From contig JAFZDU010000055.1 of NCBI GenBank assembly GCA_017561025.1, positions 1-47,628 of the forward strand: a stretch of 47,628 nucleotides of DNA, in the 5' to 3' direction. The first letter of the stretch is position 1. Every line of letters starts with the position of its first letter. Made by a program: the position numbers and the translations under genes. Shown here piece after piece: positions 1 to 47,628 of the stretch. The notes under the pieces are model-generated. The model saw only the letters and a program-made list of their open reading frames with translations, searched no databases and was not told the DNA's origin. Source of the stretch: Bacteroidales bacterium (GTDB taxonomy: Bacteria; Bacteroidota; Bacteroidia; Bacteroidales; F082).

Positions 1-168
1 GGCGCTATCCAACACTTAGCAGGTATGGAAGAATCAGGTTACATCATCGCTATCAACAAAGACAAGTACGCACCAATCTTCAGCGCTGCTGACTTAGGTA
101 TCGTTGGTGACCTTCACAAGATCGTTCCAATGTTGAATGAAAGAATCAAGAAGGAAATTGAAAAATAA
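1..168 (+). CDS. etfA: Electron transfer flavoprotein subunit alpha, C-terminal end (5' truncated)
   Basis: The window opens inside a reading frame whose last 55 codons are visible, ending in TAA at 166-168. The peptide contains [20 protein letters not shown], then [18 protein letters not shown]. This is the FAD-binding C-terminal domain of EtfA: the SGAIQH..GM, AIN.D..APIF and D.GIVGDL..VP blocks are family hallmarks. EtfA with EtfB carries electrons between acyl-CoA or other dehydrogenases and a quinone or ferredoxin partner in the cytoplasm. The upstream part, and presumably etfB, lie outside the window. A strong hairpin terminator follows 33 nt after the stop, so this operon ends here. 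Confidence 0.88.
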
Positions 169-201
169 TGCATAATTCATAATGCACAATGCATAATTAA
201 G

Positions 202-234
202 AGAGCTGTCATGAAAAATGGCGGCTCTTTTTTT
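202..234 (+). terminator. Rho-independent terminator of the etfA operon
   Basis: An 11-bp stem (AGAGCTGTCAT with ATGGCGGCTCT, two G-U pairs) closes a GAAAA loop and runs directly into a T tract at 228-234. It lies 33 nt after the etfA stop, on the same strand, and separates etfA from the defence operon. Confidence 0.85.
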
Positions 235-250
235 GTTGTTAAATCTTATT

Positions 251-280
251 GATACGTGTCAAAATACTTTGATGTGTCTC
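251..280. repeat. Imperfect hairpin of the GA(G)ACG..TCAA type
   Basis: GATACGTGTCAAA (251-263) pairs imperfectly with TTTGATGTGTCTC (268-280). Very similar GAGACG...TCAA hairpins occur at 38384-38431 and 40682-40733, so this is probably a dispersed intergenic repeat. Its right arm supplies the TTTG that acts as the -33 element of the hsdM promoter. Confidence 0.45.
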
Positions 281-299
281 GAATATTTTAATATATTTG
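268..299 (+). promoter_or_regulatory. Bacteroidota-type promoter of the hsd/defence operon
   Basis: TTTG (268-271), a 20-bp spacer and TATATTTG (292-299) match the Bacteroidota primary-sigma consensus TTTG-N19-21-TAnnTTTG exactly. Transcription would start near 306, about 66 nt before the hsdM ATG. A second -7-like box, TATCTTTG (309-316), overlaps a palindrome just downstream. Confidence 0.7.
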
Positions 300-309
300 C
301 ATATGATAT

Positions 310-326
310 ATCTTTGATGCAAAGAT
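310..326. promoter_or_regulatory. Palindrome just downstream of the hsdM promoter, possible operator
   Basis: ATCTTTG-ATG-CAAAGAT is a perfect 7-bp inverted repeat with a 3-nt centre. It lies 4-20 nt after the predicted start of transcription, where a repressor dimer would block the operon. No regulator gene is adjacent, so an operator role is only inferred. The left arm also forms part of a second -7-like box. Confidence 0.35.
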
Positions 327-371
327 GGTTTTGCTCAATAAATGAATATAATAAGTACTATTTGAATTACA

Positions 372-1976
372 ATGGCTAAGAAAATAAAAGAAGAAGTGCT
401 GAATCTTGAAAATATACTTTTCAAGTGCAGAGATATACTTAGACAAGCAAAGAACTCTGGTTCGTTCTTCGAAAAGCGTGATATGATGTTGACACTTGTA
501 TTTCTACGTTTTATGGGTGAGAAATATGAGAATGGTGTGGCTGTGCTTCGAGAACGACTCATTAAGGAAGATTTAGACCCTGATAATGAAGAAATCATAA
601 AAGCTTTCTTTGATGATGCTACGTTTGCCGATGGCACTTTTGATTTGCCTATAGAGGCACGTTGGTCAACTATTATCAATACTGCAGCACCACAGCTGAA
701 TGTGGCTCTTGATACAGCATTGAGAAGTATTGGCGAAACCAATCCGACATTGAAAGGATGTTTTGTTGAGGGTACATTTACTCAACGAAACCTTGGTGCC
801 AACGATATGAAGAAGATTATCGACGAGGTGAACAAGATTAGCCATAAGACCTTTGGTGAAGAGAAAGACTTGATAGGTCGTGTATATGAATATTTTCTGA
901 AAGAATTTGCAGTTAATGCCACTAAGGAAGAGGGTGAATTTTATACTCCTCACGACGTGGTACAGCTCATTGCAACAGTCATTGAGCCATTTGATGGTAC
1001 ACTCTACGACCCTTGTTGTGGTTCAGGTGGTATGTTCATACAGAGCACTGATCTTGTGAAGTCAAAGCAGGGTGACATTAGTTGTATTAATGTATATGGT
1101 CAGGAAAAGGAATCTGCGACTTATCGTTTGGCAAAGATGAATCTTGCTTTGCGAGGCATTAGTCATAATCTTGGTTTAGAGAGTGATTCTACTTTTACTA
1201 ATGATTTACACAAAGGAATATATTTCGATTACATTATGGCCAATCCTCCTTTCAACTTGAAGGGTTGGTATAATGAAAATCTGAAAAAGGATTCACGATG
1301 GACTGATTACGTTACACCTCCGGAGAGCAATGCCAACTATGCATGGATTCTCCACATGCTTTCACACTTGAAACCTCTTTCCGGTGTTGCAGGATTCTTG
1401 CTGGCTAATGGTGCTCTTGGAGATACTGATGCACTTGAAATTCGCAAAAAGTTAATAGAGAATGACAAGGTGGAAGCTATCATTATTCTGCCAAGAGAGT
1501 TGTTTATCACGACAGACATCAGTGTCACCTTTTGGATTCTGAATCAAAACAAGAAAGGCGGAATGTATCATGGTCGTCAGCTCAGAAACAGAGAAAACGA
1601 AATTCTTTTTATGGATTTGCGTCAGTGGACAGAGAATCCTGTAAAAGGGGAACAGAAGAAAAAAGTACAACTTATCACAGCGCAGATTCAGCGAGTTACT
1701 GACATCTACCATGAGTGGCAATCAGAAGGTATTGATGGAATGAACTTTGCTGTACCTGAACTATATCGAAGCGTGGGCATTGATGAGATTAAACAAAATA
1801 ACTGGACTCTGGTACCAAGCAAGTACATTGAGTTTATTGACCACGATTTGGAGATAGACTATCCTAAAGAAATGTCTCGCATACAGCAGGAAATGAAAGT
1901 GTTGATGCGGAGAGAAAAAGAATCACAAAAGATGCTTGAAGAGGCATTTAAGAGTATAGGGTATGGATTGGAATAG
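372..1976 (+). CDS. hsdM: Type I restriction-modification system, DNA methyltransferase subunit HsdM
   Basis: This 534-aa protein is the N6-adenine methyltransferase subunit of a type I R-M system. With HsdS it forms the modification enzyme, and with HsdR the restriction complex. The N-terminal helical HsdM_N region (about 10-150) is followed by the methylase core. S-adenosylmethionine motif I is DPCCGSGGMF at 213-222 and the catalytic motif IV is NPPF at 291-294. The C-terminal region is helical, and the length is normal for HsdM. It begins at the first ATG after a good promoter. The stop is 12 nt before the next gene's ATG, and all six genes to 10438 point the same way, which suggests one operon. 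Confidence 0.95.
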   Translation: MAKKIKEEVLNLENILFKCRDILRQAKNSGSFFEKRDMMLTLVFLRFMGEKYENGVAVLRERLIKEDLDPDNEEIIKAFFDDATFADGTFDLPIEARWSTIINTAAPQLNVALDTALRSIGETNPTLKGCFVEGTFTQRNLGANDMKKIIDEVNKISHKTFGEEKDLIGRVYEYFLKEFAVNATKEEGEFYTPHDVVQLIATVIEPFDGTLYDPCCGSGGMFIQSTDLVKSKQGDISCINVYGQEKESATYRLAKMNLALRGISHNLGLESDSTFTNDLHKGIYFDYIMANPPFNLKGWYNENLKKDSRWTDYVTPPESNANYAWILHMLSHLKPLSGVAGFLLANGALGDTDALEIRKKLIENDKVEAIIILPRELFITTDISVTFWILNQNKKGGMYHGRQLRNRENEILFMDLRQWTENPVKGEQKKKVQLITAQIQRVTDIYHEWQSEGIDGMNFAVPELYRSVGIDEIKQNNWTLVPSKYIEFIDHDLEIDYPKEMSRIQQEMKVLMRREKESQKMLEEAFKSIGYGLE

Positions 1977-1988
1977 GAAGGAGTGTTT

Positions 1989-3110
1989 ATGAAAGAAAAT
2001 AAAAATACAGAAATGCCATCGTTTGTATATCGAGACGGTATGAATGCCGACAAAGAATATGTAGAATGGTTGTCTGACTTAAAACGACGCTACAAACAAA
2101 GTCAGTTGAGGACTGCCGTCAAGGCGAATAGTGAGGTTCTTGAGTATTATTGGAACCTTGGGCGCGATATTGTAGCCAAGGAAGCAGAGAGCAAATGGGG
2201 TAGCGGATTCTTTAATCAGTTAAGCCTTGATATGAGGACGATGTTTCCTGACGAAAAAGGCTTTTCTTCGGCGAATTTACGCTATATGAAGCGTTGGTAT
2301 GAGTTTTATTATCAAAGGATTTTAAATCTTCAACAACCTGTTGAAGAAATTGAAAAGGTAAATCTTCAACAACCTGTTGAAGATTTGAAGATGCCAGATA
2401 CTTTTGGTTTTATCCCTTGGGGACATCATATCTATATTTTCACTAAGAGTCAATCGCTTGACGAAGCACTTTTTTATATTAACAAGGTTACTACAGAGGG
2501 TTGGAGCCGTACTCTTTTGGAACATCATGTGACAGCTCACCTCTTCCAATCACAAGGTTCAGCTATTACCAATTTCGAAGCAACGCTACCTTCTACTCAA
2601 GTAGAAGAAGCAACGCAAATATTGAAGAAGGAATATGACCTAAGTTTCATAACGGTTGAGGAAGTAAAAAAAGAAAAAGATTTGGAAAATGCTTTGGCTA
2701 AGAACGTGACAGAATTCCTGTTGGAACTTGGTCAAGGTTTTGCTTATATTGGTCGTCAAAAAGAATTGCGCATAGATGAAGAGACTGTTTTCTTTCCTGA
2801 CTTGCTATTTTATCATATTCCACAACGTCGCTACGTCATTGTAGAGTTGAAAGCAGTTAAGTTTATGCCTGAATTTGCCGGCAAACTCAATTTCTATGTT
2901 ACGGCAGCAGATAAGTTGCTTCGTGGTGAAGATGATAATCCCTCTGTTGGGTTGTTGATTTGCAAGACTGCCAAGAAAACCATAGTTGAATGGTCTTTGC
3001 AAGATATTCAAAAGCCTTTGGGCGTTGCTTCTTATCAGTTGCAAGAAGTGGTTGAACGTACTATTGCAGAATTGGAAAACATGAAAAAGCGTGAAAATGA
3101 AGAAATATAA
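1989..3110 (+). CDS. DUF1016/YhcG-type PDDEXK nuclease domain protein inside the hsd operon
   Basis: This 373-aa protein has the two-part DUF1016 architecture. The N-terminal winged-helix-like region (about 20-130) contains YYWNLGRDIV and FSSANLRYMKRWY. The linker carries a duplicated NLQQPVE unit, followed by IPWGHH. The C-terminal PD-(D/E)xK nuclease domain shows FFPDLLFY and then VIVELKAVKF, with the catalytic D and E-x-K intact. The ATG at 1989 is preferred over an in-frame GTG at 1983 because AAGGAG (1978-1983) sits 5 nt upstream of it. YhcG-type proteins are often encoded in or beside type I R-M loci. Their exact role is unresolved (accessory nuclease or DNA-repair/defence factor). The 3' end overlaps hsdS by 14 nt. 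Confidence 0.85.
   Translation: MKENKNTEMPSFVYRDGMNADKEYVEWLSDLKRRYKQSQLRTAVKANSEVLEYYWNLGRDIVAKEAESKWGSGFFNQLSLDMRTMFPDEKGFSSANLRYMKRWYEFYYQRILNLQQPVEEIEKVNLQQPVEDLKMPDTFGFIPWGHHIYIFTKSQSLDEALFYINKVTTEGWSRTLLEHHVTAHLFQSQGSAITNFEATLPSTQVEEATQILKKEYDLSFITVEEVKKEKDLENALAKNVTEFLLELGQGFAYIGRQKELRIDEETVFFPDLLFYHIPQRRYVIVELKAVKFMPEFAGKLNFYVTAADKLLRGEDDNPSVGLLICKTAKKTIVEWSLQDIQKPLGVASYQLQEVVERTIAELENMKKRENEEI
2323..2383 (+). repeat. Two 25-bp palindromic direct repeats inside the DUF1016 gene
   Basis: The same 25-bp unit occurs at 2323-2347 and 2359-2383, a period of 36 bp (12 codons). Each unit contains a perfect 9-bp hairpin, TCTTCAACA-ACC-TGTTGAAGA. It encodes a repeated NLQQPVE segment in the linker between the N-terminal and nuclease domains. 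Because the period is a multiple of three, gain or loss of a unit would change linker length without breaking the frame. Confidence 0.85.
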
Positions 3111-4200
3111 ATTGGGAGATTATATAGAACGTTCTACGGCTAATAATCGTACTTTGAAATACAAGGAAGATTTGATAGTCGGAGTTACAAGTGATGGTGT
3201 TTTTTCTACTCCAAAAGGAAATGTAAATGGCGTAGATTTAACTCCATATAAAATTGTAAACAACGGTGATTTTGTTTATAATCCATCTCGATTTGACCTT
3301 GGTTCCATTGCTTATAGAACGGAAGGTTTGTGTATAGTTTCACATCTGTATCAAATATTTCATTTGAACGACAAAGGAAAAGAAAAAATAGATCCTATTT
3401 GGTTGTTTATTTATTTACGTCGTAAAGAATTTAGAAGAGAAGTGACATTTAGGAATTTTGGTAGCCAGAGACCAGAGTTTAATTTCAATGATTTAAGTGA
3501 AATAGAATTGCCTCTTCCTACTATCGATAAACAGCGTAAATACGTTGATATTTATTTAGCTCTTCAAAATAATCTTGCTGTCTATCAAAGCAAGGTTGAT
3601 GAATTGAAACTTGTCTGTGATGGGTATATTGAGGAGTTGAGAAGGAAGATTCCTTGTGAAAGAATTGGTGAGTATATTGTTGAGTCAAATATAAAGAATA
3701 GTGATAACAAAATTAAAGAAGTAAGGAGTGTTTCTGTTACGAAAGAGTTTAAACATACAAATGCCAAAGTCAACAAGAATGAACTAAGTAGTTATCTTGT
3801 TGTAAATCCAAAGGAAATAGCCTTTGTTCAAACAACTGGTAATGAAAAAGTCTTAGCGTTTGCGTATAATGATTATGATTATCCTGTTGTAGTTTCTTCT
3901 GTTGACAAAGTGTTTGGTTCAAAAAATGAAAGTATTCTTGACTTACAGTATCTTGCATTATTTCTAAGTCGTAAGGAGTTCGATCGCTATGCTCGTTTCA
4001 ATTCGTGGGGAAGTGCAAGAGAGGTATTCACAATGGATGATATGAATGATGTAGAAATTCCTATTCCAAATATTAAGGTACAACAGGAAATAGTCAATAT
4101 ACATAAATGCTATATCGAACGTCAACGCATTGCCGACGCTCTCAAAGAGCAAATCAATAATATATATCCAGTGTTGATAAGGGGAAGTTTGATAGAATAA
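3097..4200 (+). CDS. hsdS: Type I restriction-modification system, specificity subunit HsdS
   Basis: This 367-aa protein recognises the target DNA sequence for HsdM and HsdR. It has the usual two-repeat layout. Target-recognition domain 1 (about 1-150) ends in the conserved SEIELPLPTIDKQRKYV, followed by a helical spacer (about 155-185). Target-recognition domain 2 (about 190-330) ends in MNDVEIPIPNIKVQQEIV, followed by a second helix. The paired (E)IPLP..QQ(E/K) blocks are diagnostic of HsdS. I use the ATG at 3097; an in-frame GTG six nt earlier is possible. The gene overlaps the DUF1016 gene by 14 nt. There is no second or partial hsdS nearby, so no specificity-switching cassette is visible. 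Confidence 0.92.
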   Translation: MKKYKLGDYIERSTANNRTLKYKEDLIVGVTSDGVFSTPKGNVNGVDLTPYKIVNNGDFVYNPSRFDLGSIAYRTEGLCIVSHLYQIFHLNDKGKEKIDPIWLFIYLRRKEFRREVTFRNFGSQRPEFNFNDLSEIELPLPTIDKQRKYVDIYLALQNNLAVYQSKVDELKLVCDGYIEELRRKIPCERIGEYIVESNIKNSDNKIKEVRSVSVTKEFKHTNAKVNKNELSSYLVVNPKEIAFVQTTGNEKVLAFAYNDYDYPVVVSSVDKVFGSKNESILDLQYLALFLSRKEFDRYARFNSWGSAREVFTMDDMNDVEIPIPNIKVQQEIVNIHKCYIERQRIADALKEQINNIYPVLIRGSLIE

Positions 4201-4216
4201 TAATGGAGGATTGATA

Positions 4217-5830
4217 ATGATATATATAAAATCATTGCATATAGAAAACTATAAATGTTATGAGAATATAGATATTGAATTCAATAATTCAATAAATATT
4301 ATTGCGGGGAATAATGAAGCTGGTAAAAGTACGATATTGGAAGCTATAAATCTCTGTTTGTCAGGCTTAATAAACGGAAGATATATTAAGAATGAGCTGA
4401 ACGAATGCTTCTTCAATAAGGTGGCAGTAGAAAGTTACCGGCAAAATACAAATGCAGTTCCACCATTCATTTTGATAGAGGTTTATCTTGACTCAACTGA
4501 TTCTAATGAGTCAAACAAGGTTTATGCAAACCTAAAAGGATCTCGTAATTCAAAAAAACAAGATACCTATGGCATCAAATTGAAAATAATGTTTGATGAG
4601 AATTACAACGATGAATATGCTGCTTTCAAGAAAATTAATGGGAATAAAAATGTTCCGATTGAGTATTATCGTATTGAATGGAAAAGTTTTGCAGATCAAG
4701 ACATCACCTCACGTTCAATTCCAATAAAACCTAACATAATTGATTCGTCAGGAGCAAAATATAAAAATGGTAGTGATTATTACATTTCTAAAATCATAAG
4801 CAATAGATTAGATAAATTTGAGCAAATTGCTCTTATGCAAGCCTTTAGGGATCTTAAAGAGACTTTTAAAACGGGAGATAATTTAACTACAATAAATGAA
4901 AAAATCTCAAAAGATTCGGCAATATCAGGAAAAAATGTTTCCGTATCTGTAAATACAACAGAAATGAATGCATGGGAAAATATTCTCATGACTTATTTTG
5001 ATGAAATTCCGTTTACACAGATTGGAAAAGGAGAACAGAGTATTATAAAAACTAATCTTGCTTTATCCAATATTCGAGCAGATTTTAATAATGTTGTATT
5101 AATAGAAGAGCCAGAGAATCATCTTTCTCATACGAATTTAAATTCTCTTTTAAAGTCTATTGAAGAAAGTAATAAGGATAAGCAAATTATTATCACTACA
5201 CACAGTAGCTTTGTTGCCAACAAATTAGGACTTAGCAACTTAATTTTTTTGAATAAACGAAAGTCTTATTATTTTAAGTCGGTTGACGAAGGTACACAAA
5301 TGTACTTTAGAAAATTAGCCGGGTTTGAAACATTGCGCTTAATCCTTTCTGACAGAGCAATATTGGTTGAGGGTCCATCGGATGAACTTATTATTCAAAA
5401 AGCTTACATGAAAAAGCATAATGGGCACTTGCCTATTCAAGATAACATTGACGTTATTTCTGTAAAAGGTGTTCAAGCAAAAAGATTTTTAACTTTAGTG
5501 GGTGATTTACCAATAAGAATTGCAGTCGTAACAGACAACGATGGCGATTATGATAATAATATAACTACTCGATATAAAGGCTTTACAGAAAAAGACAATA
5601 TTGAAATTTTCTCAAATAAAGATAATAACCAACATACACTTGAGCCTAGTTTTGTCGCATGCAATGATGAAGAGAAGTTAAAGAAGTTTCTCAATTACAA
5701 TGGGGAAAAGACCATTTCCGATTATATGCAAACATGCAAGTCTGAATGGTCTTATAGGGTATTTTCTGAAGAGAATGACTTTTCTTTTCCTCAGTATATA
5801 AACGAAAGCATAGATTGGATTGTACAATGA
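4217..5830 (+). CDS. OLD-family ATP-dependent endonuclease (GajA-like, AAA ATPase + TOPRIM)
   Basis: This 537-aa protein has the class 2 OLD layout of Gabija GajA. The ABC/SMC-type ATPase domain has Walker A GNNEAGKST at 31-39, an ABC-signature-like GKGEQS, Walker B VLIEEPENH with Glu297/Glu298, and an H-loop TTHSS with His329. The C-terminal TOPRIM nuclease domain has VEGPSDE with Glu385 and TDNDGDY with Asp440/Asp442. All expected metal ligands are present. The ATG at 4217 is chosen because GGAGG (4205-4209) sits 7 nt upstream; a TTG six nt earlier is less likely. The stop overlaps the next gene's ATG (ATGA), coupling it to a UvrD-like helicase as in Gabija. It is slightly shorter than the characterised GajA (about 578 aa). 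It looks more AT-rich than hsdM and hsdR. Confidence 0.88.
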   Translation: MIYIKSLHIENYKCYENIDIEFNNSINIIAGNNEAGKSTILEAINLCLSGLINGRYIKNELNECFFNKVAVESYRQNTNAVPPFILIEVYLDSTDSNESNKVYANLKGSRNSKKQDTYGIKLKIMFDENYNDEYAAFKKINGNKNVPIEYYRIEWKSFADQDITSRSIPIKPNIIDSSGAKYKNGSDYYISKIISNRLDKFEQIALMQAFRDLKETFKTGDNLTTINEKISKDSAISGKNVSVSVNTTEMNAWENILMTYFDEIPFTQIGKGEQSIIKTNLALSNIRADFNNVVLIEEPENHLSHTNLNSLLKSIEESNKDKQIIITTHSSFVANKLGLSNLIFLNKRKSYYFKSVDEGTQMYFRKLAGFETLRLILSDRAILVEGPSDELIIQKAYMKKHNGHLPIQDNIDVISVKGVQAKRFLTLVGDLPIRIAVVTDNDGDYDNNITTRYKGFTEKDNIEIFSNKDNNQHTLEPSFVACNDEEKLKKFLNYNGEKTISDYMQTCKSEWSYRVFSEENDFSFPQYINESIDWIVQ

Positions 5831-6951
5831 GTAATTGGGTATATATAGCTGCTGCAGGTTCTGGTAAAACCACGACTTTGGTAAGGAAAGCTTGTGCTTT
5901 ACCTTTATCTGAGTATGTCCTTATTTTAACTTATACGGATTCAAATGAAAAAGAAATAAGAAATAAGTTCTATCAAGAGAAAGGATATATTCCTCAAAAT
6001 GTTGTTATCCAATCATGGTTTTCTTTTTTAGTCCAGCACTTAATAAAACCTTATCAGAATTATCTTACTGATGACAATTTTGTTATAAAGGGACTAGCTA
6101 TGGTACAAAGTACAGGCAAAAAAAGTAAGAAAGCGTATAGAATTCCAAAAGCAAAATGGGAAAAGTATTATTTCACCCAACATCAAAAAGCGTTAACAGA
6201 AAAGCTTAGTGAATTGGCTTATGATTGCAATGAAAAATCAAAAGGAAAACCTATCCAAAGACTTTGTGATATATTTGAAAATATTTATATAGATGAAGTC
6301 CAGGATTTGGCTGGTTACGACTTGGAGTTGATTAAGTTGTTTTTTCTATCAAAAAGCAATATTATTATCGCCGGAGACCCACGACAAACCATATATCTTA
6401 CAAACCATAACGGAAATAAAAACAAGAGTTTTCGTAATGGGAAAATAGTCGATTATTTATCAGTACAAAAAGAATTAAAAGGTAAATATCAAGTTGACAC
6501 AGATACATTGAACAACTCATGGAGATGTTGTTCTGAAATTTGTGAATATGCTTCAAAAATTACCCCGACATTCAATAATACCATATCACGGAGTAATTAT
6601 CAAGATAAGCTATGTGGTGTTTATCTTGTTGCAGAAAGTGAAAAAGAACATTTTTTAAATAAGAATAAAGGTAGTATTCAATTAAGACATAGTGTTGCAA
6701 CAAAGGGCATTGATCCTAATTTTTCGGTCATAAATTTTGGAGAGTCTAAGGGATTAACTTTTGACTCTGTATTAATTTATCCAACTCAACCTATGATAAA
6801 ATGGATTGAAAACCACAATAATAACTTAGAAGAAACTTCTAAATATAAATTTTATGTAGCAGTAACGCGAGCACGTTTTTTAGTTGGAATTGTATGGCCA
6901 AAGGAAACATGTTCCGCTACAGATATAAACTTTTGGAATCCATCAATGTAA
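5827..6951 (+). CDS. Compact UvrD/PcrA-like superfamily 1 helicase (GajB-like)
   Basis: This 374-aa protein has every SF1A helicase motif in order. Motif I is AAAGSGKT (8-15), Ia LTYTDSNEKEI, II YIDEVQD (Asp156/Glu157), III IIAGDPRQTIY and IV NNSWRC. Motif V is GESKGLTFDSVLIY and VI is KFYVAVTRAR near the C-terminus. It lacks most of the inserted 1B/2B subdomains of UvrD (about 720 aa) and is shorter than the characterised GajB (about 494 aa). The start is the ATG of an ATGA overlap with the GajA-like gene; an upstream TTG is rejected. In Gabija, GajB senses or unwinds DNA intermediates and activates GajA. That role is inferred here from motifs and adjacency. hsdR begins 26 nt downstream. Confidence 0.85.
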   Translation: MSNWVYIAAAGSGKTTTLVRKACALPLSEYVLILTYTDSNEKEIRNKFYQEKGYIPQNVVIQSWFSFLVQHLIKPYQNYLTDDNFVIKGLAMVQSTGKKSKKAYRIPKAKWEKYYFTQHQKALTEKLSELAYDCNEKSKGKPIQRLCDIFENIYIDEVQDLAGYDLELIKLFFLSKSNIIIAGDPRQTIYLTNHNGNKNKSFRNGKIVDYLSVQKELKGKYQVDTDTLNNSWRCCSEICEYASKITPTFNNTISRSNYQDKLCGVYLVAESEKEHFLNKNKGSIQLRHSVATKGIDPNFSVINFGESKGLTFDSVLIYPTQPMIKWIENHNNNLEETSKYKFYVAVTRARFLVGIVWPKETCSATDINFWNPSM

Positions 6952-6976
6952 AACTGATATTTAAATAATTAAGACG

Positions 6977-9900
6977 ATGGCAAAATTAAAGAACATCAAC
7001 GGTCACTTTGTAGAAAGCGACTATGAAAACGCTCTCATTACTTTCCTTGAAAGAGAAGGATGGCAATATCTGTTTGGTGACTCCATATCAAGAGCCAACA
7101 GAAAGGAAGTGCTTTATATGGATGATTTTTTGCAGTTCCTAAAAGACAATAGTAAGGACGTGAAGGAGGAGGAATTGCAAAGAATAGCAGATAACGTCAG
7201 ACTAGTGGGTGCGGATTCTGATTTTGCCACATTGCATAAAGTATATAAGTGGATGGTTGATGGTGTATCAGCGGTTGATAAGGACGGAAGACCAACGACA
7301 GTAAACTTGATAGATTTTACTTTCTTAGATAATCCTCGGAATGAGAATAAAAATATCTTTCGTGTCGTTAACCAATTCACTGTTGACTATATTAACAATG
7401 GTGTAACCCAAAACCGTAGGCCTGACGTATTATTGTATGTAAATGGCATGCCTGTTTGTGTGATAGAATTGAAGAATCCAACCGATGCTAAAGCAACCAT
7501 CTATGATGCATGGGAACAAATAAATATCCGCTACTGGCGAGACATCCCAGGTTTACTACACTATTGCCCATTAGCTTGCATTAGTGATGGCGTAAAGACA
7601 CGTTTAGGTACAGTAAGAACTCCTTACGAACACTTCTATGCTTGGCGACGTGTAGAGAATGGAGACAAAGTAAGTACCATGCCTTTTGACGAATTGGAAA
7701 CAATGGTTAAGGGTGTATATCGACCAAATAGATTTTTGGAAATATTCAGAGATTATGTCTATTTCCAAGACGAAAATTATGATAGTGATGAGAAAGAAAT
7801 AGTTTGTCGTTACCCACAGTTTTTTGCAACACGTTTGCTAAGAGAAAGCGTTATCAAATCTGTGAAAACAAAGAGCGGAAAAGGCGGTACTTATTTTGGA
7901 GCTACTGGTTGCGGAAAGACTTATACAATGGCTTTCCTTGCTCGTCAGCTCTCGATGCGATGTGCTTCAGAAATCGGTTCACCTACAATACTGATGATTG
8001 TTGACCGTGAAGATCTTCAAAAACAAGGGGCTAAACTATTTACAAAGAGTACAGAATTTCTTGGATTAGGAGAAGTTTCTGTCGTTCCAAGTAGAAAAAT
8101 ACTACGTGAAGAACTTAGTTTAAGAGATAGTGGTGGTTTCTTTATTTGTACTATTCAAAAATTCTGTGACCGAAAGGATGACCCGATAGGACTTATCAAT
8201 GAACGTAGCAATATTATCTGCTTCAGTGATGAAGCTCATAGAACGCAAATTGAAGGCTCAAAACGCATTCAATTCAGCGAGGATGCTGATGAGAATATGA
8301 AAGCCATGATATCCAAACCTTACGCAAAGGTGCTACGCGAGGCTTTGCCTAATGCAACCTTTGTTGGCTTTACAGGAACACCTATTGCTGAAACTTATCA
8401 GACTTTTGGCGACGAGATAGACCGTTATACGATGGATCAAGCTGTGGCAGACAAAATAACAGTACCAATTAAGTACCATCCACGTATTGCCAAAGTATTG
8501 CTCAATGCAGAAAAGGCTAAGGAAATTGAAGCATATTATGCTAAATGTGCTGACGAAGGTTCTACCAAAGAGGATATAGCAAAGAGTAAGAAAGCTATGA
8601 GCTCATTGGAAGTGATTTTGGGAGATTCTGATCGGTTGGATAAACTTGCTATAGATATACACGACCATTATGTTTCTTCAGTAGCAAATGATCCTGACAG
8701 AGTACAGAAAGCTATGATTGTATGCTCTAATCGTAAGATTGCATATGACTTGTTGCTAAAATTCAAGGCTCATTATCCTGAATGGTTCGCAGAGCGTAAG
8801 ACTCCAGAAGGAGTTGAAGTCTCGTCTGAAGAACTTAAAGAGTTGAAGGAAATGCCAACTATTGCAATGGTGGCCAGTGTAGGAAGCAACGATGAACCGG
8901 GCATGTATAACTACCTTGGTGGTGTAAAGAATGACAAACGTTCGGAAGATTTAGACGCTGCTTTCAAACAAGAGCATTCCAATTTCCGTATAGTGATTGT
9001 GGTGGATATGTGGATAACAGGCTTCGATGTGGAGTGCCTCACCTATATGTATAATGACAAACCACTACAGAAACATTCACTTATTCAAACCATTAGTCGT
9101 GCCAATCGTAAATATGCGGGTAAGGATTATGGCTTAATTGTTGACTATATTGGCATACGCGACCAGATGATGGAAGCCAGAAAGATGTATGGCGGTGATA
9201 ATTCTGTGGCATTGACAGAAGATGACATCGAACAAGCCACTTTCATATTCCGTGAATATATGGAGATTCTGAAAGTGTTGTTCAAGAACTATGATTTAAC
9301 ACCATTCCTAAAAATCGAAACAGATCCAGCAATGAGATATACATTGTTGGCAAAAGCCGCTGAATATGTATTCTCTTCAAATGAAAGTTTCAACACTGTT
9401 AGTAAGGATGGGAAGAAGACAAAGAAAGTTTCTTTCAAAACGTACTTTTTGCAGAATGTGAAAAGAATGCGTAAAGCTTATGACCTTTGTCAGCCATCGG
9501 GAGAACTACATGAAGAGGAATCAGCACTGGCACAATGCTTCATGGCTATTGCCGGTATGGTTTATAAAATGAATGGTACTGATGCCCCTGACACTGACAC
9601 AATGAATAGACGTGTGGCAAAAATGGTGGAAGAGGCCTTGAAGTACAATAATGTTGAGAGCATTCTTGAAGAAGGTGATGAAATGGATATATTCGGGCCA
9701 GAGTTTACAGAAAGACTTGAAGATATCAAGATGCCTGCATCAAAGTTGGAAACGCTGATAAAACTCCTCCGCAAACAAATAACAGAATATGGGAAGACGA
9801 ATCAAGTTGCTTCGAAGAAATTTCAAGAAATGTTAGAGTCTACTATTCAAGAATATCATAACAGACGCAAATTTCTTTCGGAAGAAGAAGCTGGTTCAAC

Positions 9901-10438
9901 TCAAGAGGCTACAGCTGAAAGTATCATTAAAAATGCCACAGAACAAGCTTTGAACATTCTTAAAGGTATGCAAGCAGATCGAGAAAGTTTCCGCAAATTA
10001 GGACTTACCTTTGAAGAAAAGGCTTTTTATGACATTCTGATTCATCTGAGAGATAAGAACAATTTTGTTTATGGTGAAGATAGAGAAATAGATGGAATTG
10101 TTGTTAACGAGAAGTGCAAGAGTTTAGCTTGTAAAATTCGTGAAATCATTGATACGAAATCGTCTTTTGCCGATTGGCTTAATAACCAACGAGTGCGAGA
10201 CCAATTAAAACAGGATATCAAGATTTGTCTTGTCAAGAACGGATATCCTCCACAGTACACTCCTGAAGTTTTTCGCGAAGTAATGGAACAGGTAGAGAAC
10301 TTCAAGGAAAATGAGCCGATAGATTATAAACCTTCAGCTAAAGTAATTCCATATGCACAGTTTGAAGAGGGTGAAGGGATAATGATTGTAGCAGAAGATA
10401 CTTGTAGTTCAATTGCTAACAAACTTAGCCAAACATAA
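6977..10438 (+). CDS. hsdR: Type I restriction-modification system, restriction subunit HsdR
   Basis: This 1153-aa protein is the ATP-dependent translocase/endonuclease of the type I complex. The N-terminal PD-(D/E)xK nuclease domain has RRPDVLLY (Asp150) and VIELKNPT (Glu164, Lys166). The SF2 motor has Walker A GATGCGKT at 308-315, DEAH at 418-421 and the motif III-like FVGFTGTPI. VVDMWITGFD and TISRANRKY form the second RecA lobe. The C-terminal part (about 780-1150) is helical and would dock onto HsdM/HsdS. The length is typical. It is separated from hsdM/hsdS by the OLD/UvrD pair but remains on the same strand, with only 25 nt before it and no obvious promoter of its own. Confidence 0.95.
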   Translation: MAKLKNINGHFVESDYENALITFLEREGWQYLFGDSISRANRKEVLYMDDFLQFLKDNSKDVKEEELQRIADNVRLVGADSDFATLHKVYKWMVDGVSAVDKDGRPTTVNLIDFTFLDNPRNENKNIFRVVNQFTVDYINNGVTQNRRPDVLLYVNGMPVCVIELKNPTDAKATIYDAWEQINIRYWRDIPGLLHYCPLACISDGVKTRLGTVRTPYEHFYAWRRVENGDKVSTMPFDELETMVKGVYRPNRFLEIFRDYVYFQDENYDSDEKEIVCRYPQFFATRLLRESVIKSVKTKSGKGGTYFGATGCGKTYTMAFLARQLSMRCASEIGSPTILMIVDREDLQKQGAKLFTKSTEFLGLGEVSVVPSRKILREELSLRDSGGFFICTIQKFCDRKDDPIGLINERSNIICFSDEAHRTQIEGSKRIQFSEDADENMKAMISKPYAKVLREALPNATFVGFTGTPIAETYQTFGDEIDRYTMDQAVADKITVPIKYHPRIAKVLLNAEKAKEIEAYYAKCADEGSTKEDIAKSKKAMSSLEVILGDSDRLDKLAIDIHDHYVSSVANDPDRVQKAMIVCSNRKIAYDLLLKFKAHYPEWFAERKTPEGVEVSSEELKELKEMPTIAMVASVGSNDEPGMYNYLGGVKNDKRSEDLDAAFKQEHSNFRIVIVVDMWITGFDVECLTYMYNDKPLQKHSLIQTISRANRKYAGKDYGLIVDYIGIRDQMMEARKMYGGDNSVALTEDDIEQATFIFREYMEILKVLFKNYDLTPFLKIETDPAMRYTLLAKAAEYVFSSNESFNTVSKDGKKTKKVSFKTYFLQNVKRMRKAYDLCQPSGELHEEESALAQCFMAIAGMVYKMNGTDAPDTDTMNRRVAKMVEEALKYNNVESILEEGDEMDIFGPEFTERLEDIKMPASKLETLIKLLRKQITEYGKTNQVASKKFQEMLESTIQEYHNRRKFLSEEEAGSTQEATAESIIKNATEQALNILKGMQADRESFRKLGLTFEEKAFYDILIHLRDKNNFVYGEDREIDGIVVNEKCKSLACKIREIIDTKSSFADWLNNQRVRDQLKQDIKICLVKNGYPPQYTPEVFREVMEQVENFKENEPIDYKPSAKVIPYAQFEEGEGIMIVAEDTCSSIANKLSQT

Positions 10439-10824
10439 TTCTATTATTGTAGTAATCTTTAGTCTTGTGAGGAAGCACTGCCTCGAAGCAAGCTATAACC
10501 ACAGTCGTACCATCTTCGTACCAAGTTTGTATCACGTTCGAAGTAGGATAGGAGAGAGAAAAGTTGATTTATAGAAAATGCCTAAAAATAATATCGGATT
10601 CAACTATATATTTTAAAAAAACATTCTCTTTGCAAAAGAAATTGATAACCGACGAAAGACTGATAGAGCGAAGTAGTCGGTTATCGATTTTTATTTTATG
10701 ACAATATATTCCTTTTGTCAAGCGTTTGCAAATGAGATGTTTCGTTTTTTAAAATTTTTTAACTTGATGTTAACAAAAGTAGGGAAGAAGTATCAAGATT
10801 TTTAAGAGAATAAAAAGTTGTGTG
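10439..10824. other. Intergenic region after hsdR (386 bp), right edge of the defence operon
   Basis: No convincing gene is visible. It contains an 8-bp direct repeat TCGTACCA at 10505-10512 and 10516-10523, the strong hairpin at 10641-10692, and a short inverted repeat TGACAA/TTGTCA at 10699-10720. The rest is AT-rich. No tRNA, integrase or clear flanking direct repeat marks the island boundary. Confidence 0.5.
10641..10692. terminator. Hairpin terminator between hsdR and the convergent regulator gene
   Basis: GATAACCGAC (10644-10653) pairs with GTCGGTTATC (10676-10685), extendable by three pairs including one G-U. The loop is 22 nt and a T-rich run begins at 10687. It lies between two convergent genes and probably terminates hsdR transcription. 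On the other strand the following sequence is only moderately T-rich. Confidence 0.7.
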
Positions 10825-12606
10825 CTATACGATAAGGTCTCGCAGACTTTCTCTTATGGTCTTGTCGGTGCCTAGAATGTTTTGTATTTTTTTCAGTCTG
10901 TTATAAATGATGTTATAGCTCTTTCCTGTGACGGCAGAGATATGTTTCTCGTCCATGCCGATAAGTTCGAGACAGAAATATAATATGTCGTCGTATTTCA
11001 AGCCTTCATGATCACTTACGATTCTGCTTAAAGCATTGTCAAATGTCTTGTTGAACAAGTCGATAAGTTCTTTCTTTTCACTTTCACTTAATATCAGATC
11101 TGGATATTGCATGTTGGTCTTTATCGAGTTGTCATGGCTGATGTCTACTAATCGTTTGCACATGCTTGATTCAATCAGCTTCTTTAATTTCATGTCAAAA
11201 GGTGCATGAGTGAGATATTTCTTTGTCTTGATATCATGTAACTCACTTTCAAGATATTTGATTTTTTGTTTGATATGTTTGTTCTCGGATGATTTCTTGT
11301 CTATCTTTTCCTGTAAAGAATTGATATAAAATTTCTTTTCATTTATTTCATTATTGTATTTGTTGTTTTTCAATTTAAGCAGAAACATGCCAAGTACGAA
11401 AAACAATATAGTAGACAATAATATAATTGCTAGACATACCATTATTCTATTGTATAGATAATTGTTATGTCTCTCAATCTTATATTGTTCGTACATTGAA
11501 GTTATCTCTGTCTTTATTTTGGACAGCATAAGTTCGTTGTTCGTTTCTTTATTGAGAATAGGAGCGTATTTGGCTAGCAATTCATTATTATTGGTTTTTA
11601 ATGCTATCTCTACTATATGATTTGCAGCATCAATTTTTGAGAATTTATTGTCAGGGAAATAATGTTCATAATAGTAAATGGCAGAATCTAGAATGCCGAG
11701 GTCGTAGTATATGTCGCCGAGAACTCCAGCCACTTCCATTCTTTGAGAGCCTGCCTTCAATGAGTTAAATTGTTTTAACATTATATCGAATGGTTCGTCG
11801 TGATATCCTAAGTTATACATGATAGTCGAGCTTATTCTGACTACTTCATTTTTTATCAATGAGTCCTCGTAACACTCAGTCGCTATTGAGTCGGCAACGG
11901 AAAGATGTCTCAGCGCAATCTGGTAATCGTGATTCTGTGCATACATGATGGCGATGATGATATTGTTTCTTGCCATTGCCATATAGTTCTTTTCATTGTT
12001 GAACAGAATATTGGCGTTGTTAAGACATTCAATGGCAGGCGAGTATGCGTCGAGCCAGTATAATATGTCGCTTATTCTCACAAAAGTCAAGGCCTTGAAA
12101 TGGTTGATGTCATCATTCTTTCCGTTGAAGATATTGATGTTTTCTATAAGATTGAGCGATTCCAGATAATTGCTGAAGGCTTCTTTATATTGCTCCGTTT
12201 CTTCTTTGCATACGCCTTTGTAGTAGTGAGCTCTAGCATTCTGAAAAAGTATTTCGTTGTTCTTCGGATATAATTTTGTAAGGCTGTCGAAGTATAAGAC
12301 AGCTTCGTTAACGAACCTTTCATTTACAGCAATTAAATCTGATTTATATCTTGCCTCAGCTAATAGTATATGGTATTCATAGAATTCCGCTTCTGAGAAA
12401 TTGTTTATTTCAGGAGAGTTTTCCAATTCTTCAAGTCGTTCCAATGCTGTTTCAGGGTCATCGTTTATCATTTGTGTGATGCCTTTTAGGTTGGCATAAT
12501 GGTAAGGAGTCTCACTTTCTGTATATAGATTGAACCTTGAACATGAGATGGAAAATACGAACAATGTGACAAGTGCCGTCAGTATAAAAAGTAGAGATTT
12601 TTTCAT
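10825..12606 (-). CDS. TPR-repeat transmembrane regulator with C-terminal HTH (Bacteroidota type)
   Basis: This 593-aa protein belongs to the Bacteroidota class of membrane-anchored TPR regulators. It has an N-terminal hydrophobic signal with a possible lipobox ending at Cys22 (FSISC). Tetratricopeptide-like helices span about 40-370, and a single transmembrane segment lies at about 388-410. A coiled coil (about 415-460) follows, then a C-terminal helix-turn-helix (about 540-585; DEKHISAVTGKSYNIIYNRL) of the LuxR/response-regulator kind. The layout implies periplasmic sensing and cytoplasmic DNA binding; the ligand and targets are unknown. I use the Met followed by KKSLLFIL rather than a start 7 codons earlier, because a -7 box, TACATTTG (12632-12625 on this strand), puts the transcript start between them. 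It lies just after dgt on the same strand. Confidence 0.75.
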   Translation of the reverse strand: MKKSLLFILTALVTLFVFSISCSRFNLYTESETPYHYANLKGITQMINDDPETALERLEELENSPEINNFSEAEFYEYHILLAEARYKSDLIAVNERFVNEAVLYFDSLTKLYPKNNEILFQNARAHYYKGVCKEETEQYKEAFSNYLESLNLIENINIFNGKNDDINHFKALTFVRISDILYWLDAYSPAIECLNNANILFNNEKNYMAMARNNIIIAIMYAQNHDYQIALRHLSVADSIATECYEDSLIKNEVVRISSTIMYNLGYHDEPFDIMLKQFNSLKAGSQRMEVAGVLGDIYYDLGILDSAIYYYEHYFPDNKFSKIDAANHIVEIALKTNNNELLAKYAPILNKETNNELMLSKIKTEITSMYEQYKIERHNNYLYNRIMVCLAIILLSTILFFVLGMFLLKLKNNKYNNEINEKKFYINSLQEKIDKKSSENKHIKQKIKYLESELHDIKTKKYLTHAPFDMKLKKLIESSMCKRLVDISHDNSIKTNMQYPDLILSESEKKELIDLFNKTFDNALSRIVSDHEGLKYDDILYFCLELIGMDEKHISAVTGKSYNIIYNRLKKIQNILGTDKTIRESLRDLIV

Positions 12607-12624
12607 TGCGGAAAATTTTATAGG

Positions 12625-12632
12625 CAAATGTA
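12625..12632 (-). promoter_or_regulatory. -7 promoter element of the TPR regulator
   Basis: Read on the minus strand this is TACATTTG, matching TAnnTTTG. No convincing -33 TTTG is seen at the usual distance. Transcription would start near 12618, a few nt upstream of the chosen start codon at 12606. Confidence 0.4.
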
Positions 12633-12665
12633 TAAAAAACTACGATTGGAATTGTTAAAATTCAA

Positions 12666-13979
12666 TTATTTGATTCCTCTTAAATCCTTATACAATTGAA
12701 CGGCATATAAATCCGTCATGTTGGAGATGTAGTCTATAGCCACCTGAATGCGAGAATACAAGTCATCGCCATTGTTCTTGAACTGGTCTGGAATCAATGA
12801 CAGCAGCTTCTTGTTGTATGTCTTGTCGGGATTAACCACAGCTTGAACGAATTCGTCTGTCAGTTCTCCTATTACGTTGAAACCCGTCAGTTCCACTTTC
12901 ATCACAGATGTGTGCTTGTAAATGTTTTCTGATGAAAACCTACGGCATTTCTCTAGAGCGTTCTTTTCGAATTCAGGCAGATGCGACACCAGGCTTTTTT
13001 CGAAATCTCCATTCATTATGGTATCGTAGTTGTCTAAGAATACCTTAGATACGCAGTCGACGAGTTTATTGATGGCGGTAGCTCTTAGGAATGCTATCCT
13101 TTCATTGTTGTCGGTTACAGTCTCGTATACGTTGTCTTTTCTGTCGTGAAACCATTTTTCATCTTCCTTGAAGAAGGAGCTGAGGTAGAAGTCGGCTTGT
13201 TCTGTCGATACAATTCCTCTTTTTTGAGCATCTTCCATGTCGAGGATGAGATAGCATATATCGTCGGCAGCTTCCATGATGTAAGACAGAGGATGACGGG
13301 CATAAATCAAAGCCTTTTCGTCTATGCATTTTATGCCGCAGCCTTCCATGACTTTTTTGAATGTATCTGTTTCGGAATAGAACACATTGTATTTCTTTCT
13401 TCCGTTTTTGTTGAAAGAAGGGTAGGGGTATTTTATCAATGTGGCTAGAGTGGCGTAAGTCAGCGACATGCCTCCTGGTCGTCTGCCTTTGAACTGATGT
13501 GTCAGCTGTCGGAATGCGTTGGCGTTGCCTTCAAAAGAAACGAAATCTGACCATTGATAATCTGGAATGTCTTTTTCCAGGTCTTTTCCGGGTCCTTCCT
13601 TGAAATAGCTGCTTATAGTCTCTTCACCAGAGTGCCCGAATGGAGGGTTGCCAAGGTCGTGGGCAAGGCATGCTGCCGATACAATGGTGTCGATGTCGTA
13701 TATCTCGTTGATGAAATCATTGCCGAATTTGCTGATGAGGTTCTTGGATACTATCCTTGCTATAGAGCGTCCTACACTTGCTACTTCAAGGCTATGTGTC
13801 AGACGGTTATGGACCATGATGCTTCCCGGGAGAGGGAATACCTGAGTCTTGTTCTGGAGGCGTCTGAATATATTAGAGAAGATGATTCTGTCGTAGTCGC
13901 GCTGAAAGGCATTACGGATATCGGAGTTCTTGTATTCTCTGAATTCTCTCTCAGCCGACAGCAATGATTTCCATTCCAT
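12666..13979 (-). CDS. dgt: Deoxyguanosinetriphosphate triphosphohydrolase-like HD-domain protein
   Basis: This 437-aa cytoplasmic enzyme of the Dgt family hydrolyses dNTPs, classically dGTP, to the nucleoside and triphosphate. The HD-domain metal site is visible: NRLTHSLEVASVGRSIAR (His62), then ACLAHDLGNPPFGHSGEE (His107/Asp108). A later Asp sits in MEAADDICYLILDMEDA. The N-terminal FRRLQNKTQVFPL block is typical of dNTPases. It starts 5 nt after the tsaD stop, so the two are probably co-transcribed. Some Dgt/SAMHD1-like enzymes limit phage replication by depleting dNTPs; nothing here shows that role. Confidence 0.9.
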   Translation of the reverse strand: MEWKSLLSAEREFREYKNSDIRNAFQRDYDRIIFSNIFRRLQNKTQVFPLPGSIMVHNRLTHSLEVASVGRSIARIVSKNLISKFGNDFINEIYDIDTIVSAACLAHDLGNPPFGHSGEETISSYFKEGPGKDLEKDIPDYQWSDFVSFEGNANAFRQLTHQFKGRRPGGMSLTYATLATLIKYPYPSFNKNGRKKYNVFYSETDTFKKVMEGCGIKCIDEKALIYARHPLSYIMEAADDICYLILDMEDAQKRGIVSTEQADFYLSSFFKEDEKWFHDRKDNVYETVTDNNERIAFLRATAINKLVDCVSKVFLDNYDTIMNGDFEKSLVSHLPEFEKNALEKCRRFSSENIYKHTSVMKVELTGFNVIGELTDEFVQAVVNPDKTYNKKLLSLIPDQFKNNGDDLYSRIQVAIDYISNMTDLYAVQLYKDLRGIK

Positions 13980-13984
13980 AACGA

Positions 13985-15010
13985 TTATTTTTGTGTTGTT
14001 GTTCTTGCGTAAGGTGTCAGGTCTTGTGTTGCGAACTGTCCGCTCTTATATTTGAAGTAGCCTGAAATTCCTATCATGGCTGCGTTGTCGGTGCTGAACT
14101 TGAATTTAGGGATGAAGACCTCCCAACCGTAGCGTTTGCCGTTTTCGTGCATCGCTTTTTGTAATCCAGAGTTGGCAGAAACGCCGCCTGCAATAGCAAC
14201 TTGTTTGATGCCTGTTTCTTTTGTTGCTTTTACCAGTTTTTTCATCAAAGTCTCGATGATTTCCTTTTGAATAGAAGCGCACAAGTCGGCTTTGTTCTTT
14301 TCTACGAAGTCAGGGTCTTCTTTAAGCCTGTCTCGCAAGAAATAGAGGAAGCTGGTCTTCAGTCCGCTGAAACTGTAGTTGAGACCTGGTATGTTGGCTT
14401 TGCTGAAGGAGAAAGCCTCGGGATTGCCTTCTTTGGCGAGGCGGTCGATGATAGGTCCTCCAGGATATGGAAGTCCCATGATTTTCGCTATTTTGTCAAA
14501 AGCCTCGCCTGCAGCGTCGTCGATTGTCTTTCCGATAATCTCCAGGTCGAAATAGTCGTTGACCTTGATTATCTGGGTGTGACCTCCCGATACTGCCAGA
14601 CATAAGAATGGGAATTCAGGCACTTTGGTGACTTCGCCTTCCTCTTGTGCAAACAATGCCATGATATGTCCGTTTGTGTGATTTACTTCTATGAGAGGAA
14701 TGTCCATAGAAAGAGCGAAAGCCTTTGAAAATGATGTTCCTACCAAAAGTGAGCCCAAAAGTCCAGGACCACGTGTAAAAGCTATTGCACTTAATTGATT
14801 TTTTGTTATATTTGCGTTCTTTAAAGCAGCATCAACGACAGGTATGATATTCTGCTGATGAGCGCGTGATGCTAACTCAGGAATTACGCCGCCGTATTGT
14901 CGGTGAACATCTTGGTTAGCAATGACGTTAGATAAAACAGTCGTACCTCTGAGCACTGCTGCTGAGGTGTCGTCACATGACGATTCGATAGCTAATATAT
15001 ATTCGTTCAT
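13985..15010 (-). CDS. tsaD: tRNA N6-adenosine threonylcarbamoyltransferase TsaD
   Basis: This 341-aa enzyme transfers threonylcarbamoyl from TC-AMP to A37 of ANN-decoding tRNAs, working with TsaB and TsaE. Family signatures are clear: ILAIESSCDDTSAAV at the N-terminus, the metal ligands His111 and His115 in NHTNGH, AVSGGHTQI, and the C-terminal FSTDNAAMIG. The reading frame extends 63 codons upstream, but those residues are hydrophobic and unlike the family, so Met at 15010 (MNEYILAIES) is the start. It is transcribed divergently from tamB, whose 5' end lies immediately upstream. A -7-like TATTTTTG lies at 15036-15029 on this strand. Confidence 0.95.
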   Translation of the reverse strand: MNEYILAIESSCDDTSAAVLRGTTVLSNVIANQDVHRQYGGVIPELASRAHQQNIIPVVDAALKNANITKNQLSAIAFTRGPGLLGSLLVGTSFSKAFALSMDIPLIEVNHTNGHIMALFAQEEGEVTKVPEFPFLCLAVSGGHTQIIKVNDYFDLEIIGKTIDDAAGEAFDKIAKIMGLPYPGGPIIDRLAKEGNPEAFSFSKANIPGLNYSFSGLKTSFLYFLRDRLKEDPDFVEKNKADLCASIQKEIIETLMKKLVKATKETGIKQVAIAGGVSANSGLQKAMHENGKRYGWEVFIPKFKFSTDNAAMIGISGYFKYKSGQFATQDLTPYARTTTQK

Positions 15011-15024
15011 AATCATAAATAGAA

Positions 15025-15038
15025 AGGACAAAAATACG
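15025..15038 (+). promoter_or_regulatory. Ribosome-binding site and apparent ACG start codon of tamB
   Basis: AGGA (15025-15028), 7 nt spacer, ACG (15036-15038), then codons for KKTIIHSIL. The geometry is that of a normal start whose ATG has become ACG. A sequencing error or a true non-canonical start would look the same. Confidence 0.5.
15029..15036 (-). promoter_or_regulatory. Candidate -7 element for tsaD-dgt
   Basis: TATTTTTG on the minus strand fits TAnnTTTG and lies 19 nt upstream of the tsaD ATG. No clear -33 box is visible. It overlaps the apparent tamB start codon, so tsaD initiation and tamB translation signals share sequence. Confidence 0.35.
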
Positions 15039-18000
15039 AAGAAAACCATTATACATAGCATTTTAATTATCATTACGATAATTTTTGCTCTGTTAGCGAG
15101 TATATACGCCGTTATCCTCGACGTAAATATCCAGAGTATGCTCGCTCGTACAGCCGCTGGCGTTCTTTCCAATAAGTTCGACACTGAAGTAAAAATCAAG
15201 ACTTTCTACATAAAACAGAACTTCGGCATACATGCTGAAGAGGTGCAGATCAATGATAAAAAACACTATCCTATGCTTTATGTGGGAAAACTGGATGTTA
15301 GACTTTCATTACGTGACATCGCCAAGGAACTTAGAGTAAAGAAGATCAATATTGATGACGTGCTTATCAATCTCGTCAAATATGAAGACGAATATGTGAT
15401 GAACATATCGGAATTGTTCGCATCAAACAACAGAGAAGAAAAAGAACGCAAGGAGGATAAAAAACCTATATATCTCGATGAACTCAACCTGAGCAGGGGA
15501 CATTTCGTGTTGTGGAATCAGAATAAAGACAATCCTGATAGGCCCTGTATCGACTACGCTCACCTCGACATCGACAGCATATATATGTCGATATCAAAGC
15601 TTTCATATAAAGGCGATACTGTACAGGGTTATATCAACAATCTCAGAGGTGAAGATAAATCTGGATTCACTATCAACAAATTGAGCACAAAATCTAAGTT
15701 CTTGGTGACACCTCATGGGTTTGACCTTAAGGAACTGCATCTCTCAAGTCATGCTACATCAGTGAATATGGACCTGCAGTTTTTATATAATGGATATGGA
15801 AACTTCCGTAAGTTCGTAGATTCAGTCATGATTATATCTAACATACGTCCTTCGCAACTTACACTCAGCGACCTTTGCTATTTCTCCCCTACAATGGGAA
15901 GAATGACCGATACTCTGCAGATAAAAGGTCTTGTCACAGGTTTCGTCAGGGATTTCACTGCAGAAGATTTCAGTTTTTCATATAAAGACAGCACCAATTT
16001 TATTGGCACGATAAAGATGAAGGGATTGCCTAATTTCTTCGAGACTCATATCGTCGGCAATGTAGAGAGAATGAACTTCACATACCAGGATATTTCAGAA
16101 TTTGCCATTCCTACACCATCAGGAAGAATACCTTTGCCTGAAATGCTCAAGGCAATCAGCAACGCTAAAATGTCAGGCTATTTCTATGGCTTCCACAACA
16201 ACTTCAACACTAAGTTTAACCTACATACAAATCTGGGTAATATCTATTTCGACGGAGCTCTTAACAATGATGTTCTCATAGTTCCTAAACCATATTATTT
16301 CTATAATCTTCATGCCAATAATCTTAATCTTAAAGAAATACTTGGACTTAAGGAAGATCTTATGCTCACATTTGAATCTAATATGTCTGGCGAAGGTATG
16401 AACAAGAAAGAAGCTAACCTGCAGGTCTCATTCGATGTTGAGAAGCTGAAATTCATGCAGAATGAATTCAAGGATTTCAGTGTGATCGGTGATTTCAAAA
16501 ACCAAAGCCTTGCAATCTCGACTGACGTCATTTCAGATTTGATGAAGCTTAACCTTGATGCTTTGCTCGATATCTCACAATCAGCACCATCGATGGATAT
16601 CGTCATGAATGTAGAAAACGCAAACCTATATAAGCTTAAGCTTTCTGATAAAGACAAGGCAATGCGTCTCTCTACAAATCTCGTGGCTAATGTCAGAGGA
16701 AATGATATCGACAAGACTTATGGAGATATTTCATTGTATAACACTACATATCGTGACAGTAGAGGCGATTATCATATGGACAGCTTGAACGTCACGTTGA
16801 TAAAAAATCATTTTGATTCCAAGGATATCAGTCTAAGCTGCGACTTTTTCGATATGGATATCAATGGGATATTTAATTTCAGAAACATAGGAAATACATT
16901 CAAAAACTATGTCCTGAATTATTTCCATATAAACAAATGGGGAAATAAGGGCGTAAGGCTGCAAGACGAGAAACAGGAATTCTATGTTAATATGAATTTC
17001 AAAAACACTGAGACTTTGTCGCGTCTGCTTATGCCTAACCTCAAGGTAAGCGACAACACTAACTTCACTGCAACATTCACCTCTGGAAACTATCAGCTAT
17101 ACTCCACATTGGAATCTGATACTATAATTTTCAATAACATTGTTTTCAAAGACTTACATGTCAAGAATAAGACAGTACGTAAGAAGACAACGGTAAATGT
17201 CAATCTCAGTGAACTCGTCTTTAAAGAATCTGATGAGAAAAATCCTATCAAGCTCGGACTTGATAATATTGCTCTTCTGTTGGATGCGCATAACGACAGT
17301 CTCTTCTTCGATTTGGTATGGGACGATGATTCTGAATTGGACGTCAACAAAGGTGTACTCGGTGCGACATTCCTTCCATACAAGGATCATGGAGGCAGAC
17401 TGCATGTCCGTTCTTCTGACGTGATAATCAACGACAGCTTGTGGAATATCTCTCCTACATGTTACATAGACTTCAAGAAAGACAAAATAACCTTTGAAGA
17501 ATTCGACATCTTCTCCAAGACACAGTCTGTCAATGTTAAAGGAAGATTCCCTAAGACCAGCAGCGATACTCTGTATTTAAGATTCAAGGATCTTAATATT
17601 TCAGACTTCGACTTGTTGACAGCTGGAAAAGGAATCGACGTAGACGGCATAATAAATGGTGACCTGCAGTTGTCAGGCTTGTCGGACAAGTTTACCTTCC
17701 TCTCAAATATTGACATAGAAGATATTGGACTTAACCACCATCTTATCGGCGATGCCTTCCTGGATGCTAGCTGGAATCCGCAGGATACATCTATATTCAT
17801 CGATACTGAAATAATCAGAGAAGGCTCAACGGAAAGAATAATGTCATTTATTGGTAATTACTACACCTCGCGCGAGAATGACAACATCGACTTCAGCCTC
17901 GACTTGAATGGCGTCGACATTTCTTTCGTCAACTCATTTACAAAAGGAACATTAAGTTCTTTGAAAGGATATATCAACGGTGATATCCTTCTTACCGGTT

Positions 18001-19526
18001 CATTGAAGAATATGGTGCTCACCGGTGAGGCTGATCTGTATGACGGTGGATGCAAGATTGACTATCTAAACACCTACTATAACGTCAATCCGAAGAACTA
18101 TAGACATAATGAAGTGAAGCCATATATTAAATTCTCGGAAAACAGAATCGACTTTGACGATATCGTCCTCGTTGACACATTGAACAACTATGCGGTAGCA
18201 CATGGTGTGATAACTCATGACTATCTGAGAAACTTCAGCTTTGATGTTGATGCTACACTCGACAATTTCCTTGCTATGAATATGCTTCAGGAAGATGGTT
18301 CTACTTTCTATGGAACAGCCGTTGCTAGCGGCGACATGAAGATTAACGGACCATTGGAAGATATTGTCATGGATATCAATGCAGTGTCAATGCCTGGTAC
18401 TGTCATTGATATTTTATTGACAAGCACTAGCTCCATAAATGACAACTTCATCATCTTCGTGCAAAAGAACACGGAACAAGATACAGTGAAGACAGTGCTG
18501 CCTGTGAAGAATAAAGACAAGAAATTCACTTTTAACCTCAATGCCGATGTTTCTCAGACGGCAAAGGTCAATATTCACCTGCCTTCCAATATGGGAAATA
18601 TCAGCGCTAACGGCGTAGGAAATATCAGACTCGGAGTGGCTTCTAACCAGTTGTCATTATATGGCGACTATCTCATCAACCAGGGAATATTCAACTTCAA
18701 CTTCCAGAATCTGGTAAGACGTAACTTCGACATCAGACAAGGCGGTACCATCACATGGACAGGAAAGGCTGGTGAAGCTGATATTAACATAACAGGCAGT
18801 TACAGAACCAAATCATCAATATCAACATTAGGTGTTGAAATAGACTCCACTTCATTGGTTAACAATGTCAACGTCGACTGTATATTGCATCTGCAGGAAA
18901 AACTAAACAACCCAGCTATCACATTCGGCTTGGACTTGCCCAACGCCACCGACGATATCAAGAACACTGTGTTCTCTATTATAGATACTACAAACCAGGC
19001 AGTTATGTCGCAGCAGATAATCTCATTGCTGGTGCTAGGTTCATTCTCGTATGCCAACACAAGCCTTTATAGCATCGGTGCATCTAACTACTATAATGTG
19101 CTTACAAGTTCTTTGAGCAGCTGGCTGTCTCAGATCAGCAAGGACTTCGACATAGGTGTGCGTTATACTCCTGAAGACAACCTTACCTCAGAGGAATTGG
19201 AAGTGGCTCTTTCCACACAGATATTTGATGACAAACTTTCTATTGAGGCGAATCTTGGTATGTATACGGGTTCGCGTAATGATGTGGCAGGTGGGGCAAG
19301 TAGTATTGTAGGTGACCTCGATATGACGTACAAGATTACCAACAGGTTGAGTATGAAGTTTTACAACCATTCTAATCTTAATAGTAACTATTATTCATAC
19401 TCTTACGAGACATATTCCGATTATACTCAAGGTCTGGGTCTCTCATATTCGCAGAGCTTCGATAACATAAGGGAGATTTTCGCAAGGAAAAATAGAAACA
19501 GGAAAAATAAAAACAACAGAAAATGA
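15036..19526 (+). CDS. tamB: TamB/DUF490-type translocation and assembly module protein
   Basis: This is a very long (about 1,496 aa) inner-membrane-anchored protein that spans the periplasm, of the AsmA/TamB family of lipid or protein bridge proteins. It has an N-terminal hydrophobic anchor (IIHSILIIITIIFALLASIY) and long beta-rich AsmA-like repeats. The C-terminal DUF490/TamB domain (about the last 350 residues) includes GNIRLGVASNQLSLYGDYLI and QISKDFDIGVRYTPEDN. The start is unusual. The only in-frame ATG (14922) lies 89 nt inside the antisense tsaD gene and has no ribosome site. In contrast, AGGA (15025-15028) is followed 7 nt later by ACG (15036) and then KKTIIHSIL, exactly where MKKT would be expected. 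I place the start at this ACG. The stop overlaps the next gene (ATGA). Confidence 0.85.
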   Translation, partial: TKKTIIHSILIIITIIFALLASIYAVILDVNIQSMLARTAAGVLSNKFDTEVKIKTFYIKQNFGIHAEEVQINDKKHYPMLYVGKLDVRLSLRDIAKELRVKKINIDDVLINLVKYEDEYVMNISELFASNNREEKERKEDKKPIYLDELNLSRGHFVLWNQNKDNPDRPCIDYAHLDIDSIYMSISKLSYKGDTVQGYINNLRGEDKSGFTINKLSTKSKFLVTPHGFDLKELHLSSHATSVNMDLQFLYNGYGNFRKFVDSVMIISNIRPSQLTLSDLCYFSPTMGRMTDTLQIKGLVTGFVRDFTAEDFSFSYKDSTNFIGTIKMKGLPNFFETHIVGNVERMNFTYQDISEFAIPTPSGRIPLPEMLKAISNAKMSGYFYGFHNNFNTKFNLHTNLGNIYFDGALNNDVLIVPKPYYFYNLHANNLNLKEILGLKEDLMLTFESNMSGEGMNKKEANLQVSFDVEKLKFMQNEFKDFSVIGDFKNQSLAISTDVISDLMKLNLDALLDISQSAPSMDIVMNVENANLYKLKLSDKDKAMRLSTNLVANVRGNDIDKTYGDISLYNTTYRDSRGDYHMDSLNVTLIKNHFDSKDISLSCDFFDMDINGIFNFRNIGNTFKNYVLNYFHINKWGNKGVRLQDEKQEFYVNMNFKNTETLSRLLMPNLKVSDNTNFTATFTSGNYQLYSTLESDTIIFNNIVFKDLHVKNKTVRKKTTVNVNLSELVFKESDEKNPIKLGLDNIALLLDAHNDSLFFDLVWDDDSELDVNKGVLGATFLPYKDHGGRLHVRSSDVIINDSLWNISPTCYIDFKKDKITFEEFDIFSKTQSVNVKGRFPKTSSDTLYLRFKDLNISDFDLLTAGKGIDVDGIINGDLQLSGLSDKFTFLSNIDIEDIGLNHHLIGDAFLDASWNPQDTSIFIDTEIIREGSTERIMSFIGNYYTSRENDNIDFSLDLNGVDISFVNSFTKGTLSSLKGYINGDILLTGSLKNMVLTGEADLYDGGCKIDYLNTYYNVNPKNYRHNEVKPYIKFSENRIDFDDIVLVDTLNNYAVAHGVITHDYLRNFSFDVDATLDNFLAMNMLQEDGSTFYGTAVASGDMKINGPLEDIVMDINAVSMPGTVIDILLTSTSSINDNFIIFVQKNTEQDTVKTVLPVKNKDKKFTFNLNADVSQTAKVNIHLPSNMGNISANGVGNIRLGVASNQLSLYGDYLINQGIFNFNFQNLVRRNFDIRQGGTITWTGKAGEADINITGSYRTKSSISTLGVEIDSTSLVNNVNVDCILHLQEKLNNPAITFGLDLPNATDDIKNTVFSIIDTTNQAVMSQQIISLLVLGSFSYANTSLYSIGASNYYNVLTSSLSSWLSQISKDFDIGVRYTPEDNLTSEELEVALSTQIFDDKLSIEANLGMYTGSRNDVAGGASSIVGDLDMTYKITNRLSMKFYNHSNLNSNYYSYSYETYSDYTQGLGLSYSQSFDNIREIFARKNRNRKNKNNRK

Positions 19527-22500
19527 AGGAAGAGAAGAAATTCAATCTGTACAGAGCGTCTGCGGGAACAGGCAAAACATATACTCTCGTAAGAGAGTTC
19601 CTTGCATTATGCCTCTCTTCACCAAATCTCATATATAGCAATATCTTGGCTGTCACATTTACCAATAAAGCAGCCAACGAGATGAAGGCCAAAATTCTTG
19701 ATAATCTTAAAGGAATAATGACTGGCGCTGGAAAATACAAGAGCATGAAAGAGGCTCTTATGGCCAAAACAGGACTTGAAGAAAAAGAACTTATTGACAG
19801 GTCTGCAAGTCTATATAACGTCATCATCCATAATTATTCCGATTTGAATGTGTCAACTATCGACAGCTTCGTGCAGCAGATATCCAGGACTTTCGCCAGA
19901 GAGCTGCAGCTGCCTAGCCAGTATAGAATCTCACTTGATGACGACGACTTTATCGATGAGATAATCCAATGTGTCGACAAAGAGATAGGACCGCATAACG
20001 AAGAGCTGACTGCCATATTGAAGGAATACATAGAATATAACCTCAAAGAAGAATATGGATGGAGACTTGATCGTCCTATCAAGGATTTTATAGAGAAGCT
20101 TCTTAAAGAAAGCGCATATAAAAAAGGTGAGAGCTTTAATATAAAAGCCCTTAACAACACGGAATGTCATGAGGTAATAAAGTCAATAGACGATAAGATA
20201 GAAGAATATAAAAAAAAGATGAAAGAAAGCATTCGGGAATTCTATGATGCAAAATTAGAGAAGTATTGCCTGAAAGCTGTGTATTCTTTTATCGAGAAAC
20301 TCGAGAATAATGTATTTGTAGATCCAAAATCACTGATGACAGATACCATCAAACAAATAATTGAAGGTGATAAGCTGTGGTATAAAGGCAAAAAAGAACC
20401 TTCAACAGATTTTGATGTCAAAGAGTTTGTCATAAAGCTTTATAAATTCCATAGTGATCTTTATCTCCTCAATATGATGAAAAAGAACCTGTATCTCTTT
20501 GTTATGAGAGGTGCTTTGTTCCAGATAATAAACCAGCATATTGAGGATACGAACAAGGTGCATATATCAGAATTCAACAAGAGAATATCTGATATCATAG
20601 CCGATTGTTCTGTTCCGTTTATATACGAGAGAATCGGCGCTAAATTCGCTCATTTCTTCATTGACGAGTTTCAGGACACTTCTATATTGCAGTGGTTTAA
20701 CTTCCTGCCATTGATACATAACAGTCTGGCAAATGGAAATCTGAATCTCTTGGTCGGTGACGCAAAACAGTCAATATATAGATTCAGAAGCGGCGAAGTT
20801 GAACAGATCAACAAACTTCCATGTATATACAACAAACCGGATAACAGCACCGACTTCGAACTTTATGAAAAACAGTTTAAATATTCCTTTAAAGATGAAA
20901 GCCTGAGTGTAAACTATCGTTCTATGAGGAACATAGTTTATTTTAACAACTCATTCTTTAATTATGCATGTAAAATGCTTGACAATAAAGATCATGTGAA
21001 GATCTATACAGACTCCATGAATCAGGCTTATGACATAAATAAAAATGAATATTACGGATGTGTCAATATCAAGATATATAATAAGGAGGATGTCTTAAAG
21101 AAGGAATATAAGGAGGCTGTGATGGAACGCATCGTAGATGACATAAATCATCTGAAGAACAAGGGCTTTAAACTCAGTGATATAACTATACTTGTTCGTT
21201 ACAATAGCGAAGGCTCCATTATAGCTGAGTATCTGTCTCAAAGAGGCATTGATGTCATCTCCTCCGACTCTATAACACTCAAGTCATCCGATAAGGTACA
21301 GCTTATCATTCATGCATTGAAATATATGATGAATGAAAATGACAATATTGCAAGGCTTAATCTTTCGTATTATAATGACCTTTTCGATGAAGAGACATCG
21401 TCTGATAATCTTGAGGGTACAATGAGCAAATACCATAATGCACAAGTAGAGTATAAAAGGCTTCTTGACTTAAGAGACAAGGCATTAAGCTTGTATGACT
21501 TATGTGTTGGAATTATCAGAGAGTATGATTTCAATATCGTTGATGATGTGTTCCTTCAGTATTTTATGAGCGTTGTCCATGACAGGCAGAATAACGAAAA
21601 TGATGGCATCAACGAGTTCATTGACTTTTGGGATAAGAAATCCGATTCTCTGCATGTCAAGATTTCCGGTAAGATAGATGCAGTTCAAATTATAAGCATA
21701 CATAAATCAAAAGGACTTGAATATAAAGTCGTATTGTATCCTTTTGTACCGGCGAAGCTTGCTGAGAAAGTGTATAGTACTGAAAAATGGGTTTCTAATG
21801 ATGACGAAGACTTTGCAAATATCTTCGGTGGCATTAAACATATAGATAGTTTTATGCTTCCTATATCGAAGCAACTTTATCATACGTATTACAGCAGCTA
21901 TTATAATGAAGAAGTCAACAAGGTGGCATTTGATGATATCAATGTTATGTATGTTGCAATGACACGAGCCAGAGACGTACTATACCTTTATACAACTTAT
22001 GAAAATAACTGCTTTTTCCCGGGATATATAGAATCATTGAGAGCTGAAAATAATGGACAGTGGGATGTCAGTTTCGAATTTATAAATGAAAATTCAGAAA
22101 GCGATTTCGAAGAGCTCCAATATGGTGATTTGGTTTTCATTGATGAAAAAGAAGGCGATAATGTTCCTGAAATAGCACTTGATGAAAATGACTGCTGCAA
22201 TACAAGAGCATGGGAGGAATTCTTGGATTTTGACAATGTCCCTACTGTATTCGGTGATGAAAAGGAAGACGATGACGCAAGGGAGAGAGGTATCCTCTTC
22301 CATGAAATACTGTCTAAAATAAAGACAGTAGGCAGTGCTGAGACAATATTCCAGTTTTATGTCAATAATGGTTATCTGGATCAGGAAAATGCTGATAAAT
22401 GGCTACATAGATTCTATGAGATGGCTGAAGATTCTAGAATCAAAGATGCATATTCCGATAAGGCTGTAATCAGGAATGAAGTGGAAATATTCACTAAAGA

Positions 22501-22702
22501 CAAATATAAAATACGTCCCGACAGATTTGTTGAGTTAGGAGACAGGGCTATACTCATTGACTACAAGACTGGTGCTTACAGTGAAGAACATGAGATGCAG
22601 ATAAAGAAATATATGACAGCTTTGGAAGAAATTAGCGGAAATAAAAACATAGAAGCATATCTGGTTTATATAGGAGAAAAAAATGATATTATACCAGTTT
22701 AA
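19523..22702 (+). CDS. RecB/AddA-like UvrD helicase-exonuclease
   Basis: This 1059-aa protein has both activities expected of an AddA/RecB-type double-strand-break resection enzyme. The helicase has Walker A ASAGTGKT (12-19), TFTNKAANEMK, STIDSFVQQI, DEFQDTS, LLVGDAKQSIYRFR, SVNYRS, IHKSKGLEYKVVLYP and VAMTRARDVLYL. The C-terminal PD-(D/E)xK nuclease has GILFHEIL, IRPDRFV, LIDYKTG and QIKKYMTAL, with the catalytic Asp and Asp-x-Lys present. It overlaps tamB by 4 nt (ATGA), so translation is coupled to an envelope gene. The usual AddB-type partner nuclease is not adjacent. AddA is the closest description; exact subunit assignment is not certain. Confidence 0.87.
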   Translation: MKEEKKFNLYRASAGTGKTYTLVREFLALCLSSPNLIYSNILAVTFTNKAANEMKAKILDNLKGIMTGAGKYKSMKEALMAKTGLEEKELIDRSASLYNVIIHNYSDLNVSTIDSFVQQISRTFARELQLPSQYRISLDDDDFIDEIIQCVDKEIGPHNEELTAILKEYIEYNLKEEYGWRLDRPIKDFIEKLLKESAYKKGESFNIKALNNTECHEVIKSIDDKIEEYKKKMKESIREFYDAKLEKYCLKAVYSFIEKLENNVFVDPKSLMTDTIKQIIEGDKLWYKGKKEPSTDFDVKEFVIKLYKFHSDLYLLNMMKKNLYLFVMRGALFQIINQHIEDTNKVHISEFNKRISDIIADCSVPFIYERIGAKFAHFFIDEFQDTSILQWFNFLPLIHNSLANGNLNLLVGDAKQSIYRFRSGEVEQINKLPCIYNKPDNSTDFELYEKQFKYSFKDESLSVNYRSMRNIVYFNNSFFNYACKMLDNKDHVKIYTDSMNQAYDINKNEYYGCVNIKIYNKEDVLKKEYKEAVMERIVDDINHLKNKGFKLSDITILVRYNSEGSIIAEYLSQRGIDVISSDSITLKSSDKVQLIIHALKYMMNENDNIARLNLSYYNDLFDEETSSDNLEGTMSKYHNAQVEYKRLLDLRDKALSLYDLCVGIIREYDFNIVDDVFLQYFMSVVHDRQNNENDGINEFIDFWDKKSDSLHVKISGKIDAVQIISIHKSKGLEYKVVLYPFVPAKLAEKVYSTEKWVSNDDEDFANIFGGIKHIDSFMLPISKQLYHTYYSSYYNEEVNKVAFDDINVMYVAMTRARDVLYLYTTYENNCFFPGYIESLRAENNGQWDVSFEFINENSESDFEELQYGDLVFIDEKEGDNVPEIALDENDCCNTRAWEEFLDFDNVPTVFGDEKEDDDARERGILFHEILSKIKTVGSAETIFQFYVNNGYLDQENADKWLHRFYEMAEDSRIKDAYSDKAVIRNEVEIFTKDKYKIRPDRFVELGDRAILIDYKTGAYSEEHEMQIKKYMTALEEISGNKNIEAYLVYIGEKNDIIPV

Positions 22703-22710
22703 ACGCATTA

Positions 22711-22746
22711 TTTTGACAAAGGCAAATAATTTTTTTTGTAATTTTG
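22711..22746 (+). promoter_or_regulatory. Candidate promoter of typA
   Basis: TTTTG (22711-22715) and TAATTTTG (22739-22746) resemble the Bacteroidota -33 and -7 boxes, with a spacer of 23 bp, slightly longer than usual. The -7 match is exact. Transcription would start about 35 nt before the typA ATG. Confidence 0.5.
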
Positions 22747-22787
22747 CATGAATTTTTTTGAAATTAAACAAAATAAAAATATAATAG

Positions 22788-24602
22788 ATGGATAGTATTC
22801 GTAATGTCGCAATTATTGCCCACGTTGACCACGGCAAGACAACTTTAGTAGATCGTATTCTACACCAATCCAGATTGTTCAGAGACAATCAGGAAACAAA
22901 TGATTTGATGTTGGATAACAATGATCTTGAGCGAGAACGAGGTATTACCATCTTATCAAAGAACGTTTCAGTTCGTTACAAAGGCACAAAGATCAATATC
23001 ATTGACACTCCCGGCCACTCCGACTTCGGCGGTGAGGTTGAACGTGTTCTTAATATGGCCGATGGCGTTATCCTGCTCGTTGACGCTTTTGAAGGTCCTA
23101 TGCCTCAGACACGTTTCGTTCTTGAAAAAGCTTTGATGTTAGGCCTTAAGCCTATCGTCGTTATCAATAAAGTTGACAAGCCTAACTGTTATCCAGAAGA
23201 AACACAGGAAGCAGTCTTCGATTTGATGTTCAACTTAGGCGCAACAGAAGATCAGCTCGACTTCCCAACAGTATTCGGTTCATCAAAACAAGGATGGATG
23301 TCACCTGACTATAAGAAAGTCACATCAGACATTTCATATCTCCTCGACACAATCCTGGAACATATCCCAGCAGCTAAATATGAAGAAGGTACACCTCAGA
23401 TGCTTATCACTTCATTAGACTATAGCTCATACGTCGGTCGTATCGCTGTCGGTCGACTCAAGAGAGGTGTCTTGCAAGCTGGCATGAACGTTTCACTCAT
23501 GAAACGCGACGGTACAATCAAGAAAAATACAATCAAGGAATTATATACATTCGAAGGCCTCGGAAAAGAAAGAACAAAGAACCCTATCAAAGCTGGCGAT
23601 ATAGTAGCAGTTATGGGTCTCGAAGACTTTGAAATCGGTGATACAGTCGCTGACTTGGAAAATCCAGAAGCATTGCCACCAATCCATGTTGATGAACCAA
23701 CAATGAGTATGTTGTTTACAATCAACAACTCACCATTCTTCGGTAAAGAAGGTAAATATGTTACATCACGTCACCTCCGTGAACGTTTGTATAAAGAATT
23801 GGAAAAGAACCTTGCACTTCGTATTGAAGACACAGCGTCACCTGACTCAATGATGGTGTTCGGACGGGGTATCTTGCACCTTTCAATCTTGATAGAGACA
23901 ATGCGTCGTGAAGGCTATGAATTCCAGATAGGCCAGCCAAAGGTTATCTTGAAAGAGATAGACGGCAAGAAATGCGAGCCTATTGAAATGTTGACAGTTC
24001 AGGTTCCTGAACAATTTGCAGGCCGTGTAATCGAACTCGTTACAGCAAAGAAAGGTGAGATGACAAATATGCAGCCTAAGGGCGACAGAATGAATATCGA
24101 CTTTGAAATTCCTTCAAGAGGTCTCATCGGTTTGAGAAGCAATATGCTTACTGCAACAGAAGGTGAAGCTGTCATGTCGCAAAGACTCAAGGGCTACGAG
24201 CCATGGAGAGGAGAAATACCAGGACGTAACACAGGAGCTCTCATTGCTATGGAAACAGGTGTTGCTGTTCCTTACGCATTGTGGAAGTTGCAAGACAGAG
24301 GCTCATTCTTCGTCATGCCAAATGAAGAAGTCTATGCTGGCGAAGTCATCGGTGAAAACACACGTTCAAACGATATCGTATTGAATGTTAACAAGACAAA
24401 ACACCTTACAAACGTCCGTGCTTCAGGTTCAGATGAAAAGATCGTTCTTATTCCACCAAAACGCTTCTCACTCGAAGAATATATGGAAATGATCAGAGAT
24501 GACGAATATCTCGAAATCACTCCAAAGAGCTTGCGCTTGAGAAAGATCATCTTGGATGAGATTGAACGTAAACGTCAAAGCAAGAAAGAAGACAGTGAAT
24601 AA
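22788..24602 (+). CDS. typA: Translational GTPase TypA/BipA
   Basis: This 604-aa ribosome-associated GTPase of the EF-G-like class is involved in 50S assembly and stress or cold adaptation. It has G1 AHVDHGKTT (12-20), the switch I region RERGITI, G3 [14 protein letters not shown] and G4 NKVDKP. The EF-Tu-like domain II contains [12 protein letters not shown]. The BipA-specific C-terminal part includes [17 protein letters not shown] and [11 protein letters not shown]. Length and motifs are complete. It has its own likely promoter upstream and ends at a strong bidirectional terminator. Confidence 0.97.
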
Positions 24603-24640
24603 AAAAACAGGCGATTTTTAAAATCGCCTGTTTTTTTATA
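24601..24640. terminator. Bidirectional terminator between typA and the convergent lipoprotein gene
   Basis: AACAGGCGATTTT and AAAATCGCCTGTT form a near-perfect palindrome with an A run on the left and a T run on the right. It can end transcription from both typA (+) and the minus-strand gene ending at 24652. It begins on the last two bases of the typA stop codon. Confidence 0.9.
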
Positions 24641-24651
24641 ATTCGTATGGA

Positions 24652-25389
24652 CTATTTCTTGATTCTTTTTCTAGTGATTATGTCGCCCTTATATCCGGAT
24701 TCCTCTGAATATTTATATGGAAGGTAGAACAAGCAGATGTCGTTGTATGGTCCCGCATCATAAATCTTGCCTAACATCAGAGAAGCATCTTCCGGATCTC
24801 TTTCGTTAAGATAAACGTAACATGTTCTTGTTTCATTGTCAATGGTGTCAACTATTGTATCGGCAAGGAAGTAATTGTCGTTCAAGAATTCATTGAGACG
24901 CAGGTCGAGAGTGTTTTTTATATATAGGTCTGCTTCTACATATTTATTGTCTTTGAAGAAGAAGTCCATTTCCCATACGGCGTAAGAATACCACTCGTTG
25001 CCGCTGCCATAAATGAGTATGCTGTCGCCAGAAACAGCTCTTGGATCACCATATAAGCTCTTGATTTTATCTTGAGAGCAGCCGAAGTCAAAGGTAGGTT
25101 CTTCAAATAATGAGACTTTGACTTTTACAGAAATCTCATCAACAGAGTTTTCGATTATCACATTTGTCTCTCCGATATTTTTTCCCGTTATGATGCCGTC
25201 TTCAGTAGTGGTGACGATAAGCTCATCTTCTGAATAACAATTTATCTTTCTTTCAGATGATACGCCCAAATCATACTCTTCAAGCAGAACGATATCAATG
25301 CTGCTGCTGCCTGTATAGTTGATTTCTTTTTGTTTACATGATGTTAAAAACAAACAAATTCCGAGTATAAATAAAGCTATTTTTTTCAT
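24652..25389 (-). CDS. Hypothetical lipoprotein with Big2-like Ig domain
   Basis: This 245-aa predicted lipoprotein has a signal peptide ending in FLTSC with Cys18 as the lipidated residue. Residues about 30-95 read like a bacterial Ig-like Big2 module (TTTEDGIITGKNIGETNVII). The remainder (about 100-245) is unrecognised, mixed alpha/beta, with SQDKIKSLYGDP near its start. It is presumably exposed to the periplasm or cell surface; no function can be assigned. It stands alone between the typA terminator and the divergent gcvP, with a -7-like TATTTTTG at 25413-25406 on its strand. Confidence 0.7.
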   Translation of the reverse strand: MKKIALFILGICLFLTSCKQKEINYTGSSSIDIVLLEEYDLGVSSERKINCYSEDELIVTTTEDGIITGKNIGETNVIIENSVDEISVKVKVSLFEEPTFDFGCSQDKIKSLYGDPRAVSGDSILIYGSGNEWYSYAVWEMDFFFKDNKYVEADLYIKNTLDLRLNEFLNDNYFLADTIVDTIDNETRTCYVYLNERDPEDASLMLGKIYDAGPYNDICLFYLPYKYSEESGYKGDIITRKRIKK

Positions 25390-25405
25390 GACTTATTATT
25401 TTTGG

Positions 25406-25413
25406 CAAAAATA
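25406..25413 (-). promoter_or_regulatory. Candidate -7 element of the Big2-like lipoprotein gene
   Basis: TATTTTTG on the minus strand fits TAnnTTTG and lies 17 nt upstream of the start codon. No -33 box is evident. Confidence 0.3.
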
Positions 25414-25456
25414 TAAATTTATTTGTTGATAGGTAGTAATAATAAGAAAAAAAAAC

Positions 25457-25464
25457 TAAATTTG
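25457..25464 (+). promoter_or_regulatory. -7 promoter element of gcvP
   Basis: TAAATTTG matches TAnnTTTG exactly and lies 39 nt upstream of the gcvP ATG. A TTG at 25426-25428 is farther away than a normal -33 box, so only the -7 half is supported. The 5' leader is too short for a glycine riboswitch, and none is visible. Confidence 0.4.
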
Positions 25465-25503
25465 CGGAATAAGAAAAAAGTATTTCATTAAATAACTAAT
25501 AAT

Positions 25504-28362
25504 ATGATTAACAACAATTTCATTAAACGTCACAATGGACCTACAGAAGCTGACGTAAAGAAAATGCTTGAGGTCGTTGGCGTTGAATCAACAGATCAAC
25601 TTATTGATGAGATTATTTCTCCAGATATTCGCCTCCCAGAAGGTTTGAATATCGGCAGTGGTTTGAACGAATATGAATGCTACGGCAAGCTTAAAGCTTT
25701 AGGCGCTAAGAATAAGCTTTACAGAAGCTACATCGGTATGGGTTACTACAACGTAATCACTCCAGGTGTCATCACACGTAACATTCTTGAAAATCCAGGT
25801 TGGTACACATCATACACTCCATATCAAGCAGAGATTTCTCAAGGTCGTCTTGAAGCTCTCTTAAACTATCAAACAGTTATCAGCGACATGACAGCTATGC
25901 CATTGGCAAACGCTTCATTGTTGGACGAAGCTACATCAGCTTCAGAAGCAATGTTGATGTTCTGGCACAGCCGTAGCCGTGCTCAAGTTAAAGCTGGCGT
26001 TAACAAGTTCTTCGTTGCTAACGACGTGTTCCCACACACTGTTGACGTTATCAAGACAAGAGCTTATCACTTAGGCATTGAAGTTATTGTCGACGATGTC
26101 AAGAACTTCAGCGCAGGTGAAGAGTTCTTCGGTATCTTAGTTCAATGTCCAAACCAATATGGACGTATCATCAACTATAGCGAAGAAGTTAAAGCATGGA
26201 AAGAAAAAGGCATGCAAGTAGCAGTCGCTTCAGACCTTATGAGCTTGGCTCTTATCACACCTCCAGGTGAATGGGGCGCAGACGCTGTCGTAGGTTCAAG
26301 CCAACGCTTCGGTTTGCCAATGGCATTCGGCGGTCCACACACAGGTTTCTTCGCAACAACAGACGCATACAAACGTGAAATGCCAGGCCGTATCATCGGT
26401 ATCTCAAAAGACGCTCTCGGCAACCCTGCTTACCGTCTTGCATTGCAAACACGTGAACAACATATCAAACGTGAAAAAGCTACATCAAACATCTGTACAG
26501 CTCAAGCTCTCCTCGGTATCATGTCAGGATTCTACGCAATATACCACGGTGCTGAAGGTATCAGAGAAATAGCTCGCCACATCAACATCTTAACATGTGT
26601 CCTTGATAAAGAAATGCAAAAATATGGCGTTAAACAACTTAACGATTCATATTTCGATACATTGCATTTTGAATTGCCAGAAGGCTTCTGCACATGTAAA
26701 GTCAATGAAGTAGCTCTTCAACATCAGATGAACTTCCGTATCATCGACAAACAACATTTCGCAATCAGCTTGGACGAAACAACATCATTGGCTGACGTTA
26801 ACGAAATCGTTGCTGTAGTATGTGAAGCTCTCGGCAAAGAACATTCAGCCTTCGTTTGCGACCCAACAGTATGCGGAACATTCAACGGCATCGCAGCTGA
26901 CATGCAACGTACATCATCATACTTACAAGAGCCAGTATTCTTCAAATATCGCAGCGAAACTGACATGATGCGTTATATGAAACAATTGGAAGACCGCGAC
27001 TTAAGCTTGAACCGCGCTATGATTCCTCTCGGCTCATGTACAATGAAACTCAACTCAGCAACTTCAATGTTCGCTTTGAGCTGGCCAGAATTCGCTAACA
27101 TCCACCCATTCGTACCAGCTGACCAAGCTGAAGGTTACTTAGAACTCATCAGTGAATTGGGCAGAGACCTCTGCGAAATCACAGGCTTCGCTGGTATGTC
27201 ATTCATGCCTAACTCAGGCGCTAGCGGTGAATACGCAGGTTTGTTGACAATCCGTCGCTACCAAGAAGCTAACGGCCAAGGTCATCGTAACATCTGCTTG
27301 ATTCCAGCATCAGCTCACGGTACAAACCCAGCATCAGCAGCAATGGCAGGTATGCAAGTTGTTGTTGTTAAATGCGATGCTAACGGTAACATCGACATGG
27401 AAGATGCTAAGGCAAAAGCTGAACAATACAAAGACAATCTCGCTGCATTTATGGTAACATATCCTTCAACACACGGTATCTATGAAGACGGTATCCGCGA
27501 CTTGATGAAGATAGTTCACGATAACGGCGGTCAAGTTTATATGGACGGTGCTAACATGAACGCTCAAGTAGGCCTCACATGTCCTGGCTTCATCGGCGCT
27601 GACGTTTGCCACCTCAACTTGCACAAGACATTCGCTATCCCTCACGGCGGTGGCGGTCCTGGCGTAGGTCCTATCGGCGTTGCTGCTCACTTGGTACCAT
27701 TCTTGCCAAGTCACCTCAACCTCGCTACATATAACGAAAAACTCGGCGCTGTATCAGCAGCTCCTTATGGTAGCGCACAAATCCTCACCATCTCTTACGC
27801 TTATATCAAGATGTTAGGCGGTGAAGGTTTAAGAGAAGCAACAAAGATGGCTATCTTGAATGCAAACTACCTCAAAGATAGATTGAAAGATTATTATCCA
27901 ATCCTTTATACCGGTAACAACGGTCACGTTGCTCACGAAATGATTCTCGATATCAACGCTATCAACAAAGCTACTGGCGTTGCTGCTATCGATATCGCTA
28001 AACGTTTGATGGACTACGGATTCCACGCTCCAACAGTAGCGTTCCCTGTTCACGAAACATTGATGGTTGAACCAACAGAAAGCGAACCATTAGCAGAATT
28101 AGATCGTTTCGTTGACGCTATGATCAAGATTCGTCAAGAAATCGCTGACATCGAAAGCGGTAAGGCAGAAAGAGGCAACAACCTTATCTCACACGCTCCT
28201 TACACAGCAGAAATGTTGATGGCTGACAACTGGGAATTCCCATTCACACGTTCAGAAGCCGGTTTCCCTAACAAGAGCGATGTTCAAGATAAATACTTCC
28301 CACACGTAACAAGAATCGACGATGCATTCGGCGACAGAAACCTCTGCTGCAGAATTGATTGA
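25504..28362 (+). CDS. gcvP: Glycine dehydrogenase (decarboxylating), P-protein
   Basis: This 952-aa PLP enzyme is the P-protein of the glycine cleavage system, in the fused single-chain form with N- and C-terminal halves. It decarboxylates glycine and passes the aminomethyl group to lipoylated GcvH. Signatures include FIKRHNGPTE at the N-terminus, YTPYQAEISQGRLEALLNYQ, IPLGSCTMKLNS and MPNSGASGEYAGL. The PLP lysine is Lys708 in HLNLHKTFAIPHGGGGPG. Gln codons are almost all CAA and the codon choice is strongly biased, suggesting high expression. gcvT and gcvH are not in the window. It ends at a strong terminator. Confidence 0.97.
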   Translation: MINNNFIKRHNGPTEADVKKMLEVVGVESTDQLIDEIISPDIRLPEGLNIGSGLNEYECYGKLKALGAKNKLYRSYIGMGYYNVITPGVITRNILENPGWYTSYTPYQAEISQGRLEALLNYQTVISDMTAMPLANASLLDEATSASEAMLMFWHSRSRAQVKAGVNKFFVANDVFPHTVDVIKTRAYHLGIEVIVDDVKNFSAGEEFFGILVQCPNQYGRIINYSEEVKAWKEKGMQVAVASDLMSLALITPPGEWGADAVVGSSQRFGLPMAFGGPHTGFFATTDAYKREMPGRIIGISKDALGNPAYRLALQTREQHIKREKATSNICTAQALLGIMSGFYAIYHGAEGIREIARHINILTCVLDKEMQKYGVKQLNDSYFDTLHFELPEGFCTCKVNEVALQHQMNFRIIDKQHFAISLDETTSLADVNEIVAVVCEALGKEHSAFVCDPTVCGTFNGIAADMQRTSSYLQEPVFFKYRSETDMMRYMKQLEDRDLSLNRAMIPLGSCTMKLNSATSMFALSWPEFANIHPFVPADQAEGYLELISELGRDLCEITGFAGMSFMPNSGASGEYAGLLTIRRYQEANGQGHRNICLIPASAHGTNPASAAMAGMQVVVVKCDANGNIDMEDAKAKAEQYKDNLAAFMVTYPSTHGIYEDGIRDLMKIVHDNGGQVYMDGANMNAQVGLTCPGFIGADVCHLNLHKTFAIPHGGGGPGVGPIGVAAHLVPFLPSHLNLATYNEKLGAVSAAPYGSAQILTISYAYIKMLGGEGLREATKMAILNANYLKDRLKDYYPILYTGNNGHVAHEMILDINAINKATGVAAIDIAKRLMDYGFHAPTVAFPVHETLMVEPTESEPLAELDRFVDAMIKIRQEIADIESGKAERGNNLISHAPYTAEMLMADNWEFPFTRSEAGFPNKSDVQDKYFPHVTRIDDAFGDRNLCCRID

Positions 28363-28390
28363 TTCCTCGAAATGTGAGATATAAATATGG

Positions 28391-28421
28391 AAAGGGATGC
28401 GGTGACGCGTCCCTTTTTTTT
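28391..28421 (+). terminator. Rho-independent terminator of gcvP
   Basis: AAAGGGATGCG pairs with CGCGTCCCTTT (one G-U) across a GTGA tetraloop and continues into a run of T. It lies 29 nt after the gcvP stop. Confidence 0.88.
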
Positions 28422-28457
28422 GTTAAAGTTCGATGTGTAAATCTTGTAAATTCTCTG

Positions 28458-28465
28458 TATATTTG
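28458..28465 (+). promoter_or_regulatory. -7 promoter element upstream of the M15 peptidase gene
   Basis: TATATTTG matches TAnnTTTG exactly, 37 nt before the ATG at 28503. The -33 region is weak. It probably drives both the peptidase and the ThiD-like/AraC gene, which follows after 8 nt. Confidence 0.4.
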
Positions 28466-28502
28466 TAAACTAAATAAGTATTTGCTTTAATAATTAAATG
28501 TT

Positions 28503-29222
28503 ATGAAAATTAAAAAAATATTGTTTATATTAGTTTTATTCTTGGTCTTTGGAGAAGCCTTTGCTTTAATTAATATGTCTAAGGAATGTGCTTGCGCAGC
28601 ATCTGCTGATGGAAAATTACGTACAGCTAAAGGGTTTGTCGTTAAAGAAATAGATGGAGTTACATATATAGATGGATATTTGGTGGTTAATAAAACCTAC
28701 AAATTACCTCAAACTTATAAACCAAGCAATACTCATGTTGAGGTGGGAAATCAGCAGTCGTGTAAAACATGTATAATTGATGAAGCATGGGAGATGTGGA
28801 CTATAATGAGGTCGGAGGCGGCTGCACTCGGCTTGAATCTGTGGGTTCAGAGCGGATACCGTTCTTATGAACGACAAGAATATTTATATAACAACTATGT
28901 AGCTCGTGACGGTAAGACTGCAGCGGATACTTATTCTGCACGACCAGGTCACTCAGAACATCAAAGCGGATATGCTTTTGATTTGAATACCATTACCGAT
29001 GCATTTGCAAATACGAAAGAGGGAAAATGGGTTAATGATAATGCATACAAATACGGTTTCGTTATTAGATATCCTAAAGGCAAGGAGAGCGTCACTGGCT
29101 ATAAATATGAATCATGGCACTTGAGATACGTAGGAAAAGATCTGGCAGAAAAACTTTATAATAATGGAGACTGGATTAGCATGGAAGAGTATTTTGGTAT
29201 AGATAGCCAATATAAATATTAA
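28503..29222 (+). CDS. D-alanyl-D-alanine carboxypeptidase, M15B (VanY-like) family
   Basis: This 239-aa exported zinc peptidase trims the terminal D-Ala from peptidoglycan stem peptides. An N-terminal hydrophobic signal (about 5-22) is followed by YLVVNKTYKLPQTY, typical of M15B proteins. The SGYRS block and the zinc site SEHQSGYAFD follow, with His153 and Asp160, then WHLRYVG with His206. All three zinc ligands are present. The signal lacks a clear lipobox, so a soluble periplasmic or membrane-tethered form is likely. Only 8 nt separate it from the ThiD-like/AraC gene, suggesting co-transcription, although no functional link is apparent. Confidence 0.9.
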   Translation: MKIKKILFILVLFLVFGEAFALINMSKECACAASADGKLRTAKGFVVKEIDGVTYIDGYLVVNKTYKLPQTYKPSNTHVEVGNQQSCKTCIIDEAWEMWTIMRSEAAALGLNLWVQSGYRSYERQEYLYNNYVARDGKTAADTYSARPGHSEHQSGYAFDLNTITDAFANTKEGKWVNDNAYKYGFVIRYPKGKESVTGYKYESWHLRYVGKDLAEKLYNNGDWISMEEYFGIDSQYKY

Positions 29223-29230
29223 AATATTAT

Positions 29231-30307
29231 ATGTCTCAACTGATTCCAATATTGACAATCAATGGTTCTGACGGCGCTGGCGTGGTCGGTGTTCAGGCTG
29301 ATATAAGGACAATATCAGCTCTTGGAGCTTATGCCTTGACCTCGATAACGTCTGTGACGACTCAGAATGAAAACGGTGAAACCTTAATAGAAGACTTGTC
29401 GCCAGAGATGATAATAGGGCAGGTGAGAGCGATAGTGAAGGAGTCGCATCCTAAGGTCGTTAAGATAGGTCTTGTTCGTGATACGTCGACAATAAAAATG
29501 TTGAAGAATGAGATTGTTACAGCGCAAAAGATAGTATTTGTTCCTGGTATTTTCTCTTCAGAAGGTAAGCAGCTTGTTTGTGATGAAACTATATCTGCTA
29601 TTAAAAAGCATCTGCTTCCGATGTCAACGCTGCTGATATTGCGTAGCAATGAAGCTGAGAAAATCCTTGGCGTTAAAATCAATACGGATGATGATATGGT
29701 TGCGGCAGCACGCGCTTTTGTAGATATGGGCGTGGAATCAGTGATGCTGCGTTCTTCCAAACATAACGATGGTTTACTTACTGCCTTGCTTTATGAAAAT
29801 GGTAAGTCGCATTTCTTTACCTCGCATAATACAGAGGGTTGGCAGAAACATGGAGTCGGGGGAGCGCTTTCTTCCGCAATAGCGACGCGTCTCGCATTCG
29901 GTGACGATATCATGACGGCGATAGATAAGGCTCATGATTATATGCATAAGCAGGTCGTATATGCGGTGTCTGAAAAAATACAGCATTCCAGAAAGACTGT
30001 GGTTTATAATAAGTTTATGTCGCTTGTAAGCGAGAATTATCATAAATCACATGATGTGTCTTTCTATGCTGATAAATTATGTGTGTCAACGCGTTATCTG
30101 TCGCAAGTTACTAATGATATAGTTGGCATATCGCCTAAACAAATCATTTCTGATTATATAATAAAGGAGTCCAAAATACTTTTGGAATCGACAAACTATA
30201 GCATACAGGAAATCTCAATTAGACTTGGATTTTCATCGCAATCAGCTTTTACTTCCTTCTTCATTAAAAACGAGAAAGAAACACCATCTGCTTTCAGATT
30301 GAAGTGA
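29231..30307 (+). CDS. ThiD/PdxK-like kinase domain fused to an AraC-type DNA-binding domain
   Basis: This 358-aa fusion has two parts. Residues 1-250 are a ribokinase-fold HMP/pyridoxal kinase (ThiD family) domain, with ILTINGSDGAGVVGVQADIRT and later a GVGGALSSAIATRLA block. Residues about 259-358 are an AraC/XylS double HTH (FYADKLCVSTRYLSQV and IQEISIRLGFSSQSAF). The kinase signatures are degraded. The usual GTGC at the anion hole reads GVGG (Cys to Gly at 211), the usual D-P-V-M motif reads VPGIF, and the glycine-rich GSDSSGGAG reads GSDGAGVVG. I infer a sensor that binds a B6 vitamer or pyrimidine rather than an active kinase. It sits directly before pdxS, with repeated operator-like sites between them, so it probably regulates pdxS. 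Confidence 0.85.
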   Translation: MSQLIPILTINGSDGAGVVGVQADIRTISALGAYALTSITSVTTQNENGETLIEDLSPEMIIGQVRAIVKESHPKVVKIGLVRDTSTIKMLKNEIVTAQKIVFVPGIFSSEGKQLVCDETISAIKKHLLPMSTLLILRSNEAEKILGVKINTDDDMVAAARAFVDMGVESVMLRSSKHNDGLLTALLYENGKSHFFTSHNTEGWQKHGVGGALSSAIATRLAFGDDIMTAIDKAHDYMHKQVVYAVSEKIQHSRKTVVYNKFMSLVSENYHKSHDVSFYADKLCVSTRYLSQVTNDIVGISPKQIISDYIIKESKILLESTNYSIQEISIRLGFSSQSAFTSFFIKNEKETPSAFRLK

Positions 30308-30314
30308 ATTTATA

Positions 30315-30372
30315 ATTATCAGAATAAGATTTAATAAAATCGGAATAAGATTTAATCGTGTATTCTGATAAT
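30315..30372 (+). promoter_or_regulatory. Operator cluster upstream of pdxS (three TCRGAATA sites)
   Basis: Two 17-bp direct repeats, TC(A/G)GAATAAGATTTAAT, lie at 30319-30335 and 30340-30356, exactly 21 bp (two helical turns) apart with one mismatch. A third copy is inverted: ATTATCAGAATA (30315-30326) is a perfect 12-bp inverted repeat with TATTCTGATAAT (30361-30372). Direct sites at about 21 bp are typical for AraC-family activators. They lie between the AraC-fusion gene and pdxS. A near-consensus -7 box, TTTCTTTG (30376-30383), follows immediately. Confidence 0.7.
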
Positions 30373-30407
30373 ATCTTTCTTTGCATCGTTTTTAAAATTA
30401 TGTCAAA

Positions 30408-31280
30408 ATGAAAGAAAATAAAGAAGTAAATCGTAACCTTGCAGAGTTGTTAAAAGGTGGTGTTATAATGGATGTTACAAATCCAGAGCAGGCTCGTATT
30501 GCAGAGGCTGCTGGTGCAATGGCGGTTATGGCCTTGGAAAGGGTTCCTGCTGATATCAGAATGGCAGGTGGCGTATCACGTATGAGCGATCCTAAAATGA
30601 TACAAGAGATACAAAAGTCAGTCAATATTCCTGTTATGGCAAAATGTCGTATCGGTCATTTTGTTGAAGCGCAGATTCTTGAAGCTATCGGCATCGATTA
30701 TATTGATGAGAGTGAAGTTCTTTCTCCAGCTGATGACGTGTATCATGTTGACAAGCGTCAGTTCGATGCGCCTTTCGTTTGTGGTGCTAGAGATTTGGGT
30801 GAAGCATTGCGTCGTATTTCTGAAGGCGCTATGATGATTAGAACCAAAGGTGAAGCAGGTACTGGCGACATCGTGCAAGCGGTTCGTCACATGCGTATGA
30901 TGCAGAGTGAGATGAGAAGAGTTGTTTCCCTTAATGTTGATGAGTTGTACGAAGCTGCTAAAGAGATGAGAGTTCCTTTTGAATTGCTTCAATATGTACA
31001 TGACAATGGAAAATTGCCAGTTCCTAACTTCGCTGCTGGTGGAGTTGCTACTCCTGCAGATGCTGCCTTGATGATGCAGCTCGGTGCTGAAGGTGTGTTC
31101 GTTGGAAGTGGTATCTTCAAAAGCGGCGACCCAATGAAAAGAGCTAAGGCTATAGTCAATGCTGTTGCTAACTACAAAAATCCAAAGATATTAGCGGAAT
31201 TGAGCGAAGATCTCGGTGAAGCTATGGTTGGAATCAATGAAAATGAAATCAAGATATTGATGGCAGAGCGCGGAAAATAA
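30408..31280 (+). CDS. pdxS: Pyridoxal 5'-phosphate synthase subunit PdxS
   Basis: This 290-aa TIM-barrel enzyme builds PLP from ribose 5-phosphate, glyceraldehyde 3-phosphate and ammonia supplied by the glutaminase PdxT. Signatures are [44 protein letters not shown] (catalytic Lys), [10 protein letters not shown] (second Lys) and [19 protein letters not shown]. Length is standard. No pdxT is found next to it: the gene is followed by repeats and a tRNA on the other strand. The upstream repeats suggest control by the adjacent ThiD-like/AraC fusion protein. Confidence 0.97.
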
Positions 31281-31301
31281 TCGCTTTTGTTGTCTTTTTA
31301 G

Positions 31302-31440
31302 TCCACTAATTTACGCTAATTGACACTAATCTTTATTCGTGTTGATACGTTTAGATTAGTGGATATTTTTTTTCTCATCCACTAATATGCGCTAATGGGC
31401 ACTAATCTTTATTCGTGTTGATACGTTTAGATTAGTGGAT
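31302..31440. repeat. Two tandem 63-bp hairpin repeats
   Basis: Nearly identical units lie at 31302-31364 and 31378-31440 (period 76 bp, four mismatches). Each begins TCCACTAAT and ends ATTAGTGGA, so each can fold into a long hairpin. Each also contains internal CTAAT repeats. No open reading frame is involved. They sit between the convergent pdxS and tRNA-Tyr and look like a dispersed palindromic element family. Confidence 0.8.
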
Positions 31441-31460
31441 AAATGATAAAGATAATAAAA

Positions 31461-31488
31461 CAAAAAAAGCACTTCGTTTGAAGTGCTT
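31461..31488 (-). terminator. Rho-independent terminator of tRNA-Tyr
   Basis: On the minus strand, AAGCACTTC and GAAGTGCTT form a 9-bp stem with a 4-nt loop, followed by a run of seven T. It lies 6 nt beyond the tRNA 3' end. Confidence 0.85.
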
Positions 31489-31494
31489 CTTTCG

Positions 31495-31576
31495 TGGGGG
31501 AGGGTGGACTCGAACCACCGAACTCATCCGAGGACAGATTTACAGTCTGTTGCAATTGCCACTATGCGACTCCCCC
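31495..31576 (-). tRNA. tRNA-Tyr (anticodon GTA)
   Basis: The minus strand folds into an 82-nt class II tRNA. GGGGGA/TCCCCC form the acceptor stem, ACAGA-CTGTAAA-TCTGT forms the anticodon arm with GTA at 31543-31541, and there is a long variable arm. The T arm has the loop GTTCGAGTC. The 3' CCA is not encoded. The long variable arm and GTA anticodon identify bacterial tRNA-Tyr. It has its own promoter and terminator. Confidence 0.95.
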
Positions 31577-31612
31577 AATCTGTCATTAAGAACTTGCCTT
31601 AAAGAGACGATG

Positions 31613-31646
31613 CAAAGATACGATTTATTTCTTAACTTCCAACAAA
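31613..31646 (-). promoter_or_regulatory. Promoter of tRNA-Tyr
   Basis: On the minus strand TTTG (31646-31643), a 22-bp spacer and TATCTTTG (31620-31613) match the Bacteroidota promoter pattern. The start point would be about 30 nt before the mature tRNA 5' end. Confidence 0.6.
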
Positions 31647-31687
31647 AAAATAAACTTTTTTTTAAAATATTTTTTATTCGTTGATTA

Positions 31688-32632
31688 TCAATATATAAAA
31701 CTATCTTTTGTAACCGATAAAACCTCAAAAAAGCCTACTGCAGAGCCTCCTGGGTATATGTTTGTACTTACATTATACGGCATTCCCATCATAGGATTGG
31801 ATCCAAAGCTGTTGGAAATGTCACTTTTGTATGTGATAAAATCAGGGCTGACACTATAAATGCATAAGGTTACTTTGTCTCCTTCAGCGACAATTGGGTA
31901 ATAATTCATGTCGAAATAATAAATGCTGTCGTTATCATAATATCCCTGTGTGGTCTTGAATGTATGTACACTCTGTTCTCCAATCATGCTCACCATCTCA
32001 GGGCCGTTGAAATACATTCCTGACAGATGTTTCAAAGAAAGACTGCTACATTGCAAATAAGAGACGTTCATGATAGCTGTGTCGTTGACGATTATATTTA
32101 TGAGATAATTTGTCTCAGGATCATCGACAGATTGGAAATAAGGATATAGGTTTGTCATAGTATATGATGCAGCTCCCACGAAATCGCTTATGAAGTCATC
32201 TTCGACCTCTTTTACAATCATAGAGTCAATCTGGCTGATGTTTTCTCTCATTGTCGATTGTGAATAATAATTATGTAATCCATCTTCATCAACGATATTA
32301 ACTGAAAGATAATATGTTCTTCCTACAATACCTGCAACAGAATCTATAGTTTCATAATAACCTTTTCTGTCTGTTTCTTCAAAATAAATAGTATCAACTC
32401 CATCATGGATGAAGACTTCCGCGCCGGAAATCATTTCAGCATCTTCTTCGGAATAGAAGTCAGTGGTTTTACTGATAACAATCTGATGTTTCTTGTATTC
32501 GTTTGTAAAATAACCATTTATTCCGACGAGATGTTCTCCGTTTTCAGTGTCGATTTTAAAATCTTCAATACAAGATGTCATTAATAATGCTATGACAAAC
32601 AATGTTATTGGTAAGGTTGTATATTTTTTCAT
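31688..32632 (-). CDS. DUF4249-family outer-membrane-associated lipoprotein
   Basis: This 314-aa predicted lipoprotein has a signal ending LMTSC with Cys21 lipidated. The N-terminal half shows LVGINGYFTNEYKKHQIVIS and AEVFIHDGVDTIYFEE, followed by GYYETIDSVAGIVGRTYYLS. This is the beta-sandwich pattern of DUF4249, a Bacteroidota family regularly encoded beside TonB-dependent receptors. It follows the receptor gene after 5 nt on the same strand. It probably works as a surface partner of that receptor, analogous to but unrelated to SusD. The substrate is unknown. Confidence 0.82.
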   Translation of the reverse strand: MKKYTTLPITLFVIALLMTSCIEDFKIDTENGEHLVGINGYFTNEYKKHQIVISKTTDFYSEEDAEMISGAEVFIHDGVDTIYFEETDRKGYYETIDSVAGIVGRTYYLSVNIVDEDGLHNYYSQSTMRENISQIDSMIVKEVEDDFISDFVGAASYTMTNLYPYFQSVDDPETNYLINIIVNDTAIMNVSYLQCSSLSLKHLSGMYFNGPEMVSMIGEQSVHTFKTTQGYYDNDSIYYFDMNYYPIVAEGDKVTLCIYSVSPDFITYKSDISNSFGSNPMMGMPYNVSTNIYPGGSAVGFFEVLSVTKDSFIY

Positions 32633-32637
32633 GACAT

Positions 32638-34956
32638 TTAGAATTTGAAGTTATATGATACAGATGGTACGAAAGAGAAGAGAGCGACTTTTTGTGTGTT
32701 TATGGTATTGCCTTCTGTTACGAACAATACAGCCCATGTGTTTTTGCGTCCGTAAGCATTATATACTGAGAAGTTCCATTCTCCTTGCCAGTTTTTCTTT
32801 TCTTTGCATTTGATGGTTGCAGATAAGTCAAGACGATGATAGTCAGGGTACCTGCTGTTGTTTCTTCCGTCATAGATGGCGTATGTTATTCCATCAACTG
32901 TATATTTTCCGCAAGGGTAGGTGACAGGCTGTCCTGTGGTGTAAACCCATGTGGCAGACATATCGAAGCGTTTGTTAAAAGCGTAATTGAGCACTATGCT
33001 GATGTTATGAGGCTTGTCGTAAGGTGATACATATTCTCTGTCGAAATTGATGCCAGGTGTCTTTCTCATCGATTTGCTATAAGTGTAAGAAATCCAACCA
33101 GAAAAATCACCGAAGTTTTTTCTTGCCAATAATTCTATACCGTAGGCGTATCCTGTTCCATTCCTTACTTCACCGTCGATGTATAAGTTGCCGATGAAAG
33201 AAGCGTTGTCGGCGAAGTCGATGACGTTATGCATTTTCTTGTAATAAATTTCTACGGAAGTTTCAATTTCATCATTCAAAAAATTGCGGAAATATCCTAA
33301 TGCGAACTGATCGCATTTTTGTGGATCTATGTTTGGACTGGAAGGGAACCATAGGTCGAAAGGAATGCCGCCTGTAGCGTTGGTGGCGATTTGTGCGTAT
33401 TGAACTGTTCTTAAATAAGATGCTTTTATTGATGAGAATTCGTTAATCTGGTATATAGCACCCAGACGAGGTTCGAGATTGGCTTTAGTATTAAATATCT
33501 CGCCTTTGCCGTAATATATTTGGTCGTAACAGTTATAATTGTCATCGAAAAGGTATAATGTTTCTTCACCTATGTTTTGGAACATGGAGAGACGTAAGCC
33601 GTATCTTATTGAGAACAAAGATCCTAGTTTATGGTCGTTGGTGTAATAAAGAGCATATTCCAATCCTTTTCGCACTACTTCGCTCGCCGGATCAACGCCA
33701 AGGAAGTTGGCGATAGCGCCGGTCTCATCCTTCAGTTTGCCTTGTCCATATTGATGGAAAGTGGCAGAAGCGCCGAAACGGGAAGTGATATTATCGTTCA
33801 TCATATAAGTGAAGTCATATTTTGCGGATACATCTTCAATGCCGGCAATGATATTAAATTCGTATGGGTTCATGTCGATGCCGATGTCATATCTGTATTT
33901 GGTGTAGAAGACGGAAAGGTTGGATGTCAGCTGTTCGTTGAAGATGTGATTCCAACGTGCTGTGACGTTTTTATTGCCATATTTCATTGTCATCAGATCG
34001 TTTACTCCTAATATGTCATCGCCAAGGTATGTTGAGACGAAAACTCTGTTCTTGTTGTTTATGGTGTGCATTATCTTGGCATTGAAGTCATAGAAATATA
34101 ATGAGTTGCCTTTTAGATTCTCAATTAAATTACATGCCAAGACGCCGCCGTAGGTGATACGACCGCCGACCAAAACTGCGCTTCTGCCTTTGTTGAAAGG
34201 AGCGTTCAGTGTGAGACGGCTGGTCAGCAATCCTATGCCACCTTGCATATTGAATTTATGTGGAATTTCATCAATGCTCCTGATGTCCAATACTGAAGAA
34301 AGTCGGCTGTCGTACATAGCTGGTATGTCACCTTTGTATAATGTAGCGTCTTTTATGATGTCGTTGTTGAATATGGAGAAGAATCCTAAGAAATGAGATG
34401 CATTATATATAGGCACGTCATCAAGGAGGATGAGATTTTGGTCTGGGTTGCCGCCTCTTACGCTGAATCCAGACGAGCCCTCTGAAGCAGCGTGAACACC
34501 AGGCATAAGCTGTATTGTCTTTATGACATCCACTTCACCCATCAAAGAAGGTATTTTCTTGATTCTTTCTATGTCAATCTTTTGTACACTCATGACCATC
34601 TCTCTAACATTGGCGTCCTTGCGTTGGCTTGAAATGACGACTTCATCGAGCATCTTGCTGTCAGCCTTGAGGCTTATGTCTAATGTATTGCGCGAGCTGG
34701 TGATTTTAACTTCTTTTGTCAATGACGTATAGCCAACAAAGGAAAACGTTATATGGTAATCCCCTTCTGGTAGGGAAAGCTCGTATTTTCCATGGGCATC
34801 GGTAGAAGTGCCTTTCTTTAGAGATTCTACAAAAACAGTGACTCCTGACAGAACTTCTTTGTTTCCAGCATCCTTTACAGTGCCTTCAAGGTTCTGTCCA
34901 ATAAGAAATTCTGATGATAACAAGAATATAAATAGAAGTAAAAAATTATATCGCAT
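32638..34956 (-). CDS. TonB-dependent outer membrane receptor with carboxypeptidase-regulatory-like domain
   Basis: This 772-aa protein has a signal peptide of about 20 residues. An N-terminal CarboxypepD_reg-like domain (about 22-105; EVLSGVTVFVESLKKGTSTD, FVGYTSLTKEV) is followed by a plug domain (about 110-235) with GFSVRGGNPDQNLILLDDVP and a C-terminal 22-strand-type barrel ending YNFKF. It would import a nutrient across the outer membrane using TonB/ExbBD energy. The substrate cannot be read from sequence. The start is placed at the Met before RYNFLLLF, not 7 codons upstream, since a -7 box (34982-34975) lies just upstream. It forms an operon with the DUF4249 gene. No SusD is present. 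Confidence 0.92.
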   Translation of the reverse strand: MRYNFLLLFIFLLSSEFLIGQNLEGTVKDAGNKEVLSGVTVFVESLKKGTSTDAHGKYELSLPEGDYHITFSFVGYTSLTKEVKITSSRNTLDISLKADSKMLDEVVISSQRKDANVREMVMSVQKIDIERIKKIPSLMGEVDVIKTIQLMPGVHAASEGSSGFSVRGGNPDQNLILLDDVPIYNASHFLGFFSIFNNDIIKDATLYKGDIPAMYDSRLSSVLDIRSIDEIPHKFNMQGGIGLLTSRLTLNAPFNKGRSAVLVGGRITYGGVLACNLIENLKGNSLYFYDFNAKIMHTINNKNRVFVSTYLGDDILGVNDLMTMKYGNKNVTARWNHIFNEQLTSNLSVFYTKYRYDIGIDMNPYEFNIIAGIEDVSAKYDFTYMMNDNITSRFGASATFHQYGQGKLKDETGAIANFLGVDPASEVVRKGLEYALYYTNDHKLGSLFSIRYGLRLSMFQNIGEETLYLFDDNYNCYDQIYYGKGEIFNTKANLEPRLGAIYQINEFSSIKASYLRTVQYAQIATNATGGIPFDLWFPSSPNIDPQKCDQFALGYFRNFLNDEIETSVEIYYKKMHNVIDFADNASFIGNLYIDGEVRNGTGYAYGIELLARKNFGDFSGWISYTYSKSMRKTPGINFDREYVSPYDKPHNISIVLNYAFNKRFDMSATWVYTTGQPVTYPCGKYTVDGITYAIYDGRNNSRYPDYHRLDLSATIKCKEKKNWQGEWNFSVYNAYGRKNTWAVLFVTEGNTINTQKVALFSFVPSVSYNFKF

Positions 34957-34974
34957 AACATTAAAAATATCCTG

Positions 34975-34982
34975 CAAAGATA
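34975..34982 (-). promoter_or_regulatory. -7 element of the TonB receptor operon
   Basis: TATCTTTG on the minus strand matches TAnnTTTG. It overlaps the ATG of the longer reading frame, supporting the downstream start at 34956. The -33 region is weak. Confidence 0.4.
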
Positions 34983-35103
34983 TAGCTAATTGTTCAATAA
35001 AAAGCCTGTATAATTGAATAATTTTATGATGTTTTTTATATAAAAAATAATAGATTTTTTACAAATAAATTCCCATATTTGCATAAAATAAAAACATGTA
35101 ATT

Positions 35104-36270
35104 ATGGTTTACGATTTTGATAAGATTATAGATAGAACAGGCACAGAATGTGTCAAATATGATTTGAGGAAAGCTGTATTTGGCAAGGCTGACGTCATAC
35201 CGATGTGGGTCGCTGATATGGATTTCCCTACGGCTGATTTCATCCGTGAAGCTATCATCGAAAGAGCGAAAGGCGATGTCTATGGATATACATTCCGTGA
35301 AGACGCTTATTTTGAGTCGATTGTGCAATGGATTAAACGTCATCATCAGTGGGAGACGAAGAAAGAGTGGATGTCGTTCACTCCTGGAATCGTCAATGCT
35401 TTTAATCTGGCAGTGATGGGACTCACTAAAGAAGGCGATGAGATAATAATACAGCCTCCAGTATATCATCCTTTCTTTTTCGCAGTAAACAACCACAACC
35501 GTAAGTTGGTGGAAAATCCTCTTATCGACACAGAAGACGGTTATGTGATGAATTTCGATTTGTTGGAACAGCAGGCAAAGACTGCCAAGATGTTGATTTT
35601 AAGCAACCCTCATAATCCTGTTGGAAGAGTGTGGAAAAAAGAGGAACTCATGAGATTGGGTGAGATATGTATGAGAAACAATGTGCTCGTCTTTTCTGAT
35701 GAGATACATTGTGATTTGGTTATGCCTGGATACAAACACATACCGTTTGCCTCATTGTCGGTGGATTTTGCACACAACAGCATTACAGCGCATGCTGCGA
35801 GCAAGACGTTCAACCTCGCTGGATTGGCGACATCGACGGTCATAATTCCTAATGAGGAGATTAGAAAGAGATATTGTGACTTCGTTCATTCAACTGAAGC
35901 GGATATGGGAAATGTGTTCGGCAAGATTGCGACGAAGGCAGCTATGGAAAAAGGCGATGAGTGGCATGCTCAACTTGTTGATTATATTAAAGGTAACATC
36001 GATTTCGCTTACGATTTCATCAAGAGAGAGATGCCAAAGATAAGGATTCATAAAGCTGAAGCCACATATATGATATGGCTTAATTTCAAAGATTATGGCA
36101 TCACAGATGAGGAATTGAATCGTAAGATGATACATGAAGCCGGACTGGGACTCAATGCTGGCAATATCTTTGGCAAAGAAGGAGAATGCTGTATGAGAGT
36201 CAATCTGGCATGTCCGCGTTCGATAGTGGAAAAAGCATTGAATCAAATGAAGGAAGTATTTAAATCATAA
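35104..36270 (+). CDS. PatB/MalY-type PLP-dependent C-S lyase (cystathionine beta-lyase)
   Basis: This 388-aa fold-type I PLP enzyme of the MalY/PatB group cleaves C-S bonds of cystathionine or cysteine, releasing homocysteine, or H2S, with pyruvate and ammonia. It has the group-specific N-terminus YDFDKIIDRTGTECVKYD and PMWVADMDF, the SNPHNPVGRVW block and SDEIHCDLV. The PLP lysine is Lys234 in AASKTFNLAGLA. The C-terminal domain ends with MRVNLACPRSIVEKAL. It may act in methionine synthesis or cysteine breakdown. A near-consensus -7 box, CATATTTG, lies at 35074-35081. Confidence 0.92.
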   Translation: MVYDFDKIIDRTGTECVKYDLRKAVFGKADVIPMWVADMDFPTADFIREAIIERAKGDVYGYTFREDAYFESIVQWIKRHHQWETKKEWMSFTPGIVNAFNLAVMGLTKEGDEIIIQPPVYHPFFFAVNNHNRKLVENPLIDTEDGYVMNFDLLEQQAKTAKMLILSNPHNPVGRVWKKEELMRLGEICMRNNVLVFSDEIHCDLVMPGYKHIPFASLSVDFAHNSITAHAASKTFNLAGLATSTVIIPNEEIRKRYCDFVHSTEADMGNVFGKIATKAAMEKGDEWHAQLVDYIKGNIDFAYDFIKREMPKIRIHKAEATYMIWLNFKDYGITDEELNRKMIHEAGLGLNAGNIFGKEGECCMRVNLACPRSIVEKALNQMKEVFKS

Positions 36271-36316
36271 ATCATTTGCAAAGCAATTTATAGAAATCCC
36301 CTTAAGAAAAAAACTC

Positions 36317-36347
36317 TTGCTTTATCATATAAATAATTGTAAGTTTG
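36317..36347 (+). promoter_or_regulatory. Promoter of the OPT transporter gene
   Basis: CTTG ending at 36319, a 20-bp spacer and TAAGTTTG (36340-36347) resemble the Bacteroidota consensus with one mismatch in the -33 box. Transcription would start near 36354, about 17 nt before the ATG. Confidence 0.5.
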
Positions 36348-36370
36348 CCTACATAAAAAATAATTGAATT

Positions 36371-38377
36371 ATGAATAAAATCGACAATGAAAACATGAGT
36401 CTGCCGGAAAACGCACAACGCGAACTGGCACCAGGTGAGGTTTATAAACCAATATTATCTTCAGACAAGAAATACAAAGAGATAACAGTCTGGTCTGTGA
36501 CCATCGGCCTCTTGATGACAATCTTATTCTCGGCGGCTGCAGCTTATCTCGGACTGAAAGTGGGACAGGTGTTTGAAGCGGCCATACCTATCGCTATCAT
36601 CGCTATTGGCCTGTCAGGCGTGGCTAAGAAGAATGACGCCTTATCACAAAACGTCATCATACAGTCTATCGGCGGCTGCTCTGGAGGTGTGGTGGCTGGC
36701 GCTATTTTCACACTGCCTGCCTTGTATATATTACAGGGTAAAGGATACGAAATAGAAATCAACTATATGCAGGTGTTCTTAGCCTCATTGTTGGGCGGTA
36801 TCTTAGGAATACTTTTCTTGATCCCTTTCAGAAAATATTTCGTCAAAGAACAACATGGCAAGTTCCCATTCCCTGAAGCTACTGCAACCACTCAGGTTCT
36901 TGTCAGCGGTCAGAAGAAAGGCAAGGATTCTTTATTACTCGTCGTAAGTGGATTGATAGGTGGTCTTTACGATTTCTGCATCTCTACATTCGGACTCTGG
37001 ACAGAGACGCTTTCTACAAAAGTAATGACATGGGGACTCGCTGTCGCTGATAAGGCAAAGCTGATGTTTAAAGTAAATGTCGGCGCAGCTGTTCTTGGTC
37101 TCGGTTATATCATTGGATTGAAATATGCATTCATAATTTGCTGTGGCTCAATGTTGGTTTGGTTTATTATCATTCCTGGCATGAACATAATATGGGGCAA
37201 TGACGTTATTGATTTGATGAATTCAGGCATTACACAGACATTAGGCTCTATGAGTCCAGAGATGATTTTCAAGGAATATGCACGTCATATTGGTATTGGC
37301 GGTATCGCCATGGCTGGTGTTGTAAGTATCATTAGATCATGGGGAGTGATTAAATCATCTGTAGGTTTGGCTGCAAATGAATTTAAAGGAAAGAAGAACA
37401 ATGTTGATAAAGAAGAACGTACACAACGTGACCTTTCAATGAAATTCGTCGTTGTAGGTATTGTTATAGTTTTAGTCATCACTTTCTTATTCTTCTGGTT
37501 TGGCGTCGTTGGTAACGTAAAACACGCATTAGTAGGTATAGCTGTCGTGGCTGTTATCTCATTCTTGTTCACTACTGTGGCAGCAAACGCTATCGCTATA
37601 GTCGGTTCAAATCCTGTTAGCGGCATGACACTTATGACATTGATATTAGCCTCCTTAGTGATGGTAGCTGCTGGATTGAGCGGTGCTATGGGTATGACTG
37701 CAGCACTTATCATAGGCGGCGTTGTATGTACAGCCTTGGCTGTTGCCGGTGCGTTCATCACCGACTTGAAAGTTGGATATTGGATTGGCACCACACCAAG
37801 AAATCAGGAGATTTGGAAGTTCGTCGGCGTTGCTGTGGCTGCTGCTACAGTAGCAGGCGTTATCATGGTTTTGAATAAGGCATACGGCTTTGTCGGCGAT
37901 GGCGCTTTGGTAGCTCCACAGGCAAATGCTATGTCTGCTGTCATAGAACCAATGATGTCAGGTGGAAACGCACCATGGCTGTTATACGGCATCGGTGCTG
38001 TCATAGCATTGATACTCACTTTCGCTAAGATACCAGCTCTTCCATTCGCACTCGGTATGTTTATCCCAATAGACCTTAATATACCTTTATTAATAGGCGG
38101 CGCTATCTCTTGGTACGTAAGCACACGCAGCAAAGACGAGGCTCTCAACCAAGCGCGTAACAACAGAGGAACACTCATAGCTTCAGGATTTATCGCCGGC
38201 GGCGCATTGATGGGTGTTGTCAGCGCGATACTCAAATTCGCTAATGTCAATATGATTGTAAATGTTGGCGGCGTTCCTTTCGCAGAGACACCTTGGGCTT
38301 CATTGGTTGCTTTGTTCATGTATGTCGCTGTCATCGCTTATATGATATGGGATTCTAAAAGAGCAAAAATAGAATAA
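36371..38377 (+). CDS. OPT-family oligopeptide transporter
   Basis: This 668-aa polytopic inner-membrane protein of the OPT superfamily imports oligopeptides, probably with protons. The family blocks are visible: AAAAYLGLKVGQVFEAAIPI near residue 65, SIGGCSGGVVAGAIFTLPAL, FPFPEATATTQVLVSG, and NPVSGMTLMTLI in the C-terminal half. Many alternating hydrophobic segments fit the usual 14-16 helices. It lies between a C-S lyase and peptidase T, which fits a peptide-uptake role. Some OPT members carry metal chelates, so the substrate is inferred. Confidence 0.9.
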   Translation: MNKIDNENMSLPENAQRELAPGEVYKPILSSDKKYKEITVWSVTIGLLMTILFSAAAAYLGLKVGQVFEAAIPIAIIAIGLSGVAKKNDALSQNVIIQSIGGCSGGVVAGAIFTLPALYILQGKGYEIEINYMQVFLASLLGGILGILFLIPFRKYFVKEQHGKFPFPEATATTQVLVSGQKKGKDSLLLVVSGLIGGLYDFCISTFGLWTETLSTKVMTWGLAVADKAKLMFKVNVGAAVLGLGYIIGLKYAFIICCGSMLVWFIIIPGMNIIWGNDVIDLMNSGITQTLGSMSPEMIFKEYARHIGIGGIAMAGVVSIIRSWGVIKSSVGLAANEFKGKKNNVDKEERTQRDLSMKFVVVGIVIVLVITFLFFWFGVVGNVKHALVGIAVVAVISFLFTTVAANAIAIVGSNPVSGMTLMTLILASLVMVAAGLSGAMGMTAALIIGGVVCTALAVAGAFITDLKVGYWIGTTPRNQEIWKFVGVAVAAATVAGVIMVLNKAYGFVGDGALVAPQANAMSAVIEPMMSGGNAPWLLYGIGAVIALILTFAKIPALPFALGMFIPIDLNIPLLIGGAISWYVSTRSKDEALNQARNNRGTLIASGFIAGGALMGVVSAILKFANVNMIVNVGGVPFAETPWASLVALFMYVAVIAYMIWDSKRAKIE

Positions 38378-38383
38378 TCCGTA

Positions 38384-38431
38384 GAGACGCGTCAACGTTA
38401 CCTTAAAAATAAACACACGTTGACACGTCTC
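38384..38431. repeat. GAGACG-type intergenic hairpin between the OPT and pepT genes
   Basis: GAGACGCGTCAACGT (38384-38398) pairs with ACGTTGACACGTCTC (38417-38431), 15 bp with one mismatch and an 18-nt loop. No T run follows, so it is not a classic terminator. Similar GAGACG...TCAA arms occur at 251-280 and 40682-40733. Confidence 0.6.
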
Positions 38432-38459
38432 AAAAACAAATAATAAATATTAAAACACT

Positions 38460-39677
38460 ATGGAAAAATTATTAGATAAATTTTTAAGATATGTCTCTGT
38501 CGATACTATGTCAGACCCTGAATCAGAGACACAGCCAAGTTCAGAAAGACAATTTGATCTTCTCAGAATGCTTCGCGATGAGTTGGAAGCAATGGGAATA
38601 AAGGCAGAATTAGACGAGTTCGGTTATGTGATGGCGACAATTCCATCTAACATCGATAAAGAAGTTCCAGCTATCGGTTTCATCGCTCACGTCGATACAT
38701 CGCCAGACGCTTCTGGAAAAGATGTCAAGCCTCAAATCATCGAAGACTATCAAGGCGGTGACATTATCCTTAATATTGAAAAGGATATAGTCCTTAAAGT
38801 TTCTGACTTCCCTGAGATGCAGAACTATATCGGCAAGACAATGATAACCACAGACGGAACAACATTGTTAGGTGCTGATGACAAAGGCGGCGTTGCTGCT
38901 ATCATGTATGCTGCTCAATATCTTATGGAACATCCAGAGGTGAAACATGGTGAAATTAAGATAGGTTTCACTCCAGATGAAGAAATCGGCAGGGGTGTCG
39001 CTAAATTTGATGTAAAGAAGTTTGGCGCTCAATATGCATATACTATCGACGGCGGCGAGATAGGAGAACTGGAATACGAAAATTTCAACGCCGCCGTCGC
39101 TAAGATTCATATTCAAGGAGCTAACATACATCCAGGCTATGCAAAAGGCAAGATGATTAACTCGATGCAGATAGCTATGGAACTCAATGCAATGCTTCCT
39201 GTTGAACAGCGACCTGAGTTTACCTGCGGTTATGAAGGCTTCTATCATCTTACTGATATCAAAGGAACAGTAGAGGAGACTTCAATGCAATATATAATCC
39301 GCGACCATGACAGAGCTAAGTTTGAAGAGAAGAAAGAATTACTCAAGGCAGTTGTTGAATATCTTAACAAAAAACACAACAACGCAGTTAAGATTGAGAT
39401 GAAAGACCAATATTACAATATGCGTCAGGAAGTGGAACCACATTATTTCATTGTTGAGAAGGCTATCAAGGCTATAGAGATGGCAGGCATCAAGCCAAAG
39501 GTACAGCCAATACGTGGCGGCACCGACGGAGCAAACCTCAGTTTCATGGGATTGCCATGTCCTAATATCTTCGCAGGCGGACATAACTTCCACGGCAAAT
39601 ATGAATACGTTCCATTGGAAAGCATGGAAAAAGCATCAGAAGTCATATTGAACATTATTGATTTATTTACAGAGTAG
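38460..39677 (+). CDS. pepT: Peptidase T (tripeptide aminopeptidase)
   Basis: This 405-aa cytoplasmic M20B zinc peptidase removes the N-terminal residue from tripeptides. Metal and catalytic residues are visible: GFIAHVDTSPDASG (His77, Asp79), LGADDKGG (Asp140), FTPDEEIGRG (Glu174/Glu175) and TIDGGEIGELEYENFNA (Asp197). A C-terminal GGHNFHGKYEYVP supplies the last histidine. Length is standard. It follows an oligopeptide transporter by 82 nt, with a hairpin repeat between them, and would process imported peptides. Confidence 0.96.
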   Translation: MEKLLDKFLRYVSVDTMSDPESETQPSSERQFDLLRMLRDELEAMGIKAELDEFGYVMATIPSNIDKEVPAIGFIAHVDTSPDASGKDVKPQIIEDYQGGDIILNIEKDIVLKVSDFPEMQNYIGKTMITTDGTTLLGADDKGGVAAIMYAAQYLMEHPEVKHGEIKIGFTPDEEIGRGVAKFDVKKFGAQYAYTIDGGEIGELEYENFNAAVAKIHIQGANIHPGYAKGKMINSMQIAMELNAMLPVEQRPEFTCGYEGFYHLTDIKGTVEETSMQYIIRDHDRAKFEEKKELLKAVVEYLNKKHNNAVKIEMKDQYYNMRQEVEPHYFIVEKAIKAIEMAGIKPKVQPIRGGTDGANLSFMGLPCPNIFAGGHNFHGKYEYVPLESMEKASEVILNIIDLFTE

Positions 39678-39687
39678 CCATGTAAAA

Positions 39688-39725
39688 ACGTACGGCCGTG
39701 CGTCTTTGCATATTGTGCCGTACGT
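39688..39725. repeat. Inverted repeat between pepT and the 5'-nucleotidase gene
   Basis: ACGTACGGC (39688-39696) and GCCGTACGT (39717-39725) are a perfect 9-bp inverted repeat, separated by 20 nt and followed by CTTTA. It could be a weak terminator or another intergenic hairpin repeat. Confidence 0.5.
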
Positions 39726-39743
39726 CTTTACTTATTTAATATT

Positions 39744-40667
39744 ATGACAACAGATTTTTCAGAAGTATTGGTAGTTGGTGTTACGGCGAGAGCACTGTTC
39801 AATCTCGAAGCGGAGAATGACATCTTTGAGAAAGAAGGGGTAAGGAAATATAGAGAATATCAAGACAAGAATCAGGATGTTCCATTGGAAATGGGAACGG
39901 CTTTTTATCTGGTTAAGAGTCTTTTGGAACTCAACAAACAGGCACATAAGCCTATTGTGGAAGTCGTCGTCATGTCGAGAAACAGTCCAGAGACAGGGAT
40001 AAGAATACTTAAGTCGATAGAGAAATATGACCTTGATATCACACGACTTGCCTTCTCTGGCGGCGAGCCTATCGCCCCTTATATAGATGCTTTTGGTGTC
40101 GACCTCTTCCTGTCGAAAGATGAGAACAGTGTTCAGGCTGTGATTGACTCGCATAGCAACTGCGCAGCTGCTGTTATCTATGAGCCGCCTAGAGAGTTTA
40201 ACCCGGCATCTAACGTGGTAAGAATAGCCTTCGACGCTGATGCTGTGTTGTTTAATGAAGAGTCTGAAGTAAGATTCAAGAAAGAAGGCATCGATTCGTT
40301 CTGTAAGTATGAAGATGAAAACAAAGACATACCATTACAGGAAGGACCGTTCGCTAAATTGCTGAAGAAACTTTCCAAGATACAAGAATGCCTGCCTGTC
40401 ACAGTGGAACTTTCTCCCTTGAGACTGGCCATCGTGTCGTCGAGAAGCGCTCCTGCGCACATGAGAGTCATCAATACTTTGAAGAAATGGGGCGTGTATG
40501 TCAATGAGGTGTATTTCCTTGGTGGAATGCCTAAAGACAAAGTGCTCAAAGCTTTCGGTGCTCATATCTTCTTTGATGACCAGGATATACATCTTCAGAG
40601 TTCAAGCAAGGTGGTGCCTTCAGGAAAAGTGCCATATAGCTCTAACTCTCCGCTGAAAAAATTGTAA
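39744..40667 (+). CDS. 5'-nucleotidase, cytosolic type I (cN-I) family
   Basis: This 307-aa cytoplasmic protein matches the 5-nucleotidase family related to eukaryotic cN-I, which dephosphorylates nucleoside monophosphates. Its two halves resemble each other. The first has VVGVTARALFNLEAENDIFE, then DVPLEMG and MSRNSPETGIRILKSI. The second has VVRIAFDADAVLFNEESEV, then DIPLQEG and VSSRSAPAHMRVINTL, ending in HIFFDDQDIHL. The second half holds the FDADAVLF aspartate motif typical of HAD-like phosphatases. It suggests nucleotide salvage. The preferred substrate cannot be told from sequence. Confidence 0.87.
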   Translation: MTTDFSEVLVVGVTARALFNLEAENDIFEKEGVRKYREYQDKNQDVPLEMGTAFYLVKSLLELNKQAHKPIVEVVVMSRNSPETGIRILKSIEKYDLDITRLAFSGGEPIAPYIDAFGVDLFLSKDENSVQAVIDSHSNCAAAVIYEPPREFNPASNVVRIAFDADAVLFNEESEVRFKKEGIDSFCKYEDENKDIPLQEGPFAKLLKKLSKIQECLPVTVELSPLRLAIVSSRSAPAHMRVINTLKKWGVYVNEVYFLGGMPKDKVLKAFGAHIFFDDQDIHLQSSSKVVPSGKVPYSSNSPLKKL

Positions 40668-40681
40668 TGGATTAGTAAATA

Positions 40682-40733
40682 GAGACGTATCAAATTACAC
40701 CATAAAATGTACAATGTGTAATTGGTGCGTCTC
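40682..40733. repeat. GAGACG-type intergenic hairpin downstream of the 5'-nucleotidase gene
   Basis: The arm at 40682-40700 (GAGACGTATCAAATTACAC) pairs imperfectly with that at 40716-40733 (GTGTAATTGGTGCGTCTC), with a 15-nt loop. It shares the GAGACG..TCAA core with the hairpins at 251-280 and 38384-38431. Confidence 0.6.
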
Positions 40734-40822
40734 GTTAATTAGGAATTAGGAATTAGGAATGTCTTTTGAATCTGGACTTTAACCATTAGCCATATGACTT
40801 GTAGTCTTGTAGTCTTTGTCTT

Positions 40823-40915
40823 GGGCGTTCAGCTCCGCTGTCGGGCTTTCCGCTATATCTTTGCTCGCTGCGTTATCACTCCGCTCGCAAAGGATGCCGC
40901 TGCAATCCCTAACGC
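40823..40915. repeat. GC-rich structured block, probable dispersed repeat element
   Basis: This stretch is clearly more GC-rich than its surroundings and contains nested inverted repeats: GCGTT (40825-40829) with AACGC (40911-40915), and CTTTGC (40859-40864) with GCAAAG (40887-40892). Blocks such as GGGCTTTCCGC and GCAATCCCTAACGC recall an interspersed repeat I associate with Bacteroidota intergenic regions. That resemblance is from memory and is not proven here. Confidence 0.45.
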
Positions 40916-40994
40916 AGAGGGTCTGCTGGCATAGGACGCTAACTTGAACAATAAATCATACTTTGGACTAAATTAGGATTAAAATCGATTAAAT

Positions 40995-41405
40995 ATGAAA
41001 AAATTAAATGTAATTGTAGTTTTATTTGTGATGTCGTTTCTAGCATCATGCGAAATCCCGACATCAGCGAAGTTTGACCATCATCTTAAAAAGGTGGAGA
41101 ATAACAGCGGAAACTGGACTGAGGAAGAATGGGAGATGTCGAAAGAGAAATATCGTCAGCTGCTTAAGGAATATGAAGAGAATTATGATAATATGACGCC
41201 AGAAGAAAGAGCGGAAATCAATAAGGCGATAGGACGTTATAATGGCATTCTTATGAAAAAAGGAATAGAGCGTGTCGATGAATCTATTGATGATTTTATT
41301 GACAGATTTCCTTCCTTATTTGAAGGATTTATGAGCGCTTTTGAAGAAGAAATGGAAAAATTAGAAGATAAGATTGAAAAACTGGAGGAAAAATATGAAG
41401 ATTAA
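40995..41405 (+). CDS. Small DUF6565-like coiled-coil lipoprotein
   Basis: This 136-aa predicted lipoprotein has a signal ending FLASC with Cys19 lipidated. The mature part is highly charged and helical, with WTEEEWEMSKEKYRQLLKEY and MTPEERAEINKAIGRYNG, and a C-terminal Glu/Lys coiled coil (MEKLEDKIEKLEEKYED). This resembles the DUF6565 lipoproteins of Bacteroidales, whose function is unknown. Its last 11 nt overlap the rhodanese gene, so the two are translationally coupled. Confidence 0.72.
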   Translation: MKKLNVIVVLFVMSFLASCEIPTSAKFDHHLKKVENNSGNWTEEEWEMSKEKYRQLLKEYEENYDNMTPEERAEINKAIGRYNGILMKKGIERVDESIDDFIDRFPSLFEGFMSAFEEEMEKLEDKIEKLEEKYED

Positions 41406-41766
41406 ATATTTGTTGACATGTCTGGCATTGACAATAATGATATCATGCCAAGCACAATCGGAGTTTAAATCCGTTGGTATTGATGAATTCAAGACTGAGA
41501 TTTCAAAATCTGACGTTCAATTAGTTGACGTTCGTACTGCACAAGAATATTCGGAAGGACATATTCCTGGAGCAATGAATATCGATGTCAATGCTCCCGA
41601 TTTTGAAGAGAAGATAAAGGCTTTGGACAAGAAAGAAAATGTCGCCATCTATTGCAGAAGCGGACGCCGCAGCAAAATGGCTGCAAACAAAATGACTGAA
41701 GCAGGATTCAAAGTCATAGAACTCAACACCGGATTCCTTAGCTGGGACGGGGCAGTGGAGAAATAA
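41395..41766 (+). CDS. Rhodanese-like lipoprotein (sulfurtransferase domain)
   Basis: This 123-aa protein has a lipoprotein signal (IMISC, Cys18) and one rhodanese domain. VQLVDVRTAQEYSEGHIPGA is the substrate-fold signature, and the active-site loop is CRSGRR with catalytic Cys87. It would transfer sulfane sulfur outside the cytoplasm, or bind other thiol substrates. The start is the ATG at 41395, preceded by GGAGG (41384-41388) at 6 nt. A longer frame starting 7 codons earlier lacks such a site and spoils the signal peptide. It overlaps the upstream lipoprotein gene by 11 nt. Confidence 0.88.
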   Translation: MKIKYLLTCLALTIMISCQAQSEFKSVGIDEFKTEISKSDVQLVDVRTAQEYSEGHIPGAMNIDVNAPDFEEKIKALDKKENVAIYCRSGRRSKMAANKMTEAGFKVIELNTGFLSWDGAVEK

Positions 41767-41777
41767 GGAAAAATCAC

Positions 41778-41785
41778 TACATTTG
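41778..41785 (+). promoter_or_regulatory. -7 promoter element of the DPP III-nicotinamidase gene
   Basis: TACATTTG matches TAnnTTTG, 24 nt before the ATG at 41810. No -33 TTTG is found at the usual spacing. Confidence 0.4.
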
Positions 41786-41809
41786 CACTTTAACTAAATT
41801 TATATCGTA

Positions 41810-44407
41810 ATGAAAAAGTTTATTATGGGATTAAGCGTTTTTGGATTGCTATGTAGCTGTAACACAGGCAACCAACAGACAAAAAACGACGATTTTAAAT
41901 ATCTCGTCGATGAATTCGCAGACATCAAAATCATGCGCTACCAAATTCCTGAATGGGAGAACCTTTCTCTTCAACAAAAGGAATACCTTTATTATTTGGG
42001 CGAAGCCGCTAAATGTGGTCGCGACATCCTCGCTGACCAAAACTTCAAGTACAACCTCACAGTCCGAAAGACAAACGAGGCTATCTTGAATTCTTATTCC
42101 GGTAACCGTGAGACTGAAGAGTTCCAAAACTTCCTTACTTACGCAAAACGCGTGTTCTTCAGCAACGGCATCCATCATCATTATGCAGAAGATAAATTCT
42201 TCCCAGAAATCACAGAAGAATACTTCGCAGAACTTGTTAGAAATTCTGATGAAAAACAACTACCTCTCGCTGAGAACGAGACAGTGAAAGAATTCTTGGC
42301 ATTCATCACTCCAGTCATCTTCGACAAAGATTTATATGCTACACGCCGAAGCGGAGAAGCTGATATCATCAAGAATTCTGCTACTAACTTCTACAAAGGC
42401 GACATCTCTAAAGAAGAAGTTGAAAACTTCTATGACGCTCAAAGAAAACCTAATGACGCTACTCCAATTTCTTACGGCTTGAACTCTCAACTAGTAAAGG
42501 AAAACGGTAAGATTTTCGAAAACGTATATAAATCAGGCGGTCTCTATGGCGAAGCTATCGACCAAATTATCTTCTGGCTTGAAAAAGCTAATGCTGTGGC
42601 AGAAAACGACATCCAACGTAATTATACAGATCTCCTTATCAATTATTACAAGACAGGCTGTCTTAAGGCATGGGATGAATACAACATCGCTTGGGTGCAA
42701 GACTCTGTCTCAACTATCGACTTCGTTAACGGCTTCATCGAAGACTACGGCGATCCAATGGGCATGAAAGCAACATGGGAAGCTGTCGTCAACTTCAAAG
42801 ACATGGAAGCTACAAAACGCGCTGAACTCATCAGCCAAAACGCTCAATGGTTTGAAGATAACTCACCTGTAGACGAACGTTTCAAGAAGAAAGAATGTAA
42901 AGGCGTAACAGCAAAAGGCATCATCGTCACAACATTGGCAGGCGACTGTTTCCCAGCGCCTCCAATTGGCATCAACCTTCCTAATGCCGACTGGATTCGT
43001 AAGGACTACGGCTCTAAATCTGTTACAATCACCAACTTGATGGATGCTTACGACAAAGCAGCCCAAGAATCTCCTAAGAGCGTCTTGGCTGAGTTCGCTT
43101 ATTCACAAGAAGAAATAGACCTCTGTAAAAAATATGGCTCTAATGCCGACGTGGTTCACACCGACTTACACGAATGCCTCGGTCATGGTTCTGGACAGCT
43201 TCTTCCAACAACACAACCTAACGCATTGAAAGAGTACAACTCAGCACTCGAAGAATCACGCGCCGACTTGTTCGGTCTTTACTATTGCGCTGATCCAATC
43301 ATGGTTGAACTCGGCATCATGCCTGACATGGAAGCTTATAAAGCTGCATACGCTAACTTCATCCGTAATGGTTTGATGGGACAACTCTCACGTATTGAAT
43401 TAGGTAAAAACGTGACAGAATCTCACATGCAAGACCGTAAGCTCATCTCTGAATGGTGCTACGAAAAAGGTTTGGATGACAATGTAATTGAAAAGAAAAT
43501 AAAAGATGGTAAGACATATTTCGTGGTCAATGATTATGAAAGATTACGCATGTTATTCGGTGAGCTCCTCGCTGAAATACAACGTATCAAATCAGAAGGC
43601 GATTATGAAGCAGGTAAACAACTTGTTGAAAGATATGCTGTAAAAGTGGATCCTGTCTTGCATAAAGAAGTTAAAGAACGTTACGACGCTTTGAACCTCA
43701 GACCTTACGGAGGTTTCATTAACCCTGACATCGTTCCTGTAGAAAAAGGAGGTAAGGTGGTTGATTACGTTATCAACTATCCAAGCGACTTTGTACAACA
43801 GCATCTCGATTATGGCAAGCAATATGCTTTCTTGAAAGAAAACCACGCAGCTCCAACACATTTAGTCGTTGACATGCTTTATGATTTCATCGACGGTTCA
43901 TTGGCTTGCGGCAATGCAGAAGAAGCAGTGAAAGAAGTCATCAAATATATCAACGCTCATCCTGACCAAGAAGTTATTTATATCACCGACTGCCATCCAG
44001 CAGACCACAGTTCTTTCGCTGAATTTGGCGGTATCTGGCCATCACACTGCGTTGAAGGAACACGCGGCGGCGCTATACATGAAGCTTTCTATACAGATGT
44101 TATTAATGTTATAAATCGTCCAGATCCAGAACGCAACATCTTCCGTAAAGGCTGCAAGCAAGACGAAGAACAATATTCAGGTTTTGAAGCTGTTAACAGC
44201 AAAGGCGTGGCTTTGAAAGACTATGCAAACAAAGACGTCGTTATCAGCGGCATCGCTACAGAATACTGCGTTAAGAACACAGTGGAAGAATTCCTTAATG
44301 CCGGACATAATGTTGAATTATTGCTCGATGGTCTAGGTTATGTTGATTATAAAGGACATAATAAGACAATCAAGGAATTGGAGAAAGTTGTTACAGTAGT
44401 CAAGTGA
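41810..44407 (+). CDS. Lipoprotein fusing dipeptidyl peptidase III (M49) to a nicotinamidase domain
   Basis: This 865-aa single reading frame has three parts. A signal peptide ends LLCSC, with Cys17 as the likely lipidated residue. Residues about 20-675 are a complete M49 zinc peptidase: HECLGH at 454-459 is the HExxxGH zinc/catalytic motif and EESRAD (Glu482) gives the third ligand. Residues about 682-865 are a PncA-type nicotinamidase: VVDMLYDF (Asp688), TDCHPADHSSF (metal residues Asp727, His729), WPSHCVEGT, FRKGC (Lys780) and GIATEYCV (Cys820). The Asp-Lys-Cys triad is intact. The peptidase domain ends normally (YAFLKENH) and the second domain begins at once. M49 enzymes release N-terminal dipeptides; nicotinamidase makes nicotinate from nicotinamide. 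Both would act outside the cytoplasm if the lipobox is used. Confidence 0.9.
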   Translation: MKKFIMGLSVFGLLCSCNTGNQQTKNDDFKYLVDEFADIKIMRYQIPEWENLSLQQKEYLYYLGEAAKCGRDILADQNFKYNLTVRKTNEAILNSYSGNRETEEFQNFLTYAKRVFFSNGIHHHYAEDKFFPEITEEYFAELVRNSDEKQLPLAENETVKEFLAFITPVIFDKDLYATRRSGEADIIKNSATNFYKGDISKEEVENFYDAQRKPNDATPISYGLNSQLVKENGKIFENVYKSGGLYGEAIDQIIFWLEKANAVAENDIQRNYTDLLINYYKTGCLKAWDEYNIAWVQDSVSTIDFVNGFIEDYGDPMGMKATWEAVVNFKDMEATKRAELISQNAQWFEDNSPVDERFKKKECKGVTAKGIIVTTLAGDCFPAPPIGINLPNADWIRKDYGSKSVTITNLMDAYDKAAQESPKSVLAEFAYSQEEIDLCKKYGSNADVVHTDLHECLGHGSGQLLPTTQPNALKEYNSALEESRADLFGLYYCADPIMVELGIMPDMEAYKAAYANFIRNGLMGQLSRIELGKNVTESHMQDRKLISEWCYEKGLDDNVIEKKIKDGKTYFVVNDYERLRMLFGELLAEIQRIKSEGDYEAGKQLVERYAVKVDPVLHKEVKERYDALNLRPYGGFINPDIVPVEKGGKVVDYVINYPSDFVQQHLDYGKQYAFLKENHAAPTHLVVDMLYDFIDGSLACGNAEEAVKEVIKYINAHPDQEVIYITDCHPADHSSFAEFGGIWPSHCVEGTRGGAIHEAFYTDVINVINRPDPERNIFRKGCKQDEEQYSGFEAVNSKGVALKDYANKDVVISGIATEYCVKNTVEEFLNAGHNVELLLDGLGYVDYKGHNKTIKELEKVVTVVK

Positions 44408-44425
44408 TTTAAAATTCTAAAAATA

Positions 44426-44460
44426 AAAAGCCTCGGAGTAATGATCTGAGGCTTTTGTTT
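44426..44460 (+). terminator. Rho-independent terminator after the DPP III fusion gene
   Basis: AAAAGCCTCGGA (44426-44437) pairs with TCTGAGGCTTTT (44445-44456) around a 7-nt loop and is followed by a T-rich tail. The A run on its left could make it work for the convergent minus-strand gene as well. Confidence 0.88.
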
Positions 44461-44517
44461 TGGCAAAATTACACAACTCTTGGTCGAGAGTATGTTTCAT
44501 GTTTTAGTTGATTGTAT

Positions 44518-45342
44518 CTATTTAGCGTTTTTCTCTGCTTTTCTCTCTTCTCTTTCTCTTTGTTTTCTAAGCTTTTTCAATTTCTTGTCAATGGTCTTCT
44601 GATGTATCTTAGGATTGTTGCCAGTGAATTGATATTCGTCATAAATATATTGGCTTCTATCTTCATTGAATACATATATCAATCTTGCAGTTAATACGTT
44701 GTTATATTGTTTGACGTCTTGCCATGCCATATCAGGCTGTCCGTTTATAAGGTCATAGTCTCTGGTTCTGATAGGTGCAAGTGAATATTGATAACGGAAT
44801 CCTAGCTTCAATCTTTCATGAATTCTGAATTTCAAATCTGCCAATATGCACCAGTCATCCAAGCTGAACTTGTCATCTCCTGTATAAGTTAAATTTACAT
44901 TGGTTTCTTTTCCATGTTCGTATTCTCTTAAGCCGATAAGTCTGCCGTAAGAAGCACCGATGCCAAAAGAAGTAATCTGTTTGTCGCTGAAATAAACCAT
45001 CAGCGGAACTTCAAGATATGTTAAATGTGCATCATATTCTCCTGTGATAATATTGTTAGCGTCGATAGAGTCGTTATATATCTGACCTTGATGAGATCCT
45101 CTTTGGTTTAACGCAAGTTCCAATGCTATGTCGATATTGAAGTTTTTTTTCTGATATACAGGCACAATAGCACCAATACCTGCATGCACACCTATATGTT
45201 TATATCCAAATGCCTTGTCACCGTCGATTTGTGACAGATTAAAACCTAAAAATCCTTCACCTTTAACTATCTGAGACTTAGCTTCTGTTGCGAACATCAT
45301 CATGATCGCACACATTATAATTATTGTATATATCTTTTTCAT
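44518..45342 (-). CDS. PorT-like outer-membrane beta-barrel protein with basic C-terminal tail
   Basis: This 274-aa protein has a Sec signal peptide (cleavage near ATEAKSQ). A small beta-barrel of the OMP_b-brl_2/PorT kind follows (FLGFNLSQIDGDKAFGYKHI, LTYLEVPLMVYFS, FGIGASYGRLIG, LKLGFRYQYSLAPI, NVLTARLIYVF). The last 40 or so residues are strongly basic (KKLKKLRKQREREERK), beyond the final strand, which is unusual. Function is unknown; relatives include PorT of the type IX secretion system, but that specific role is not supported here. It follows tex by 29 nt on the same strand. Confidence 0.75.
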   Translation of the reverse strand: MKKIYTIIIMCAIMMMFATEAKSQIVKGEGFLGFNLSQIDGDKAFGYKHIGVHAGIGAIVPVYQKKNFNIDIALELALNQRGSHQGQIYNDSIDANNIITGEYDAHLTYLEVPLMVYFSDKQITSFGIGASYGRLIGLREYEHGKETNVNLTYTGDDKFSLDDWCILADLKFRIHERLKLGFRYQYSLAPIRTRDYDLINGQPDMAWQDVKQYNNVLTARLIYVFNEDRSQYIYDEYQFTGNNPKIHQKTIDKKLKKLRKQREREERKAEKNAK

Positions 45343-45371
45343 GCTGTTATAACGATTTTATTCTTATAATA

Positions 45372-47507
45372 TTATTTCAAGATAGCGTTTTTCATGCTGA
45401 GACTAATTCTCTTTCTTTCTACGTCAAGTTCTGTAACTGTGACTTTCACCTTCTGATTAAGTTTCACAACCTCATTAGGGTCTTTGATGAACTGGTTCGA
45501 CATTTGACTTATGTGTACTAGTCCGTCTTGGTGTACGCCAAGGTCGACGAAACAGCCGAAAGCTGTGATGTTTGTGACTATGCCTACTAACTGCATTCCC
45601 ACTTTCAAATCGTTGATAGTGCGAATGTCCTTGTTGAACTCGAAGAATTCGAATGTCTTTCTTGGGTCGCGGCCTGGTTTTTCCAACTCGCTGATGATGT
45701 CGTTTATTGTCTCGATGCCGAAGTCGTTTTCGATGAATTCTTTAGGATTTATCTTTGCTATGAGATCTTTGTTTCCAATCAATTCTCTTACTTCCACATT
45801 AAGTTTCTTTGCCATTTTTTCTACGATATGGTAGCTTTCAGGGTGTACAGCACTTGCATCTAATGGCTGCGCTGCATCGTGTATTCTCAAAAAACCTGCA
45901 CATTGTTCGTATGCTTTTTCACCTAAACGAGGCACTTTCAACAGCTGCTTGCGGCTCTTGAAGCCTCCGTTTTCATTACGGTATTTTACTATGTTGCTTG
46001 CTATCTGAGGACCTACACCGCTGACGTATGAGAGCAGCTGTTCGCTGGCGGAATTGAGTTCCACGCCCACAGCATTGACGCAGCTTTCCACGACGTGACC
46101 AAGTTCTTCATTAAGGAGCTTTTGATTTACATCATGTTGATATTGACCTACGCCGATAGACTTAGGATCAATCTTGACCAGCTCGGCTAGTGGGTCCATG
46201 AGACGGCGGCCTATGCTTACCGCACCTCTCACAGTGATGTCGTATTCAGGGAATTCGTCGCGTGCCACTTTTGAAGCTGAGTATATAGAAGCACCGCTTT
46301 CGTTGACCATGACAGCTATGATGTCGCGGTCGAATTTTATTCCACGGATGAAGTCTTCTGTCTCACGTCCTGCAGTGCCGTTACCTATGGCTATTACTTC
46401 AATTTTATAAGCATTGACAAGAGAACGTATTTTATTTGTAGCTTGTCTTGTCTCACATTGAGGTGGGTGAGGGAAGATGGTCTCGTTGTGCAACAAGGCT
46501 CCATATTCATTAAGGATAACAACCTTGCAGCCTGTTCTGAAACCGGGGTCGAGGGCGAGGACGCGTTTCTGACCTATAGGCGCTGCCAAGAGAAGCTGAC
46601 GAAGGTTTTCAGCAAATACCTTAATAGCTATTTCATCAGCTTTTTCTTTGTACAAAGCGCGTATCTCTGTCTCTATAGATGGCTCAAGCAATCGTTTCCA
46701 TGCGTCATCGATGGCGTCTTGAACTAAATCTGTTGATGAGTTATCAGCCTTGATAAAGATGTTGTCGAGTGTCTTGAGAGCTTCTTCATCATTGATTTTC
46801 AGTTTCACTTTAAGCATGCCTTCAGCCTCGGCACGAAACATCGCCAACAATCGGTGTGATGGGGCCTCGGCGATAGATTCTTTCCAATCGAAGTATTGCT
46901 GATATGTCTTGCCTTCTTCCTCCTTGCCTTTGACGACGGCAGAAGAGATGATACCTTCCTTGTGATATATTTTGCGGATGTTGTTACGACCTTTGATGTC
47001 TTCTGAAATCCATTCTGCCATGATATCGCAAGCTCCTTTGAGAGCGTCTTTGGTTGTCTCGACGCCTTTTTCCTTGTCGATGTATTTCTTGGCGAGACCT
47101 TCAATGTCGTCGCTGTTTTGTGACATGATGATTTTAGCAAGAGGTTCCAAACCTTTCTGACGTGCTATCTCTGCCCTTGTCTTGCGTTTGGGCTTATATG
47201 GAAGATAAAGGTCTTCAACATCTTGTAATGTCTTTGCATTCTTGATGCTGAATTCGAGTTCCGGAGTTAGTTTCTCTTGTTCTGCTATCGACTTCAGGAC
47301 TGCCTCTTTTCTTTTTTCGAGCTCTTCAAGTTGCTCGAGGCGTTTTTGTATGGCAGCTACGACCTCTTCATTCATGGTGTTGGTCATCTCCTTACGATAA
47401 CGAGCTATGAAAGGCACTGTGCAGCCTTCACTCAAAAGACGTATCACGTTCTCTGCAACTGTCAGTGACACTGAAAATTCTGTTGCTATCTGCTTGCTGA
47501 AATCCAT
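45372..47507 (-). CDS. tex: Tex-family RNA-binding transcription accessory protein
   Basis: This 711-aa cytoplasmic nucleic-acid-binding protein has the full Tex layout. The helical N-terminal domain contains TVPFIARYRKEMTN. The YqgF/RNase H-like domain (about 320-445) contains VLALDPGFRTGCKV and IAIGNGTAGRETEDFI. The helix-hairpin-helix region (about 490-560) contains LLSYVSGVGPQIASNIVKYR, and the C-terminal S1 domain (about 638-711) contains GIVTNITAFGCFVDLGVHQD. Tex binds RNA and influences transcription and ribosome-linked processes. The start is the Met before DFSKQIATEF; a frame extended by 9 codons lacks family similarity. Confidence 0.96.
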   Translation of the reverse strand: MDFSKQIATEFSVSLTVAENVIRLLSEGCTVPFIARYRKEMTNTMNEEVVAAIQKRLEQLEELEKRKEAVLKSIAEQEKLTPELEFSIKNAKTLQDVEDLYLPYKPKRKTRAEIARQKGLEPLAKIIMSQNSDDIEGLAKKYIDKEKGVETTKDALKGACDIMAEWISEDIKGRNNIRKIYHKEGIISSAVVKGKEEEGKTYQQYFDWKESIAEAPSHRLLAMFRAEAEGMLKVKLKINDEEALKTLDNIFIKADNSSTDLVQDAIDDAWKRLLEPSIETEIRALYKEKADEIAIKVFAENLRQLLLAAPIGQKRVLALDPGFRTGCKVVILNEYGALLHNETIFPHPPQCETRQATNKIRSLVNAYKIEVIAIGNGTAGRETEDFIRGIKFDRDIIAVMVNESGASIYSASKVARDEFPEYDITVRGAVSIGRRLMDPLAELVKIDPKSIGVGQYQHDVNQKLLNEELGHVVESCVNAVGVELNSASEQLLSYVSGVGPQIASNIVKYRNENGGFKSRKQLLKVPRLGEKAYEQCAGFLRIHDAAQPLDASAVHPESYHIVEKMAKKLNVEVRELIGNKDLIAKINPKEFIENDFGIETINDIISELEKPGRDPRKTFEFFEFNKDIRTINDLKVGMQLVGIVTNITAFGCFVDLGVHQDGLVHISQMSNQFIKDPNEVVKLNQKVKVTVTELDVERKRISLSMKNAILK

Positions 47508-47628
47508 TTTTTTATGTTTTAAGTCAACGGACAACAGACAACGGTCAACGGTCTTTGTCCAAATTATTATTTATTTTAACTTCTAATACTAGACGCATCA
47601 ATTACATATTGTCTATTTTTATGGTGTA
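47508..47628. other. Upstream region of tex with short repeats
   Basis: This region contains tandem CAACGG-like units (47525-47551), an inverted repeat GGACAA (47529-47534)/TTGTCC (47555-47560), and near the edge an AGACGCATCAATTACA stretch resembling one arm of the GAGACG hairpins. No gene starts here in the window. Confidence 0.4.

What the first reader, a model, noticed from the sequence alone, without database searches (positions are those of the whole stretch)
41810..44407. Dipeptidyl peptidase III fused to a complete nicotinamidase, with a lipoprotein signal
Seen: one uninterrupted frame holds the M49 zinc motif HECLGH (454-459) with Glu482, then a PncA-like domain with its Asp688-Lys780-Cys820 triad and the D-x-H metal motif at 727-729. 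Both active sites look intact. Known: M49 enzymes usually end where the first domain ends here (about 680 aa), and nicotinamidases are separate cytoplasmic enzymes of about 200 aa. Inferred: a surface or periplasmic enzyme that could couple dipeptide release with nicotinamide deamidation for NAD salvage or cross-feeding. I do not know this fusion as a described protein.
Basis: partly seen in the sequence, partly recalled or inferred. Interest (0 to 1): 0.8.

Follow-up and report, generated by a model that had tools for sequence, protein, structure and literature searches.

The report
Exported nicotinamidase riding a peptidase lipoprotein
In a group of gut bacteria of grazing animals and horses that seem unable to make NAD's vitamin part themselves, the enzyme that turns nicotinamide into nicotinic acid appears to sit outside the inner membrane, here as the tail of a peptidase lipoprotein, which suggests a way of gathering this vitamin at the cell envelope.

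Summary
Window 41810-44407 encodes 865 residues: a lipoprotein signal, a complete M49 dipeptidyl peptidase III and a complete nicotinamidase (PncA), both active sites intact. It is no assembly error: 37 of 99 held genomes of the genus (Candidatus Limimorpha, named through one record) have it, and 32 of 32 fused M49s tested form one clade. Another 58 of the 99 carry instead a separate PncA that is itself a lipoprotein; 0 carry both, 4 neither. The two PncA types are 25-28% identical and sit in different parts of the tree, so an exported nicotinamidase seems to have arisen twice. The fused domain belongs to a branch otherwise fused to, or beside, pncB (47 of 47 loci); a matching pncB is in 34 of 37 fusion genomes, while the lipoprotein lineage has another pncB (52 of 58). 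NadA is found in 0 of 99 genus genomes but 64 of 74 sampled relatives of other genera. A PF13303 membrane protein, my candidate nicotinate importer, follows the lipoprotein pncA in 58 of 58. Best reading: nicotinamide is deamidated outside the inner membrane to feed NAD salvage; the peptidase is mainly the carrier. Coupling of the two activities is unsupported. Location and activity are inferred, not shown.

The parts
41810..44407 (+). Fusion gene: lipoprotein signal + M49 dipeptidyl peptidase III + nicotinamidase, 865 aa
   Evidence: ORF; Pfam; NCBIfam; solved relatives; 37 of 99 genomes of the genus
41810..41860 (+). Signal peptide with lipobox LCSC, lipid-carrying Cys17 (predicted)
   Evidence: Lipobox and hydrophobic stretch in 29 of 29 full-length fusions, controls 0 of 47 and 0 of 38; Cys17 invariant in 20 rows. 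No trained signal-peptide program was available
41891..43846 (+). M49 dipeptidyl peptidase III part, residues 28-679
   Evidence: PF03571; 5na7 aligned over residues 13-676
43169..43186 (+). Zinc motif HECLGH, residues 454-459
   Evidence: H454, E455, H459 invariant
43253..43255 (+). Glu482, third zinc ligand
   Evidence: role recalled
43847..44404 (+). Nicotinamidase (PncA) domain, residues 680-865
   Evidence: PF00857 684-862; PRK11609 684-849; 1ilw; nested in the pncB-linked PncA clade
43871..43873 (+). Catalytic Asp688
   Evidence: invariant in fused and lipoprotein types
43988..43996 (+). Metal ligands Asp727 and His729 (D-x-H)
44045..44047 (+). Third metal-binding His746
44147..44149 (+). 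Catalytic Lys780
44267..44269 (+). Nucleophile Cys820

Best explanation
This is an exported, membrane-anchored nicotinamidase that travels on a dipeptidyl peptidase III lipoprotein. The signal takes the protein through the Sec pathway, Cys17 is lipidated and anchors it on the outer face of the inner membrane or in the outer membrane. There the C-terminal domain (Asp688-Lys780-Cys820 with a metal) turns nicotinamide into nicotinic acid plus ammonia. The nicotinic acid is carried in, possibly by the PF13303 membrane protein kept in this genus, and the cytosolic nicotinate phosphoribosyltransferase PncB makes the mononucleotide for NAD. Because the genus lacks NadA, this salvage is one of its few routes to NAD (a PnuC-type transporter, found in 90 of 99 genomes, may be another). 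The M49 part is a working peptidase by its residues, but its role for the new domain is that of a carrier with a signal and an anchor. Shown: architecture, intact residues, distribution, trees, the swap of pncA and pncB types, absence of NadA matches. Inferred: export, lipidation, substrate, transporter, direction of the pathway.
For: Lipobox in 29 of 29 fusions with 0 of 47 and 0 of 38 in controls. M49s that lack the signal begin where the mature part of the lipoproteins begins (5 of 29 genus M49s and 6 of 6 of other genera), so the signal is an addition and not a misread start. Sister species have an exported PncA of another descent: 58 of 99 genomes with a separate PncA frame, lipobox in 39 of 40 read; fused and lipoprotein PncA each form one clade, 100/99, in different parts of the tree. 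Catalytic and metal residues invariant in both types. The fused domain's relatives are fused to PncB (32 of 47) or directly downstream of pncB (15 of 47), and that pncB type is in 34 of 37 fusion genomes and 0 of 58 lipoprotein ones, the other type in 52 of 58 and 0 of 37. NadA: 0 of 99 in the genus, controls 12 of 14; 64 of 74 sampled genomes of other genera of the family. PF13303 protein follows the lipoprotein pncA in 40 of 40 loci read and 18 of 18 others by coordinates, and in G175 of another family; kept, unlinked, in 35 of 37 fusion genomes.
Against: Lipobox judged by a pattern of my own, not a trained predictor. PRK11609 score is below its equivalog cut-off. In fusion genomes the PF13303 gene is not near the fusion or pncB, so its role rests on the sister lineage. 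4 of 99 genomes have neither PncA, 3 of 37 fusion genomes lack the matching pncB and 6 of 58 lipoprotein genomes lack theirs; two of the latter are 98% and 93% complete (G096, G123). PnuC homologues are common, so nicotinamide need not be the main source. All fusion genomes descend from one event, so their agreement is not 37 independent facts. Why a cell would deamidate outside, where nicotinic acid can be lost, is not explained.
Confidence: 0.72

Rival explanations
1. The two activities are coupled: peptide breakdown and nicotinamide deamidation form one function, by channelling or shared regulation.
For: The fusion is kept in 37 species with both active sites intact. In P. gingivalis an extra C-terminal domain raises DPP III activity strongly (PMC5708649, passages). 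An OPT oligopeptide transporter and an M20 peptidase lie just upstream in the window.
Against: Sister species encode the two enzymes apart; unfused M49s with no signal exist; other PncAs of this branch pair with PncB, not with a peptidase; the neighbours upstream were not checked for conservation.
Confidence: 0.06
2. The C-terminal domain is exported but acts on another amide (for instance a nicotinamide analogue or another isochorismatase-fold substrate).
For: The isochorismatase fold has many substrates; best NCBIfam score is below the equivalog cut-off.
Against: Closest solved chains are nicotinamidases; nearest relatives are fused to or beside pncB; it replaces another nicotinamidase-type enzyme in genomes without NadA.
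Confidence: 0.08
3. The N-terminus does not lead to export: the protein stays in the cytosol, or as an inner-membrane protein facing the cytosol.
For: DPP III is described as cytosolic for B. thetaiotaomicron (PMC5667867, two passages) and as probably not periplasmic in P. gingivalis (PMC5708649, passages).
Against: Lipobox and hydrophobic core kept in 29 of 29 fusions, while relatives without the signal start at the mature sequence; a second, unrelated PncA of the genus carries the same kind of signal. The Bt chain 5na7 itself matches from residue 7 ILASCGG..., which reads like a lipobox (my reading).
Confidence: 0.1
4. The exported enzyme mainly serves others or signalling: it releases nicotinic acid into the gut for neighbours or host, rather than for the cell's own NAD.
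For: Gut microbial PncA supplies nicotinic acid to the host (PMC7762504, whole text); the product forms outside the inner membrane.
Against: The genus keeps pncB and lacks NadA, so it needs nicotinic acid itself. Leakage to neighbours may be a side effect.
Confidence: 0.04
5. Mis-assembly or mis-joined frames.
For: None found; the window is from a draft genome of 126 contigs.
Against: Same junction in 37 of 99 species-level genomes and in 33 named records.
Confidence: 0.002

Closest known systems
Dipeptidyl peptidase III, peptidase family M49 (B. thetaiotaomicron enzyme, PDB 5na7/5na6; organism of the chain taken from PMC5667867)
   Same: Aligned over residues 13-676 with 805 bits, HECLGH motif and Glu482
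   Different: That chain ends where PncA begins here
P. gingivalis DPP III with a C-terminal AlkD-like ARM-repeat domain (PMC5708649, passages)
   Same: A Bacteroidales M49 with a second domain added at its C-terminus, limited to one genus
   Different: The added domain there is an AlkD-like one; no nicotinamidase; thought not periplasmic
Nicotinamidase/pyrazinamidase PncA (PDB 1ilw, 3pl1)
   Same: Catalytic triad, metal ligands, fold by sequence
   Different: Known ones are free, cytoplasmic enzymes of about 200 residues (recalled)
PncB-PncA fusion proteins of other Bacteroidales (e.g. Candidatus Cacconaster, L188, L190)
   Same: Nearest relatives of the fused PncA domain, 50-60% identical
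   Different: No signal (0 of 47 loci of this set); partner is nicotinate phosphoribosyltransferase. I know no paper on them; one search listed one paper, on Leishmania, seen as a listing only
Separate lipoprotein PncA followed by a PF13303 membrane protein, sister Limimorpha species
   Same: Exported nicotinamidase in the same genus
   Different: Different PncA lineage (25-28% identity), other pncB type, not fused
Haemophilus envelope NAD salvage (NadN, lipoprotein e(P4), PnuC; recalled)
   Same: NAD precursors processed outside the inner membrane before uptake
   Different: There nucleotides are dephosphorylated to nicotinamide riboside; no nicotinamidase

Membership tests
Peptidase family M49 (DPP III) | Match to the family profile above cut-off | tested here: met
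   PF03571 162.9 bits, cut-off 21
Peptidase family M49 (DPP III) | HEXXGH motif and downstream Glu | tested here: met
   HECLGH 454-459, E482; invariant in 20 rows
Peptidase family M49 (DPP III) | Release of N-terminal dipeptides | not testable with these tools
   Needs an assay
Nicotinamidase (PncA) | Asp-Lys-Cys triad and Asp/His metal site | tested here: met
   D688, K780, C820, D727, H729, H746; invariant in fused and lipoprotein types
Nicotinamidase (PncA) | PRK11609 equivalog cut-off (174 bits) | tested here: not met
   63 bits; but only 1 of 14 control genomes passes it, so the model is narrow. I therefore call it nicotinamidase-like by descent and residues, not a PRK11609 member
Nicotinamidase (PncA) | Genomic link to nicotinate salvage | tested here: met
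   47 of 47 relatives fused to or beside pncB; matching pncB in 34 of 37 fusion genomes
Nicotinamidase (PncA) | Hydrolysis of nicotinamide | not testable with these tools
   Needs an assay
Bacterial lipoprotein | Charged start, hydrophobic core, lipobox Cys | tested here: met
   29 of 29 fusions; controls 0 of 47 and 0 of 38, by a pattern of my own
Bacterial lipoprotein | Lipidation at Cys17 and export | not testable with these tools
   Needs labelling or fractionation
Surface-exposed Bacteroidota lipoprotein | Acidic export motif right after the lipid Cys (recalled) | tested here: inconclusive
   CNTGNQQTKNDDF and relatives have acidic residues only further on; judged by eye

The most novel reading that the evidence does not exclude
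Limimorpha has moved the first step of NAD salvage out of the cytoplasm, twice: once by giving PncA its own lipoprotein signal, paired with a PF13303 protein that would be a new kind of nicotinate importer, and once by taking the PncA half of a pncB-linked pair and fixing it to a peptidase lipoprotein. Envelope-localised nicotinamide deamidation would then be a distinct niacin-scavenging system of bacteria without NadA, and a source of nicotinic acid in the gut.
Probability: 0.45. Interest if true: 0.8.

Novelty: new variant of a known kind. Interest (0 to 1): 0.66.

Why it matters
Nicotinamidase is treated as a cytoplasmic enzyme. Two unrelated nicotinamidases that both gained an export signal in one genus without NadA suggest that making nicotinic acid outside the inner membrane is selected for. 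It gives a testable place, partner and candidate importer for NAD scavenging in uncultured rumen and hindgut bacteria, and bears on where gut nicotinic acid for neighbours and host comes from (PMC7762504, whole text).

Tried and rejected
Rejected: mis-assembly (37 species, one junction). Rejected: that the fused PncA is the genus's own lipoprotein PncA moved onto M49; they are 25-28% identical and lie in different clades. Rejected: that all M49s of the genus are lipoproteins; my first 20 of 20 became 24 of 29 when nine more were read. Not resolved: whether the donor of the fused PncA was a pncB-pncA pair or a PncB-PncA fusion; in the PncA tree the nearest rows are one of each (L160, L198), and the PncB tree leaves the place of the Limimorpha pncB open (row L206, a second distant PncB-like protein of G098, is a very long branch). 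Led nowhere: NadA-like remnants (0 of 99); a remnant of lipoprotein PncA near the PF13303 gene in seven fusion genomes (none); conserved neighbourhood of M49 (fused loci mostly share the downstream OMP and Tex genes, 24 of 29 or more by my reading; unfused do not). Literature: searches (nicotinamidase + fusion + dipeptidyl peptidase; six phrases for exported nicotinamidase; isochorismatase + dipeptidyl peptidase III) gave 0 papers; searches gave nothing on this fusion in the listings seen. The library is open-access PMC only, so absence there is weak.

Full report
OBSERVATION. The ORF at 41810-44407 is open and 865 residues long. Pfam finds Peptidase_M49 and Isochorismatase, both above cut-off; the only NCBIfam match is the nicotinamidase model PRK11609, below its strict cut-off. 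The M49 part aligns with the solved chain 5na7 over residues 13-676 (805 bits) and the second part with the solved nicotinamidase 1ilw. Both sites are complete.

REAL AND HOW WIDESPREAD. The window lies in a genome of 2.79 Mb in 126 contigs, 84% complete. Of 99 held genomes of the genus, 37 have the fusion (some cut by contig ends), 58 a separate PncA in a frame of about 206-320 residues (or two contig-cut pieces), 0 both, 4 neither (G121 has the fusion but no PF00857 match). Outside the genus, 393 genomes of the order were searched with the fused PncA domain: 85 matched, and every listed match outside the genus lies in a frame of at most 295 residues. A scan of 84,980 species genomes kept the best 80 of 243 relatives: 33 are M49-PncA fusions, one of them cut by a contig end; the other 163 were not seen and the scan used two short patterns, so distant cases may be missed. 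The 33 are MAGs, those with a stated source from water buffalo, yak, cattle, goat, roe deer, red deer and horse gut. The 32 fused M49s tested form one clade, 100/99: one fusion event.

THE SISTER SPECIES CHANGE THE PICTURE. The separate PncAs of the other Limimorpha species are lipoproteins: lipobox in 39 of 40 read, the 40th cut at a contig end with ...ALAFASC visible. Catalytic and metal residues are invariant across both types, yet they are only 25-28% identical. In a 71-row tree the fused type and the lipoprotein type are each one clade (100/99) in different parts. Other nicotinamidases of the order read here begin at the domain with no signal (0 of 38); one lipoprotein PncA outside the genus, in G175 of another family, falls inside the Limimorpha group. 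So an exported nicotinamidase was made twice, once by adding a signal and once by riding on a peptidase.

WHERE THE FUSED DOMAIN CAME FROM. Its nearest relatives in 47 loci are fused to the C-terminus of a nicotinate phosphoribosyltransferase (32, one cut by a contig end) or encoded directly downstream of its gene (15). That pncB type (about 495 residues) is in 34 of 37 fusion genomes as a protein without PncA, and in 0 of 58 lipoprotein genomes; the other type (about 400 residues) is in 52 of 58 lipoprotein genomes and 0 of 37 fusion genomes. The salvage pair was thus swapped as a whole. Whether the donor was a pair or a fusion is unresolved. Since all fusion genomes share one ancestor, this is one replacement, not 37.

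NAD CONTEXT. NadA has no match in 0 of 99 genomes of the genus, that is none has it, with controls ringing in 12 of 14. In the family sample 64 of 149 have it, all among the 74 genomes of other genera; of those 74, one has a strong PRK11609-type enzyme, 36 weak or partial matches below 40 bits and 37 none. The genus therefore seems to have traded de novo synthesis for salvage. NadB and NadC were not searched. A PnuC-family protein is in 90 of 99; some of these may carry other vitamins (recalled), so nicotinamide is not shown to be the only source.

CANDIDATE IMPORTER. A PF13303 membrane protein lies directly downstream of the lipoprotein pncA in 40 of 40 loci read and in the other 18 by coordinates, gaps 51-172 bases between the matched stretches, and beside the lipoprotein PncA of G175. 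It is present in 95 of 99 genomes, 35 of 37 fusion genomes, where in seven loci fetched it sits among other genes with no trace of pncA (only four of the seven were listed gene by gene). I propose it imports nicotinate; this is inference. No paper joining PF13303 and nicotin- was found.

EXPORT. Lipobox by a pattern of my own: 29 of 29 fusions, 39 of 40 lipoprotein PncAs, 20 of 20 first unfused M49s, 0 of 47 PncB-PncA or pncB-linked PncA frames, 0 of 38 other PncA loci, several of which are the same gene fetched twice. Nine more unfused M49s were read: four with and five without a signal; the five, and six of six M49s of other genera, begin where the mature part begins. The signal is thus an addition within the genus. 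The stretch after Cys17 lacks an acidic surface-export motif as I recall it, so the periplasmic side is the likelier place.

MECHANISM. See Best explanation. The M49 part keeps its residues and is probably active, but nothing links peptide cleavage to deamidation; the parsimonious role is carrier and anchor. An OPT transporter and an M20 peptidase lie upstream in the window, which fits peptide use by the M49 part on its own.

KNOWN OR NEW. A Bacteroidales M49 with an added C-terminal domain is known (P. gingivalis, AlkD-like; PMC5708649, passages). I found no paper on an M49-PncA fusion or on an exported nicotinamidase (open-access PMC only). I rate it a new variant of a known kind.

Noticed in passing
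L155-L201, e.g. L161:2504-4528, L188, L190: PncB-PncA bifunctional proteins of about 680 residues in other Bacteroidales (32 of 47 loci), with the other 15 loci carrying pncB and pncA as neighbours.
   Followed up: partly
L095:3704-4720 and the matching place in 39 other loci: PF13303 (PTS_EIIC_2) membrane protein always downstream of the lipoprotein pncA; candidate nicotinate importer.
   Followed up: partly
L118/L224 (G175, another family of the order): A lipoprotein PncA with the same PF13303 neighbour (78% identical) inside the Limimorpha clade, suggesting transfer of the two genes together.
   Followed up: partly
L278-L282 (G104, G083, G141, G122, G138): Unfused M49s of the same genus without any signal peptide, branching outside the lipoprotein M49s.
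   Followed up: yes
L283, L284 (G000 contigs C95 and C72): Two pncB copies in the window's own genome; the fusion genomes otherwise listed show one of this type.
   Followed up: no
window 36371-38377 and 38460-39677: OPT oligopeptide transporter and an M20-family peptidase upstream of the fusion; conservation not checked.
   Followed up: no
window 40995-41766: Two small genes directly upstream: a DUF6565 protein (MKKLNVIVVLFVMSFLASCEIP...) and a rhodanese (MKIKYLLTCLALTIMISCQAQ...), both reading like lipoproteins.
   Followed up: no
L012-L017 (G165, G116, G127, G133, G140, G164): Extra PF00857 proteins of about 158-183 residues in six genomes, of another type; function not examined.
   Followed up: no
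L206 (G098:C56): A second, distant PncB-like protein (42% identical to the query), a very long branch in the PncB tree.
   Followed up: no
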